Source: Tetrapisispora phaffii CBS 4417 (Eukaryota > Ascomycota > Saccharomycetes > Saccharomycetales > Saccharomycetaceae). From it: a stretch of DNA of 64,000 nt. Positions 1 to 64,000 of this stretch are shown here, piece by piece (within the stretch, counting starts at the first letter, position 1; each line of letters starts with the position of its first letter). The stretch spans positions 62,001-126,000 of the forward strand of contig NC_016527.1 of NCBI RefSeq assembly GCF_000236905.1. The letters are read 5' to 3'. Made by a program: the position numbers and the translations under genes. The notes below the pieces were generated by a model. It made no database searches. It saw nothing but the letters and a program-made list of their open reading frames with translations, and was not told where the DNA came from.

Positions 1-198
1 TAATTTCCATACAATTCTCTCTAAAGTAGGCGACTTTTGCCACCAATGCAGTTCTGTACATTCGTTATTTGGACAACTGGTCATCCACAACAAGAATGCT
101 GGGAATACCTTACTCACTAATAATTTGGTAGTCAAATTTACAAATGATAAGAGAACTAGTCCAAGAGTAATTCTTTTAAGAATTTGAGTGGTTCTCAT
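1..198 (-). CDS. Small membrane protein, 3' end cut off by the window (YGL194C-A position)
   Basis: An open frame starts with an ATG at 198 on the minus strand and runs 66 codons off the left edge. The N-terminus is basic (MRTTQILKR) and is followed by a hydrophobic stretch (about residues 10-40), so a single-pass membrane or signal-anchor protein is likely. A Cys-containing, Trp-rich tail follows (CPNNEC, HWWQK). It lies downstream of HOS2 on the same strand. In S. cerevisiae the small uncharacterised gene YGL194C-A occupies that place and orientation, so this is the best candidate. The match rests on position and size, not on a recalled sequence. The function is unknown. Confidence 0.5.
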   Translation of the reverse strand, partial: MRTTQILKRITLGLVLLSFVNLTTKLLVSKVFPAFLLWMTSCPNNECTELHWWQKSPTLERIVWKL

Positions 199-604
199 TA
201 TCACTTGTTAATAGCCAATTTAATAAGGAATATATAGGTATGTGTCGTTCTCTTGAGTATAATAGATGCAGAAATTTTCAATTCAAAGAATATTGTATCT
301 GTTTATATATAAATATACAAGTCTTTAATGATTATAACGAATTTTATTTGCTTTAACTTTTACAATATCGATGCTCTACAATCACTCAAATTATTTCAAA
401 TCTATAAGAAACCCGCAAGGCAAAAATATGTTACTGCTTGAAAGAAGTTTGTTTAATGTTTCATAAACGTTTTAATATTACAATATGATATGATTATAGA
501 AGTAAACTAAATAACTTGCTATATGATTATTATACTATCAAGGTTCGTGACTGTTCTATATCGTTGAACTCGATAATTTCTGGTTTAGTTTTATGTCGAA
601 TAAT
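199..604. other. Intergenic spacer, left small gene to HOS2 3' end
   Basis: AT-rich spacer holding the promoter of the minus-strand small gene and the 3' end of HOS2. No RNA gene or repeat was recognised. The short open frame at 516-728 overlaps the HOS2 coding region on the other strand and looks like a shadow. Confidence 0.6.
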
Positions 605-1957
605 TTACATAAATTCTCCTAACTTAGCGTTTTCCTTTTCTATTTGCATTAGCCTTTGTTGCTCATCGTCTTGGTTTAATTCCTTTATCATCTCTTCTTC
701 TTCAACGGTAAGACCTGTTATGTCCTGAGTTGGAATAAGTTCAGCATCCATTCGGACACTTGGTGCACCTTGTAAGTATCGTATATGTTCTAGGCACCGT
801 ATTCTTAGGTCTTCTAGATATTTTTTACTATTCATGTTTTCGTATAGATCATCAAGAACCGGATAAAGCGAATAATCTGGACCAAACTGGTTACGGAATG
901 GCATGTCTTCAGGTAACTCCGATTGAAGTAGCACGTTATTCAGAATACCCGTTTCGTAAGCGTATAGTCTTGACACATTTCTTGGGGTGTAACCACCGCC
1001 TCCTACGACAACCATAGGAATACCGAATGATCTAATAAACTTAACACACTCACCATGCGCTTTAATATTCAAATTAAAGCAACCTAATCTATCGTGTCCT
1101 AAGGAATCTGCACCACATTGTTGGATAATAGCCGTTGGTTTGAATGAAGTAATGATTGGTTCCATGACAGATTTGAAAAGATTTATGTAAGAATCGTCAT
1201 CGATACCATCATTCAATGGCACATTCATCGCAAAATGTTTTCCCTCTGCGCAACCTATTTCATCATAATTACCTGTACCTGGGAAAAATTCACCATTATA
1301 TTTATGAAAAGAGACTGTAAAGACTCTATCCGTTGTGTAAAATGCTTCTTGTACACCATCACCATGATGCAAATCAATATCTATATATAGAACTCTTGGA
1401 TGGTATCTTAATAAGTTCAAAGTCGCGAGAACAATATCGTTCACGTAGCAGAACCCCGATGGATTACTTTTCTTAGCGTGATGCAGACCCCCTGACCAAT
1501 TAATTGCGATATCTGACTGATCATTAATCAATTTCCTGGATGCATCCAGCGATGCGCCTGCATATAGCTTACAATACTCGTATATATTTTGAAAGATTGG
1601 ACAATCGTCACCAATATTATACTTATCGAATGTTCCCCTTGGCATCTTGCTTATATTATCTGGAGACACCTTCGAAAGAAACTCAACATAATCCTCCGAA
1701 TGGAACTGCAACAATTCCTCTTTAGTTGCTTCTCTAGTTTCATATAAGTCCATAATATTATGCAACCCATAAGACGAGACCAAATGATCCGTCAACATAA
1801 ACCTAAATGGTTTCATAGGATGTTTAACACCATAGTGATAATTCGACACCTTTGGATTATAGTGATAAGATACTCTTGGCGAATACGTCGAGCCAAACTC
1901 GAACATTGGCTGCGAGTCTTTGGTCTTTATATCATATGAGAAAGTGCTGGAACTCAT
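605..1957 (-). CDS. HOS2: Class I histone deacetylase Hos2
   Basis: A 450-residue protein, close to the 452 of S. cerevisiae Hos2. Hos2 removes acetyl groups from H3/H4 tails and is the catalytic subunit of the Set3 complex, acting in the nucleus, often over transcribed genes. The class I core is intact: paired histidines H159/H160 (GGLHHAKK), zinc ligands D195 and H197 in DIDLHHGDG, the third ligand D285 in [11 protein letters not shown], and the catalytic tyrosine in GGGGYTPRN (about Y324). The C-terminus is acidic and Glu/Gln-rich, as in Hos2. A GA-rich tract lies directly before the ATG. The neighbour IME4 is divergent, as in S. cerevisiae. Confidence 0.96.
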
Positions 1958-2838
1958 CTCTCTCTCTCTCTCAGTCCACTAAAAACAGAAAAATCAATTA
2001 GCACAGACCCAGAACCACGAATTACACCTCCTAGTGCACTGCTCGATAACCGATTCCAGTGCAAGCATTGAGTACAAACCCATCAGAAGTACAGTCATTT
2101 ATACATAATGGACCTTTTAAAAACGGTTTCAAATCAATTTATCACTGAAAAATGAAATATCGTTCTATACGAATTAGGGTTTAATTACGCATCACGTGTA
2201 TATCATGTGATTGTCAGTAGGGTTCGTAGGGCTTGGTTCTTTTAAAACAAATCTCAAATCGATTGGTGACAGAGGTGAACAAGAGACGTTATAAGAATGG
2301 TTTAAGTTTAAGAGAATCGAAAAGAGACTGTGAATTGATGATAAGATGCTGTCCAGTGTGTTACGATGTGAGCAATTGCCGAGAGACTCTTGTAGGGAAC
2401 TCTCGGATTTGTAGTTTGTAGAGGGCGACGTTCCTCAGCCATGTCTTACGACGTGCAATTTTAGATATCTCTATGAACAGTAAGACGTTTGACAAAGATA
2501 GAGAGCGATCTGCTGATTCTTGATTCCTTGTTATTTAATTTTTGTCAAGCCTCTTCGAGCAGTGTTGGCTGTTTTGATCTCTTCCAATCGTATTGGGTTT
2601 TCGCTCTACAATGGCATGATCAGGCCATCGATTTTAAGATAAAATAGTATATCTGAAAAACTGAGGATAAACATTCTGTAAAGTATAAAAGGAATGAGTA
2701 GTTTGATTGGGAAACTTGGTGAGTTCTTATAGGGTTTGTCAGTGTTGGGAGTGAGAGGTCTTCATTAACAGTAAAGACATTTCGATAGTTGTTTGAAGGA
2801 GCAGGAACCACTTATACACAAACACACACATACTCGCC
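1958..2838. promoter_or_regulatory. Divergent promoter region, HOS2 / IME4
   Basis: About 880 bases between two divergently transcribed genes. A TC run (1957-1973) abuts the HOS2 start. A near-palindromic pair of E-box-like motifs (TCACGTG and CATGTGA, about 2192-2210) could bind Cbf1-type bHLH factors; this is inference. S. cerevisiae has the small ORF YGL193C here, but no convincing equivalent with an ATG was found. The open frames at 2233-2421 and 2620-2811 look like chance. Confidence 0.5.
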
Positions 2839-4416
2839 ATGGTCAACTTGGAATTGTTGGATTTTCTTATAGAAAGCCATGCTCAACTTGTTGCTGAACC
2901 TGTGATGGGGAACATGGAGGATCTTTTTGTGCTCTACAAGGGAATCTACATCGCTTCTGGGGATGATTCGTACTCACTTGAAAGATTTGTTGAGGATATA
3001 GACAGTATAGCCAACACTTCCAAAGGCTCGATCGTTTTTGAAGAGAATAGACTGTTATCGATAGAAAAATCATCCCATATAACTAAGTACATTAAGCTCA
3101 TAGATGTGTACTTATTGAACTTGCTGCATGAGCAGTTAGTTCCAAGCAGTCGTGTGAATCGTACCAAGAATTCAAAAACAGATGCCGTGGAATGTGCACC
3201 TGCTAGCTCATCAAATTTGATGGACCGTTTAATGGTTGCTTTAGATTCAGCAATAGAGATAAAAAGCGACATAGAGTCACGGAAGGAAAAGGTTTGGAAC
3301 CATTATCTGTTTTCGAAACTAGATGAACTATTAACAACTAACGTGGGGTCAAACATTCTCGGGAAAGAGAGAGCCATGCACAATACTCCAGTTGCCGAGT
3401 TCATTCCTATCTGTGCGAATACAGAGCATTCGTCATTACTATCGACGTTATTGTACATTGTGAATAACAAAATAGTCTCTATGCAGACTACTAAACTTAG
3501 TAAATGTGAAGCACAATGTCCTGGTTTCAAAGAATGTCTTTTGAATAACATTCATTATGTGTCAAATCTCAAGCCACAAACCGACCTGACTCTGGGCGAT
3601 TGTTCCTATCTGGATACATGCCACAAACTAAGCACATGCAGATATGTTCATTATCTTCAGTATATTCCTCAAAGCTTGAAAGAGAGAGTTTCCAAAGAGA
3701 GTCAGGAGATGAATAAAATCATGGAGACCAAAAACAGTAAGATATCGTATTACACGCATGGTGAATGTTGCTCATCGTCTTTCAAAACATTATTGCCACC
3801 GCAGTGGATCTGTTGTGACGTGAGAAAGTTTGATTTCAGAGTTTTGGGTAAATTTTCTGCAGTGATAGCTGATCCTGCCTGGAATATCCATATGAATTTG
3901 CCGTATGGGACCTGCAACGACATAGAGCTTCTGGAGCTGCCCCTGGATCAACTGCAAGAGGAAGGGGTCCTGTTTCTATGGGTGACGGGTAGAGCTATTG
4001 AACTGGGGAAAGAGTCCCTAACCAATTGGGGCTACGAGGTAGTGAACGAAATCGCGTGGATCAAGACCAACCAACTGAGCAGAACTATTGTCACGGGCCG
4101 AACCGGCCATTGGCTTAACCATTCAAAGGAGCACCTCCTCGTGGGGATCAAAGGGAAGCCAGAATGGATCAATAGAAATATCGATCTCGACCTAATAGTC
4201 TCCATAACCAGAGAAACCAGCAGAAAGCCAGACGAACTGTACGGAATGGTGGAACGCATGGTCGGCACACACGCCCGCAAGCTTGAGATATTCGGCAGGA
4301 ACCATAATGTCAGACCAGGGTGGCTCACCATCGGAAATCAACTCACAGGCAATTGCATCCACGAGATGGACGTCCAAGAGCGCTACGACAGCTTCTTGAA
4401 CTCCGCCAGCGCTTGA
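2839..4416 (+). CDS. IME4: mRNA N6-adenosine methyltransferase Ime4 (MT-A70/METTL3 family)
   Basis: A 525-residue Ime4, the catalytic subunit of the meiotic m6A writer, which methylates adenosines in mRNA and promotes entry into meiosis in diploids. The N-terminal half is poorly conserved. A Cys-rich CCCH-type zone follows (CSYLDTCHKLSTCRYVHY, about residues 254-271). The MT-A70 domain covers the C-terminal 200 residues and keeps NLPYGT, TGRTGHWLNHSKEH, SRKPDELYGM, KLEIFGR and the GNQL region. The catalytic tetrapeptide at residues 345-348 is DPAW, where the family has DPPW (codons at 3871-3882: GAT CCT GCC TGG). D345 and W348, the residues mutated in catalytic-dead S. cerevisiae alleles, are kept. 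The start is the only sensible ATG. An antisense RNA may control it (see 4581). Confidence 0.95.
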   Translation: MVNLELLDFLIESHAQLVAEPVMGNMEDLFVLYKGIYIASGDDSYSLERFVEDIDSIANTSKGSIVFEENRLLSIEKSSHITKYIKLIDVYLLNLLHEQLVPSSRVNRTKNSKTDAVECAPASSSNLMDRLMVALDSAIEIKSDIESRKEKVWNHYLFSKLDELLTTNVGSNILGKERAMHNTPVAEFIPICANTEHSSLLSTLLYIVNNKIVSMQTTKLSKCEAQCPGFKECLLNNIHYVSNLKPQTDLTLGDCSYLDTCHKLSTCRYVHYLQYIPQSLKERVSKESQEMNKIMETKNSKISYYTHGECCSSSFKTLLPPQWICCDVRKFDFRVLGKFSAVIADPAWNIHMNLPYGTCNDIELLELPLDQLQEEGVLFLWVTGRAIELGKESLTNWGYEVVNEIAWIKTNQLSRTIVTGRTGHWLNHSKEHLLVGIKGKPEWINRNIDLDLIVSITRETSRKPDELYGMVERMVGTHARKLEIFGRNHNVRPGWLTIGNQLTGNCIHEMDVQERYDSFLNSASA

Positions 4417-4580
4417 CGCATCGCTTTCAAACGCATATATAGCTACCAAAAGACACACACAACCCAAGCTTGTACAACTCGCATCTCCAGAATAAATTCA
4501 TTTAATAGATTTAACATATGTATAATTAACTACATAATATACCTCCATTAATATCAAACAGCATTCTCCAATTGAGGACC

Positions 4581-4600
4581 CCATGTAAATTTTTACATCA
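4581..4600. promoter_or_regulatory. Probable a1/alpha2 (haploid-specific gene) operator downstream of IME4
   Basis: The 20-base sequence CCATGTAAATTTTTACATCA matches the a1/alpha2 consensus TCRTGTNNWWANNTACATCA at all but two defined positions. It lies 165 bases past the IME4 stop codon. In S. cerevisiae an a1/alpha2 site in the same place represses the antisense RNA RME2 in diploids, letting IME4 be expressed. The match is read from the sequence; the function is inferred from that precedent. Confidence 0.7.
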
Positions 4601-4612
4601 ACTCGGCACGCA

Positions 4613-4619
4613 TTACCCG
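4613..4619 (+). promoter_or_regulatory. Reb1-type site TTACCCG in the IME4-COX13 spacer
   Basis: TTACCCG followed by G matches the Reb1 core, 13 bases from the putative a1/alpha2 operator. It could help keep this shared region nucleosome-free for COX13 and for an IME4 antisense transcript. Motif match only. Confidence 0.5.
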
Positions 4620-4645
4620 GTCTCTTTTGGCCATGTGACCACAGC

Positions 4646-4652
4646 CCAATTA
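4646..4652 (+). promoter_or_regulatory. HAP-complex site CCAATTA upstream of COX13
   Basis: CCAATTA fits the CCAATNA core bound by Hap2/3/4/5, which activates respiratory genes in S. cerevisiae. It lies about 390 bases before the COX13 start. Motif match and target class agree; not proven. Confidence 0.45.
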
Positions 4653-5031
4653 TCACCATTAAAGCCGTCCCCCAAAGGTGTCTCGAGATTTGTTTATCGG
4701 TTGTAAGCACTTTTGACGTCTTTTGCCAAACTGCAAGATCTTGAAACTGGATCCCCAGACCCCCAGACCCTGGATCTGATGCCTCAACACCTGCAACGTT
4801 TGCAAGATTCAGATGTTGCAATAAACAAGCAACTAAGACAGGGGCAGTTTGGAACAACTACCGTATTGTGAACTGCCTTTCAATCTTGAAACGTATCTGT
4901 TGTTGTATATAAGAACCTTTGGTTATTTTCATTGGTAATACCTTGTGTTGTCAAGAGCAGCAAGATATTTATACATTGTATATTTACAAATACGCAAATA
5001 CATTCACACATACACACACACGTTATCTCTA

Positions 5032-5418
5032 ATGTTTAGACAAGCTATAAAAAGAAGTTATGCCACTTTACCTCCATGGGCTATGAAACCTGCTTTTGGT
5101 GCTCCAAACAAGGTAGCTGCTGAAGCTTACAAGAAAGAGCTGAAAGCGGTTAGAGACCATGCTGCTGGTACCTCCAACTTCTGGAAGAAAATTAGTATCA
5201 TGGTCGCAGTTCCAGCTATTGGTTTGGCTACAATCAACACTTACTATGTTGAGGTAGAGCATGCTGAACACAGGAAACATCTAAGTCATGTCAAAGATTC
5301 TGACTGGCCAAAGGATTACGAGTTCCAAAACATTAGAAGCAAGCCTTTCTTCTGGGGTGATGGTGACAAGACATTATTCTGGAACCCTGTTGTTAACAGA
5401 CACATCAAGGACGAATAA
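5032..5418 (+). CDS. COX13: Cytochrome c oxidase subunit VIa (Cox13)
   Basis: A 128-residue nuclear-encoded subunit of complex IV in the inner mitochondrial membrane, peripheral to the catalytic core. The start at 5032 was chosen because MFRQAIKRSYATLPPWA matches the family's presequence; the 29 in-frame codons upstream are leader. One transmembrane helix lies at about residues 46-66 (ISIMVAVPAIGLATINTYYV). The conserved C-terminal block follows: DWPKDYEFQNIRSKPFFWGDG, then TLFWNPVVNRH. Order after IME4 and the strand match S. cerevisiae. Confidence 0.95.
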   Translation: MFRQAIKRSYATLPPWAMKPAFGAPNKVAAEAYKKELKAVRDHAAGTSNFWKKISIMVAVPAIGLATINTYYVEVEHAEHRKHLSHVKDSDWPKDYEFQNIRSKPFFWGDGDKTLFWNPVVNRHIKDE

Positions 5419-5597
5419 AGACCATGACAGGCTTGATTTAGTTCTACGTCTATCGTACAACTTTTTATATTCTCATTTCTTCAACGTTGTAAACTGACAA
5501 CAATTGATAATAAGGCGATAGACATTTGGATGACTATCGATACGCTTATATTATTTAAATCTTTATATTCAATATCATAATAAAAATGTTATTACTG

Positions 5598-5634
5598 TTA
5601 TTATTATTATTATTATTATTATTATACTAAATTG
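5598..5634. repeat. TTA/ATT trinucleotide microsatellite
   Basis: About a dozen TTA units in the 3' spacer between convergent COX13 and CDC55. A TACTAAC heptamer at 5647-5653 lies nearby but no matching splice sites were seen. Confidence 0.85.
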
Positions 5635-5734
5635 AAAGTATATACATACTAACGTAATATAGTTATGCATGCATATTTGGATTATATATTTATTGAATGT
5701 GTACAAATATATATATATATAGCTTAATGAGCTT

Positions 5735-7354
5735 TTAAGGATGAGCAGAAAAGATGAATAGATTGTTAGTGGCAGCTAACGCTATACTGTTTTCCTTAGG
5801 ATGCCATGAGAAATGTAGAATACTCTTCTTGAAATCAATATCATCGCTCCAGTCTTTAATTTTAGCAGATCTTTGTGCGGTTGTGCCGACTCTTCTATTC
5901 TTGAAAGATGTTTTGTCCGCTTGTAATACAATTTGACCAATACCATCATCATTTTTTAACAAGATATCGTTATTAGCTGCAGGTTTCTTCTTTTTAGGGT
6001 TATTATCGAATGTCTTAACGATTGTTGGTTTCGTGTCTTCAATATTAGATTGGATTACATTTGGATAAATCATGAAATTATTATTATAAGAGCCTGTCAT
6101 GATGCTTGATGAATCTCCACTGAAACTTAATTCGAATTTATCAAAAATAGAATCATTTTCATAAGTATCACTCAATCTGTCCTTTAATTGTTCGTGTATG
6201 TTAATGGTTTTCAATGGTTTATTGTCCATGTTGACGTCCCAAATCTTTATTGTTAAATAATCTCTGGAGGCAATGTAACGACCGTTTGGACTAAATTTAA
6301 CATCTGAAATAGATGATGTAATTTCTGTGAAAAAATTATGACTAGTTGGATCTATGTACTCTTCGAATATTTTTGTTTGATAATCACAAATAGCATTTTG
6401 TCTCATATCACATAGTCTAATAGTACCTTTTGAGGAAGAATAAATGAAATAATTACAATGTTGTGGATGGAAATCTGCGCTGGTTATGACCTCTGTCAAT
6501 TCTTCCATGTTTGTTGGTTTAATGTCAACAATATTAAAACTTTGATCAGGGATATCTAAATTCCATAAATTGATTCTTAAATCGTCTGCACTTAAGAAAG
6601 TTTCTTGATCTGAATTAACAGAGATTGAATGAATATGGTACGTATGAGCATTACTGTATATTCTTCTTGGCATAGCAGTTATGATTTTTTCATGATCAAT
6701 TAGCTTTGGTAGAAACAGATTTTGTACTGCCTTGGCTGATGCTGAAATTTTATTTGATTTAAGGTTATTATTAGTTGTTGAAGAGTTATTTTCATTATCA
6801 TTATTCTTGTCATTAATATTGTTACTGTTACTATGCAAAGATTTCGATTTAGATGCTGAATTTGATGAAGTTAGAGATGCTGATGAATTTGAAGATGCAG
6901 AATGATTACCACTACCGTTAGAATTTAGCAAATTATTCTCACTTACTACCTTTATATTTTTTTCATAAATTTTCCATAATTTAATAGTTTTATCATTTGT
7001 AGTTAATAAGAAATGAGATTTTTGAGTAGGTTTCAACCATTTAATTTGATTGATTTTTTCTTCAATTTCCAAAGATTTCAAATAATCGAATTCTGCATCG
7101 TGACTTTGGAACTCGGTTAGAAACTTATATTCCGCATTACCGCCACCCCCGACATCACCAGCACTTTTCTTAATTTTATCTTTATTACTTCTTTCAAACA
7201 AAACAACTCTACCTCCTCTGTCTCCTGTAGCCAAATAATCACCTGAATGATCAAATTCAACAGAAGTAATAATATCAGCTTCGGTGACAACAATATCAGC
7301 TTTATCACCAAAACACTGACTGAATTTAAAATCAAACTCTTCGTCAGACATCAT
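5735..7354 (-). CDS. CDC55: PP2A regulatory B subunit Cdc55 (PR55 family)
   Basis: A 539-residue WD40 beta-propeller protein, against 526 in S. cerevisiae. It targets protein phosphatase 2A to substrates in mitotic entry and exit, the spindle checkpoint and morphogenesis. The conserved opening is [23 protein letters not shown]55 blocks such as [47 protein letters not shown] and [12 protein letters not shown] are all present. An Asn/Ser-rich low-complexity insert occupies about residues 135-200 and explains the extra length. Two ATGs are adjacent (7354 and 7351); either could start it. Confidence 0.96.
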
Positions 7355-8199
7355 TGTTTATGCGGTTTATTTCAATTATCAATTCCAACACAACAAAACG
7401 TACACAAATGGTCTTTGAAGATGCCTAAATCGTATCTATTACTGATTATTATTCACTGAAAACTATCTTGAAAAGATCCACGTTATACACTGTTGTACCT
7501 TGCACGCTGTTCTATCTCTTGGTGTAATATATTTATGTGCTTGTTTTTGCTCAGTTTCTCAATTTATCTTTCTTTAAAGCAAATCCCAGGACCCTTGACT
7601 TGGAAGCCACAAACTAATAGACTCTTAAACTGCACGGTAATCTCAATTAGGAACTAGCAAATAAATAATCGTATAACAGTAAGTATTAAATATTAAATTA
7701 ATTACTCAAGATACCTGTTCGCAACACTTTAATTTCATATCAGTCCAAATTAATCTTGTTTATATTTCTTGTACAATCGTTGGTTAAAATAAACAATTCA
7801 ACTTCAGTTAACTTCTTAATCGACCCCTTCCAGGATTCCCTTTAACATTTTTCCAAAAATTTTTTTTGGAACCAAAAAATCAGTTTTGATCGTTTTGTAC
7901 GTCCCGGCCGATTCGTGGGCATCTGTCGAGTCTGACGGGTAACGCATCGCATTTGATGTCCAGTGCCAGGACCAACGTCAGTGCTGGTGCCAGAGCCAGT
8001 GCTCGAGCCAGTGTCAGTGCTGTCGCTAGTACTCGAGTCCATCCCACTACTTGCACTGCAAACTTCCCAGACGTTGATATGATAAGATATGAATTATAAT
8101 ATATATGGAATATTTACATATCACTGATATATATAGTTATAAAAAGAGATAGTGTCATGCACCGTGTGATTTATGGTAAAAAAACTTCATAGTTGGAAC
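7355..8199. promoter_or_regulatory. CDC55 upstream region with Reb1-type site and degenerate 12-base repeats
   Basis: The spacer upstream of CDC55 contains CGGGTAA (7936-7942), a Reb1 core on the minus strand. At about 7965-8040 there are degenerate 12-base units rich in CCAGTG/TCAGTG. They give a short minus-strand ATG frame (8042-7842) encoding Ser/Thr/Gly/Asp repeats; it has no recognised family and is probably not a gene. The remainder is AT-rich. Confidence 0.5.
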
Positions 8200-8559
8200 T
8201 TATAAAGCTTTCTTAGCAGCATCAGCTGGAGAGACTCTGTTTTCTCTGTTGAATCTTTGTCTTTGTGGTGGGGCTCTGATTCTTCTGTCAGTTCTAGATC
8301 TAACTCTGACAATTCTGGCGTGAATAGCACAGGAAACACAGTAGTGTAACTTGTTGTAGGTCTTTGGTAAAGCGTATTCAGGGTAGACAGAAGCTTCAGA
8401 TAAATCTCTGACAGCAGCAGCTTCGACAATGTTTCTGATAGCCATTCTCTTAATAGCCTTGTCCTTTGGAATGGACTTAGAACAGTTGACACATCTGACT
8501 GGTTTGACGTGACCTCTACCTTTCTTGTTTCTACCGTTGGAAGCTCTCTTCTTTGGCAT
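8200..8559 (-). CDS. RPS26: 40S ribosomal protein eS26 (Rps26)
   Basis: A 119-residue eS26, the family's exact yeast length, located at the mRNA exit channel of the small subunit. The start at 8559 ([19 protein letters not shown]) matches the family; codons further upstream lie in a predicted 5'-UTR intron. The zinc cysteines are present (CVNC and YCVSCAIH), as is the basic [16 protein letters not shown] segment. It corresponds in position to RPS26A (YGL189C). A paralogue elsewhere cannot be judged from this window. Confidence 0.97.
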
Positions 8560-8565
8560 TTTGTA

Positions 8566-8939
8566 CTGAAAGTAAAACAAAATATTATTAATTAGTCATG
8601 AAATGAACAATAATAATACATATAATGTTAGTAAGAATAATCCAACATAAGGAAACTTTAGAATAACAGAAAAAGAAAATAAAACAAAAAAATAGATGTG
8701 CGTTACAACATGGAAACACGAGAAGAGTCCGTATTACGAGCCCGCTCCAACATGCACTGTCGTGGCTATAAGTACCATCGCCACTAATCACATCATATCA
8801 TAACATAAAACAGACCAAATCGACAACCACCAAACATGTCATCATGCACTTCTAATATATTCCATTGAAAAATATCTTATTCTATTTATATCATTCCAGA
8901 TATCCATCCAATATTATCATAAAACATACTTATTGATTG
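8566..8939 (-). other. Predicted 5'-UTR intron of RPS26
   Basis: On the minus strand there is a perfect 5' splice site GTATGT (8939-8934), a perfect branch point TACTAAC (8633-8627) and a 3' site TTTCAG ending at 8566, six bases before the ATG. This AG is the first one after the branch point. The 374-base length is typical of ribosomal-protein introns. A TATA box (CTTATATA on the plus strand, 8998-9005) lies about 60 bases before the 5' site, so exon 1 would be short. Confidence 0.8.
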
Positions 8940-9961
8940 ACTATGGTTTCTTTAGTCTTGAACAGAACAATTACAACAAGTAAATATATCCGGACTTCTT
9001 ATATACTGATCACAGCTATATATATCAAATTATATGTTATATTGATGATGATACCTGTAGCATAATACAATTTACTTCACTTGCAAAAAAAAATGAACCT
9101 TGTAACATTGAGAAGACCACTAAACAATACCTTGTTTAAACATAAAGTTTCATCGAACACTTATCGTTACTATTGAAGTTTTCCATCGAGCACTATATGA
9201 AATTGTTCACGTCCACAGTACCAGAAGAAACTTAGAAAGGAAAAAGTTAGAGAGTGCGTTCTGTCTAGCGGGGGGCAAATGCTGAGCAGTCGGCCAGGCC
9301 GATGGGCAGGCTATTCCAAGCGGACCCAGACAGAGGACTGGTCCCGACGACGGTGTAGGCTTCCGTGTGCGTCGTGCGTTCTCGCTTTTCCCGGTTTTTG
9401 GCGTAAATCAAGTCCTGGTTGCATGTTGTGGAGCGTGCGCGATGCACAGTTTTCCATTTTTTTGAAACTTTATTGAAATTTGAAAATGTAAATATTGTTG
9501 TGATGCATGGGTGGTGCAGTCACTTGATATTTCCATTCAGTATCTGTTCAGTCAGTGACACTCTTCCTCACTGACAGCAATGTAACGGATGCCTCAAACC
9601 ATGCAATGGATCGATAAGAGCTTGTATACACTCTTCGAACAGCTAGGAACAGTTCTTTTCAGTCACTCACAAAAACTCTTAGTGATGGAAATTTTGTTAT
9701 ATTAAGAATAAATATAAAGAGGATATATAAAAAGAATATGTAGTTATCTAGAAGTGCAACTTAAAGTTGCATCGTTTCTTGATGTCACTGTGGTAAGAAG
9801 ATGGCCCGATTCGCATCTCAATTGATTTTGTGTGTTTTTTTTTGTTAAAAGAATATATACATTCGTGGGGGAGGTTTAATTGAAGAACAGAATACGACCT
9901 TGAACTTGTAATTTTTTTTTCGATTTTTCTATTATCATTGAGCATGTATAATATTTGCTAT
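8940..9961. promoter_or_regulatory. RPS26 promoter region; GC-rich patch and Rap1-like site
   Basis: It holds a TATA box for RPS26 (8998-9005), a GC-rich patch at about 9255-9450 that stands out from its AT-rich surroundings, and GATGCATGGGTGG (9502-9514), a close match to the Rap1 consensus typical of ribosomal-protein promoters. The Rap1-like site is about 500 bases from the TATA box, which is far. The ORFs covering the GC-rich patch on both strands look like chance. The part nearest 9961 is the COX4 3' flank. Confidence 0.5.
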
Positions 9962-10438
9962 CTAATGAGAATGGCCATCATCAGTATGAACACCCAATGG
10001 GTTCAACTTGTAAACGGAACCGCATTCCCAACATCTAGCGACCTTGCCAACACTTGGTTTCAACCACATAGTGGTATGTGACCCGGCTGGGGAACCAGTA
10101 CAACCGACATAACGGTAGTCATCATAAGAGTTGACTATGATAGGGTCAGCCATTGTACCTGTTCTTGAAGATTCTAGTGGCTTCGAGTCGAAAACATCAA
10201 CACCTTCCAATTTACCTAACAATTCCAATCTTGCTAGACCGGTAGCCTGATCGAGTTCGGTAGGAATAGTATTCTCTTTAGCACCTGGACCGATCAAGGT
10301 TTCAGGACCTTTGACATCAGCTAGAGTCTTGGCCGTGGTATAAGAAGTAACGTTTTTTTCAGTGAAAAAAACCCTTGACGTGGAAAAAGCTCTAGACACA
10401 GGTCTGATTGCTCTGGAAGAAGTTCTTAAAGTAAACAT
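9962..10438 (-). CDS. COX4: Cytochrome c oxidase subunit IV (Cox4, zinc-binding Vb type)
   Basis: A 158-residue precursor, near the 155 of S. cerevisiae. The first 25 residues are rich in Arg, Ser and Thr without acidic residues (MFTLRTSSRAIRPVSRAFSTS), a classic mitochondrial presequence. The C-terminal zinc fold is intact: CTGSPAGSHT, then RCWECGSVYKLNP. It is a nuclear-encoded complex IV subunit on the matrix side. The N-terminal leucines and the QATGLARLELLGKLEG segment match the family. A HAP-type site lies upstream (10891). Confidence 0.96.
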   Translation of the reverse strand: MFTLRTSSRAIRPVSRAFSTSRVFFTEKNVTSYTTAKTLADVKGPETLIGPGAKENTIPTELDQATGLARLELLGKLEGVDVFDSKPLESSRTGTMADPIIVNSYDDYRYVGCTGSPAGSHTTMWLKPSVGKVARCWECGSVYKLNPLGVHTDDGHSH

Positions 10439-11037
10439 GTTGTAGATGTAGTTATTGTTTGTTGGTGTCTGTGTATCGATTAGTTAAACAAAGTAAAAGC
10501 CAGCTAATTGAAAAATTATATGTGCAAGCAAACTTATACTTATATATAATATGTGAAACCAACTAGCGTAGATGATAACCCCAGATCTGACCGACCGTTG
10601 TGTAGAAAGGAAGAGACTTCTTTGATCATTAGTATATCAACCAGTTGTAACCAACGTTTCCGGATGGGCACTGGTTGTTGCAATTGTCATTGAAACTTGC
10701 GACCATCGATCGAGGTTGTTGTTGCTATTCATGGGCCTTTCCCTCGGTGTGTGTCTCTCCTTCAACTGAGATCCCACCGGCCATTAAGTCGCCGGGTTCG
10801 AAAGGCGATATTTCCATCGGGAGCGAGAAGGGGTTGGTTGCCAAGATTCGGTCGCGGGGATTTCTTTCACAGCGCGTTTAGGTTTTCGTGATTGGTCGGT
10901 CTCGGATGAGCGGGCGGGTAAGTTGTGCTCTGGGTAAATAGCAGTGCGTTCTGGTTCGAACCACGATCGGGACGAAACACATGGGTGTGTATTAGTTGTG
11001 CGAGGTGAGGTGGTATAGAGCTGTTTTTATTTATGAT
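10439..11037. promoter_or_regulatory. COX4 promoter region
   Basis: On the minus strand, ACCAATCA (plus-strand ATTGG at 10891-10895) matches the HAP-complex core about 450 bases upstream of COX4. CGGGTAA at 10915-10921 matches Reb1. The stretch 10760-10930 is clearly more GC-rich than its flanks. The overlapping open frames at 10675-10891 have no family resemblance. Confidence 0.5.
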
Positions 11038-12798
11038 TTAGCGACCGTATCTCTTCAGTTCCCAGTAACGAAGTAACGGGAATGCGATCCCTGAAAATCC
11101 CATGCATAGCCACATTGCTAAATCTCCACCGTATGCGCCAAAATGCTTTGCGACTGGGCCAACCCAGTAGGTCTGGGCCATACCGATGACCACCCCAATT
11201 ATTCCAACTAGGAACGACGCAGTGGCTGCATAGCCATGGGTCAGGACATTGTAGTTGTCCCAATCGTCCCAATTGTACCTGTGGTGTTGTCTTCTGTGCT
11301 CTCTCTTGTAGTCGAGGATATGTTTTCTATAATAACGTTTCTGTTTAGTCCCTTCTTCCTCCACTGCATCCTCTTGTTCATCCTCTTGTTGAGAGGCCGG
11401 TGGAAATTCCTTAGTGTACAGATGCAAGAAGAATCTCCTAAAGAGTTCGTTCTCTAAAAACAATAGAATGAAGTACATGGAGATCCAATAGCCAATCATC
11501 GGTAAAAAATTGCTCAGAATGGTGCTAAAGTGTTCACGTCCAACTAGTGCACATACCACGTATACAACAGTACACACGATCGCCCATACCCAACGTGGGA
11601 TCTTGGCTAGCCTTACACTGGCAAGCTGGATGGAGAAAGCGGCAGAATAAGTATTCACAATGTTGTTTGAGACTAGACTGAATATCAAAATAACAACACA
11701 GAATTTACCAAAGCCGTTCCATCTTTGAAATCCCGCATGCAATAGACCACCCATACCATACTTTTCGTACATGACATACCAAGGTTCGTAACTAGCTGCA
11801 ATTGCAGCTAGTAGCATACCCAGTACACCTACAAACAGTGTTGGTAAGAATATGCCAAAGAATGTTATGGAAAACACGGCTTTCTTAGGAGTGTCTTCTG
11901 GGAATAAAATGTAGTAATCTGATGTGATTGACCCCCATGTTGCCGTAATACTGTAACATAGAGAGAAAAATGACATGTAGTTACCTTTTATAGTTAGTGG
12001 GTCCACATCGTCATTCTTGAATGTATTTAACATATAATATTTATCGCTGGAACTTATGTATAGTAGTAGGAAACATGTTAGGACGGGAATAGCAAAATAT
12101 GTTTCCACTTTTAAAACCTGTTTAATACCGAATGTTGCCACAACGAATGATAACACGGATACAATCACGATCCCTACCCACAACTGAACTTTGTCATCTG
12201 ATATAGATGCCAGCATTTCGCCGCCTACAACAGCATTAACAACAGACCATCCCATCACACCGGTGATAGCAGCTAATGCAACAAATTTTACAAACCACCA
12301 TCCGAATAAAAATCTTGCAGTAACCATCTGTCTGCATCCTGATTGTGGACCCATTATGGAGCAATATGCAGCCACTAAACAACCGATAAACATTCCCAAT
12401 ATACCGGCCACTAAGGATTGTTTCAACGTCAGTTCAAAAAGTAGTGGACCTAACAAAAACGTTGACATCGATGATAGCCCACCAGTAGCACTCAACCAAA
12501 GCCCAGAAACGTGTAGTAACTGTTTTCTATAACTACCTCTTGCATCTGGGCTGATACGATCGATACCAGTCGACTCCACTCCTAATGAGTCCACCTTTTT
12601 GGAGACATTAACTAAGAAGTGTTGCACATTTTTGAAAACCCCACCAGCTCTTTTCTGTTGGTACTCTTTATCCTCACTCTCTTGAGGAGCAATAATAAAC
12701 TCTCCTTCTTCAAACTCATCATTCCTAATATCGGTTACAATATATTCAAACACGTCATCATTTTTCTTCGTTTTATTTTGGGTAGTAAAATCATCCAT
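11038..12798 (-). CDS. TPN1: Plasma-membrane vitamin B6 (pyridoxine) transporter Tpn1
   Basis: A 586-residue multi-pass permease of the purine-cytosine/NCS1 family; S. cerevisiae Tpn1 has 579. It imports pyridoxine by proton symport. The ATG at 12798 (MDDFTTQNK) is used because the three codons before it begin with TTG. About twelve hydrophobic helices are visible. Conserved blocks include GVESTGIDRISPDARG, GLWLSATGGLSSMSTFLLGP, YCSIMGPQSGCRQMVTAR, GWWFVK, SVVNAVVGGEM, ITATWGSITSDYYILFPEDT and LTHGYAATASF. Its place between COX4 and MND1 fits YGL186C, with two intervening S. cerevisiae genes absent. Confidence 0.95.
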   Translation of the reverse strand: MDDFTTQNKTKKNDDVFEYIVTDIRNDEFEEGEFIIAPQESEDKEYQQKRAGGVFKNVQHFLVNVSKKVDSLGVESTGIDRISPDARGSYRKQLLHVSGLWLSATGGLSSMSTFLLGPLLFELTLKQSLVAGILGMFIGCLVAAYCSIMGPQSGCRQMVTARFLFGWWFVKFVALAAITGVMGWSVVNAVVGGEMLASISDDKVQLWVGIVIVSVLSFVVATFGIKQVLKVETYFAIPVLTCFLLLYISSSDKYYMLNTFKNDDVDPLTIKGNYMSFFSLCYSITATWGSITSDYYILFPEDTPKKAVFSITFFGIFLPTLFVGVLGMLLAAIAASYEPWYVMYEKYGMGGLLHAGFQRWNGFGKFCVVILIFSLVSNNIVNTYSAAFSIQLASVRLAKIPRWVWAIVCTVVYVVCALVGREHFSTILSNFLPMIGYWISMYFILLFLENELFRRFFLHLYTKEFPPASQQEDEQEDAVEEEGTKQKRYYRKHILDYKREHRRQHHRYNWDDWDNYNVLTHGYAATASFLVGIIGVVIGMAQTYWVGPVAKHFGAYGGDLAMWLCMGFSGIAFPLLRYWELKRYGR

Positions 12799-13479
12799 TG
12801 TGTACAATATAAGTCACAACGTTGATTTAGTTTCCTGAACTATATAAGATATTTAAGAAAATACTATAGAAGTAATAGGATATATAAATCCAATGTCCTC
12901 CTCATATATATCAAAGTGTTAAACTGAGTCAACAGATTAGGAAATTAGTTACAAATCTTGACTCATTCCAATTTTCAGCCATATCTTATTTTCAAGCTTT
13001 TCTATGCCACTCCTGTGAAGATGGAAATAAGCTTAGTCATTTTATTAACGAGAAAGGAAAGACGACAATGAGAAACCGTCAGTAAAAACTATTTGATAAT
13101 AGCATGAGCAAAGTTGATGTATATTTAAATGATTTAGATATAATCGTGCTCAGTTTCCCTCATTATCAAAAATGTTTTAAAATATCGTTTGCAATAGCGT
13201 ATCGTAAGGAAACATTGACATGATGAGTAAAAACGCTTCTACGATTGCTAACGAATGAAAGTTGGACTTTGGAAGTATTTATAACCTACTTCGTCGTCGA
13301 ACCACTTGGTTGATTATTTCATTTATCATTTCATAATGTATTTTTTAATCACTATTATATATATTGAAAAGCTATGTTCCTTAGCAAGCTTAAGAAGAAT
13401 ATAAAGAAAAATAAAAGCAAAGAAATCTTTCCTTAAACTATCATTTTCAAATCACATTTAAAACATCCTTAAGGCATGG
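12799..13479. other. TPN1 upstream spacer / MND1 3' flank
   Basis: AT-rich region upstream of TPN1. Nothing gene-like was found and no RNA gene was recognised. In S. cerevisiae STR3 and YGL185C lie in the TPN1-MND1 interval; no remnants were recognised here. Confidence 0.5.
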
Positions 13480-14223
13480 TCACACCCCAGAAACTTCTTT
13501 AGAATATTCCTTGTATTCCTCCTGAATACCATATTCCTTCCGGATATCATTAGCATCTACCAAGTATTTATTAACCAAGTACGATATAATTGAATCAATG
13601 TTGTCAGATAAAATATTTAGATCATCGTTCTTCTTCTCTAATAAGTGTATCTTTTTTACAAGCGTTTGTTCATCCCATAAATTTTCCATTAGAGAATCGT
13701 ACTCATTTTGTAAAGTTTTACACTGCATATCAAGTTTCTTCAACTTATCCAATTCAACCAGTCTCTTATATTTTTTATTATCGTATGTAAAATTGGGTGC
13801 TCTCTCGTTTTTAACTGTAGATGCTACACGTAACTCTAAGTCAGAGACAACTATTGTTTTTTCTTCAATATCCTTTTGCAACCTTGTGCAGTTTTCATAA
13901 ATTTTTTGGTTGATCTGATTCTTAAAACACCAGTATACATTGATATTACCACATTTTTCAACGGAAATCAAACCATCTTCATCGATCATTGCTTGTAGCA
14001 ATTCTTTAACCACCATAGAAGATATGCTAGGACATTTCTTTGGAATCAATTTTTCCAACTCTTTGATTGTATAAAATGAATATTCATTCTGAAAGAAATT
14101 TAAAATGCTTTGTTTCTTTTCATCAATTGAACAACCTTTTTTAGTACCCTACAATTTAAATTTATACAGGATGTTAGTAACTTTCAACAAAAATAGTAAA
14201 TAATATCTTTCAAAACATACCAT
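13480..14223 (-). CDS. MND1: Meiotic recombination coiled-coil protein Mnd1, spliced
   Basis: Two exons: 14223-14221 (the ATG only) and 14148-13480, giving 223 residues against 219 in S. cerevisiae. The spliced N-terminus MGTKKGCSIDEKKQSILNFF, then EYSFYTIKELEKLIPKKC, matches the family closely; without splicing the protein would lack its first 30 residues. It has an N-terminal winged-helix region (MVVKELLQAMIDEDGLISVEK, CGNINVYWCFKNQ) and a long coiled coil. Mnd1 with Hop2 stimulates Dmc1/Rad51 strand invasion in meiosis. A Ume6-type URS1 lies about 200 bases upstream, as expected for an early meiotic gene. Confidence 0.95.
14149..14220 (-). other. MND1 intron (72 nt)
   Basis: On the minus strand the intron begins with GTATGT directly after the ATG (14220-14215), has branch point TACTAAC at 14179-14173, and ends TTGTAG at 14149. 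It restores the conserved N-terminus, and exon 1 is only three bases. Confidence 0.95.
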
Positions 14224-15121
14224 TTTATTATAATATTTTACCTAAATAATTGGTTCTGTTAGCAAAAATAACTTTCTGAAGATAACTAGAAGTTACTTCC
14301 GATAGTAATCAATATGATTTTAAACCTTGATATTTTACATGAGCTTATATAAGCTGTATTGTCAAGATAAAATGCCATTTTTTGAAGTTGTTCTGATTTG
14401 CAAGTTTTTATATAGATATGCTGTTGGCGGCTAAAAATGTTGCGAGAGGAGCGAGATGATCTCTGACGGAGTATATAAATAACGGGAAATAAAAGTTAAT
14501 GAACTTCGATTTGTACAAGAACGTTTTTTTTTTCGCCAAAGTAGATTGCTTGCTATTGATGGCATAGAGAAACATTATCAACGGTAGGAGAGATAGAATA
14601 ATACGGATGAGGATAGTTTCCTTTGTAGCAAGGGCAATTAAGAACTTCAACAGTTTTAGAATGCATGCAACTCTATCATTTGAATAAATCAAGAAAATTA
14701 ATTATTGGTTTTATATTAGAGTTTGATGATTGAAGGTTTGGATTTATAAAGATGGGTTAATTTGTAAGAATTGTTGATGTCAATTTGACCACTTTTAATG
14801 AACAATAGTGTTAAATTATACTGCTATGGGTCATATTTCGTATATGATGACTTTATTTCATAGTTGACCTAATTAATCAGGTAATTGATTAATATCATTT
14901 CTTATTACAAAGGCCTGAGATATTTTGACTTCCCATAGTGAAAATTAACAACGAAAATATAAAGAAAAGGGTGTCCATTTTGTATATAAAATTGTTACAA
15001 TTATATTGATTATTGACTGTAATAATATTAAAAATTACTCAAGGGAGTATTCTATTATTTTAAATTGTGATAAAATCATAAAAGGTGTTAAGATATTACA
15101 ATATAACTTTATAAGAAAGAA
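14224..15121. promoter_or_regulatory. Divergent promoter region MND1 / GTS1 with URS1
   Basis: TTGGCGGCTA at 14424-14433 differs by one base from the URS1 consensus TCGGCGGCTA bound by Ume6, the repressor/activator of early meiotic genes. The open frame at 14408-14692 (minus strand) starts with TTG, covers this site and looks like chance. The remainder is very AT-rich with no other recognised features. Confidence 0.65.
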
Positions 15122-16522
15122 ATGGGTAGATTTAGCAGAAATAATAATCATCAGGCGAGTGGTGAACAAAGAGAGTTAACAGATTTGATTAATTTACCAG
15201 AAAATAGCAACAGATGCGGTGAATGTGGTAACTCTTTTCCAACATGGGCTTCTGTCAATCTTGGTGTGTTTCTATGTGGTAGATGCGCTTCTGTTCACAG
15301 GAATATGTTAAATAATAGAGATGATTACGTGTTTTCCCATGTGAAATCACTTACTATTGATAGATGGAATTCAAGAGATGTTGATACATTAGGTAATAGT
15401 GGTGGTAATAAACGTAATGCAAGTATTTGGAACCCAAAAAAAGAGCCTTTCCCATTTGATGCAGATGAAGACAAGAGTAAAGTCGAAGAGTTTATTAGAA
15501 ATAAATATATACTGGGTACTTATAGGTATAATGCAATTGAACCACAAGATTATGGTGAGCAAAGACAGAATAAAGAAAGGGATGGTCCAAGGGACAGATA
15601 TGATAACAGAAGAGACAGATATGACGACAGAAGAGAGAGACGATACGGTGATGGAGATGAGGATCGCTATGACGACTATAAGAGAAGTAGTCGTGGTAGA
15701 AATAGAAGCGGCACTTCAAGTGGTCGTCGTGATGGCAGAGGTGGCAGCACTAGAGATGTTAGCTTAACGAACAGAAAAGCCAGAGATTTTGAACTAAGCA
15801 AATATTCAAGACACATTAAGAATTTAGAACAAATGGGCTATACTGATATCGATAATAATGCAGAAGCCTTATCTATTGCACACGGTGATATCAACCAAGC
15901 TATTGATATTTTAGAGAGCAATAACAAGAGAAATGGACCATCAAGGGATAACAACGAACCTACACCATCTTTACCAAAAAGACCTGCTGAAGCGGGTCCG
16001 ACACCAGCCGTTTTTGATGGTTCTGGCGCACCTGCATCTAACGCTGCAGCGCCCACTGATGTCATTTTTGATGGAACTGTCCAACAGTACATTGATCCTT
16101 CCACGGGTATTATCTATGTCGATCAACAACATTATGCTGCTGCACTACAAAACACGCAACAAAACATGCAACTGCAACAGCAATTACAAATGCAACAGCA
16201 GCAACAAGCTCTTCAGCAGCAGCAAGCTCTTCAGCAGCAGCAAGCTCTTCAGCAGCAAATGATGACAGGTATGTATATGCAACAGCCACAACAAACAGGG
16301 ATTGACAAGAATGCCATAATGGGACTGTACAACAACCCAGCTTCATACACTAGTCCAGTAGAAGTAAAACCTGACCACCCTCAATATCAACAATTACAAG
16401 CCCAAGCCCAAGCCCAAGCCCAGGCTCAACAACAATTGCAAATGCAACAGCAACAACAAATGCAGCAGCAACAAATGCAACAACCATACAACCCTGGATA
16501 CCCTGGTTATTTTATCCAATAG
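15122..16522 (+). CDS. GTS1: Arf-GAP/UBA/polyglutamine protein Gts1
   Basis: A 466-residue protein; S. cerevisiae Gts1 has 396. The ArfGAP zinc finger has C32, C35, C52 and C55 (CGECGNSFPTWASVN, LCGRCASVHR). An Arg/Asp-rich RDRYDNRRD segment follows at about 155-200, then a UBA domain at about 225-265 (IKNLEQMGYTDIDNNAEAL). The C-terminus is a Gln/Ala-rich tract. In S. cerevisiae Gts1 affects Arf3 trafficking, metabolic oscillation and stress tolerance. The added length is mostly in the polyQ and Arg/Asp-rich parts. Confidence 0.93.
   Translation: MGRFSRNNNHQASGEQRELTDLINLPENSNRCGECGNSFPTWASVNLGVFLCGRCASVHRNMLNNRDDYVFSHVKSLTIDRWNSRDVDTLGNSGGNKRNASIWNPKKEPFPFDADEDKSKVEEFIRNKYILGTYRYNAIEPQDYGEQRQNKERDGPRDRYDNRRDRYDDRRERRYGDGDEDRYDDYKRSSRGRNRSGTSSGRRDGRGGSTRDVSLTNRKARDFELSKYSRHIKNLEQMGYTDIDNNAEALSIAHGDINQAIDILESNNKRNGPSRDNNEPTPSLPKRPAEAGPTPAVFDGSGAPASNAAAPTDVIFDGTVQQYIDPSTGIIYVDQQHYAAALQNTQQNMQLQQQLQMQQQQQALQQQQALQQQQALQQQMMTGMYMQQPQQTGIDKNAIMGLYNNPASYTSPVEVKPDHPQYQQLQAQAQAQAQAQQQLQMQQQQQMQQQQMQQPYNPGYPGYFIQ
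16200..16460 (+). repeat. In-frame Gln/Ala coding repeats in GTS1
   Basis: At about 16205-16258 three near-identical 18-base units (CTTCAGCAGCAGCAAGCT) encode LQQQQA. At about 16397-16428 a CAAGCC tandem run encodes QA dipeptides. Both are units that can change copy number by slippage. Confidence 0.85.
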
Positions 16523-17425
16523 TTTTATTCCCAAGTAATGTCTAATCTAAATTTGTAATGTATATTTTAATTAACCAACCATTAATAGTCATAATCAGCT
16601 GTGGTGCAAGGTACGGGGGGACCTAGCGGCGCCGCACCACAAGCCTTTCCTACCCTGGTCGCTACCACCGCGACTCCCGACACCCTCCGGTTACCCCCAC
16701 CACACATTAACCGCCGATGTCTGGGTGTTGATGCGGCCGGTCCCTCCCTTTTAAGGGTACCCCGCGCCCTGCCGCCACCCTGCCACCACGTGACATTTTG
16801 TTGGTGAGCCATTTTCAAGAAGTCGAGGGCCGAAGAGAGACAATGCGCACTGCTCAATGGCAGCGTTACCCTTATTTTCGTTTGGATGTTCCGCGGCAGT
16901 GGCGGTGTGGCGGATTTCACTGGCAACAACAATCGCTTTGGTTAATATGGGCGGTAAATCTTTTTTTTTTTGTTCGCTTTGTTTCGTTTTTGTGTCCCAT
17001 CATTTTTGATTAATTTTAAGAATTTAGGTATAAAAAGGAAGCCATGAATCCTATATAAAGAGAATGACATTTGATTAATTAGTAATAATTCTTCTCTCCC
17101 TTTTATTAACAAATAAAAATACATATATAATAAATAAATACACATATATATGCACACATGTATTTATAATTATTATATGTATTATATATATCTATAATTA
17201 TTTCTAAGTAGACATATGCAAGTATATGAATTGTCATATATTACAATGTCAATAGTGTTTTTTATTTTCCTCTTAATCTAGAAGAGAATATTGAGCACAC
17301 ACACACACACAGAAAGAGAGATTTTACTCGAATTTACAATCGCACTTACTTAATTCCATTCAAGAAAAGGGAGCAAGGAAATATAAAAACAGAAAAAACA
17401 CAGAAGGTATATATATTTTGTTATT
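16523..17425. promoter_or_regulatory. ATG1 upstream region with a GC-rich island
   Basis: Bases about 16595-16800 are strongly GC-rich, unlike the AT-rich flanks. The island contains CACGTG (about 16790), TAACCGCCGA (16708-16717, one mismatch to the Ume6 URS1) and TCTGGGTGTTG, a weak Rap1-like match. A CA run lies at about 17299-17312. The ORFs covering the island on both strands look like chance. These are motif matches only. Confidence 0.45.
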
Positions 17426-20197
17426 ATGGTTATGGAAAATAAACAGAACAATCATCAACTGTTATGCGATAAATACATAATAGATAAAGAGATAGGAAAG
17501 GGCTCTTTTGCCACTGTCTACAAAGGGACATGTATCAGTTATAATGAACAGCATAATGGTGATGATAATGATGATAGGACTGATACTAATGGCGGTGGGA
17601 ATGATTCTTTTGAATCTGCTGTCGCTATTAAAGCTGTCTCTAAGTCTAAACTTAAAAATAAAAAATTATTGGAAAATTTAGAAATTGAAATTGCAATACT
17701 GAAAAAGATTCAGCATCCGCATATTGTAAGATTGATTGATTGTCAGAGAACTTCAACAGATTTTTATTTAATAATGGAATATTGTTCATTAGGTGATTTA
17801 ACTTTTTTGATTAAGAAAAAAAATGAACTTATAAAGACACATCCTATAATAAAATTAATCTTTAAGAAATTTCCATCTCCGAGTGAAAAACATAATGGAT
17901 TGAATAGAATATTAATTGTAAACTATTTGCAACAATTATCTTCATCACTAAAGTTTTTAAGGTCAAAAAATTTGGTTCATAGAGATATTAAACCGCAAAA
18001 TTTATTATTATCAACACCACTTGTTGCGATCGATGATATTTTAAAACATAAACAGCAAGATGGATTTGTTGGTCTTACATCATTACCAATTTTAAAAATT
18101 GCAGATTTTGGTTTTGCAAGATTTTTACCAAATACAGCTCTCGCAGAAACACTATGTGGTTCACCACTGTACATGGCACCAGAAATATTAAATTATCAAA
18201 AATATAATGCAAAAGCAGACTTATGGTCTGTAGGTACCGTTTTATATGAAATGTGTTGTGGTAGACCACCTTTTAAAGCTTCAAATCATTTAGAATTATA
18301 CAAAAAAATTAAAAAAGCAAATGATATTATTCAATTCCCTATCGATGTGGAGATTGAAGATGAACTAAAAAACCTGATATGTTCGTTATTAACCTTTGAT
18401 CCAGTAGACAGATTGAATTTTAATGAATTTTTTAATAATAAATTAGTTAATGAGGATTTATCAATGTATGATTTAGACGATAAATCTTCAGTTGATGGTT
18501 TGAAAAAATCAAAAGAAATAACTAATAATAATCTATTCATATCGGAATATATTGAGAATAATCAAAAAAAAATAATGCCAATTGATAAAACAAATTCAAG
18601 TGAAAAAAAGAAGATAATGAATCCTCAAATAAATAATTCAGAAATAATTTTAGAAAAAGATTATGTCGTGATAGAAAAAAAAACAGTCGAAGTGAACGCG
18701 TTTGCTGACGAAGTAGCTGATAATAATACGAAATATTTGACAAAACTACAAACTAATAAGACAGGTCATTCGCCTAAAAATATTACATCAGCAGCAACAA
18801 ATAATATCATGTTAAATAATCAAATCTTACCACAAGCAAATCAAAGGAGCCCGAGAAATTCGATACCAAATACAACTACAATCGCAACCGCAAACAATTC
18901 ACCACCAAATCCATTAACTAATACTAATAGTTCTCGTAGAGCCTCGCTGATTGAACGTAGAATTTCAATTTCATCATTAAATCCATCAAATGCTCTCTCA
19001 AAAGCAATAGGCACTGCATCAACAAAACTATTTGGCTCGAATACGAATAACACCCTTTCAAACAATGCACATCATAAAAATACAGCTTTTTTAAATCCAC
19101 AATTGTATCATGATTTAACAGAGAATATAGTGTTAAGGGCAGAACAATATAATTCTAATAATGGGTTAGTTAGTGATACACTAAAGACATCAGATTTGAA
19201 TTCGATTGTTCATCAAATAGAATCATTATCAGCTAAGGCATTCGTTGTCTATTCATACGCAGAGATTAAATATTCGCAAGTCATGCCTGCAAGATTATCA
19301 CTCAGTTCAATGAGCTCGAATTCAGAAAAAGTTACAATACCCGAAACTAACGCTGATAATTCTTTTAAAAATAATAACACTATTAAGCTGAATGTTTCAC
19401 CTAATAGTCATGAATACAAATATGAAGATAACGATGATATGGCGGTTGACCTGATTGAACATACAATAAATAAGCAGAGTGCAGTAACTAATAACTTATC
19501 CACGAATATAGGAACTAGCGACGGTGTACAAAGACATAATAGTTTTACATTCACAAATGACCTATCACAAAAGGAAATACAATTGCTCTCAACGGAAGCT
19601 ATAGTTTTGTATATGAAAGCTTTATCCATTTTGGCAGAAGCTATGAGTATCACCTCGAAGTGGTGGTATGAATCAAATGATAAAAACTGTTCTTTGAGAT
19701 TAAATTTATTGGTTCAATGGATAAGAGATACGTTCAATGAGAGTCTTGGAAAAGCCGATTTTTTGAGATTAAAATTATTACAATTTACTGAACATTCAAA
19801 TTCGATTTCGGATAACGATGTCACAACCGATAATCAAAGTAAAATAGAACACAATGAAAATTATCTTGATGACAAGATATATTTAGAAAAGTTACTCTAT
19901 GACAGGGCATTGGATATATCAAAGACTGCTGCTAAAATGGAATTGCAAGGAGAAAATCTAAGTAATTGTGAATTAGCTTATGCCACTTCAATCTGGATGT
20001 TACAAGTGTTGCTAGAAGAAGGCGCTACTGGACCAGAAACTAATATCCCAGGTGAAGACAACTTCTCTATGAAATCATCCTCATTAACCAACTCGCAAGC
20101 ACTCTTAGATGAAAAGGATAGAGAAATTATTAAAAAATACATTGAAAGTATTGCAAATAGATTAAAATCATTAAGAAATAAAATGAACCAAAATTAA
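17426..20197 (+). CDS. ATG1: Autophagy-initiating serine/threonine kinase Atg1
   Basis: A 923-residue protein (897 in S. cerevisiae). The N-terminal kinase domain (about 12-335) has [11 protein letters not shown], the VAIK lysine motif, [18 protein letters not shown] and the activation segment [14 protein letters not shown] long Asn/Ser-rich linker holds a likely Atg8-interacting motif, YVVI at residues 413-416, preceded by Asp and Lys. The C-terminal tandem MIT (EAT) region, from about residue 555 to 890, binds Atg13. Atg1 starts autophagosome formation downstream of TORC1. ATGs occur at codons 1 and 3; the first is taken. Confidence 0.96.
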
Positions 20198-20574
20198 GAT
20201 ACCGAATTAAGAGCAATAAAAGATTTTATTGCTCTTAAGCTTTTAAACTTTGGTTCTTTTAACATCTATATTATTACAGTGTGGGAATATTAATTATATA
20301 AAAAATCTGGAAATTTCTAAATTTATTAGTTATTTATGCATAAAAGGTCTATATCTAAAATTATTTAAAAATAAAATATTAATATATGAAGATAAAACAC
20401 TCGTAAGGACCCTCTCATAAAATGTCTTATTAGATAAAATTGTTTGCAAACGACTTGCTATTGTGTAGGTGTTGAAGTTCGATATATATATGTGTGTGTA
20501 TATGTATGTATAGGGATATATTTAATATCTGGTATTTTATTCACATGACCAAGCTTTCACCTTCCTTTTCCAAG
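20198..20574. other. Convergent 3' spacer, ATG1 / TOS3
   Basis: AT-rich. It begins with an inverted repeat at about 20207-20240 (AAGAGCAATAAAAG, then TTTATTGCTCTT), a likely hairpin at the end of the ATG1 transcript. Nothing else was recognised. Confidence 0.5.
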
Positions 20575-23500
20575 TTAAGGCTTCTGTTTATTGCGTGATA
20601 CAGGATCTAATGATGATTTCAACATGGAATAGAACTCTCCATTCGGTAGATTGTTGTGCTGTGAATATGCATTACTCTCGTTCAGAAATTGGTTTTGGGT
20701 CGGTGCCAATAATGAAAGACCGGAATTCGATCGTTGGCTGTGATCCAAGCTTGCTGGCGTTGCTGAATAATTCGTATTGACTCCTGCAGCAGTAGATGAT
20801 CCTTGGAATAGTTGCATCGATTGTAAAACATCCAATGGAATATCTTCTATGTCTGATTCATTGTTAGTTATGGATCTATAAATTTCAACTTGTGAACTTC
20901 CAGTAGAACTTACTCTAGATTCATCAGATCCCATGACCATTACCTTACTCAAATCATAATTTGTATCAGATGATGATTTCTTATGGTTAGCATTAGGAAT
21001 AGTAGGGTGGTTTACAGATTTAGATCTCGATGGCTTACTGCCTCCCATATTTAACATTAGCCCATCTTCTTCATCAGAACTATCGTCGCTGTTTAGTGTC
21101 TTTGAATTATTTCTATCATATTGTGTGTGCTGTTTATGAGCCTTGTGTAAATCGCCAAGAGGTGTAATGGCTTCGTTTACTTGTTCTGGTCCAAATTCAA
21201 AAGGTAACGACTCTGTGTTACTGCGTGAAGAGATACTACAAGCTTGTGTCGTTTGAGATTCTTCACTCTCAGAAATCTCAGGTGAAGAACTTGAATTCTC
21301 ATCTTGACCATTAAACTTACTGAAGAAGTTACCTCTCTTTATTGTAAAAGCGGGAGAATGACGGTTTTGTTTATGGATATGTTTTGAATTCTGATTGTTA
21401 TTATTATAATCATTCCTATTCCGTTCATTACTTGGAGGCGATTTATGATTTGAAGATTGGGGTTGAATAGGTTGTCTAACATTAGGAGGTGACCCAGGTC
21501 TCTTTACTGAAGTTCCTTCAGCAGGAGTCATACCTCGGCTATATTGCCGTTGTTTCGTATGCTGATTCATATTTGAGATCCCGACCCCCGAGCCTCTGAA
21601 TCCTCTATTTTGTTGCTCCCCGAATGTAGAAATTCTTGGAGCTCTATCATTTGTTGTGGATGACAGGCCGTACGTAAACAAATTTAATCTTGATGACGAA
21701 TTCCTGCTGTCATCATTTCTCCTTTGCAACTGTACTAAACTTCCAAATGTTGGAGGTTTATTCGAGCCTCCAGATGAATTGGGTAGTTGTTCATTTAACA
21801 AAATCGAATCCATTCCCATTTTGGACATGGCATAATTATCAATATAAAAACTATCTAATGATGCAAATGATGAATTTATTGGTAAATTGACAACACCATG
21901 GCTTTGTCTGTTATCAAAATTACTCAATTCTCTTTCAAATATCTCTCTTTCAGAAAGTTGTTCTGATTTTTCGTTCTCATCAGAACCATTTTTAGAATAA
22001 TTTCCTGAATTTCTTACATCTAACTGTGATGGGCTATCTCTATTATTATTAATATGTCTACCTGAACTGTCATGTCTAACGTTATCCGAACAATCACCAG
22101 GACTGGATGAATTGGTATGTGACCAACTTTCATTACCTCTCATTTGTGAGGCACTAGAGCCAAATGATTGCTTAGATGAGTGTTTCTGAATATTATAGCT
22201 ATCAAGGCTACGCAGGTCACTTGATATTGACGATGTATTATCAGAACGCACATCTTGAACGCTTAAAAAGGAGGATTTATCAGCAATTGCCTTTTCTTTT
22301 GAATATAAATCAGATCCTAAATTATTATCAAAATCCCAACAGGTGAACCGATGTATTTTTATATCTTTGATTGACATACGCTTGGCAGGATTTTTAGTCA
22401 ACAGTTCCTTTAAAATATTTTTTGCTGCCTCGTATTCTTCTTCTGAGAAAATGTTTGAAGTTCCATTTTTCTGCATTATTTCATAATCAGGAAATATTAA
22501 AGGGTCATTTACGATTTTTTCAAATAATTTCAACTCATAATCAGAGATGAAAGGTAACATACCAAATAGTAAACAGTACAAAGTTGTCCCAAGAGCCCAT
22601 ACATCAACCATATAGATCAACTTTGAGTCCTTGCTGGGATCTTTCTTCAAATTAAATTTACTTTTTGCTTCACTTCCTAAACAGATTTCTGGAGCAAAAA
22701 ATGCAGGTGTTCCTGCAGTTTTTGCCAACTCTAGTTCATCTATAGAGTTGGTTCCATTCTCTTCTTTATTATGTGAAATAACTGATACACCAAAGTCTGA
22801 TATCTTGACGCTTCCATCTTCTGACAACAGGAGATTTGCAGGTTTTATATCTCTATGAATTATGCCTCTTGAATGAAGATATTCTAAACCCAATGTAACA
22901 TCTCTCAATATCTTTCTCACTCGTTGGAACGATAATAAAGGTGGGCCCCTAGCTTCTGTTTCCATAACATCTCCAGGACACCACTTCACTTCACCTCTTG
23001 AACAATACTCTAATATTAAATATATTTTCTTTGATTTCAAATCATCTAAAACTTCAAGTAATTTCACAATATGCTCATTGTTACATCTTTTCATAATATT
23101 AATTTCTCGTTTTATCTTGTAATTCGTAACGTTTGAGGGCTTCTTGAAACTGAATATCTTTCTTTCTTTCTTTGCTTGTCTATCAACTATTTTAATTGCT
23201 ACTAAAGTATCAGTAACGATATCTTTACCTAGCTTCACCTTACCATGTTGACCACTTCCCAGTTCAGAAATGACTTCATAATTATTCAAAATCTTCCTTT
23301 TTAAAACGGGGTCGAATTTCAACGATATGCTATTAGTTTCTTTGACCTTCAATGGAGCAAACGACTGTGCATCATTTATATGCTCTTGATGTAATGGATG
23401 ATTTAACTGTCTAATGTGTTGTCTTTCCAAAAGCATATTCAAAGACTCCATTGATGAGGAAGATACAGACTGAAGTTCTCCTACGTCATCCGACGTAGAA

Positions 23501-23691
23501 GTTGCTCCTGGTGATATAAATGTGGGCTCTCTACCAGTTGTGGACCCCGAGTGCGTCCTTACTCTGCTTGTACTTCCCGAGTTGTTGTCATTTTTCATGC
23601 TCGAACAGTATATGTTCATAGAGGATGTTAATGTACATTGTAAATCAGACGGTACGTCTAAAGCTTCGCCATTACCAGAATGCGAAGTCAT
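20575..23691 (-). CDS. TOS3: Snf1-activating kinase, Tos3/Sak1 family
   Basis: A 1038-residue protein kinase of the LKB1/CaMKK-like group that phosphorylates the activation loop of Snf1 (AMPK). The kinase core spans about residues 135-460: GSGQHGKVKLGK, VAIKIV, HRDIKPANLLLSEDG, DFGVSV and AGTPAFFAPEIC, with the family's insertion between the N- and C-lobe motifs. A long Ser/Asn-rich tail follows. The position between ATG1 and MPT5 equals TOS3 (YGL179C, 560 residues), but the length is nearer its WGD partner SAK1 (YER129W, 1142 residues), and the adjacent VFA1 is SAK1's neighbour. The family is secure; TOS3 versus SAK1 is open. Confidence 0.85.
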   Translation of the reverse strand: MTSHSGNGEALDVPSDLQCTLTSSMNIYCSSMKNDNNSGSTSRVRTHSGSTTGREPTFISPGATSTSDDVGELQSVSSSSMESLNMLLERQHIRQLNHPLHQEHINDAQSFAPLKVKETNSISLKFDPVLKRKILNNYEVISELGSGQHGKVKLGKDIVTDTLVAIKIVDRQAKKERKIFSFKKPSNVTNYKIKREINIMKRCNNEHIVKLLEVLDDLKSKKIYLILEYCSRGEVKWCPGDVMETEARGPPLLSFQRVRKILRDVTLGLEYLHSRGIIHRDIKPANLLLSEDGSVKISDFGVSVISHNKEENGTNSIDELELAKTAGTPAFFAPEICLGSEAKSKFNLKKDPSKDSKLIYMVDVWALGTTLYCLLFGMLPFISDYELKLFEKIVNDPLIFPDYEIMQKNGTSNIFSEEEYEAAKNILKELLTKNPAKRMSIKDIKIHRFTCWDFDNNLGSDLYSKEKAIADKSSFLSVQDVRSDNTSSISSDLRSLDSYNIQKHSSKQSFGSSASQMRGNESWSHTNSSSPGDCSDNVRHDSSGRHINNNRDSPSQLDVRNSGNYSKNGSDENEKSEQLSEREIFERELSNFDNRQSHGVVNLPINSSFASLDSFYIDNYAMSKMGMDSILLNEQLPNSSGGSNKPPTFGSLVQLQRRNDDSRNSSSRLNLFTYGLSSTTNDRAPRISTFGEQQNRGFRGSGVGISNMNQHTKQRQYSRGMTPAEGTSVKRPGSPPNVRQPIQPQSSNHKSPPSNERNRNDYNNNNQNSKHIHKQNRHSPAFTIKRGNFFSKFNGQDENSSSSPEISESEESQTTQACSISSRSNTESLPFEFGPEQVNEAITPLGDLHKAHKQHTQYDRNNSKTLNSDDSSDEEDGLMLNMGGSKPSRSKSVNHPTIPNANHKKSSSDTNYDLSKVMVMGSDESRVSSTGSSQVEIYRSITNNESDIEDIPLDVLQSMQLFQGSSTAAGVNTNYSATPASLDHSQRSNSGLSLLAPTQNQFLNESNAYSQHNNLPNGEFYSMLKSSLDPVSRNKQKP

Positions 23692-24586
23692 TGAATATGT
23701 TCAAGTGCTGCTGCTAGTATTAAAAAAAAAAGAAATTGAAAAATGTAGAGATGGAGTTGGATTGTGTATGTCTTGCACTTCTGCTTAGCTCACTATAATC
23801 AGAATCGTTATTGGGATTTAAAAAGAATAGGTTAATAATTCTAAAAAGTAACAGAGATCAGTCCTATTACTTTCAATGCAGAAATGAAAATGAAAATTTA
23901 TGATGTTATGTAAATATTAAATGCAATGAGAATCTAATAAAGGCTATTAAAAATGAAATAAAAAACTAAATTCAAAGGTCTTCTTCAATTTTAACCAAAG
24001 TTTAACCAATTTAATTCACAGTCATTGACTATTCGATCAGGTCTTGCCCTCTTTATACAAAATATTTTCTTCTCCTTAATGTACGCTGTTGCAGTTTTTC
24101 TCAATGATCAAGAAGAAATAATAGAGATAGGTATCTGCAAAAGTAGTTCAGATGCAAATATACTATTTTCTATAAAGATATAGAACTTTAAACTGAGTTT
24201 CTAATGCAAAACAACCTTTATTTAGTTTGAGAAGTTCTCGAAAGTTACTTATCGACAAAAAAATGAAAAATATCACCTGCAAAGTGCTTGGCCGGGTAAG
24301 CTAGTACTACTCTTCCTTGGCATCAGCCATCTGGGTGGTTGTCGATACGCCAGGTTGCTTGCTAATCGACACTCTATATCAGGTTCTAAAGGATGCTGAT
24401 GGAGTATTTAAGTGCAGATTTCCATCTTCGTAGTTGGCCCAAGGATCGATACACGGTGTTTGGAGCGGCACTCAATGCCCATCGACTCAGAGGGTAGTGG
24501 GCTGGCAAGGTCGCACAAATGCATTTCTAGGAAGCTGGAGTAATTGTAGACATGGACCATCATATTCACTAGAGTTGGCTGGCCCT
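23692..24586. promoter_or_regulatory. TOS3/SAK1 upstream region
   Basis: The region upstream of the kinase contains CGGGTAA (24293-24299), a Reb1 core on the minus strand. The frame at 24434-24868 runs antisense to VFA1 and looks like a shadow. No RNA gene was recognised. Confidence 0.45.
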
Positions 24587-25216
24587 TCATTTGATGTCCT
24601 TGGGCACCGACGGGAAACTGAAGTTTTGAAGAATCTCTTCCGGTTGTGTGTTCGTGAAATTCTTCTCTTCTTGCTTCTTTTGGGCCAGCAGGTTATCTTG
24701 CCTTCTTTTGATCTCGACTCTATTTTGGAACATCAAGTTACTCAATTCGTAAAGCTTGTTGTTCTTCTGCATTTGTGCTATTTGGTCCAACATTCCATCG
24801 TATTTCTTCTTCAGAGCACTCAAGTCCAGTGTAGAGTCATTTTGACTAGTCTCTGCACTCTCCTCTGATGACCCTTCCTTGCCATTGTCTACTTCAGTGC
24901 CACTATTTGTAACATTAGCATCCACTTTTTTCTTACTGAAGATATTAGCGACCCAACCATCCCAAGACTCACGTCCTTTACTTTCCAAAACTCCGATCTG
25001 TTGTTTTAACTGTTTCATCTCACTTAAAGCATCGTTGTACTCTTTGCTATAGATAGGTCTGGCTAGCATTGCATTGTTTTCTAAATGGACAGGGCATGAG
25101 TAGAACCAGTCTGGACCTGTTTCATTGAACAAACACACCTGAGACAATCTATGGCAAACGATGCAAGATTTCGCATCCTTCAATGCAACTTTATTAGCTT
25201 TGTATTTGTTTATCAT
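24587..25216 (-). CDS. VFA1: Vps4-interacting protein Vfa1
   Basis: A 209-residue protein, near the 203 of S. cerevisiae Vfa1 (YER128W), which binds and stimulates the ESCRT ATPase Vps4 at endosomes. The true ATG is at 25216 (MINKYKANKVALKDAKSC); the codons before it open with GTG. The N-terminal Cys pair CIVC and the GPDWFYSCPVHLENN block form the family's zinc-like fold. SWDGWVANIFSKKK is also conserved. A charged coiled coil and the ending FPSVPKDIK follow; the C-terminal region is the Vps4-binding part in S. cerevisiae. It sits between the Sak1-family kinase and LCP5, as on S. cerevisiae chromosome V. Confidence 0.93.
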   Translation of the reverse strand: MINKYKANKVALKDAKSCIVCHRLSQVCLFNETGPDWFYSCPVHLENNAMLARPIYSKEYNDALSEMKQLKQQIGVLESKGRESWDGWVANIFSKKKVDANVTNSGTEVDNGKEGSSEESAETSQNDSTLDLSALKKKYDGMLDQIAQMQKNNKLYELSNLMFQNRVEIKRRQDNLLAQKKQEEKNFTNTQPEEILQNFSFPSVPKDIK

Positions 25217-25656
25217 GGGAATGGTATAATGTCTCAACACTTATGATAGTTATTGTTTGCTTCGAGTGCTAAACAGGTTTTCTATTCCATCACCCTTTCA
25301 TAGTAGAAGAAACTGATCATCGAAAAGTTTCTTTTATCGAAAGAAGCTCAATATTATAAATTTATATTTCGTGATGAAAAGTCAGCTTTAGGCCACACAC
25401 ACAACCAATTGGAGATCCTCGAATAAATTAGAACCATTGCTTGTCTCAAGACACTTCATACAACTAAATTTTATCTTATTATATGTCTATAATTATATAG
25501 TGTAAATGATATTATATATCTAGTCGTTTCATGGTATAGTAATGCAATTTGTAGAAGTCCAAAGTTGGTCTCTATTAATACAGATATGGGTAAACTTCAT
25601 GGAAAGTGTAAGAAACGGTTGCCAAATAAACACAGAACCGGGTATGATTGTATGGA
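25217..25656. other. VFA1 upstream / LCP5 3' spacer
   Basis: About 440 bases, AT-rich. It should contain the VFA1 promoter. No motif or RNA gene was recognised. Confidence 0.5.
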
Positions 25657-26754
25657 TTATATTTTTCTCTTGGCTCTATCCCAGGCAGTATGAGATTTCT
25701 TATTGCCACGTCTTGATGTACTATCTTCGAATTTTCTCTTGGAGTTAAAGATACTGAAATCTTCACCACCGATCATGTTAACTTTAGCCATTCTTTCTCT
25801 TTGTTTTTGTTTTCTTCTTTCCAGTTTATTACCAACAGTGTTCAATCTGGTGAAGTTATCTTCTTCATATGTTGTTACTTTACGTTCCTTCTCAGTGTCT
25901 CTCAAGGACTTGATACCACCTCTACCGTGATTAACAATATTGGCACCAATAGAGCTTTCCCAGTCCGGTTGCTCCGAGGATTCCTTTACATATTCTTCCA
26001 TTGCTTGCATACGTGATCTATTGCTACGGTCCTTATGTTCTTGAGCATTGAATTTATCCTCAAAGTGGCGTTGTTGTGGAGGTAGCATAGCAGTAATCTT
26101 AGGAGGCTTGTAAACACCGCCTTTCTTATCTTCGCCCTCACTTTCTTCAGCAGCGCTCAACGACTCCTCGTTGATAGGAGCCTTGGAACCACGAGATGAA
26201 GTTTTAGTAGATTTGGTTAGACCGGCTGCGTTAGGTCTATAAGATAGTTCTTCATCACTAGATGAATCGCTCTCGGATTGGGCGTCCTTGTCGGAACCAT
26301 CGGATCCCTTCTTAGAATGTGATTTCTCTAACGTTCTTGCCTCGGCATCGAGGTATTCCTTCTCTATTCTTGTGTACGCTCTTGTTAGTTTATCCAGTTG
26401 GTAACCTAGTTTCTTCTCTAAAGGCTTGACACCACGCTCCAGGACCACACGACTCTCAATAGCCTTTTCACGAGCTGCCCCGCACGTCTCATCCTCTGTG
26501 TTCACGTCTAGTTTGTTGCCAATGACCATCAACAACGATGACACATAGCCCAACATGCTACCGTTCTTCAACGACAACAATGAAACATTCTCAGAAGCAG
26601 CACCGTTGAGTATATTTCTCTCTATCTTGCTGCGAACCTCGTCACCAGCCCCTGTGGTCCCATCACCATACACTGCCTTCAACTTATCGATCGATTCAGA
26701 AGTCGAATCCAACGATTCATTAATCTGCTTCAAAATACTCTCTAATTCCGACAT
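25657..26754 (-). CDS. LCP5: U3 snoRNP / SSU processome protein Lcp5 (Sas10/C1D family)
   Basis: A 365-residue protein (357 in S. cerevisiae, YER127W) needed for 18S rRNA maturation in the nucleolus. The ATG at 26754 (MSELESILKQINESL) fits the family; the codon before it is GTG. The Sas10/C1D domain is at about 55-130 (VSLLSLKNGSMLGYVSSLLM, VVLERGVKPLEKKLGYQLDK). An acidic Ser/Glu-rich middle follows. The conserved C-terminal part has VYKPPKITAMLPPQQ, HKDRSNRSRMQAMEEY and RGGIKSLRDTEKER, and ends KKSHTAWDRAKRKI. It is divergent from NSA2 with a shared ribosome-biogenesis promoter. Confidence 0.96.
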   Translation of the reverse strand: MSELESILKQINESLDSTSESIDKLKAVYGDGTTGAGDEVRSKIERNILNGAASENVSLLSLKNGSMLGYVSSLLMVIGNKLDVNTEDETCGAAREKAIESRVVLERGVKPLEKKLGYQLDKLTRAYTRIEKEYLDAEARTLEKSHSKKGSDGSDKDAQSESDSSSDEELSYRPNAAGLTKSTKTSSRGSKAPINEESLSAAEESEGEDKKGGVYKPPKITAMLPPQQRHFEDKFNAQEHKDRSNRSRMQAMEEYVKESSEQPDWESSIGANIVNHGRGGIKSLRDTEKERKVTTYEEDNFTRLNTVGNKLERRKQKQRERMAKVNMIGGEDFSIFNSKRKFEDSTSRRGNKKSHTAWDRAKRKI

Positions 26755-27232
26755 CACAGTTTCTCGTGTTGTATTGTGCTTGCCCTTTCCAATTCCACGA
26801 AACCAAAAGACTGCAAACCAGAGACAACCTATCGCAGGTTTTTAAATATATCTGTGTAGAATGCAATCGAACCGATACTTGATCCAAAGCCAAGCACTTC
26901 TAATGGACTTCTTCCTAGCTTGGCTGTTCATCCCATTGAAGGTCATCGCTAAAAAATTTTAGCATCGTTTTTTACGGTGGAAAATTTTTCAGAATCACTA
27001 AGAACCACAGCTCATCGCAGCTAACTAGCTGCGATGAGCTAGCAAGAAGTTATGTATGATGTTGTTTAATTGCAGAATAAATGTGTGTATTTAAAGGTAT
27101 TCTGATGCGATCGGAAGGATTGCTATACTACTGTTGTTCCAGACTTAGTTTGAAGCTCAAGAGAAGACTGTAGCTTATTTGAGAGAGTAGGTCGAACTTC
27201 AACTGTTATAAAAGGAACATACATACATCAGA
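26755..27232. promoter_or_regulatory. Bidirectional LCP5-NSA2 promoter with RRPE and paired PAC boxes
   Basis: The RRPE core TGAAAAATTTT lies on the minus strand at 26991-26981. Two GCGATGAG (PAC) cores face each other inside a perfect 14-base inverted repeat: AGCTCATCGCAGCT at 27009-27022 and AGCTGCGATGAGCT at 27027-27040, spacer AACT. PAC and RRPE mark co-regulated ribosome-biogenesis genes in S. cerevisiae, which fits both flanking genes. Confidence 0.8.
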
Positions 27233-28018
27233 ATGCCACAAAACGAATATATTGAGCAGCATATCAAGCAGCACGGTCGTAGGTTGGATCATGCCGAGCG
27301 TCTGCGTAAGAGGGAGGCCAGAGAGGTCCACAAGGTTGCTCAGCGAGCTCAGAAACTGACCGGTTGGAAGGGTAAGCAGTTTGCCAAGAAGAGGTACGCC
27401 GAGAAGGTTGCCATGAGAAAGAAGATCAAGGCTCACGAGCAATCGAAGGTCAAAGGTGCATCAAAGCCTTTGGACGAGAATGGAGACGCTTTACCTACTT
27501 ATCTGTTGGACAGAGAACAGACCAACACTGCCAAGGCGATTTCGACTTCGATTAAGCAAAAGAGACTGGAAAAAGCTGACAAGTTCTCTGTTCCATTGCC
27601 AAAGGTCCGTGGCATCAGTGAGGAAGAGATGTTTAAGGTTGTGAAGACCGGTAAGGCCAAGACCAAGTCTTGGAAGAGAATGATCACTAAACACACCTTT
27701 GTTGGAGAGGGTTTCACAAGAAGACCAGTCAAGATGGAAAGAATCATCAGACCAAGTGCTCTGAGACAAAGAAAAGCAAACGTCACCCATCCAGAACTGG
27801 GAGTCACCGTCTTCCTACCTATCTTGGCCGTCAAGAAGAATCCACAATCCCCAATGTACACACAACTTGGTGTCCTGACAAAAGGTACCATTATAGAAGT
27901 AAACGTATCAGAACTAGGTATGGTCACATCCGGTGGTAAGGTAGTATGGGGTAAATACGCACAAATCACTAACGAACCAGATAGAGATGGGTGTGTGAAC
28001 GCTGTGTTATTGGTATAA
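27233..28018 (+). CDS. NSA2: Pre-60S ribosome assembly factor Nsa2 (eS8-like)
   Basis: A 261-residue basic protein, the same length as S. cerevisiae Nsa2 (YER126C). It is a nucleolar factor of late pre-60S particles needed for 27S pre-rRNA processing. It opens [20 protein letters not shown] and keeps [40 protein letters not shown] and the eS8-like C-terminus ([40 protein letters not shown]). The codon usage looks like that of a well-expressed gene. It follows LCP5 divergently, as on S. cerevisiae chromosome V. Confidence 0.97.
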
Positions 28019-29476
28019 AGAGCCACAGATGCAACAATCAATTCGAGTCTTTACATTGAAATATCGTATATACATCGGCCTTTTGTAAAATAGCGTTCTA
28101 GATCAAGTATGCATATATATATAGTTTTATATACAGAATGGGATAACAAGAAAATAATAAGTGTAAAAGCGTATAGTCATTGTTTAATAGCACTGGGAGA
28201 CTGCTGAGACACCACAACCTTAAACCACACTCAATATCACTTTCCTTGGCTGTGGTGTATGGGTGATCACTTCACCAAAAACCGCGCGCAGAGCGATTTT
28301 AAAGGCCGCGATGAAGAACTTGATAGGTCATTGCTAGCGTAACGACGTCCAGAACACAGTGCAATCTACAAAGGGGGTTCCGGCGTGTGAAGGAGAAGTT
28401 TACACTATAGAATAGCCAAGATCTGCAGCTGGTGAGTCTGGAGATAGATTTAGAAGGTTATTCGTGATTAAATGCGTGCACAATTAAGCAATGAAGAAGG
28501 AGGAAGGGTTCCCTAGTTTCCCTAGCTGGGGACGTTCTATAAGATCAAGGTCAAGAACTATCGCTCCACCAGTACTACTTGTGCACGAGACGCTGTTCCA
28601 GTCAGCTATTTCTGGAAAGTGGAAACACCTTGAATATCTAAAGCCCTCTTCCGGAAATTGCTGTTCTGGCCATCTCCAAATAGGTACTGCCATGATAACT
28701 ATCTTTCTTATATATCAAGTTATGTACGTGTGTTGCTTTTTCTCCTTCCATGCCCAGCCACATACGCTCTCTTACTCATCTGGCAGAACCATCGCACGTC
28801 CAAAACAACCTGTTCTTACTCATAGCATTGGAGAAACTCGCCACTCCTTACACCAAGCCTCCACATATCAAATCCCACACCCTATTCATATATACGGCCA
28901 TCATTGTCCTGGCTTGCACCTCTGCATTCAAGAGCTCACCTCTCTCAGCAGCCCACCACCAGGAACTGAGCTTAATGAAAATTTCAACCAAGCAGCTGTA
29001 AGACCTTCCCCTGTCTTCTCACGTTGCAATCAAAGAGTTCCTCAACTCTGGAAGGCCTCAAAGTCTGCAAGGTTGTTGTCTTTCTTCATATGGCAAGGAC
29101 GAAATCACTTGATACTAAGCCAATGCCCTCTTCAAGAGACAACAGATTCCGATTTGGGCACCGCAGGGTAAGCAAATTTGTCAGTGACCATTTCTAAGAA
29201 CTTGCATTTGTGTAAACGTAACTTTTACTCTTCTTGAACACTTGCCAATTTGCCACTAGTGTTTGAACAACAGCTGTGAAACCGCTCACTATAAGAGGGG
29301 TTTGACTGCATTTGTGGAAGTAGAGAGATCAAGTCAGAACTGTCTTAGTTGAAAGAAGTGACAGCCATATCACATAGTATAACAGTCAGTCGATCAATAT
29401 AACGAGATAGAAGAGAAGCTCTGCTGTGTTTGTGCTATAGTCTGTGTGGTTGGAATATAGTTTTTGGTATTGCAAA
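28019..29476. promoter_or_regulatory. Long NSA2-MPT5 spacer with Rap1-like site and an orphan ORF
   Basis: About 1.45 kb. GGTGTATGGGTGA at 28254-28266 matches the Rap1 consensus at 12 of 13 positions. An ATG-started 226-codon frame (28491-29171, plus strand) has no recognised family, is rich in Ser, Pro and His, and is probably chance. A TATA-like CTATAAG lies near 29288, about 190 bases before the MPT5 ATG. Confidence 0.45.
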
Positions 29477-31918
29477 ATGGGATACAATAGTGGTCAGAAT
29501 GCAGAAGAGATGAGGAACCAGTTTCCTGTTCTTGATTCCCAGGACGGAGTCAGGACCGGTGATATGATTGGTAATTCACATTCCAATGGGAGCTCGGTGC
29601 CTTTTCCTTATAATCATCAATCGACGGTTTCCATCAATTCTATTCAATCCATTGTGGAACCAATCACTCCTCCATCTGTGGTTCAGATGGATGTGAAGAA
29701 AAATCATCACAAGACAAGATCGTTGGATTCAAGCAATTTCACTCCATCAGTCAATATGTTTGATAGAGGTGCTGATATTAACTCGATAAAGAATTCACAA
29801 GTCGGTTCTCACTTCCCTATTTACAATTTTGATGATAGTATTAATGGAAATAGCAACATGATTGTGGCACCCACGCTAAGTTCTAACACTCCATTGCCAA
29901 TGATTAATGAATTCGATACGTTAAGTAATGGTACTATTAATAATACACAATCTGCATCTTATTCAATGGGAAGGCAAATGCATAAGCAAAGAATACCATC
30001 ATCTAATAAAGCACGCCAGTCAGAAAATAGTAAAAACTTTCAGAATCAGTCAGCATTATCGTCGTCATTGGCTTCTTCATCTATGCATACATCAAATCAA
30101 CCATCATCAATGGCTGAACTTTCTTTATTGCCATTGGATAAAATAAATTATGCAAGTTTAGCTACTGACCAATTTGGTTGTAGGTTCTTACAAAAGAAAC
30201 TAGAATATCCAGCAGAAAGTAATATTGTAAGAGACCTTCTATATGAAGACATCAAATCAATATTTTTAGAGTTGGTACTTGATCCATTTGGAAACTACTT
30301 GATACAAAAACTATGTGACTATTTTACTACAGATCAGAAAACATCTCTAATAAAATCAATTTATCCACATGTATTCCAAATATCAATAAACCAATACGGT
30401 ACAAGATCGTTACAAAAAATCATTGATACAGTGGAAAACGATGCTCAAATTGACTTAATAATTAGAGGTTTTTCAAGAGAATGTGCTTCTATTAATCAGA
30501 TTGTAACATTAATTAATGATTTAAATGGTAACCATGTAATTCAAAAATGCATATTCAAATTCCCAACTACAAAATTTGATTTCATAGTGGATGCTATCAT
30601 CCATAAAAATAATATTGTGTTAATTTCGACTCATAAACATGGGTGTTGTGTTTTACAAAAACTATTGGGGATCTCCACATTACAACATATTTTTAAACTA
30701 TCGACTAAGATTATTGAATATCTTCATTTTTTGATTAATGATCAATTTGGTAATTATATCGTCCAATTCCTTTTCGATATCGAGGAATTAGATTTTTACT
30801 TACTATCAGAAATTTATAATAAGCTTGTAGGAGATATTTGTAACTTAGCATGCTCAAAATTTTCTTCAAATGTTATTGAAAAATTTATAGAAAAACTATT
30901 CAGATTGTTGATTAAATTGATAACTAATGATAAAAAGCAGAATATAAAGCCAGCCGATAAAGATTTAATTCAGGTCTGTATTGATATAATTTTAACAATA
31001 GTTAATATTTTCACCAGAAATTTAAATGGTCTAATTAAAGATAAATTTGCTAATTACACCTTACAAACTTTATTGGACGTCAAAAACTATACTCCTTTCT
31101 TAATGTATGATGGTAATAAACAATTTATTTTACAAGAAAATTATCAAGAATTTGGTATTGAGTTCAATAAAAGGATTAACAATTTGATATATTTGACAAA
31201 AAATGTATTACCTTCAATCAAAACTACATCGTATGCTAAGAAGATTAAATTAAAAGTCAAAGTTTTCGCAGAGTTAAAGGGTACAGCTTTTACAGATTTT
31301 GTACAAAATAATGACCTTCAAAAACAAAACTCTGAAAGTACAGAACATATCAGTCAAAATAAAAAATTCACAAAGAAAAAATTACATGAAAGATATTCTT
31401 CATTGCCAAATATAATAAATAAAACGACAAACCCATCATTGCAATCTTCTATTTCCAATATATTGGCAAATCAAAGCCACGTGAAACCAGGAGATGCAAT
31501 AAATATTAACTCAAGATTGTTATCTACCTCGAATAACATCACGTATTCAAATCCAAATCAAACGGGAGGGTCAGGTTATAATTTTGAGGAAAATAATAGG
31601 CCATCAAATTTGTTGGAAATTGGATTGAAATCTTTAACTTTAGAAAACCAACAACTTCAACCACAACCTACAATCGTTCAAAAAAGATTATCTATTTTTT
31701 CTACTAATGAAACAGCACTGAATAATGGTATGGGACACTCCCAAGTTGACATGTCAACTAATAGTAGTTCATATCCACTCCCAAATCCATTACTTCAAAG
31801 TTATACTAGTCTATCTATATCTGCTTTAACTGATATTGACGATAATTCAATGACTCAAAGTGCTATGAATGATCCATTTCAAAAAGATCAATTATTAAAA
31901 AACCAAATGTATCCTTAA
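29477..31918 (+). CDS. MPT5: PUF-family RNA-binding repressor Mpt5 (Puf5)
   Basis: A protein of 813 residues (S. cerevisiae 859). It binds UGUA-containing 3' UTRs, for example HO mRNA, and recruits the Ccr4-Not deadenylase. The first ATG is at 29477 (MGYNSGQ); the eleven in-frame codons before it begin with GTG. The conserved YNHQ-SINSIQSIVEPITPP segment lies near residue 45. The Pumilio repeats span about residues 215-590: LATDQFGCRFLQKKLE, DPFGNYLIQKLCDY, NQYGTRSLQKIIDT, DLNGNHVIQKCIFKF, HKHGCCVLQKLL, NDQFGNYIVQFL and DKFANYTLQTLLD. Asn/Gln/Ser-rich ends flank them. No 5' intron was detected upstream. Confidence 0.95.
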   Translation: MGYNSGQNAEEMRNQFPVLDSQDGVRTGDMIGNSHSNGSSVPFPYNHQSTVSINSIQSIVEPITPPSVVQMDVKKNHHKTRSLDSSNFTPSVNMFDRGADINSIKNSQVGSHFPIYNFDDSINGNSNMIVAPTLSSNTPLPMINEFDTLSNGTINNTQSASYSMGRQMHKQRIPSSNKARQSENSKNFQNQSALSSSLASSSMHTSNQPSSMAELSLLPLDKINYASLATDQFGCRFLQKKLEYPAESNIVRDLLYEDIKSIFLELVLDPFGNYLIQKLCDYFTTDQKTSLIKSIYPHVFQISINQYGTRSLQKIIDTVENDAQIDLIIRGFSRECASINQIVTLINDLNGNHVIQKCIFKFPTTKFDFIVDAIIHKNNIVLISTHKHGCCVLQKLLGISTLQHIFKLSTKIIEYLHFLINDQFGNYIVQFLFDIEELDFYLLSEIYNKLVGDICNLACSKFSSNVIEKFIEKLFRLLIKLITNDKKQNIKPADKDLIQVCIDIILTIVNIFTRNLNGLIKDKFANYTLQTLLDVKNYTPFLMYDGNKQFILQENYQEFGIEFNKRINNLIYLTKNVLPSIKTTSYAKKIKLKVKVFAELKGTAFTDFVQNNDLQKQNSESTEHISQNKKFTKKKLHERYSSLPNIINKTTNPSLQSSISNILANQSHVKPGDAININSRLLSTSNNITYSNPNQTGGSGYNFEENNRPSNLLEIGLKSLTLENQQLQPQPTIVQKRLSIFSTNETALNNGMGHSQVDMSTNSSSYPLPNPLLQSYTSLSISALTDIDDNSMTQSAMNDPFQKDQLLKNQMYP

Positions 31919-32307
31919 TATCAACGAAGACTACCTTAGAAACTAATAATAACTATTTAAAAAAAATGACAGTGAACAAAGTTTCACATATGATTTCATT
32001 ACTGATGAGAATTCGACATTCAACTTTAATTAACCAAGTATGGCATTGACAAGATGAAAAGTAATAGAGGAGTCATGATAGTTTATAAAAATGCTAAATA
32101 AACAACTCTTTTAATATGACTATTAACTTATGGCTAGAGCAATTATCGACTCATTGGAACATAATAAGTTGATATGTAATGACAACTAATAATCTGTATT
32201 TAATTTTATTTTTAAATAGTTTTTAATTAAATAATGCAAAGTAATATAACAATTAATATGTATATAGAAACCTGAATGAAACTTCAAAGTAAAATGGTTA
32301 TTAATGG
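31919..32307. other. Convergent 3' spacer, MPT5 / YGL176C homologue
   Basis: AT-rich, with no recognisable features. Confidence 0.5.
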
Positions 32308-33795
32308 TTATGGAGTTAAGATTTTAGAAACAATGTACTTCAAGTCATTCGGATTATTGATCAAGAATTCAGTTGAAGTGCTTTTATTTCTTTTCAATTC
32401 AGATGTGTAAATAAATTTATTTCTATCTATGAAATTGACTGATTTGACTGAGAAATTGTTTTCCATAGGTATTAAGGTCTCTGAAATAGGTAAGGGATAA
32501 AACGTCGATAATATTTTTGTACTTTTATTATTAGCTTTATTCAAAATATAACTTACTGAGTTATCAGAGAGTGATGTTGAGTAGATATTAACTGTCCTTA
32601 GATTTTGTTCGTCTAACTCCTTATTTGTTCCGTATATTAAAAACCTATCATCATTCGATATTGCAAATAGTTCTTGATCTTTAACCAAATTTTGTAGATA
32701 GTTATCAAAGTACGTTAATCCAGTGGTTTCATCTTCATTAAATAGAAATATATCTAATCTTAACAATGTATTTCCCATGTGAGCCGATAATCCTTGGTTT
32801 GAACTTAATCCACTGATGTAAATTATTCCATCAGAGATACCTTTATGAAGCGAGACGATGGACCTTATAGTTGATAATTTGATTTTATCAAAACTTTCTC
32901 TTAGTGAGTTGAACAAACAGTTGATATCTACTAGTTTTGTATGAATTTCGCCATTTCTACAACCTAAATATAAACGAAAAAACTGTTCAGTAACTTCATA
33001 AGTTTGGATACAAATTATATCTGATTTAATGGTACCTATTCGCACCACCTTTTTTTCTGTAATATCGCCTTCAAATTTAAGTAAAATTAGCTTGTTTTTG
33101 GATGCCATGCATACATATGGACCAATGCAGCAAGAATCATTGATGTCATTTGCTGTCTCTTGGTGCTTATATTCTTTATATGAAATTGATTTTTCCAAGT
33201 CAAAATATTCTAATATGTGTTCATTTGTTGGACTGACTGTATGAAGAAATAAAAAATTTTTATATTCTAAAAAGCTGACGCATTTGTAAACAATATTGCT
33301 ACTTAAGGGATTGGAACTTCGTACGTATAAAAGCTCTGGCTGATCAGTCCCATACTTGTATTTGAATAATAATCCATTTTCTGTGATTAAGTACATATAT
33401 CCATTGGAAAGAATAGTTTTTTGATGCAAAATATTTAAATTTAGATTGAAGATTGGTCCTGCAAAGGATTTGAATGGAGCTATCTCATCAACGGTGTTCA
33501 CTGTAAAGCCATGTAACCTTAAATTGTCAAGTCCTTCTGCAGGGACAGAAAGCGCACCATTGTAAAGACATTCAACAGGGTCCTGGGTTAATGACAAATA
33601 TTTTTTACACATTTCATGATAATTCTTCTTGTTTTGCTTGATATCACTATGATCGGGTGCGGGATCCTTCTTAGGTTTTTTAAACTTCTTTTGACTGTCA
33701 ATTGCATTAGCTACATTGTTAGCAGGGAAATATCTTTTCCTAATAGGGTCAAAATAAAAACCAGGAATAACTGGAGGCTCACGCTGGTTAGACAT
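32308..33795 (-). CDS. Uncharacterised protein, YGL176C homologue (DCAF4-like N-terminus)
   Basis: A 495-residue protein between MPT5 and SAE2 on the minus strand, exactly where S. cerevisiae has uncharacterised YGL176C (554 residues). The N-terminal motif IPGFYFDPIRKRYFP resembles the opening of DCAF4/WDR21 WD-repeat proteins. The remainder is beta-rich with repeat-like strands but no clear WD signature was counted. No transmembrane helix is evident. A propeller-type scaffold is plausible; the function is unknown. Confidence 0.8.
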   Translation of the reverse strand: MSNQREPPVIPGFYFDPIRKRYFPANNVANAIDSQKKFKKPKKDPAPDHSDIKQNKKNYHEMCKKYLSLTQDPVECLYNGALSVPAEGLDNLRLHGFTVNTVDEIAPFKSFAGPIFNLNLNILHQKTILSNGYMYLITENGLLFKYKYGTDQPELLYVRSSNPLSSNIVYKCVSFLEYKNFLFLHTVSPTNEHILEYFDLEKSISYKEYKHQETANDINDSCCIGPYVCMASKNKLILLKFEGDITEKKVVRIGTIKSDIICIQTYEVTEQFFRLYLGCRNGEIHTKLVDINCLFNSLRESFDKIKLSTIRSIVSLHKGISDGIIYISGLSSNQGLSAHMGNTLLRLDIFLFNEDETTGLTYFDNYLQNLVKDQELFAISNDDRFLIYGTNKELDEQNLRTVNIYSTSLSDNSVSYILNKANNKSTKILSTFYPLPISETLIPMENNFSVKSVNFIDRNKFIYTSELKRNKSTSTEFLINNPNDLKYIVSKILTP

Positions 33796-34128
33796 CTTAT
33801 GAACTATTCATCAACCGTAAAGAAATGTAATATTAATTACCCCTTCAAATTACTACCACACACTTAAGCTTATCAGCAATCATACACTGCTCCTGTGTCA
33901 TGTAAATGAAGCAGTGCATGATTTATATACTTCAAAAGCCAATATAATGTTAAATGTTTAAGTTCTTTTAAACTGAATACTCAACTTAATAGCAACATCC
34001 CAAATGAAATGGGCTTAAAGGCATCGATTTAATACTTGAAATAATGTATGTCACGTGATTTAACGATGCAGTGGTCAAGCTATTATGGGTAATGATGGTT
34101 AACAAGAAGTTATTCCTATGAGCAACAA
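33796..34128. other. YGL176C-homologue promoter / SAE2 3' spacer
   Basis: About 330 bases, AT-rich. A CACGTGA E-box at about 34052-34058 is the only motif noticed. Confidence 0.5.
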
Positions 34129-35172
34129 TCAACTATCTCTTGAAAATATCATCAAAGTACTTGGGGTCCATGTAAATTCTCCAGAGTCAATAACTCTATT
34201 AAATTTTACATTTTTGAAGTGATATTCTCTATCTTTAAATGGGACATCTTTCCTGGTTGCCATCAAGAATCTGTATTTTGTTTTCTGAAAGATCAATTCC
34301 TGAGACTTCTTCTTGTCATCTGTTCTCTCTTGGGTAGTTGGGAAGTCCATTCTGCCAAACCCTGGTGGTGAATGAGATCTATCGCGTAAATTGTCAAATT
34401 CATGCTCGTTCTGACGTGCGTTCTTCTTTAATGCTAACTCTACTTCATACTCTTTAGAATTCGGTAGACCTTCTATTTTCTTTTCTTCAATTAAGTTCCC
34501 TAGTCCCTTGACAAATTGTTCCATAAACTGTTCTTTACTGTGCCTTGCCTTTCCTCTGGAAATTGCATATTCGTTGGGTTTGAAATCTTCTAAAATCCAG
34601 GGTTTATTATTTATCGGATTTCTACTCAGATCCAAATAATTCTCAACTGCAGCAGTTTGTGGAGTCTTATCTTCGCTCACAGCTTCCTGTTTAATTTTCT
34701 TATTGTTCAATGGAGTGTTATGGTCTATGAGTCTGATTCGCAAGTGAGATTCCTGTGAGTCGTTTATTATTTGAGATTCCTTCAAGGGTGAACTTTGATC
34801 TTCGAGTTTAACTTCCTGGCTTAAGTAACTCATCTCTTTGGTATTCTTATTATCTAATTTACTAATCTCCATTCTTTTCTGCATGCTACTAGCTGACTGA
34901 AATAAATTTTCTTTGTTGATCTGGTTAAATTGAGTCAGAGTAAAATCATTGTCATCAGAGTCATTCTCAGTCTTGATTAGCATATTTGTGGAATCCTTCA
35001 AAGGTGAAGAATCAGTATCTGCCACTCTAGTATTCTTTACATTTACTTGAGCAACTTCACTGAATCGATGAACCTTACGCGTCACCAAATCAGTGACTAT
35101 TCTTTGAACCTCTAGAAGCTGCTCGAGATTCAAATCCTCGAGTTGGTCCTTCAAAGCCAATTCAAGCACCAT
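34129..35172 (-). CDS. SAE2: DNA-end resection protein Sae2 (CtIP/Ctp1 family)
   Basis: A 347-residue protein (345 in S. cerevisiae) that activates the Mre11 endonuclease for meiotic and mitotic break processing. The ATG at 35172 (MVLELALKDQL) is used because the longer frame begins with GTG. An N-terminal helix supports oligomerisation. The C-terminal SHSPPGFGRMDFPTTQ contains the CDK site equivalent to S267. The KYRFLMATRKDVPFKDREYHFK region follows. The last 16 codons read EFTWTPSTLMIFSRDS; the same bases in another frame give YMDPKYFDDIFKR then stop, so a small indel near 34170 is possible. Confidence 0.9.
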   Translation of the reverse strand: MVLELALKDQLEDLNLEQLLEVQRIVTDLVTRKVHRFSEVAQVNVKNTRVADTDSSPLKDSTNMLIKTENDSDDNDFTLTQFNQINKENLFQSASSMQKRMEISKLDNKNTKEMSYLSQEVKLEDQSSPLKESQIINDSQESHLRIRLIDHNTPLNNKKIKQEAVSEDKTPQTAAVENYLDLSRNPINNKPWILEDFKPNEYAISRGKARHSKEQFMEQFVKGLGNLIEEKKIEGLPNSKEYEVELALKKNARQNEHEFDNLRDRSHSPPGFGRMDFPTTQERTDDKKKSQELIFQKTKYRFLMATRKDVPFKDREYHFKNVKFNRVIDSGEFTWTPSTLMIFSRDS

Positions 35173-35468
35173 TGTACCTCTGAATGCACACAAATTGTAA
35201 GCTCTTCGAAAAGAACTATTAGTCGATACTTTGCGCTGTAAACTTGACACATTTTTTCTGTTTCTTCTTTTCGATCACTTATCTTTATATAGAGATTTTT
35301 CCTTCGAGCACACGAAATACCTTTCCTTATTTAAAAGAAAGGTCTTCGCAAATCTAGAAATAAAGTCAAATAATATTTATGATAGTTTTGTTGATTCTAT
35401 TATTGAACTAGTTTAAGGTAAGTTGTTGCTGAAATATCTCGTTGCAAGTAGGTGAATAAGATTGGGGT

Positions 35469-36326
35469 ATGTCTTTGTATAGCTACCTGGAGAAAACTTA
35501 TGGTTCAAAGCCAAAAAAGTCAAAGAGTAAGAAGAATAAGCAGGAAGAAGGAAGTGGAAGAAAGTCTGAGGTACGTGCTGCTATTAAGGTTGTTGATAGA
35601 TCAGAAGGTATTAGAAGCCAGACTGCTTTAAAAGGTGCTACTTTGAGTGAGCAAAGTTCAAATGCTGTACCGAAATCTTTATGGAAAAATCTTGAGACTA
35701 ATGAAGTAACAACCATAGAAAATATACAAAAGCCTTTGAAATCTGGTCTAAACGGTGAAACGTTAAGTTCTGGAGCTTTAGCTGGTCTACAGACTGCAGA
35801 GATGGTTAAGAGGCAAGTAAAAGAAAAAGATATGGAAAAACGACAGAATATTTCTAGTATGTCCAATAAAGAAGTGATCTATAGAGACTTAAGTGGTAGA
35901 AAAATAAAAAATATTGACCTTAAATTGAAGGTAGATGAAAACGAAAAGAATAATAAACAACTTTTGGACATGCAAAAGTTAATAGACATGAATAAAGGGG
36001 ATGTTCAATTGTCAATGGCTAAAAAATCAATGACTCTTGAACAACTAACTTCAAAATCAAAGCAACTTGAAATACTGCAAGAAGATCCAGCTCAACAATT
36101 TGGATTCTCTAAAGATCAAGATATTTTAGATACTTACAATAACACCTCAATAACTGGTTATAAACTGTATACCAAAATATTTCCTGATAATAGGTTTGGC
36201 ATCCAACCAGGTTATAGGTGGGACGGTGTTGATAGGTCGAATGGTTTCGAAAAGAGATGGTTCAAAAAGAAAAATGAATTAGAAGAACAAAAGATACAAA
36301 AATATACAATGTCTGATGATATGTAA
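35469..36326 (+). CDS. BUD13: RES-complex splicing factor Bud13
   Basis: A 285-residue protein (266 in S. cerevisiae) in the pre-mRNA retention and splicing complex with Pml1 and Snu17. The start [20 protein letters not shown] matches the family. The C-terminal conserved block is complete: [10 protein letters not shown], then [20 protein letters not shown] and [10 protein letters not shown]. The middle is Lys-rich and disordered. SAE2 and BUD13 are divergent over about 300 bases, the same arrangement as in S. cerevisiae. Confidence 0.94.
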
Positions 36327-36357
36327 TGAGTAGTTGTTAAAAAACTCTTAAGCAATA

Positions 36358-36405
36358 AGAATAATAATAATAGTAGTAGTAATGATGATAATAATAATAA
36401 TACAT
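36358..36405. repeat. ATA/GTA trinucleotide microsatellite
   Basis: An imperfect run of AAT, AGT and GAT units in the short spacer between convergent BUD13 and XRN1. Confidence 0.8.
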
Positions 36406-36544
36406 TAGTCTATTTGATATTCAAATATATATAAAATAGTACATAAAGTAAATTCATTTACAACAGTAAGAGCTGGATAACATCATATTGAGGTTGCAAA
36501 AATAATTGAAGTGTATTAAAAAAATAATCAATTAAAATTTAAAA

Positions 36545-39500
36545 CTAATTTGTATCTTTATTTGAAGGATTTTTGGCTGTCTTCTTACCATTGTTTCTGT
36601 TCTTGTTTTGTTGTGGGTGCTTTTTATGGGAAGTGTTCTTCTTATTGTCATCCTGAGGTTTCTTGTTTTTAATAAAAGACTTTAGTTCAGCACTACCTTT
36701 TTGGTCAACTGGTGGATGTTGCATAGCACCATTCATTGGCATTGGAACTGGTGGTGGAAACATTCCTTGAGGTGGGTGCATGAAATTGCCCATTGGGAGT
36801 GGCAAGCCTGTTGGGCCATGTGGTGGTGGTGAGAACATCATTGGATTTGGTGGAACAAAACCAGGAGGTAAATGATATGGTAAACCAGCTTGATTATCAC
36901 CATTCGATTCACTAATTGGTTGAGGATTCCCAGTTGCTGGACCTTCGTTAGAATATTGATTTAAAACAGCGCTATAGATATGGTTTGCAGCATGTCTTAT
37001 TGGTGGCAAAGCGGCAGCTGGTGCGATATTCGCATCATTAGCTGCAGAAGTGTTAGATTTGTTGTCATTAATATGTGTTAACAAATCTTGAGCTCTAGCA
37101 GTTCTAATTTTAGCAACTCTTTCTTTTTTAGCTTCAATAGAAGCAGCAGTGTTTTTTTGTTCTCCTCCAGTTTTTTTAGAAGCTTTAGAGTGATAAATGA
37201 ATTGACGGTTACTTATGTTTAATAAATAAGATGCGTCTAATCCCAAACCACGATTAGTTCTCAATCTACCACCAAATCTGTTACCAGCAACAATTTCATT
37301 ATCAAATAGGACTTGAACTGAAATACTATGTGGCAATGTAGTGTAACCAACAACAGTACCCTTAGAAAATAATGGAACTTTACCAGAACTTTGGATATAG
37401 ATAACACGATCACCCAAGTCAAATCTTTGGGAACGCAACTTAGTCAAAGATTCTTTAGGATCAAGAATGGCTTCCCTTGGAACCTTTGCTAATTGTTTTA
37501 TTTCACTTTGTTCAGCAAAAGTAGAATATGGAATGATTGCTTCTTCAATAGCATTGATAGAAGCCTTTGATAAAGAATCACTTTCTAATGAAACAGTAAC
37601 AAAATTTTCAGTAGCATTCTTTAACCAGGTCTTAACTCGATCCAATAATTCAGCAGCCTTGACATTTGTTAATTCTGGATATAGTTCACCGATATTTGGA
37701 ATATCATTTGTTTTTAATCTGGCTAACTTGTCAATGAATTCTGGGAAGGTTTTCTTATAATGATTTAATAGGTCTATAGTTAAATTGGAGTATTCCCAAC
37801 CTTTCACACTTCTTCTAGCATAACCCAGAACTTTTTGACGGCGACCTTCAAATTTAATTGGAATACCAACATCGACACGTCTACCGTCAATACCTGCAAC
37901 TAAGTACTTGGAAGTTATTTTAGACAAAAATAAGGGATGAAATTTCAATGTCTTAGAAACAATGTAAGAAGGTTGATACTTGATTAATTTCTTATCGATA
38001 TCATGTCTGATCTTACCAATTGTAGGTTCTGATCTTATTGATCTTTTTTCAACGGATAATTTTAATCTACTACCACTGCTGTAGCCGTCTATAGTAGCTG
38101 TACCACCATATGCGTAATCACCTAAGAAAACAACCTTAGAACCTTCAGGAAATTCTTGGTCAATTGGCTGTGGAGGCTTTTCGACAAACCTTTTATCAAC
38201 ATTAATAATTGAGTCTACCATTAACTGCACTGGGTAATATTCAATTTGTGATCCAAATGTTTTAACATATGCACCAGTAGAATCTCTTGCTAACCCAGTG
38301 ACAGGAACGACTTTTATGATAGATTTAATGTCACCAATTTTTACGGCTTGTTGTTTACCATAATTTCTATACATAGAATTCTTTAGGTTATTATATTCCT
38401 TTTTTTCGAGATCTGATAAATTTCTTTTAGTGATTTTGCCAGTCATTTCATCAGCACCAATTGTTTCAATACCATTGGAAACTCCAATTAATTTTGACTC
38501 TCTCAAATATGGCCATTTAGTATATACAATTGATTTCATAAATCTATTAGATATTTCATCAATAGTGACATCATCACCTTCATATACATTATTAATGTAG
38601 ATGACCATTGATTGTTGCTTTGATGGTTGTTGGAACACAGCTGTTTCATTGTACTCTAATTTTGCATCAAATGGAATAGTATCAAAACTTGGAAACCCTG
38701 CAGATAAATACTTACCATCTTTTGCTTCTGGTAATAATCCATAACGAATTTCATGTAAATCTAATTTTTCCATTTCAAATTTGATTTCCATACAATGATT
38801 GTGCTTAATATCGCTAAAAACACCATTTAATGGACTTTTATAGACTTCATCCACTTGTGGATTGAATCTAAAAGTCAAATCGATACCAAAAGAGTTTCTT
38901 TCTTTTTCCTCAGGAGTTAGCTTTTCCAAGTAAGGTTGCATGGCAGTTACTAATCTATCTTCGTCAACGAAGGACAATAATACAACAGCTTCCCAGTCGG
39001 CACTCTTACCATTTTTGTCTAACTGTACCTCATTAGGATAGAAATCCAAAATTGGTGACTTTTCATCAAACATCAATGGTCTTAGAACTGCTGGTATTAA
39101 GTTTTTGGATCTTTCTGGCAACACAGCCATCAACTGTTGGAATGGGGTGAAAGGATGACGTTTTTCGAAAACAAATGTTTGGTCTAAACCCTTAGCTAAA
39201 TCGGAAATTCTTGGAGCATAATGTCCCTTGTAGTACCAACTCCAGGATGGACAACCACGATAGTAATAATACAATACCCATTGTAAACCTTCCACATAAT
39301 TTCTGGCGATTTCGGCGACATCTTCCTCGCTATTAATATTTACATACTCAACGGTTCTCTTTATCTCGGTATTATTGGTGGTATCATCGTTTTCGTCAAA
39401 TTTTATTTCTTCTTCAGTGACGACTTTTTCTGAACCAAACAAGTTGAATTTATCTTGATAATATTCTCGCTTCCAAGCTTCGAATCTTGCATCATAAATT

Positions 39501-41023
39501 TCTTGTTCATTATCTAATTCTTCTTTATCTTCTACTAAAATTGCGTTCTGGTATTTCTTTAAATTAGATTTAATCGATTTAATTCTCTCTTGATGTTCTT
39601 CTTCAGTTTCAACTGGGTTAATTGAATCTATATCTAAGTTCAATGAATAAGAATCCTTTGATTTCGAATGTGAAACAAATAGCCCCAAATCGAATGCGAA
39701 ATTCTTCAAGAATTCTAAATTTTCAACAATATTTGAATCGCTAAGTTCTAAAGATAATGCACTTTCGTTATCCTTTGATAAATTAGATAATTCCTTTATT
39801 GGTTTTTGTGCTAAATTTAGTAACCAAGGTTTAATTGCACCAACAATTTTCTTTTGTTGTTTCAATAATAATTTTTTGCCTTGTCTTAATCTTTTTTTTT
39901 CACCTTCTAAAGAAATATTTTCTAACTGTTTATTAAACCAATCGACATCTATATCATCTTTTTCAAAGTTCATTAACTCGAACTGTGAAAGGTAATTCAA
40001 CCATACACCTAATCTCTTTAAATTAATTTTACCATTTTCATTGATGTAACCATCCAAGTGCAATAAAGCTTCTTTAAATGTTTGTAAGATGACAGGGAAA
40101 GCACCTTTATTTAAATGTAAATCTGGTAAATTAGGTAAGAAATCATTACCAATAACGAACATAATAAGAATGAAATCATCTAAAATTCTATCAAATTCAT
40201 ACTTAAATTGTAAGTTAGTTGATATTTCAATAAATTCTAAATTCATGTACTCTCTTAACAGTGATAGATGTAATAGGTAGAAATTTTGTTTTTCTAAAGG
40301 AAGACTACCACTATTATTACGTCTACCACCGAACTTAACTTCTTCTCTCAGTAGGGAAAAATGTGGATCATGGGTGGATAAACCTAACATGATCAGATCG
40401 GCATCTAAACCGTAAATACAATGTCTTGTATTTTGTTCGTAATCCTTTTGCGACCTCAGATTTCTTATGAAATCCATGATTTTATGCTCACCTTCACCTG
40501 GGACCTCATGTCCAGAGAAAACAACTTCAATGTTTTGCCAATTCAAATCGTTTGAAATCTTATCATGTATGAAATATTTCAAATTTCTAGTTAATTTCGC
40601 CATGAATTCAGTACCTGGGGTAATAGAGTTCGAGTCGAAAGGTTCGCCCTTTGGTAACTCGTCACCATTGGCGATTGCTTTCTTCAGAGCGGTTTCAGCA
40701 TCCATAGCGGTTCTGAATCTACGAGATCTCTGCTGGTTCATCTTAGCTCTTGGAGCAACACCATCGATTGCCATATAAAACACTTTCTTAGGTTTAATAG
40801 TGTTCAAAAGATGATCGATGTAGGCAAATATTTTAGCGTAAACCTCCTCCTCGGACAATCTCTGTCTAGTGTTATCCATATCATTACCATGTGTGCAATT
40901 ATGAAGAATTGAGTTCATGTCCAAATACAAATTGTCGAATTCTGGAATCTGGTCATTCTCAATCAATTGCAAAATCAAAGGCCATCTCTCAGAGATGTAC
41001 CTAAAAAACTTAGGAATACCCAT
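36545..41023 (-). CDS. XRN1: Cytoplasmic 5'-3' exoribonuclease Xrn1 (Kem1)
   Basis: A 1492-residue enzyme (1528 in S. cerevisiae) that degrades decapped mRNA from the 5' end in the cytoplasm. The catalytic N-terminal half has MGIPKFFRYISERWP, LYLDMNSILHNC, the RSRRFRTA region, PGEGEHKIMDFIR, YGLDADLIML and NDFLPNLPDLH. The wide insert and conserved RGCPSWSWYYKGHYAP follow, then the SH3-like and KOW domains (GDRVIYIQ). A Pro/Gly-Met tail and a basic Lys/Asn C-terminus are usual. No frame break was seen. It marks the last gene of the left, YGL-like block. Confidence 0.97.
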   Translation of the reverse strand: MGIPKFFRYISERWPLILQLIENDQIPEFDNLYLDMNSILHNCTHGNDMDNTRQRLSEEEVYAKIFAYIDHLLNTIKPKKVFYMAIDGVAPRAKMNQQRSRRFRTAMDAETALKKAIANGDELPKGEPFDSNSITPGTEFMAKLTRNLKYFIHDKISNDLNWQNIEVVFSGHEVPGEGEHKIMDFIRNLRSQKDYEQNTRHCIYGLDADLIMLGLSTHDPHFSLLREEVKFGGRRNNSGSLPLEKQNFYLLHLSLLREYMNLEFIEISTNLQFKYEFDRILDDFILIMFVIGNDFLPNLPDLHLNKGAFPVILQTFKEALLHLDGYINENGKINLKRLGVWLNYLSQFELMNFEKDDIDVDWFNKQLENISLEGEKKRLRQGKKLLLKQQKKIVGAIKPWLLNLAQKPIKELSNLSKDNESALSLELSDSNIVENLEFLKNFAFDLGLFVSHSKSKDSYSLNLDIDSINPVETEEEHQERIKSIKSNLKKYQNAILVEDKEELDNEQEIYDARFEAWKREYYQDKFNLFGSEKVVTEEEIKFDENDDTTNNTEIKRTVEYVNINSEEDVAEIARNYVEGLQWVLYYYYRGCPSWSWYYKGHYAPRISDLAKGLDQTFVFEKRHPFTPFQQLMAVLPERSKNLIPAVLRPLMFDEKSPILDFYPNEVQLDKNGKSADWEAVVLLSFVDEDRLVTAMQPYLEKLTPEEKERNSFGIDLTFRFNPQVDEVYKSPLNGVFSDIKHNHCMEIKFEMEKLDLHEIRYGLLPEAKDGKYLSAGFPSFDTIPFDAKLEYNETAVFQQPSKQQSMVIYINNVYEGDDVTIDEISNRFMKSIVYTKWPYLRESKLIGVSNGIETIGADEMTGKITKRNLSDLEKKEYNNLKNSMYRNYGKQQAVKIGDIKSIIKVVPVTGLARDSTGAYVKTFGSQIEYYPVQLMVDSIINVDKRFVEKPPQPIDQEFPEGSKVVFLGDYAYGGTATIDGYSSGSRLKLSVEKRSIRSEPTIGKIRHDIDKKLIKYQPSYIVSKTLKFHPLFLSKITSKYLVAGIDGRRVDVGIPIKFEGRRQKVLGYARRSVKGWEYSNLTIDLLNHYKKTFPEFIDKLARLKTNDIPNIGELYPELTNVKAAELLDRVKTWLKNATENFVTVSLESDSLSKASINAIEEAIIPYSTFAEQSEIKQLAKVPREAILDPKESLTKLRSQRFDLGDRVIYIQSSGKVPLFSKGTVVGYTTLPHSISVQVLFDNEIVAGNRFGGRLRTNRGLGLDASYLLNISNRQFIYHSKASKKTGGEQKNTAASIEAKKERVAKIRTARAQDLLTHINDNKSNTSAANDANIAPAAALPPIRHAANHIYSAVLNQYSNEGPATGNPQPISESNGDNQAGLPYHLPPGFVPPNPMMFSPPPHGPTGLPLPMGNFMHPPQGMFPPPVPMPMNGAMQHPPVDQKGSAELKSFIKNKKPQDDNKKNTSHKKHPQQNKNRNNGKKTAKNPSNKDTN

Positions 41024-41737
41024 ATTTGTCTCTGTATATAGTCTATTGCCTTTGCTTCTATAAATTAAAAAAATAAGGCGGGGTGCTTATCAATTATATC
41101 GCTAGTAGCAAACTTAGTGAAAACAAATTGCCGGCTTAGAGCAATTTTCAGAAGAACCTTCATAACACAGTAACTGCAACTAACCAACTTCCCCTTAACT
41201 TATTTGTATATTTATATCTTTATATTGAAAGATTAGTTATCCTTGCCTGTTCATCTTTCAGGTAAACGTTGTTTCTTGAAACTTTTTTTACAAAAAATGA
41301 TTTTCGTGTTGAGTGACCGAATGTGATAATCCGGGTGACCGGCCTTGGTCATGGAAGCACTCAGAGATCTCTGGAACCACTGGAGGTAGGTATCTCGATG
41401 ACTTCCATGACTATATAAGGAGAGACAGCTGAAGGTTACAGGTTGTGGAAAGATGTTGAGGGTAGATGAACGATGTGTCAGAGTGCTAGTACACGAGGAG
41501 GTGTTGTTTACCTTCTTGTCCCGTCGTGGTGTCTTGGTTTCCGCGATCGATGAGCTCTCATTGGATTTTTCACATCATCCTTTTCTCCTTCTTAGCCACT
41601 CTTGTCACTGGGTTTCTTGATTTATGATGTTTTGTTTAAATGAGTGTAAGGTTGTTTTAGTTGTGCAAGCAGGTCAGCAAGGGAAGTAACGCAATCATAC
41701 GCTGCCTGACAGATCTGCTTGCGCATCCCTCGTGAAG
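41024..41737. promoter_or_regulatory. XRN1 / YPR011C divergent spacer with nested inverted repeats
   Basis: GTCATGGAAG (41348-41357) and its reverse complement CTTCCATGAC (41402-41411) flank a perfect 12-base palindrome CAGAGATCTCTG (41362-41373). A TATA box (CTATATAAGG) follows at 41411-41420, directed toward the YPR011C homologue. No known factor site was assigned. In S. cerevisiae XRN1 is not beside YPR011C, so this spacer may hold a rearrangement point. Confidence 0.6.
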
Positions 41738-42721
41738 ATGAGTCAGGAATTGTATAAGAAACTAAAGAGTGAAGGAAGTGTCAACTTCATTGGCGGTGGT
41801 CTGGCCGGCGCCGTCTCTAGAACGGTTGTTTCGCCATTCGAAAGGATCAAGATCATCTTGCAAGTGCAGAAGAAGACTGCCATTGACCAGAAGTTCAATG
41901 CAGGAATCTACGCATCATTAAAACATATATTTGACACGGAAGGCTGGAAGGGGATGTTTCGAGGTAATGGGATCAATTGCATACGAATCTTCCCGTATTC
42001 CGCAATACAGTTTATAGTGTACCAGAATAGTATGGTGCATCTGTTCAATAATGGCATTAGCACCAGTGTGAACGCGAATCGGGAGCTGGCAAGAGACTAT
42101 CAACGATTGATATGCGGTTCTCTTTGCGGGTTCGCTAGTGTGTTTCTTACATACCCAATTGACTTGATTCGAACTCGCCTCTCGATCCAAACTTCGAACC
42201 TCTCAGTAATGGGGCCCACTTCCACGGCGATCAACGTGCACAATCCCCCGGGTTTTGCTGAGTTGTCCAAGAGAATCTGGCAAACAGAAGGGAAGGTATG
42301 GGGACTGTACCGAGGAGTGGTCCCGACTTGTCTTGGAGTGGTCCCCTATGTGGCGTTGAACTTTACGATATACGAAAAACTCAAGGACTTCACCATTCTC
42401 TCCCGGGGAGACCCTTCCGACGCCAGCAGCAGCAACCTTTTGAAAGTGTCGATCGGTGCAGTCAGTGGTGGCGTAGCGCAGACCATTGTGTACCCATTCG
42501 ACCTGCTGCGCAGGAGGTTCCAAGTCATCAACATGGGCCAGCACCAGATGGGGTTCCGCTACACCGGCATCGCAAATGCCCTGTATACGATTGGCAAGCA
42601 TGAAGGTGGGTTCAAGGCTTATTACAATGGCCTGACTATCAACCTGTTCAAAGTAGTGCCGTCGACGGCCGTGTCATGGCTGGTGTACGAGTTAGTGTGC
42701 GATTTTATGCGGGAGATTTGA
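41738..42721 (+). CDS. Mitochondrial APS/PAPS carrier (YPR011C homologue)
   Basis: A 327-residue member of the mitochondrial carrier family (S. cerevisiae YPR011C, 326). That protein exchanges adenosine phosphosulfates across the inner membrane. The ATG at 41738 (MSQELYKKLKSEGSV) is used; the GTG and AAG before it are upstream. Three carrier repeats show the signatures PFERIKI, PIDLIRTR and PFDLLRRRF, and GGGLAGAVSRTV opens repeat one. Codon use is distinctly more GC-rich than in neighbouring genes. MIN8 and RPA135 follow on the same strand, as in S. cerevisiae. Confidence 0.93.
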   Translation: MSQELYKKLKSEGSVNFIGGGLAGAVSRTVVSPFERIKIILQVQKKTAIDQKFNAGIYASLKHIFDTEGWKGMFRGNGINCIRIFPYSAIQFIVYQNSMVHLFNNGISTSVNANRELARDYQRLICGSLCGFASVFLTYPIDLIRTRLSIQTSNLSVMGPTSTAINVHNPPGFAELSKRIWQTEGKVWGLYRGVVPTCLGVVPYVALNFTIYEKLKDFTILSRGDPSDASSSNLLKVSIGAVSGGVAQTIVYPFDLLRRRFQVINMGQHQMGFRYTGIANALYTIGKHEGGFKAYYNGLTINLFKVVPSTAVSWLVYELVCDFMREI

Positions 42722-42730
42722 GAGTGCAGC

Positions 42731-42766
42731 TTGGGAAGGTTGGGAAGGTTGCAAAGGTTGGGAAGA
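42731..42766 (+). repeat. Four tandem 9-base units after the YPR011C-homologue stop
   Basis: TTGGGAAGG, TTGGGAAGG, TTGCAAAGG and TTGGGAAGA follow one another with no gap, starting ten bases after the stop codon. They would be transcribed in the 3' UTR. Confidence 0.9.
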
Positions 42767-42767
42767 A

Positions 42768-42799
42768 TCCATGCCAGGGTCAAGAGACCCTGGCATGGA
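42768..42799 (+). repeat. Perfect 14-base hairpin in the 3' flank of the YPR011C homologue
   Basis: Arms 42768-42781 (TCCATGCCAGGGTC) and 42786-42799 are exact reverse complements around the loop AAGA. It lies 47 bases past the stop codon, directly after the 9-base tandem repeat. As RNA it would be a stable GC-rich stem; as DNA, a cruciform-prone site. Its role is unknown. Confidence 0.9.
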
Positions 42800-43305
42800 C
42801 ATGTGCATCGACATATGCATAGACGTCCTGACACCCACCCTGACCGTAACCCGGCATTACCCGTCCCGGCGTTTTCGGGAAACCCCACGCAAGTTGCCCG
42901 GCCGTTGCAGCCAAAACCCCCAAAAAGTGGCACTTTTCCCGCTTCGTTCCCCCCCGCAAAACGACAGCTATCTGCCTGCCAACCCTGCTTAACTATGCTG
43001 CCCGCGCCCTGCTTAACTACCGCAGCCCAGCCCTCTGCCCGCTGCCCAAACTCGAGATCCTGAAATTTAATTCGTTCAAACCGTTATCGCCAACTGTATA
43101 AATATATGACAGCAACCATGAAAAGAGCTTTTTGTTTCTTTCACTGACCATTGCGGTTGCGAAACAGTTTCTCTCTTTGGAGGTTTTCTATTCTGGAGGT
43201 GCATCAAGGATCGACTTGTCGGAGCACTATTAGACAATCTGATTCATTGTAGTACCAGCGCGATTTTAATCACATATATATATACATCCATCCCACACGC
43301 ATAAG

Positions 43306-43518
43306 ATGAGACCAGCACAACTACTATTGGAGGCTGCCAAGAAGCAGTCAGGTTCCAAGATCCCTGTTGAATTGACGCCTTTATTCGTCGCCATGGGCGT
43401 TGCCTTATGTTCGGGTACGTATTTCACTTACAAGAAGTTCTGCTACGATGACAGTTTGCGAGTTTCCAAGAATCCAGAACAATCTGGGTTGGCTCATATT
43501 TTGGAAGAGAAGAAATAA
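43306..43518 (+). CDS. MIN8: Small mitochondrial protein Min8 (YPR010C-A homologue)
   Basis: A 70-residue protein (72 in S. cerevisiae YPR010C-A/MIN8), linked in S. cerevisiae to complex IV. It has one membrane helix (about residues 25-43: [20 protein letters not shown]), then charged ends. The order carrier - MIN8 - RPA135 on one strand equals that of S. cerevisiae chromosome XVI. The sequence similarity is judged from memory, so the name leans on position as well. Confidence 0.85.
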
Positions 43519-43787
43519 GGTCTTGAAGTTGCCCGTGACCGCCCCCGAGGCGGGGGCCCTTGCCTTAGGTGGTCCGTTTCCATTTAATATATTCACTGTT
43601 TTTTGTCTTCGAACAGACATGTTTCTATGTTTTACTGTATAGATGTACGATTATTTAAAAAATGTATTTCAATAAACAAAACTAATATTCTACGACAACT
43701 AGACGTCAGCTTTGCGGTGCACAGGTTAGTGTGTAAATGGCCGTCTGCACCGTGATTTTTGCATATCGAAAAAGGCAAAAAAAGAAA
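43519..43787. other. MIN8 3' flank
   Basis: Short spacer between MIN8 and the tRNA gene. GCCCCCGAGGCGGGGGC (about 43540-43558) contains a strong GC stem (GCCCCCG / CGGGGGC) a short distance after the stop codon. Nothing else was recognised. Confidence 0.5.
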
Positions 43788-43859
43788 GCCCTGTAGGGGG
43801 ATCGAACCCCTAACCTTGTGATTAAGAGTCACACGCGCTACCGATTGAGCCAACAAGGC
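43788..43859 (-). tRNA. tRNA-Lys (anticodon CTT)
   Basis: A 72-base cloverleaf, minus strand. The acceptor stem GCCTTGT pairs with ACAGGGC. The anticodon loop CTCTTAA carries CTT. The T arm has GGTTCGATC. It closely resembles the S. cerevisiae tRNA-Lys(CUU). No intron. Confidence 0.97.
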
Positions 43860-44369
43860 CTGCTTTCTGTGTTCGGAAACAAAATACATGATACTATACC
43901 GGCATTGCCGATGTCAAAAAAGTCATCCATTGACAGCACTCAATCACTGCCACTGCATGAACCAGTTACGTCGCAACTGCATATCACAGTCCCTTGCAAG
44001 TGCTCTCACATAAGGATGTGTGGTTCGCTGCCAGCCATGTGACGACAAACTCGCTCTTGGGCTCACAGTGCGTCGTGCGACGCGATGTTGGATCCGCTGC
44101 TGTGAAAAAAAATAGATCGAAACCAAAAAAATTTTACGTCATCTCATCTCATCTCATCTCATTATATACAGTAAAGATATATTAATATTATTTGAATACA
44201 GTTATATATTTGCATCCTTCTATTGCATAGTCTTGCTCTTCAGCATATTTGTCGAAGTTTGAGACTGAATATCACTAGGAAATATCGATTGATCAAAAGG
44301 CCAGATAACCATTCTTCTTCGAATCTATCTCTTTTTTATTGTCTCTCGTTTTGTATAGATTGAAAAAAA
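43860..44369. promoter_or_regulatory. RPA135 promoter with repeated PAC-like motifs
   Basis: On the minus strand, GATGAGATGAGATGAG (plus-strand CATCT repeats, 44140-44163) contains the GATGAGATGAG of the PAC box, a motif named after RNA polymerase A and C genes. An A/T-rich RRPE-like stretch (AAAAAAATTTT, 44125-44135) is adjacent. RPA135 is a classic PAC target, so function is plausible. A TATA-like TTATATAC follows at 44162. Confidence 0.65.
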
Positions 44370-47300
44370 ATGAGTAAAATCATTAAACCAGTAAATAATT
44401 CGAGAACAGCGCATTTCCGTACTGTAGAGAGAGAGTCTCGTTTTATAAACCCTCCAAAGGACAAGTCTGCTTATCCCTTGCTGGAAGAAGCTGTCAAGCC
44501 ACACGTCGGTTCCTTTAATGCATTGACCGAAGGTGAAGATGGTGGTTTATTGAACCAAGGTGTTAAGGACATTGGTGAAAAGATCATATTTGATGGTAAG
44601 AACACTGGTGCTGATTCCGAGACTGCCAATAGTGGCTATTTAGGTAATAAATTGGCCATCAGTGTTGAATCCGTTTCTATCTCCAAACCAATGGCCAATG
44701 ATGGTGTTACTTCTGCTGTGGAAAGAAAATTCTATCCAAGTGAAGCAAGACAAAGATTGACCTCGTATAAAGGCAAACTACTGGTGAAATTGAAATGGTC
44801 AGTTAACGACGGTGATGATACCTTCACCGATATGAGAGATTGTGGTGGTTTACCAGTCATGTTGCAAAGTAATAGATGTCATTTGAATAATCTTTCACCT
44901 TATGAATTGGTCAAACAAAAGGAAGAATCTGATGAATTAGGTGGTTATTTCATTATTAACGGTATCGAAAAGTTGATTAGAATGCTGATTGTCCAACGTA
45001 GAAACCATCCTATGGCTATCATTAGACCTTCGTTCAGTAACAGAGGTGCATCTTATTCTCAATACGGTGTTCAACTTAGATCAGTAAGGCCAGATCAAAC
45101 TTCTCAAACAAATGTCTTACATTATTTGAATGATGGTCAAGTTACATTCAGATTCTCATGGAGAAAAAATGAATATTTGATTCCAGCAGTTATGATATTA
45201 AAAGCTTTGATAGATACAAGTGATAGAGAAATATTCGATGGTATCATTGGTAGTGATATTAAAAACTCTTTCTTAACTGATCGTTTAGAATTACTATTAC
45301 GTGGTTTCAAGAAGAGATTCCCATTACTACAAAACCGTACTCAAGTTTTACAATACATTGGTGACAAATTCCGTGTCGTTTTCCAAGCTTCTCCAGATAA
45401 ATCTGATTTAGAAGTCGGCCAAGAGGTCATTGATAGAATCGTCTTGGTTCATTTAGGTAAAGGTAACAATGAAGATAAATCAAGAATGTTATTATTCATG
45501 ATTAGAAAATTGTACTCCTTAGTCGCTGGTGAATGTTGTCCAGATAATCCAGATGCAACTCAACATCAAGAAGTTTTATTGGGCGGTTTTTTATATGGTA
45601 TGATCATTAAAGAAAAAATTGATGAATATTTACAAAATATTGTTGCACAAATTAGAACTGATATAAACAGAGGCATTGCTATAAACTTTAAAGACCGTAA
45701 ATACATGTCCAGAGTTTTGATGAGAGTTAATGAGAATATTGGTTCGAAATTACAGTATTTCTTATCAACTGGTAACTTAGTATCTCAGTCAGGTTTAGAT
45801 TTACAACAAGTTTCTGGTTATACCGTTGTAGCTGAAAAAATTAACTTTTACCGTTTCATATCTCATTTCCGTATGGTTCATAGAGGTTCATTTTTTGCTC
45901 AATTGAAAACCACTACGGTTAGAAAATTATTACCGGAATCTTGGGGTTTCTTATGTCCAGTACATACCCCAGATGGTTCTCCATGTGGTTTATTGAACCA
46001 TTTCGCACATAAATGTCAAATTTCTACTGTTCAATCTGATGTCTCTAAAATTCCATCTTTACTATATTCATTGGGCGTAACTCCAGCATCTCAGGCTTTT
46101 GCTGCTGGCCCATCCCTATGTTGTGTTCAAATTGACGGTAAAATTGTTGGTTGGACCACTCATGAACAGGGTAAAATTATCGCCGACACCTTAAGATTAT
46201 GGAAGGTTGAAGGTAAGACTGCAGGATTACCTTTAGATTTAGAAATTGGTTATGTTCCACCTTCTACCCGTGGTCAGTATCCAGGTTTATACATTTTCGG
46301 TGGTCATTCTAGAATGATGCGTCCAGTTCGTTATTTACCTTTGGACAAAGAAGATATTGTCGGTCCTTTCGAACAAGTATACATGAATATCGCAGTTACT
46401 CCTCAAGAAATCCAAAATAATGTTCATTCCCATGTCGAATTCACTCCAACTAACATCTTATCTATTTTAGCCAACTTAACTCCTTTCTCTGATTTCAATC
46501 AATCTCCAAGAAATATGTACCAATGTCAAATGGGTAAGCAAACTATGGGTACCCCAGGTGTTGCATTAGTTCACCGTTCAGATAATAAGTTATATAGATT
46601 ACAAAGCGGACAAACTCCAATTGTTAAGGCTAACTTATATGATGACTATGGTATGGATAATTTTCCTAATGGTATGAATGCTGTTGTCGCTGTTATTTCA
46701 TACACAGGTTACGATATGGATGATGCGATGATTATTAATAAATCTGCTGATGAAAGAGGTTTTGGTTATGGTACTATGTACAAGGTAGAAAAACATGATT
46801 TATCAATGAATAGAAGTCGTGGTGATCCAATAACACAGCATTTCGGTTTTGGCCCAGATGAATGGCCAAAGGAATGGTTAGAAAAATTAGATGACGATGG
46901 TTTACCTATGATTGGTACTTATGTTGAAGAAGGTGACCCAGTCTGTGCTTACTTTGACGATACTCTAAATAAGACCAAGATAAAGACTTATCACTCTTCA
47001 GAACCAGCTTATATTGAAGAAGTCAATTTAATTGGTGACGAATCAAATAAATTCCAAGAATTACAAACTGTTAGTATCAAGTACCGTATTAGAAGAACCC
47101 CACAAATCGGTGATAAATTCTCTTCTAGACATGGTCAGAAGGGTGTTTGTTCTAGAAAATGGCCAACCATTGATATGCCATTCAGTGAAACCGGTATTCA
47201 ACCAGATATTATTATTAATCCTCACGCTTTCCCATCTCGTATGACTATTGGTATGTTCGTTGAATCTTTGGCTGGTAAAGCTGGTGCTTTACATGGTATC

Positions 47301-47981
47301 GCTCAAGATGCTACTCCTTGGATGTTCAGTGAAGATGACACTCCAGCCGATTACTTCGGTGATCAATTATTAAAAGCTGGTTATAATTACCATGGTAATG
47401 AACCTATGTATTCCGGTGCTACTGGTGAAGAATTAAGATGTGATATATACGTTGGTGTTGTTTACTATCAAAGATTACGTCATATGGTTAACGATAAGTT
47501 CCAAGTTCGTTCTACTGGTCCAGTAAATAGTCTAACAATGCAACCTGTTAAGGGTAGAAAGAGACATGGTGGTATTCGTGTAGGTGAAATGGAAAGAGAT
47601 GCTTTAATTGGTCATGGTACCTCCTACTTGTTACAGGATCGTCTATTGAATTCATCAGATTATACCCAAACTTCAGTTTGTCGTGAATGTGGTTCTATCT
47701 TGACTACACAACAAAGTGTCCCAAGAATTGGTACCCAATCTACTGTCCGCTGTCGTCGTTGTGCTGTTACTTTCGATGCAGCCAAGAAAATGATTTCTAA
47801 ATATGAAGGTGATGAAGACATCTTCATTGATGACTCCGAAATCTGGGAAGATGGACAAGGTAATAAGTTTGTCGGTGGTGGTGAAACCACTACGGTTGCC
47901 ATTCCATTCGTATTGAAATACCTTGATTCTGAATTGAATGCAATGGGTATCAGATTACGTTATAATGTTTCTCCTAAATAG
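44370..47981 (+). CDS. RPA135: RNA polymerase I second-largest subunit Rpa135
   Basis: A 1203-residue protein, the same length as in S. cerevisiae (YPR010C). It builds half of the Pol I active centre that transcribes 35S rDNA in the nucleolus. Key blocks: LGGYFIINGIEKLIRMLIVQ (lobe), ESWGFLCPVHTPDGSPCGLLNH, YTGYDMDDAMIINKSADERG, and GDKFSSRHGQKGVCS (hybrid-binding region). The Pol I C-terminal zinc cysteines CRECG...CRRC are near residue 1110. The frame is unbroken and codon use is biased as for an expressed gene. Confidence 0.98.
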   Translation: MSKIIKPVNNSRTAHFRTVERESRFINPPKDKSAYPLLEEAVKPHVGSFNALTEGEDGGLLNQGVKDIGEKIIFDGKNTGADSETANSGYLGNKLAISVESVSISKPMANDGVTSAVERKFYPSEARQRLTSYKGKLLVKLKWSVNDGDDTFTDMRDCGGLPVMLQSNRCHLNNLSPYELVKQKEESDELGGYFIINGIEKLIRMLIVQRRNHPMAIIRPSFSNRGASYSQYGVQLRSVRPDQTSQTNVLHYLNDGQVTFRFSWRKNEYLIPAVMILKALIDTSDREIFDGIIGSDIKNSFLTDRLELLLRGFKKRFPLLQNRTQVLQYIGDKFRVVFQASPDKSDLEVGQEVIDRIVLVHLGKGNNEDKSRMLLFMIRKLYSLVAGECCPDNPDATQHQEVLLGGFLYGMIIKEKIDEYLQNIVAQIRTDINRGIAINFKDRKYMSRVLMRVNENIGSKLQYFLSTGNLVSQSGLDLQQVSGYTVVAEKINFYRFISHFRMVHRGSFFAQLKTTTVRKLLPESWGFLCPVHTPDGSPCGLLNHFAHKCQISTVQSDVSKIPSLLYSLGVTPASQAFAAGPSLCCVQIDGKIVGWTTHEQGKIIADTLRLWKVEGKTAGLPLDLEIGYVPPSTRGQYPGLYIFGGHSRMMRPVRYLPLDKEDIVGPFEQVYMNIAVTPQEIQNNVHSHVEFTPTNILSILANLTPFSDFNQSPRNMYQCQMGKQTMGTPGVALVHRSDNKLYRLQSGQTPIVKANLYDDYGMDNFPNGMNAVVAVISYTGYDMDDAMIINKSADERGFGYGTMYKVEKHDLSMNRSRGDPITQHFGFGPDEWPKEWLEKLDDDGLPMIGTYVEEGDPVCAYFDDTLNKTKIKTYHSSEPAYIEEVNLIGDESNKFQELQTVSIKYRIRRTPQIGDKFSSRHGQKGVCSRKWPTIDMPFSETGIQPDIIINPHAFPSRMTIGMFVESLAGKAGALHGIAQDATPWMFSEDDTPADYFGDQLLKAGYNYHGNEPMYSGATGEELRCDIYVGVVYYQRLRHMVNDKFQVRSTGPVNSLTMQPVKGRKRHGGIRVGEMERDALIGHGTSYLLQDRLLNSSDYTQTSVCRECGSILTTQQSVPRIGTQSTVRCRRCAVTFDAAKKMISKYEGDEDIFIDDSEIWEDGQGNKFVGGGETTTVAIPFVLKYLDSELNAMGIRLRYNVSPK

Positions 47982-49455
47982 AGAGGTATTATTTAGGGAG
48001 TTACTAATATAACTACTAACTTTCATCAATCAAGAATTAATAAAATAATTCCAAAATCATGCACAGCACTCAAATACTTTTTAAATTATTGAATATTTAA
48101 TATTTCATCTTTTAGTCATATTTGTATCATATATATTTTAACAGAATTTTCAGAACATAGAATATTTGTAGAGTTTGAATCTATCTTTATCAAGTTGCAC
48201 TGTGGTATTTTGAATAAGACCACTTGATGTGAGGCTCACTATGGACAATTATCCTTTTGCGTTCATTATCTTTATATAGCTTAACTGTTTTTCCTATTTT
48301 TACTTAATAAATTTAGAATATTATTAAATTAGATATGTTTATATTAAGTTGATAATTACCACTTTTTAAGAAAGTACTTAAAAGTTAACTAAACATTAAA
48401 GTGTCAATGGAAAAAATACACAATAAAAAGTTCATTGGTTTTTACTTAATCATTGTTTAGGGTCAATGCTATGAGGTCTAATAATACTGTACTTTTTTTA
48501 TTTATTTATTTCTGAAGTATATATTACTAGAAGGTTACTATTATTGTCATATTGCTATTTTGAACAAATAACGACATTCAACTCTTTTAGATCTCTCTGA
48601 TTGCTTACTTGCAATATCAATGCAGAAATTTGTGGAGATATTCTCTGTAGTCACCTAAGGACTTAGGATTTCTATCTATAAAGAGCTCAAATAATTATTT
48701 GTAACCGCAGCATCCATGGTGATGGTATTCTCTTCAGTAAGATTGTTATTTGAGTCGGACATACTCTAATAATATTAAGCGATCAATTCTCTGTGATCCA
48801 TACAAAAATATATAATATATATTACCAATGAAGTGAAGAATTGCTTGTTTTTATATAACTATAAGTTTCGCATAAGTTAATTTACATTATTAGAACATTC
48901 TAATAGCTCTCGTATAGATCTTAATTCTGTGAAATTACTTGTTTACCTTAAGTAATATAGGCTTGACTAATTGTAGCTGGTTGTGTACTTACATAGTAAC
49001 ACTAGTTTAATTATTTATGCTCAATAGATGAATTCATTACTTTAATATATTAATAGTTGTTAGATTATATACTCTATAATCAGATTAATCTCTCTCGTCT
49101 CTTGGACCTGGATCATTGGATTATTTACTATTGATTACCGGGGTTTATATATACATCATATTTCAATCTACCTTTCTGTCCAACGAGACGACGTCGTCGA
49201 GTTGAACACGTATGGCAGACTGATGGTTCTACAGTACTATTTATGCATTAGAGATTCTGCTATTACATTCTGGTAGGCACTATTGTTTCAGGTTTACAAT
49301 ATTAATCTCCTAAATAGGTAATATCTGGTATCGTATATTCAGCTATACGTCCACTGTCATTTCCAATACAACTATTTGCACATTTTCTAACAAATGCAGT
49401 GATAAATATTATCTTCATTTGATGCTTAACTATTGAAAGCATACATAAATTAATA
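47982..49455. other. Long gene-free region between RPA135 and tRNA-Gly
   Basis: About 1.47 kb, AT-rich. No open frame, RNA gene or confirmed LTR was found. A perfect 12-base palindrome GACGACGTCGTC lies at 49187-49198. A TACTAAC occurs at 48014-48020 without splice partners. The size and the tRNA border could mark a lost gene or old Ty insertion; this is inference. Confidence 0.5.
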
Positions 49456-49526
49456 GCGCAAGTGGTTTAGTGGTAAAATCCAACGTTGCCATCGTTGGGC
49501 CCCCGGTTCGATTCCGGGCTTGCGCA
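49456..49526 (+). tRNA. tRNA-Gly (anticodon GCC)
   Basis: A 71-base cloverleaf: acceptor GCGCAAG pairs with CTTGCGC plus discriminator A. D arm TGGTTTAGTGG, anticodon GCC in TTGCCAT, T arm GGTTCGATTCC. It appears identical, from memory, to the S. cerevisiae tRNA-Gly(GCC). No intron. Confidence 0.97.
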
Positions 49527-49969
49527 TTTCTTTTTCTATATTTCTTGTCAGTTTTTGATACCTAGCACTAATTATAACACTCCTAACAGCCTACAATTGG
49601 CTAACAGCGGGCCCAACACTACATCCAGAACCGCAATTAAGTCGTTTTTATACAAACTTAGCCATTTAAGACACCCAAACCTTCATAATCCAGGCACAAT
49701 CTGTGTACTTCTTAATGGATTATGTCTCGTCAATTTTTCAGAGAAACTTCACTACCGAAAAAATATGAAAAGTTATGAACAGTTAAGCAAATAATAATAA
49801 TTTAATAATGTCTCTATAGCTAACTTTAATGTAAGCTGCAAGGAACTATATAGTTTCTATATTTTAGTAGATAATCTGTATACGGTTGTGGAATTTATTC
49901 TGTTACAATTGCTGCAAAATTTACTTCAAACGTTGGAGATAAGACTGGGAACTAGTTTTCGAAAAAAAC
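49527..49969. other. tRNA-Gly 3' flank and YIP5 promoter
   Basis: A T-rich tract directly after the tRNA (TTTCTTTTT) should act as the Pol III terminator. The remainder is AT-rich. The open frame at 49486-49794 covers part of the tRNA and is spurious. Confidence 0.55.
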
Positions 49970-50902
49970 ATGACTGAAAGACATAACAATTCATTTGAGA
50001 TAGATGATGATTTAGACGGGGTGGATGACTTTACTAATGATAACAACCCATTTGAAACGGTTAGGAATAGTAAGATTACTAATAACAACATATCTTCCGA
50101 TAGGATTGAGAATGATTCCGATTTCGATATTGAGGTGCCAAAAGTGTTAGATCCAGAACCTATCAGTAATATACCACCACTTTTGTATGATCAAGTTAGA
50201 GTTGATGAACAAGATCAGAACGATGAGTTACCTCCGGGGTTCCTGAATTACTATTCTAAATATTTCCAATTATCTGATCAAGAATTCAAGAGAAGATTAT
50301 ACAATGCCGCAAGGTTCACTAAATCGGAAGAAATTATCCCTGATTCTGAGAGTAATAATGATAACAATTCTAACAAACAGACTGATTTATATGCTGCAAT
50401 TTGGGTCACAGCAAGTGTAATTATGGTACAATTTTTTACCAACAATTTATTTAACCTTATTTTAAATGATATTGCCCAAGGTATCAAAAGTACTACCAAT
50501 ATTGATAGAAAAGATGTATATTCTAACTTATTGCATTCCATATGGTTATTCTTTGGCTACACATTCATTGTTCCATTTATAAGCTATCAAATTTTAAAGA
50601 AAGATGAAAATACTAAGTTTAAAAGTACAATTGATTTGATTTCAGTGTATGGTTATTCAAACTTAAACTGGATTCCAATTTTATTTGCTGAAAATGTTTT
50701 ATCAAAGTTTGGTGCTTCCTTATATGTTCTTATTATAAAATGGGTATTTTTTCCATTCGGTTTATTCAAAAGTGCTCTATATCTCTTCTATGCTACCCAG
50801 AATAATAACAACTCTACTTCAAGATTCCCTTTATCAGTAATAATAATACTGTCAATCCATGTCCTATTTTCAAGTCTAATGATGTTCATTTTATTTTATT
50901 AA
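49970..50902 (+). CDS. YIP5: Yip1-family Golgi membrane protein Yip5
   Basis: A 310-residue protein, the length of S. cerevisiae Yip5 (YGL161C), which binds Rab GTPases in vesicle traffic. A soluble acidic N-terminus (about 1-145) ends with PPGFLNYYSKYFQLSDQEF. The Yip1 domain follows with about five hydrophobic helices (AAIWVTASVIMVQFFTNNLF, LLHSIWLFFGYTFIVPFISY, near the GYSNLNWIPI turn, then two more). SUT1/2 lies next, convergent, as in S. cerevisiae. Confidence 0.9.
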   Translation: MTERHNNSFEIDDDLDGVDDFTNDNNPFETVRNSKITNNNISSDRIENDSDFDIEVPKVLDPEPISNIPPLLYDQVRVDEQDQNDELPPGFLNYYSKYFQLSDQEFKRRLYNAARFTKSEEIIPDSESNNDNNSNKQTDLYAAIWVTASVIMVQFFTNNLFNLILNDIAQGIKSTTNIDRKDVYSNLLHSIWLFFGYTFIVPFISYQILKKDENTKFKSTIDLISVYGYSNLNWIPILFAENVLSKFGASLYVLIIKWVFFPFGLFKSALYLFYATQNNNNSTSRFPLSVIIILSIHVLFSSLMMFILFY

Positions 50903-51054
50903 TAAGTTACCACTAATGGTAGTCTAATTTCAAGAAATTGAGAATAGGCAGATATTTGAATGTTCAATAGTGATATTTTATCAAAAATATTTCCGCAAAT
51001 TAGATGTTATGTACATAACTATATACAACAATTAATTACCTATAAATAATATTT

Positions 51055-52092
51055 CTAAGTCTCTCCATTGACAAAATATTTTTTGTAATCAGAAATAGTC
51101 AAATCATAAAGTTTTTTAGATAGGCCATTTCCTCCAGAGAGTGGTAGTTCCTTTGATATATTATGAATCATCACGTTATATATATGCATATCTGATTTAA
51201 TGTATCCGGTAGAGTAAATGCATTCCCTTCCATGAGTCTTATCGACATTTTTTTTATTGTATGTATAAGTGCGATGACATGAACTGCAAGGATGAAATAG
51301 AATGATTTTATCTAAACTTTTTATTAGTTTTACACCATGGTCATTATCTTTAAGTAAATCTTCTGGGATTTTAATATGTTCTAAAATCATGCCATGTTTG
51401 CTGTATTTGATGATGTCTCTCTTTTTTAATATATAATGCAATTTTTTTGAGATAGATCTCATAACATATTTGTTTTGTAAAAGTACTTCAAAACGGGCGT
51501 CACATCTAGTTTTATTCATTCTACAATTATCACAACTCCGACCACGCCTCTGTCTCTTATGAACTTTAGTGGTAGTTGATTTTGATAATCTATTCGACCT
51601 TAACTGGTAGTCTTGAACAGACTCAACTAGCCTTGATACATTATTATCTGAGTTTCTATTGAAAATCTCTTTACGAGCCGTTTTCCACTGATAGTTTCTT
51701 GGTGTTGAATTGTACGCATAAGTTTTCTCACAAAATGATGACTTAGGAAATTGGACTTCTGGTAACCTGATCTGAGTCGAAGCCTTAGAATCTAGGTTGG
51801 CCAAACATCGACTTAGCGTAATATTGTCACAATTCATATTTTCACCACAGAATCTTTCTGGTGAATGTGGAGGTGTAGGTAATCTGTTGGGAAATGTTAT
51901 CAAGTTCATGTTTTCTTTATTATTACTATTGTTTAACGCTTTTAGCCTTCCCATATTTTTAAAGGTCTCATCAATTTTACAAATTGGGTTGAGATGATAA
52001 TTTACCTTCCCTTCCCCATGATGCAAATATGGTACTAATAGAATTGGCAATGAATTATTATTATTAGAAATTACAAAATTTTTCGATGACAT
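51055..52092 (-). CDS. Zn2Cys6 transcription factor, Sut1/Sut2 family
   Basis: A 345-residue protein. The zinc cluster is split as in the Sut family: RGRSCDNCRMNKTRCDARFE near residue 185, then the distant cysteines CSSCHRTY and RECIYSTGYIKSDM about 90 residues later. Sut1/Sut2 control sterol uptake, hypoxic genes and filamentation. S. cerevisiae keeps two WGD copies (SUT1 beside YIP5 on VII, SUT2 beside RPA135 on XVI). Here the gene is beside both neighbours' homologues, so it cannot be assigned to either. Confidence 0.85.
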   Translation of the reverse strand: MSSKNFVISNNNNSLPILLVPYLHHGEGKVNYHLNPICKIDETFKNMGRLKALNNSNNKENMNLITFPNRLPTPPHSPERFCGENMNCDNITLSRCLANLDSKASTQIRLPEVQFPKSSFCEKTYAYNSTPRNYQWKTARKEIFNRNSDNNVSRLVESVQDYQLRSNRLSKSTTTKVHKRQRRGRSCDNCRMNKTRCDARFEVLLQNKYVMRSISKKLHYILKKRDIIKYSKHGMILEHIKIPEDLLKDNDHGVKLIKSLDKIILFHPCSSCHRTYTYNKKNVDKTHGRECIYSTGYIKSDMHIYNVMIHNISKELPLSGGNGLSKKLYDLTISDYKKYFVNGET

Positions 52093-53262
52093 TGTTGGTA
52101 TATTCGTCTGCTTACTTAACCATTTATTATGTAGTGCCCCCCAACAGGAAACAATTTAGCAAACGAAGGTTGTTCCATTCAGAAATTGATTAGACGTTCC
52201 ATTCATATTTATATATATTAGAAAATAATATTACATTAGCCTTGATGACAGTAAAGGCCATTGATTCCACATAAAAAAGGTGTTCATTCCCGGTTAGATG
52301 TAATTAATCCTCATATAATCTGAGCAGAGCAGAGTAGTGTATCATCTTAATTCAATTGATATCAATTCTACTGAAGAACTGCATAAATGTAGAGTGACAA
52401 CTAGAACAATTAATCCTTAAGCTAATTAATCCTTAAGGTAAGTTATCCCAGACTCATAGTCGACACCACTATAATAATCCTATTATTTGAAAATATTCAC
52501 TTCTTCAAATCTTTCATATTTTATGAACTGGACGACCGTCTGCCTTAGGAACTACGGATAAGAATGTTCCGACCCCAGAATATTGTCAAAGGTTACGGAC
52601 AGCATTGGATCGAACGTTTTCAAATTTGATGAGGACTCATGAGGGTCCTCAAAATCTCAATCATACCATATATAGGATTTCTAACTAATCCGTTCATTGT
52701 CTGGGTCCATAAATACTTGTAATCAGGGATAACCTTCTCCCTTCAGCATGTCTCATATGTAGAACCTACTGTCAATTCACATATATATGTGGGTCAGTTG
52801 AATCTTCATATTGCAGTCGATTTTGCTTAACAAGCTAAACAACTGAGCATCACATTTTATTGTCTAATCCAATTTCGACAGGTATACTTTGTAAGATCCG
52901 ATTTGACATCTATTATGGCTAGAACAGCTTTGACACTAATGACTGCGTTATTCTCTTAGAGTGGAAGATTCACGTCATTGTAGCTTCTGTAGCATTAATT
53001 ATGACATGTAACATTAATCTATACATGATGTTTCATTAAACACTTTCAATAACTTATCCTTAATCCATCTATTTAAATTAATGTTCTAATAAGTTATAAA
53101 GATTCACCTTTCTCTCTTATATACCTCTCCCCTCATCCCTTCAATTCAAGCGCTTAAAGAAAACAGCACAATTTTACAAAAGCTTTACTATAAGATTGAT
53201 AAAGATGGATGCATATATATATGTGTATAAAGACAACAAAGTTTGAAAGGTGATCAAGAGCT
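52093..53262. promoter_or_regulatory. Divergent SUT1/2 - YRB30 spacer
   Basis: About 1.17 kb without a gene. A 14-base direct repeat AATTAATCCTTAAG occurs at 52408-52421 and 52424-52437. S. cerevisiae has RAD54 between these two neighbours; no RAD54 trace was recognised. TGTTGG at 52093 and CCAACA at 52141 resemble LTR ends, but only 54 bases apart. Confidence 0.5.
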
Positions 53263-54432
53263 ATGGATGAGATATTGTCAAAAGCTGGTTCGCAGGTTGT
53301 TTCCTTTGCTATACGGTCTAGCATCACTTTAGCATCCAGTTATGTATTGAAAAAAGTAAGCAACTTTGTGCAAGAGTTACCAACTGAGAATCGTGAAGAT
53401 GAAGTGAAGGTTAAAAAAATAAATAGGCTAAAGAGACAGTTAGAGAATAAAATTATTATAGTTTCTAATGCTATTGATTTGATTAAGATTGTCGCTTTCA
53501 ATGGGAACAATAATTTAAATGGCATCATCCAATTAACTCAAGATATCAAACTTGAGATAGACTCAATAGATGACAAGTTAAATGACTTGCAAGAGAAGAA
53601 TAGTGCTAGAAATGAATATGATAAGAATAAATCTGTGTTGGATAAAGTTATCGAATATATTGAGGATGTGATCGAAAGATTAGACGAGATAACTCCATTC
53701 ATCAATTTATCGCTTAACACATCAGGGATCAATTTGAATAGTGCCATACCTAATAATATTTCACCAAATTTACTGTTGAATGCAAGTAATTTAATTAGTA
53801 TTAATAACGAAGAGTATCGTAAAGATGATAAAGATGCCAAAAAATGTTCCCTTAAGAAGATATTTGAATTTACAATTTATACAGTATTTTATAAAATTCA
53901 ATTAAAGAAAGTAGTTTGGAAAGAGGATTATAACAAGAGCCAGGCTGAAATTATACGATATTCAGAAAAGGATGATGAAGAAAACACTTATAAATATAAT
54001 ATTGTATTTAAGGAAAGTTTTGATGATGATAGATATCACGATGAAGAAGAAGAAGAACGTGAAATTACAATTAATTTGAATAATGTTATAAAAATATTTT
54101 ATAGTTACTCTGGTAACCTACTTAATTTAGAGAGTGATTTTGATGAACCTGTGTTGATTCTCAAAGTCGATAATAATGGAATGAAGAAGACTAGCACTCA
54201 GGATATTGTTTATTATGGACTCGGTAATTTCAACAAGGCAGATAATAGCATCAAATTATTTGAAATTGTAACTAGATTATTGTCATTACAAGTCAATGAA
54301 GGAAAGGATATATTTGATATAACAGACGAAAAATTAGCATTATATTTAAATGATGAGAATAAAATGATGAATAATGATAATTCGGTAGATGAAGATGAGA
54401 CATTAGGGAAATTGAGAGAAGTTTCGATATGA
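53263..54432 (+). CDS. YRB30: RanGTP-binding protein Yrb30
   Basis: A 389-residue protein (S. cerevisiae Yrb30, YGL164C, 440). Yrb30 binds RanGTP and slows its hydrolysis. Matching segments: SKAGSQVVSFAIRSSITLAS at the start, NAIDLIKIVAFNGNNNL, EITPFINLSLNTSGINLNSA, ISPNLLLNAS, VWKEDYNKSQAEI and EKLALYLNDEN near the end. The acidic middle loop (DEEEEER) is shorter than in S. cerevisiae, accounting for part of the length difference. The order YIP5 - SUT - YRB30 - copper-fist gene matches chromosome VII minus RAD54. Confidence 0.92.
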   Translation: MDEILSKAGSQVVSFAIRSSITLASSYVLKKVSNFVQELPTENREDEVKVKKINRLKRQLENKIIIVSNAIDLIKIVAFNGNNNLNGIIQLTQDIKLEIDSIDDKLNDLQEKNSARNEYDKNKSVLDKVIEYIEDVIERLDEITPFINLSLNTSGINLNSAIPNNISPNLLLNASNLISINNEEYRKDDKDAKKCSLKKIFEFTIYTVFYKIQLKKVVWKEDYNKSQAEIIRYSEKDDEENTYKYNIVFKESFDDDRYHDEEEEEREITINLNNVIKIFYSYSGNLLNLESDFDEPVLILKVDNNGMKKTSTQDIVYYGLGNFNKADNSIKLFEIVTRLLSLQVNEGKDIFDITDEKLALYLNDENKMMNNDNSVDEDETLGKLREVSI

Positions 54433-54505
54433 ACTTAATAAAAACGAGTATTGACTATATTTTACTATATTTTATTTTGTAAATACATATGCATATTTAT
54501 ATATA

Positions 54506-55576
54506 TCATATATTTGATATATTCCAGTTTATATTGTTTCTTTGGAATTCGAAATCGTTTGCAGTAGCTGGAACGTCATTTGATTCTAAAATATTGAATA
54601 TATTGTTTAAATCGAATATATCACTTACATTGGTGCCACCATTATCTGTCACAAGAGCATTATTTGTGACGGTATCAAAATGTTTCTTCTGCGTGGTATT
54701 AAGACTGCTATTGTTAATATTATTATTATTGCTATCATTCTTGAAAGGTTGTGAAACAAACTTGGGCGAAATACTTTCACTCGTTGATGATCGTTTACCA
54801 ATATATTCCATATCAGAGGGCAGTCCAATATCATCGTTATTTAAGAAACTGCTATTATTCGACAACGCCATTGCTATATTCATTTCACCTACTACGTTAT
54901 CAATGAAACTTGTGGTAGTTGGTGAAACCGGAGAAGTATTTGGGTAATTGTTGAAATCGATTTTTTGATCTACCGATTTGTCTGTATTCAAGAAGAAATC
55001 CATCAACGAAACACCTGAATCATCAACCTTCTCTCTATTATTTTTATTGAAGTTATCTGTGAATTCCAGAGATAAATCATTATTAACTGATTCCGTTGGG
55101 AATAAATTCGAGAATGAATCCTCTCTATGGACTAAATTGGGTGATGAAATATAGGAAGAAATAGACTTTCTGTTTAAATTTGAATTAACGAAACCAGAGC
55201 CATGTCCAGTAAGAGACACCACTGATGCTTTCCTTTTTGTCACATTACACTTACAAATCGACCCGGATAAACAGTCACAGTCATTCATTAACGATGATGC
55301 TGGAGTCACCATCGGAGTAGTGTTATTACTTATTGAACTTATGCTTGCCTTAGACCGTCTTCTGACTCTAATAGGTTTTACATTCTTCCCACATTGACAT
55401 TTGCCCATTGGATTAAAATTAGTATTATGTCTCACTGCTTTACAATGCTCACATGTCGTCGAAGGTCTACCTTTAGGTTTAATCAACACTAATTCAACAC
55501 CACTATGGTTGCAAGTGGTCACTCTATGACCGCGTATACACTTCTGGCAAGCATACTTCTTTCCATCAATAATCAT
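54506..55576 (-). CDS. Copper-fist transcription factor, Haa1/Cup2 family
   Basis: A 356-residue protein. The copper-fist domain (1-65) is complete: MIIDGKKYACQKCIRGHR, the TTCNH motif, KGRPSTTCEHC and CQCG. A second cysteine cluster CDCLSGSICKCNVTKRK at about 118-134 is like Cup2's. Ser/Asn-rich, acidic patches follow. Haa1 (694 residues, weak-acid response) and Cup2 (225, copper-metallothionein activation) are WGD paralogues at YPR008W and YGL166W; this one is intermediate in length and has features of both. The neighbours do not decide between them. Confidence 0.85.
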   Translation of the reverse strand: MIIDGKKYACQKCIRGHRVTTCNHSGVELVLIKPKGRPSTTCEHCKAVRHNTNFNPMGKCQCGKNVKPIRVRRRSKASISSISNNTTPMVTPASSLMNDCDCLSGSICKCNVTKRKASVVSLTGHGSGFVNSNLNRKSISSYISSPNLVHREDSFSNLFPTESVNNDLSLEFTDNFNKNNREKVDDSGVSLMDFFLNTDKSVDQKIDFNNYPNTSPVSPTTTSFIDNVVGEMNIAMALSNNSSFLNNDDIGLPSDMEYIGKRSSTSESISPKFVSQPFKNDSNNNNINNSSLNTTQKKHFDTVTNNALVTDNGGTNVSDIFDLNNIFNILESNDVPATANDFEFQRNNINWNISNI

Positions 55577-56747
55577 TTTGGTTCTTGTCTTTATTCTATA
55601 TGTACTGCTACTTTACGTTGGCACACATACACATTTGCATACATAATATATAGATACATACACACAGATAAACATTTATAAAGACTCATGTCTACTTCAT
55701 AGACACTTGCTTATATATGTTAACTATTCCATTTATAAGTTCAAAAACTTTTCAATCAGTTATTTCCTATTTCAAATTTCAATAGTTAATTGCTTTTATC
55801 AAACAAGCATTTAAGAAGACGTTATTGTCTTAAGGAACAGTTCTACTAGGGGAATATTCCAGATACACATACAATTTAATGAATGAATTAATTAAGAAGT
55901 TCAGTAGTCCCAAACAAGATGAGATAATATCACCCTCTATTCCGATGTCTCTATCTTTAAAATAAAACAGCACTTCCAATTCTCATTTTAGTGTAGTATC
56001 AGTTTCTGTTTTCACAGAATAAAGAGGCAACCTCTCCCTTGAATCAAAAAGGGCCACTTTTCTAGCCTTACGTACATTGATGCATAAACACACTCCAGCA
56101 TATATCCATATTTATAAAGATTGTGATATATTTGGATGTGACAAGAAGATATTACACTACTGTATCGAATCAAGCGGTTTTTTTGGCTGCTGGTGCTCCA
56201 TAACGCTTGCACCGATACTCTCATGCAGCATATTTCATCTATATCGCAATTTCTCTTTCCATTCACTCTCTTGTTAACGAACAGTAATGAACAACCAATC
56301 TGTACCATAAACTAATTTCGTTACAATAGGAGCAACAAAACAATGGCAATTTCTGACCTAATTTAGAATCCATCAGCAATGTCAACAATCCATCAGTAAT
56401 GACTGAAGACAAACAGGTAGTCTTCTTACTGAAAAGAAACGGAAGAACTGTTGTATCAAATAAATTAACGAAACTAGTTTGTTGTTATTGTCGTTATTTC
56501 AAGAACAAATATAGTGAGAGAGGGAGCGAGGGCCTAAAGAGGTTCGTTAATTGCTTATTCAAGAAACTAATGAACGTTACTGTTTTTTTTAAACTCACTA
56601 AGACGGTTCGTAAGAACTAATATTCGAATTGGGTAATCCTGCTTTATAATATCTCTATATGTCTATTCATATTATACTTGATGCTATGTAAAATTTTCAT
56701 GCTCATTTCTCTATGTCCATCTATACATCTATTCTATTCTATCTATT
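55577..56747. promoter_or_regulatory. Spacer upstream of the copper-fist gene
   Basis: About 1.17 kb with only short chance frames (56012-56308 minus, 56399-56620 plus). No RNA gene was recognised. In S. cerevisiae REC8 lies between HAA1 and ICL2; no REC8 remnant was recognised. A Pol II promoter for the minus-strand gene must lie near 55577-55900. Confidence 0.45.
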
Positions 56748-57386
56748 CTATAGTTTGTTACTGTTTTGCAGAAGATATCTGTAGCATTTAGATATTTCCA
56801 TTAGCTCATCAATTCCGTCGACGTTTTGCTTATATTGATGCATTTCGCTATCTAATGAAGAGTGCATCTTGCCCACTGCTACCTTAATAGCTTCTAATTT
56901 TTCACTATTGGAAGCAGCAACGTGGTCTCTTAGACATCTGGTGATATATGCAAGTAAACTCTCACTTTCAGGCAAGTCCTGTGCTAACAGCTGTTTGTTC
57001 TCATTTTGTTTCTCTTTTAGTAAGAGTTTCAATTTACCGTTATGTTCTTTTAATTTTAGGAACGCATTTGTATCACTGTATTTATCACCATCCTTGCTCG
57101 TTGTTGTTCTGCTGCTAATGAAGTTATGGAATATCATATTATCTTCATCGTTAGTGCTATGTTCAAGTTCCATGCCGTTAGTTTCTTCGCTTCCGCGTCG
57201 CATTACTCTATCTAGATTATCAATTCGACTAACAATTCGATTTTTAACGTCCTTGTTCTCTTGCAACGTGTCTACCAGCGTGTTTATTAATCTATAAAGT
57301 TCGCCCAGGTTCTCATTTTGGGGCGATACGTACAACTGGTGGCCACCCTTCGTAGGGTCGCAATTTTTCTCTGTACTGACTTCCAT
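56748..57386 (-). CDS. FAR7: Pheromone-arrest / STRIPAK-like coiled-coil protein Far7
   Basis: A 212-residue protein (221 in S. cerevisiae, YFR008W). The ATG at 57386 (MEVSTEKNCDPTKGGHQ) is used; the longer frame begins with TTG. Two coiled-coil stretches are seen (about 40-70 and 130-160), with a conserved-looking end DELMEISKCYRYLLQ. Far7 works with Far3, 8, 9, 10 and 11 at the ER to enforce pheromone arrest and oppose TORC2. The call rests on weak sequence resemblance plus YFH7 (YFR007W), the S. cerevisiae FAR7 neighbour, a few genes away. Confidence 0.7.
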   Translation of the reverse strand: MEVSTEKNCDPTKGGHQLYVSPQNENLGELYRLINTLVDTLQENKDVKNRIVSRIDNLDRVMRRGSEETNGMELEHSTNDEDNMIFHNFISSRTTTSKDGDKYSDTNAFLKLKEHNGKLKLLLKEKQNENKQLLAQDLPESESLLAYITRCLRDHVAASNSEKLEAIKVAVGKMHSSLDSEMHQYKQNVDGIDELMEISKCYRYLLQNSNKL

Positions 57387-57559
57387 GCCAGAAAAACAAC
57401 AATCGTACGTTGAATATATGGGAGTGCTAGGCTCTCTTCCGCTCAATACAGACTCTTACACGCACTCAACAATATCATCAAATATCCTTGTCCTTTATAT
57501 ACCTTTCTTCTGAAACAGGGGTTAATTTGTGGGTTGTTGTGTTCTTCAAAACGACTACG

Positions 57560-57575
57560 TTACCCGGATCAACAT
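57560..57575. promoter_or_regulatory. Overlapping Reb1 and CSRE-like motifs upstream of ICL2
   Basis: TTACCCG (57560-57566, Reb1 core) overlaps CGGATCAACAT (57565-57575), whose reverse complement ATGTTGATCCG fits the RTYSRNCCG core of the carbon-source response element bound by Cat8/Sip4. Motif matches only. Confidence 0.5.
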
Positions 57576-57666
57576 CAAGACGGGGTAACACGTTTGCAAA
57601 AAATGAATGACCGCTGGCCCGTCGGACGTGAGCGGTGCCTCTCGTCCGGGGCAAGTTCTCTCCACC

Positions 57667-57676
57667 TCGGCGGCTA
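57667..57676. promoter_or_regulatory. Perfect Ume6 URS1 site at the ICL2 promoter
   Basis: TCGGCGGCTA equals the URS1 consensus. It lies just before a TATA box (TATATAAA, 57689-57696) and 105 bases before the ATG at 57781. Together these mark the core promoter, and argue against the in-frame ATG at 57607 as the start. Confidence 0.7.
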
Positions 57677-57780
57677 AAATCTTGTGCGTATATAAACCAC
57701 ATGTATTAACAGGATGGCTTATTATCTTTTCGTTGAACCTTGGGCCACAAAACAACAACAGTAAAGCTGGTTTTCAAACC

Positions 57781-59391
57781 ATGTCACAGGTAAAAGGTGT
57801 GCAACAGTTCTTCAATAAAGCACGGTTTAGAGACGTTAAACGTATATATACGCCGGAGGATGTTCTGAGACACAGGGGATCTTTGGTCGGCGATACCACT
57901 ATACCGCTCTCTTGCCTTACGGCAAGAAAGCTGTTTGGTCTTCTGGAGGACCGCTTCCAACATAGAGCTCCATTGCACACGCTTGGTGTGCTGGACCCAG
58001 TGCAGATGTCGCAATTGGCAAGGTGCAAGGACTTGAAAGTAGGTTATGTTTCAGGATGGGCATGCTCTTCAAACGCAAGTGATAACGTGTCCCCAGACCT
58101 GGGGGATTATCCGTACGACACAGTGCCTAACCAGGTAGGGAGAATCTTTAATGCACAGTTACTACACGACAAGAAATTACAACTATCAAGATATAACAAC
58201 AACAACAATGACAATGCAGATGAGGTAGACTATATGAAGCCTTTGATTGCCGATGCAGATATGGGGCACGGGGGAGTAGGAACTGTGATGAAAGTAGCTC
58301 GACTTTTTGCAGAGAAAGGAGCCGCTGCTATTCATTTGGAGGATCAATTGGTTGGTTCCAAAAAATGCGGTCATCTAGCAGGCACTGTGGTCGTGCCAGT
58401 AGAGACGCATTTGACAACGTTGCATGCGACCAGATTCCAATGGGATCTAATGAACACTGAAAACTTGATTATTGCAAGAACAGATTCGTGCAATTCAAAA
58501 TTAATTAGTAGTGCAGTGGATCCAAGGGATCATCAGTTCATAAAGGGAATCATAGTTAATGATACGAAGGAATCCAAATTCAACAAACCCTTGAATGAAA
58601 TGCTTTTGGATCTTCAAAATGGTGATAAAATAAGTCCAAACAACGTGAAATCTTTCGAAAAAGAATGGTACGAAGCAAATAAATTAATGACCTTTGATGA
58701 AATGGTAAAACTGGTACTAAATGATATGGATTATCATCAATATCTCAAAGAAAAAGCATTACTAAAAAGTTCAAAAAATAAGAGATATTTAAGTTTAATT
58801 GAAATGAAACAGATATTGACAAAAGTTAATAATAAAAACACTGTAGAGTTCAATTGGGACTATCCTTTAACAAAAGAAGGGTATTACATGTACAATGGAT
58901 GTTTGGAGTCTGCAATAGAGCGATCATTAATATACGCTCCTTATAGTGACATGATCTGGCTGGAAACAAAGACACCAGATCTGGCGCAAGCAAAAATGTT
59001 TGCTAAAAAAATTCACGAAATTCACCCACACGTAAAATTAGTTTACAATTTATCTCCAAGTTTCAACTGGCAGAAATATAACATCGATATAAAAAACTTT
59101 ATTTGGAACTTAGCAAAAGAAGGGTTTATCTTACAATTAGTGTCACTTGCTGGGTTACACATCAGTGGTTTGGCATATTGGTCAATAGCAAAAGAATTTC
59201 AATACGAAGGAATGAAGACTTACGTCGAAAAAGTACAGAAGATGGAGAAACAAGAAGGTTCTGATATGTTATTACATCAAAAATGGTCTGGGATCGAATA
59301 CGTTGAATCAATAACGAACACAATTCAGAATGGTACAAATTCAATAAGTTCATCCGTGTCAAGTGATTCATTTACAGAAAGTCAATTTTGA
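57781..59391 (+). CDS. ICL2: Mitochondrial 2-methylisocitrate lyase Icl2
   Basis: A 536-residue member of the isocitrate lyase family. Icl2 acts in the mitochondrial methylcitrate cycle on propionyl-CoA (S. cerevisiae 575 residues, YPR006C). The ATG at 57781 (MSQVKGVQQFFNKARF) is chosen because a TATA box and URS1 lie inside the longer frame that opens at 57607. The family motifs are intact: HTLGVLDPVQMSQLARC, GWACSS, DYPYDTVPNQV, IADADMGHGG, KKCGH (catalytic Cys), ARTDSC and NLSPSFNW. The basic, acid-free first 16 residues could be a presequence. Neighbours HAL1 and YFH7 support ICL2 rather than ICL1. Confidence 0.9.
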   Translation: MSQVKGVQQFFNKARFRDVKRIYTPEDVLRHRGSLVGDTTIPLSCLTARKLFGLLEDRFQHRAPLHTLGVLDPVQMSQLARCKDLKVGYVSGWACSSNASDNVSPDLGDYPYDTVPNQVGRIFNAQLLHDKKLQLSRYNNNNNDNADEVDYMKPLIADADMGHGGVGTVMKVARLFAEKGAAAIHLEDQLVGSKKCGHLAGTVVVPVETHLTTLHATRFQWDLMNTENLIIARTDSCNSKLISSAVDPRDHQFIKGIIVNDTKESKFNKPLNEMLLDLQNGDKISPNNVKSFEKEWYEANKLMTFDEMVKLVLNDMDYHQYLKEKALLKSSKNKRYLSLIEMKQILTKVNNKNTVEFNWDYPLTKEGYYMYNGCLESAIERSLIYAPYSDMIWLETKTPDLAQAKMFAKKIHEIHPHVKLVYNLSPSFNWQKYNIDIKNFIWNLAKEGFILQLVSLAGLHISGLAYWSIAKEFQYEGMKTYVEKVQKMEKQEGSDMLLHQKWSGIEYVESITNTIQNGTNSISSSVSSDSFTESQF

Positions 59392-60795
59392 AGTTTAACC
59401 ACTACACTCACATAAAAATATGATATCCAACCTATCGCTACTAGCTAACCATATCCATATGATAAAATCAAAACGTTTCTCATTATGAGACACTTTAAAG
59501 GAGGGAGTTTACGAGGATTTATCGTCGTAGAAGTAAAACTCCAAACATACACATCCAGACACCGCACCAAACAGGTCACAGAATAAATAAAAACACTACG
59601 TCATATCAATTAAACGCTTTTTATTTGGCATGTGTCCACTCTGTTTAAAAAAATTCTATTTTAAGAATTGACATTGCGTATAGTTTACCAATTAGTTGAA
59701 CAGTTTAGTTAACCTCAAGACAGTAAGAAACACAAACACTTTCCCAGCACTCGTCTTTTCATTATCAAGAGCTTCTTTAACGTTCGTATTAACGTTAACA
59801 ATACGCACTCGGTTGCGAGTAGGCTCACAAGTATCCGGACGCTCCTCTGCGTGAGTTATTTCTGGAATTTTTTTTTGTTGCTTTGTGTCTTATTTTTTTT
59901 ATTTTTTTTCTTGTGATACTTTAATATTTCAACTGATGATGCAACTTTGCTCTCGATGCCTTTCGCTCGTAAACCGAGATGTTGCAGAAACAGAGCAGGT
60001 AACATGACAAGCGTGTGAAGTGAAAGAAACAAGCAAAGGAACAAACAAAAACAGAAGAAACACATAAATAGAAAACGAGCAAAAAAATTGAGCTGACGAA
60101 ATAGCCAAGTTTAATGCTTTTCGTCTGAAACTGAGTTGACGGTATTGATCAACTTTGCTTTTTAGTTCGTTATTGCAATCGTCGCCCCAGCATTCAGTCG
60201 AAATGATAACAAGATAATTTTCAATTTTTTTTGTTTGCTTAAATTAGAATTGTTTCATTTTTGCCTAGCTAGGCAAGTCGGTGTTCACATAATTTATTCA
60301 CATAGCACTCAAAGTCGTATTCGAGATCACTAACAAATATTATTGTAAATACAGGAGGAAATCTTAAAAACATATCTCTCTCTTTTTTTTTTTTTATTTT
60401 TTCTTTGCTGTAAGGGTTCTGAACAGTAAACTGAAGGAAGAAAAGAATATAGGAACCCACTTTAATTATCAAATGAATATCACTTGGAAAAAAAGAATTC
60501 TAGTGATTCATATCTCTCCTTAAAAAAGGCAACTTTGCACCTATGAATTTCAAAAACATTTCTTTTCTATTAAAAATTTCTATTATATATAAATGTGTAT
60601 AGACTTGTGAAACTTATTTTGGATACAACATCAGTCCAAGTCAGATAAATATAAAAACCACAACGCAAATCTGGTTGAGCCCAATAGACAAGCTAAGATA
60701 AAACTTATTGACAATAAAAAATACAAAACTAAATTAAAATTTCTATACTATAGTGAACGATACGTAACGACCGATACATTCTGACACACAAATAT
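59392..60795. promoter_or_regulatory. ICL2 - HAL1 spacer
   Basis: About 1.4 kb, with many poly-T tracts and no open frame that looks real. An imperfect palindrome (about 59785-59805, CGTATTAACGTTAAC, then AATACG) sits next to a small hairpin ACTCGGTTGCGAGT (59807-59820). No snoRNA boxes were convincing. Confidence 0.45.
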
Positions 60796-61779
60796 ATGAA
60801 TTCGATGATTCCTGAATTCTCAGATAGTCTCTCCAAGACTGGATACTCATTGGGACCATTTTTATGTAATGATAACAACTATTCAATTTACTACATTTAT
60901 GACACAGCCAATGAAAATGCGAAATATTTACTGAAAATCATGAACAAAAATGCTTTTGACATGAACGATACGTCAGCAGTTGATTCGATATCCCTTTGTG
61001 ATAACAAGATTGGATTAGTCTATTTACTTTCGAATAATTCTTTGCAGGAGGAAGGTCCTGATTATTTTAGTTATTATAATGACAATGGCAAATCTGAAAA
61101 TGATTGTGACGACGTAGATGTTAAAATAAATGAACGTAAAAAAAGCTGTCTAATATTTAAAGATGCCGAAAGAATACGAACATCTTCAACATCAAGAGGG
61201 TGTAAAGAACTTATTAGAACACCAATGCCTTGTCAGACTGAAAACATAACATCAAAAGTTGACCAAGAAAAACTGCTTGTATTTAAGAAGAAGAACATTA
61301 TTAGAACCCCAATACCAAAAAGCATGGAATTTTCAGAGAATTCTGATGACGAGGACGAGGACGATGATAGTAATGATGAACCACTAGAAAGTAGTGACGA
61401 AAATACTAGTAGTGACAGTGACAGTGACAGTGACAGTTCCGAAGATGAGGAAGATGATAATGATGAGGACGAAAAATTACCACAAATTGGCATTAGAAAA
61501 TATGATGTCGAGAATAATGAGACACTTGACATTGAACAAAGTGTTAGAAGCGTTTCTATTGCTTGTCAAGGACAAGAAAACCAAGGAGTTAAATCTATAT
61601 TATCGCATTGTCACGAACACCCATGTGTTGATGTTCCAAAGTCAGGAATACTGACGCCTCCTTACACCTGTTCACACATGAAACCAAATGAACATATCAC
61701 AATTCAAAGTCCTCATATATTTATCCCACATCAACAAAAGATGGACAACGTTCTTAAAACTCCCATTCCAAAAGTTTAA
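60796..61779 (+). CDS. HAL1: Salt-tolerance protein Hal1, possible C-terminal frame break
   Basis: A 327-residue protein homologous to Hal1 (YPR005C, 294 residues), which raises K+ and lowers Na+ in salt stress. The N-terminus matches (SLGPFLCNDNNYSIYYIYD, LQEEGPDYFSYYND). A long acidic Asp/Ser/Glu tract with AGTGAC repeats is central. Three (R/K)TP(I/M)P repeats are present, the last being LKTPIPKV right at the stop. The next frame (+1) stays open from there to 62044 with KKETSDENYVLERPS, so the gene may continue after a frameshift at the GTTTAAAAAA run (61774-61783). The role of the extension is unknown. Confidence 0.8.
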   Translation: MNSMIPEFSDSLSKTGYSLGPFLCNDNNYSIYYIYDTANENAKYLLKIMNKNAFDMNDTSAVDSISLCDNKIGLVYLLSNNSLQEEGPDYFSYYNDNGKSENDCDDVDVKINERKKSCLIFKDAERIRTSSTSRGCKELIRTPMPCQTENITSKVDQEKLLVFKKKNIIRTPIPKSMEFSENSDDEDEDDDSNDEPLESSDENTSSDSDSDSDSSEDEEDDNDEDEKLPQIGIRKYDVENNETLDIEQSVRSVSIACQGQENQGVKSILSHCHEHPCVDVPKSGILTPPYTCSHMKPNEHITIQSPHIFIPHQQKMDNVLKTPIPKV

Positions 61780-62044
61780 AAAAGAAACCAGCGATGAGAA
61801 CTATGTATTAGAAAGACCTTCAATCAATATACACAATAAGTATACAGTAGCCAACTGTGATAACAAGGATGATAATAATGCCGTTGAAGATAAAAATATT
61901 TCTGAGCAGAAATGCAAGTTCCAACTTAAAATGATTCAAAGCTCCATGTTAAAAAAGAAGAAGAATCAAAGAAGTACCAATTTAAAAAAAAAGCATCCAT
62001 ATCATAGAACAAATGAAAAATTTACACCAGCATTCACCCCATAA
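61780..62044 (+). other. Open +1 frame that may be the HAL1 C-terminus
   Basis: It continues the HAL1 sequence from the stop at 61777-61779 in the next frame for 87 codons, Lys/Asn-rich, ending KKHPYHRTNEKFTPAFTP. No intron signals were noticed. A one-base loss of T in the GTTTAAAAAA run would join it. A sequencing error, a real mutation or +1 frameshifting are all possible. Confidence 0.55.
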
Positions 62045-62151
62045 ACATACCTTTTAATATATTCGACTATATAAAGCAATAAAACAATTTCAAAATTTGA
62101 AGTTATCGAGTTAATAGATTTCTTTAAGGAATGTTGTTCCTCTTATATAAA

Positions 62152-63210
62152 TCAGTCATTAGTGATGGTGATTACACTATGTGCTTTAATAGTATTGCTT
62201 TTTATATCTCTTGCGTTTAACAAATCGTTTCCTTGAAACTTCTTGACACCTTCTTCGTAAGAGCTAACGAGTCCAGATTTCAAGTGTCTTTTTGCGACTC
62301 TATCTTGGAGAACAGATTCTGAAATATCTATGTTATATATCAAATAAGACGCTGTACCTTCAACTATTTTATGTATGTTGGCCCAATTTTCCTTGTCATA
62401 CAGTAAATACAAACCTTCCAAGATCAGAATCCTCGACTGGCTAGGGATTGTGAGAGCCGCAGTGGATGGATCCTTTAAGGCGTGATTAAATCCAGGAATA
62501 CATATACAAGGAATATTCGAGATAAATGTAGAAGACACAGCGTCAAAAACGGTCTCAATAGAATTATTTTGTTCTATTGTCCCAACATTGTTTCTTGCCG
62601 TAATTTTTGCAGTTTCACAAAGAGCCTTACACAGTTGTAAGAAGTTATTACTATCAAAAGTCATTGGCGACCCTCTTCTTTTATGTGCTTCCACTGGATC
62701 AGTAAAATTATCCAAACAATTTCTGGAGAGATGGAAACCATCCATAGGTACCACTTGTGATAGTTCTATATTACTAAACAATTCTGACTCATTAGCAGCT
62801 ATCTTTACTGAATTTGGTAGGCCACCTCTACCAATGACTACTGTACTTCCGTCATTGGCTTGAATTTTCACAGGCTCAAATTTAACATCTTCAACGCATT
62901 GGGGCATAATACCATCGTTCTCGACCAAATACTTTTGTAACGGTACACTGATCTCATTAACATTTTTTAGAATATTGACTTCATCTTCATGTACCTGCTG
63001 GTATTTAATTGGTGATTCTCCATGCTTTCCAGTGAAATTGCTTAAGTAGGATGTATACTTTGCATTAATTGCATCACATAAACTTTGAGCAACTGTCGAC
63101 TTTCCCGACCCCGGAGGTCCAACCAAGAGAACTATAACTCGATAATTCTTAGCCATATTCTTACCTAGTAATTGAATCGTATCATCTACAATTCTATCAA
63201 GGTCGACCAT
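62152..63210 (-). CDS. YFH7: ATP-dependent kinase-like protein Yfh7
   Basis: A 352-residue protein (353 in S. cerevisiae, YFR007W) related to phosphoribulokinase/uridine kinase. The P-loop is at residues 31-39 (GPPGSGKST). Family blocks: VPMDGFHLSRNCLDNFTDP, AHKRRGSPMTFDSNNFLQLC, IPGFNHALKDP, RILILEGLYLLYD and RVAKRHLKSGLVSSYEEG. The true substrate is unknown. It and FAR7 flank ICL2 and HAL1 here; in S. cerevisiae they are adjacent on chromosome VI. Confidence 0.95.
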   Translation of the reverse strand: MVDLDRIVDDTIQLLGKNMAKNYRVIVLLVGPPGSGKSTVAQSLCDAINAKYTSYLSNFTGKHGESPIKYQQVHEDEVNILKNVNEISVPLQKYLVENDGIMPQCVEDVKFEPVKIQANDGSTVVIGRGGLPNSVKIAANESELFSNIELSQVVPMDGFHLSRNCLDNFTDPVEAHKRRGSPMTFDSNNFLQLCKALCETAKITARNNVGTIEQNNSIETVFDAVSSTFISNIPCICIPGFNHALKDPSTAALTIPSQSRILILEGLYLLYDKENWANIHKIVEGTASYLIYNIDISESVLQDRVAKRHLKSGLVSSYEEGVKKFQGNDLLNARDIKSNTIKAHSVITITND

Positions 63211-63224
63211 ATTTTTGTTTGCTC

Positions 63225-63404
63225 TTAAAATTTCGTTCTGTATCTAGCAACAAATGCGTTAGGCAGGGCTCTGAAGTATCCTTTCCTAACACGAACAGAA
63301 CATAGACTCATGTAAATTGCAGACCACAGACTAACTTCTAAACAATCTTTGACGTTTTCCTCAGAACTCAAATAGAGATCCAAACCCTTATATATGATAT
63401 CCAT
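63225..63404 (-). CDS. Small unrecognised ORF beside YFH7
   Basis: A 59-residue minus-strand frame from the ATG at 63404 (MDIIYKGLDLYLSSEENVK) to the stop at 63225, ending PNAFVARYRTKF. In the same frame the reading looks protein-like for 18 more codons upstream, until TAG at 63464-63462, which directly precedes CATTTGAAC and could be a 3' splice end (CTTTAG). No branch point or 5' site was found upstream. It might be a small gene, a spliced last exon or a relic. I do not recognise the family. Confidence 0.35.
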   Translation of the reverse strand: MDIIYKGLDLYLSSEENVKDCLEVSLWSAIYMSLCSVRVRKGYFRALPNAFVARYRTKF

Positions 63405-63747
63405 CACCAAAGTGCCATCGCTGGATCTCACAAGCAACGAAGCTTTTACGGTGTTCAAATGCTAAAGCGTCTTTCACGTCAATGGCTTCTAGGTTTCTTG
63501 ATTTGATGTTTATAAGAAGTCGATGATAACTATACAAACGGTTACGTTTAATGTTTTGCTATTTGAAGCTTATGAGATTCACATTTGGTATTCTTGTATG
63601 TATTGAAAACGTCGATCGTCTTTGTGTTTTATACGTGTGTTTTGTTCCTAAGTTATTAACACGTTAGAGAATTTTAAACACGTAAAAGTATCATATCATT
63701 TACTGGCTTATACATAAGATTATAACTGAAGTTTGAAGTATTACAAA

Positions 63748-64000
63748 ATGTCGTTAATGAATAAGAGAAACGTCAGAATTTTATCCATAACTGGGTTGCT
63801 GTTATTTGTTGTTTTCCTATTTGTGCAGAATGATAACTGGTTGTTAGAGTCTGTAGTTTCCGATAGTAGTGCATCAGCTCCATCTAGAACTGCCGAGAGA
63901 GTTAGGAATAATGAAGCTCCACGTCCAATCGTTGGTGGCTCATCTTCTGGTAAGTTTGATCCTGCTCAAGAATACATTAATATCATGGAAATGGCTCCAG
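63748..64000 (+). CDS. Grx6/Grx7 monothiol glutaredoxin, 3' end cut off by the window
   Basis: The first 84 codons of an early-secretory-pathway glutaredoxin. The N-terminal type II anchor (NKRNVRILSITGLLLFVVFLF) and FDPAQEYINIMEMAP just before the thioredoxin fold match Grx6 and Grx7, which sit in the ER/Golgi lumen and respond to oxidative stress. The catalytic Cys lies past the window edge. GRX6 (YDL010W) and GRX7 (YBR014C) cannot be separated here. The gene is not near YFH7 in S. cerevisiae. Confidence 0.85.
   Translation, partial: MSLMNKRNVRILSITGLLLFVVFLFVQNDNWLLESVVSDSSASAPSRTAERVRNNEAPRPIVGGSSSGKFDPAQEYINIMEMAP

What the first reader, a model, noticed from the sequence alone, without database searches (positions are those of the whole stretch)
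4581..4600. Conserved a1/alpha2 operator downstream of IME4 predicts an RME2-like antisense switch
CCATGTAAATTTTTACATCA, 165 bases after the IME4 stop, fits the haploid-specific gene operator consensus with two mismatches, and a Reb1 core follows at 4613. In S. cerevisiae the same position carries the a1/alpha2 site that silences antisense RME2 in a/alpha cells, giving cell-type control of meiosis. Finding it in a divergent genome suggests the antisense system is ancient. The antisense transcript itself is inferred.
Basis: partly seen in the sequence, partly recalled or inferred. Interest (0 to 1): 0.8.

Follow-up and report, generated by a model that had tools for sequence, protein, structure and literature searches.

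The report
Mating-type operator behind meiosis gene IME4
A yeast only distantly related to baker's yeast carries, just after its meiosis gene IME4, the kind of DNA switch that in baker's yeast lets a cell's mating type shut off a blocking antisense RNA, so this control of meiosis may be old; the antisense RNA itself has not been looked for in this species here.

Summary
The 20-mer is real and very probably a working a1/alpha2 operator. Exact half-sites at the right spacing, CRTGT-N7-TACATCA, occur 17 times in 12.1 Mb against 2. Seven of those sites lie at HO (three), STE4, STE18, a probable RME1 and a probable AXL1; MATalpha1 has a one-mismatch copy. A matrix from those eight ranks the IME4 site first in the window; 0 of 119.6 million simulated positions equal it. 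The organism is Tetrapisispora phaffii. An RME2-like antisense switch is the best explanation, but RNA, binding and conservation in relatives could not be tested. The 'ancient' claim is partly in print: IME4 antisense RNA in Zygosaccharomyces rouxii. Two differences from S. cerevisiae: this genome encodes an Argonaute and a Dicer, and an apparently complete MATa1 lies beside MATalpha2 at the internal alpha-type MAT locus, so how a1 stays off in alpha haploids is unexplained.

The parts
605..1957 (-). HOS2-type histone deacetylase gene, upstream neighbour of IME4 (gene name by recalled S. cerevisiae gene order)
   Evidence: ORF 450 aa; Hist_deacetyl E 2.9e-88
2839..4416 (+). IME4, mRNA N6-adenosine methyltransferase
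   Evidence: ORF 525 aa; MT-A70 E 1.5e-56; 58% identical to N. dairenensis Ime4
4434..4441 (-). TATA-box-like TATATATG on the antisense strand, candidate TATA of the antisense promoter (inferred)
   Evidence: pattern scan of the spacer without a chance control
4536..4541 (-). weak TATA-like TATATT on the antisense strand, 40 bases beyond the operator (inferred)
   Evidence: pattern scan of the spacer without a chance control
4581..4600 (+). a1/alpha2 operator: alpha2 half-site CATGT 4582-4586, a1 half-site TACATCA 4594-4600
   Evidence: matrix score 23.4 bits, rank 1 in the window, 0 of 119.6 million simulated positions reach it
4613..4620 (+). Reb1-type core TTACCCGG, just upstream of the operator as seen from the antisense direction
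   Evidence: 3 in the window, 0.41 expected
4906..4913 (+). TATA box TATATAAG, probable COX13 promoter
5032..5418 (+). COX13, cytochrome c oxidase subunit VIa
   Evidence: COX6A E 1.3e-40
2000..4540 (-). inferred antisense (RME2-like) transcription unit across IME4; both ends are guesses

Best explanation
4581-4600 is an a1/alpha2 operator that controls a leftward antisense promoter in the IME4-COX13 spacer. Proposed working: Reb1 at 4613 keeps the spacer open; in haploids RNA polymerase II starts to the left of the operator and runs antisense through IME4, blocking IME4 by transcriptional interference; in a/alpha cells a1-alpha2 sits on the operator, shuts the antisense promoter, and IME4 can be induced for meiosis. 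Shown here: the operator sequence, its rank against this genome's own haploid-specific genes, the IME4-COX13 arrangement, conserved a1 and alpha2 homeodomains. Inferred: promoter, RNA, binding, direction of control.
For: Exact-core sites 17 against 2 in the control. 7 of the 17 lie at five loci assigned to known haploid-specific genes: HO x3, STE4 and STE18 by domain; RME1 and AXL1 by domain plus recalled gene order. Taking 20 such genes (a recalled number) of 5,250, the chance of 5 or more among 30 flanking genes is about 6e-8; counting only the three assigned by domain it is about 2e-4; with a list of 40 genes the two figures are 2e-6 and 1e-3. MATalpha1 has a one-mismatch site 115 bases before its start. 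Matrix result. The a1 homeodomain matches S. cerevisiae a1 (1f43_A, E 2.3e-21) through the recognition helix; alpha2 matches 1akh_B (E 2.7e-24) through the start of the C-terminal tail. S. cerevisiae precedent: a1-alpha2 binds the COX13-promoter site next to the end of IME4 in vivo and does not appear to repress COX13 (PMC517709, passages); antisense RME2 blocks IME4 (PMC3857879, passages).
Against: No transcript or binding data. The antisense TATA candidates are weak and have no chance control. IME4 antisense was not among the antisense units found in all Saccharomyces species analysed in one RNA-seq comparison (PMC4302112, figure legend). An apparently complete MATa1 lies in the internal alpha-type MAT locus, and the part read of the second alpha-type locus is identical, so a1-alpha2 might form in alpha haploids unless a1 is silenced there. 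9 of the 17 exact-core sites (6 intergenic, 3 in ORFs) have no tie to cell type known to me, so not every such site need act as expected. The start of alpha2 was not resolved: its open frame has no start codon before residue 56.
Confidence: 0.75

Rival explanations
1. The operator is real but regulates COX13 (rightward promoter), lowering a respiratory subunit in a/alpha cells; IME4 is regulated some other way.
For: The site is 432 bases upstream of the COX13 start, within the 115-2,212-base range between operator and start codon at the six assigned haploid-specific genes of this genome.
Against: In S. cerevisiae the corresponding site is bound but does not appear to repress COX13 in diploids (PMC517709, passages). 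The Reb1-type core lies between operator and COX13, leaving the operator on the IME4 side.
Confidence: 0.1
2. The site binds a1-alpha2 or once did, but gives no regulated antisense RNA in this species, because MATa1 is now present in the alpha-type MAT locus and the circuit has been rewired.
For: Apparently complete a1 reading frame with two introns in the internal alpha-bearing locus; the one other cassette read across its junction (C13) has no Y region.
Against: Exact sites are kept at HO, STE4, STE18 and probable RME1, a one-mismatch site at MATalpha1, and the a1 and alpha2 homeodomains are well conserved, which a dead circuit would not be expected to keep.
Confidence: 0.1
3. Chance match in an AT-rich spacer.
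Against: Exact half-sites 17 against 2; no hit in 119.6 million simulated positions at its matrix score; about 1e-4 to 8e-4 for one hit in this pre-specified spacer.
Confidence: 0.03

Closest known systems
S. cerevisiae RME2 / IME4 antisense switch (Hongay 2006 and Gelfand 2011 not read, known through passages of PMC4827841 and PMC3857879; a1-alpha2 site by ChIP in PMC517709, passages)
   Same: a1/alpha2 operator in the IME4-COX13 spacer close to the IME4 end; a1 and alpha2 homeodomains present.
   Different: Here the RNA and the binding are unproven; the species encodes Argonaute and Dicer; MATa1 is not confined to an a-type cassette.
Zygosaccharomyces rouxii AS-IME4 (PMC4827841, passages read)
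   Same: IME4 antisense RNA in a haploid outside the genus Saccharomyces, read by its authors as under a1-alpha2.
   Different: RNA was shown there by RT-PCR, and the passages I read name no IME4 operator; here the operator is shown but not the RNA.
Haploid-specific gene operators (HO, STE4, STE18, RME1, MATalpha1)
   Same: Same half-sites and spacing; the matrix built from them in this genome fits the IME4 site.
   Different: This copy lies 3' of the presumed regulated gene, where repression would act on an antisense promoter.

Membership tests
a1/alpha2 haploid-specific-gene operator | alpha2 and a1 half-sites at fixed spacing (CRTGT-N7-TACATCA) | tested here: met
a1/alpha2 haploid-specific-gene operator | same element found at known haploid-specific genes of the same genome | tested here: met
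   HO x3, STE4, STE18, probable RME1 and AXL1, MATalpha1 with one mismatch; GPA1, STE5, FUS3, FAR1, NEJ1 not checked
a1/alpha2 haploid-specific-gene operator | bound by a1-alpha2 in a/alpha cells | not testable with these tools
   needs ChIP or EMSA
RME2-type IME4 antisense switch | operator in the IME4-COX13 spacer | tested here: met
RME2-type IME4 antisense switch | a1 and alpha2 homeodomain proteins encoded | tested here: met
   the start of alpha2 was not resolved
RME2-type IME4 antisense switch | a1 absent from alpha haploids, so that the heterodimer marks a/alpha cells | tested here: inconclusive
   an apparently complete a1 reading frame is present in the internal alpha-type MAT locus; its expression is unknown
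RME2-type IME4 antisense switch | antisense RNA over IME4 in haploids, low in a/alpha | not testable with these tools
   no RNA data
RME2-type IME4 antisense switch | antisense transcription blocks IME4 in cis | not testable with these tools
   needs genetics
RME2-type IME4 antisense switch | operator kept in the same spacer of close relatives | not testable with these tools
   the genome has no relatives held and the homologue search gives proteins without DNA

The most novel reading that the evidence does not exclude
In T. phaffii cell-type control rests on antisense or convergent transcription at two levels. At MAT, a1 lies outside the Y region and is present in the alpha allele, tail to tail with alpha2 (stop codons about 55 bases apart), so that alpha2 transcription shuts a1 in cis and only a MATa allele, which lacks Y-alpha, makes a1. 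The resulting a1-alpha2 then silences an antisense promoter at IME4. All this happens in a yeast with Dicer and Argonaute, where sense-antisense overlap carries a small-RNA risk, so strict mutual exclusion would be needed.
Probability: 0.15. Interest if true: 0.8.

Novelty: new member of a known kind. Interest (0 to 1): 0.5.

Why it matters
If the antisense RNA is confirmed, the RME2 switch predates the split of Tetrapisispora from Saccharomyces and has survived in a yeast that encodes RNAi proteins; in RNAi-capable N. castellii antisense RNAs are reported to be held down, mainly by the exosome and Xrn1 (PMC6713810, abstract and passages). It gives a one-site, easily tested case of whether regulated antisense control of meiosis is ancestral.

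Tried and rejected
Rejected the two-mismatch consensus test as evidence: 247 against 189, 17 against 13.5 in the window at up to three mismatches. A first pattern with the wrong spacing gave 7 hits against 4 in the control and does not include the finding; it was dropped. One mismatch allowed on the core: 154 against 99, too noisy on its own; only the first 100 places were listed, and I used only the MATalpha1 pair from it. RME1 was not confirmed by homology: the search returned only the protein itself; the name rests on C2H2 fingers (the best just under Pfam's cut-off) and recalled gene order beside an ILV5-like gene that I recognised by eye. The AXL1 name rests on an M16 peptidase starting 2.2 kb away and recalled order beside a cyclin gene. 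The first HO site is also 313 bases from the start of a divergent 315-aa ORF, so its gene is not certain. The bacterial promoter scan does not apply to a yeast and was ignored. One tRNA-Cys lies in the probable AXL1 spacer; small ORFs near the unexplained sites were listed but not assigned. In the 881 bases upstream of IME4 my patterns for Rme1, URS1, MSE, Reb1 and a1-alpha2 cores found nothing. The DPAW motif of IME4 is shared by all 12 relatives that I read, of 120 listed, and is ordinary. The matrix test is partly circular: 7 of its 8 training sites were picked by the exact core, and left out of the training the probable RME1 site scores only 14.6 bits, the other seven 21.1 to 26.4. The 12 matrix hits over the window plus 14 loci are circular for the loci, which were fetched because they hold the core; only the window part (1 hit) is free of that.

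Full report
What the window is. The window is bases 62001-126000 of contig 8 of a 12,115,070-base, 17-contig genome. A protein of contig 10 is named as Tetrapisispora phaffii CBS 4417 (TPHA_0J00670), and that strain is listed at 12.1 Mb and 16 chromosomes (PMC5499181, table passage). The order histone deacetylase (HOS2) - IME4 - COX13 - WD40 protein (CDC55) is shown by ORFs and domains; the S. cerevisiae gene names and order are recalled.

The observation. The 20-mer is at 4581-4600, 165 bases past the IME4 stop and 432 before the COX13 start. TTACCCGG is at 4613-4620. The recalled consensus with mismatches is a poor test: 17 against 13.5 expected at up to three mismatches in the window; 247 against 189 for the reversed pattern at up to two mismatches in the genome. 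With exact half-sites at the right spacing the genome holds 17 against 2.

What the 17 sites mark. I fetched about 9 kb around 16 of the 17 sites, as 14 stretches (the 17th is the finding itself), read ORFs of at least 90 aa and scanned 15 of the ORFs of those stretches for domains; the other neighbours I named by eye only. Three sites lie between HO (Hom_end, Hint) and a divergent ORF. One precedes a G-gamma gene (STE18), one a G-beta gene (STE4), one a C2H2 zinc-finger gene that by recalled gene order next to ILV5 is probably RME1, and one lies between a cyclin gene and an M16 peptidase gene that by recalled order is probably AXL1. One is the IME4 site. Six more are intergenic with no tie to cell type known to me: beside a septin and a SHNi-TPR gene; an Ap4A phosphorylase gene; NBP1 and a polymerase epsilon subunit gene; a cyclin and a sodium/calcium exchanger gene; an RPL9-like gene (by eye); an SSO-like gene (by eye) and a kinase gene. 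Three lie inside ORFs. So 14 of 17 are intergenic; the window is 65% coding. MATalpha1 has a one-mismatch site in both alpha-type loci (place relative to the gene read in one). A matrix from the eight haploid-specific-gene sites gives the IME4 site 23.4 bits, the best of the window; 0 of 119.6 million simulated positions of a first-order chain reach it, and 100 column-permuted matrices give none at that score over 190,514 bases. The training set is partly selected by the core, so gene adjacency is the cleaner argument: P about 6e-8 for five genes, about 2e-4 for the three named by domain alone, on a recalled list of 20; 2e-6 and 1e-3 on a list of 40.

Trans-acting parts. MATa1-like and MATalpha2-like homeodomains are found. 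The a1 protein, 84 residues from three predicted exons of L069, matches S. cerevisiae a1 through the recognition helix; alpha2 matches through homeodomain and the start of the C-terminal tail. The start of alpha2 was not resolved.

How it most likely works. Seen from IME4's antisense direction the order is Reb1 core, operator, weak TATA, TATA, the layout expected for a repressible promoter firing towards IME4. In haploids antisense transcription would block IME4; in a/alpha cells a1-alpha2 would stop it. The S. cerevisiae precedent is a site bound in vivo next to the IME4 end that does not appear to repress COX13 (PMC517709, passages) and RME2 blocking IME4 (PMC3857879, passages). RNA, binding and direction are inferred for T. 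phaffii.

How new it is. IME4 antisense RNA is already reported in S. paradoxus (PMC4082610, passages) and in Z. rouxii (PMC4827841, passages). Against this, one comparison did not find it among antisense units present in all Saccharomyces species analysed (PMC4302112, legend); ploidy may explain that. None of the titles and abstract starts listed by my eight searches (several lists were capped) was about an IME4 operator in T. phaffii; the library lacks most subscription journals. I therefore file it as a new member of a known kind.

Two complications that make it more interesting. First, T. phaffii encodes a Piwi-domain protein and a Dicer with the Dicers_N domain; in RNAi-capable N. castellii antisense RNAs are held down mainly by the exosome and Xrn1 (PMC6713810, abstract and passages). 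Second, an apparently complete MATa1, with a start codon and two introns, lies in the internal alpha-bearing locus on contig 5, tail to tail with alpha2 (stop codons about 55 bases apart). The subtelomeric alpha-bearing locus on contig 5 is identical over the part read (start codon into exon 2) and has the alpha2 and alpha1 matches; its last a1 exon was not read. The contig 13 cassette joins X directly to Z and lacks Y, the a1 start codon and the CGCAAC motif that stands just before Z at the alpha locus. If a1 were expressed in alpha haploids the switch could not report cell type, so a1 must be regulated; convergent alpha2 transcription is one possibility (my inference). By position contig 17 ends about 21 bases before the end of this repeat; its last bases could not be read. 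Whether this MAT arrangement is already described I could not settle: the main genome paper (Gordon 2011, recalled) was not read.

Verdict. Operator: about 0.93 likely to be real. RME2-like antisense control through it: about 0.75.

Noticed in passing
L069:542-949 (G000:C5:764541-764948): An apparently complete MATa1 gene (84 aa, two introns) lies in the X repeat of the internal alpha-bearing MAT locus, about 55 bases tail to tail from the alpha2 stop; its start codon is 22 bases after the stop of the upstream gene, so it has almost no intergenic promoter. The part read of the second alpha locus (L074) is identical.
   Followed up: partly
L070:639-1394 (G000:C13:17638-18393): A silent-type cassette in which X joins directly to Z with no Y region, no a1 start codon and no CGCAAC motif, which would make the a mating type simply the absence of Y-alpha and perhaps the switch one-way.
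   Followed up: partly
G000:C2:361284-362240 and L072 (G000:C3:1075500-1077500): A Piwi-domain protein (1177-aa frame) and a Dicer with the Dicers_N domain: the species is probably RNAi-capable.
   Followed up: partly
L065:4505, L056:4473, L057:4387, L062:4510, L068:4655, L063:4429: Six more intergenic a1/alpha2-type sites, five of them with a matrix score above that of the IME4 site, beside genes not known to me as haploid-specific.
   Followed up: no
L064:1402-3384 (G000:C10): The probable RME1 (TPHA_0J00670) found no relative but itself in the large protein search, so it is very fast-evolving or misassigned.
   Followed up: partly
window 2839-4416: IME4 has DPAW where the METTL3 family is recalled to have DPPW; all 12 yeast relatives that I read share it.
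   Followed up: yes
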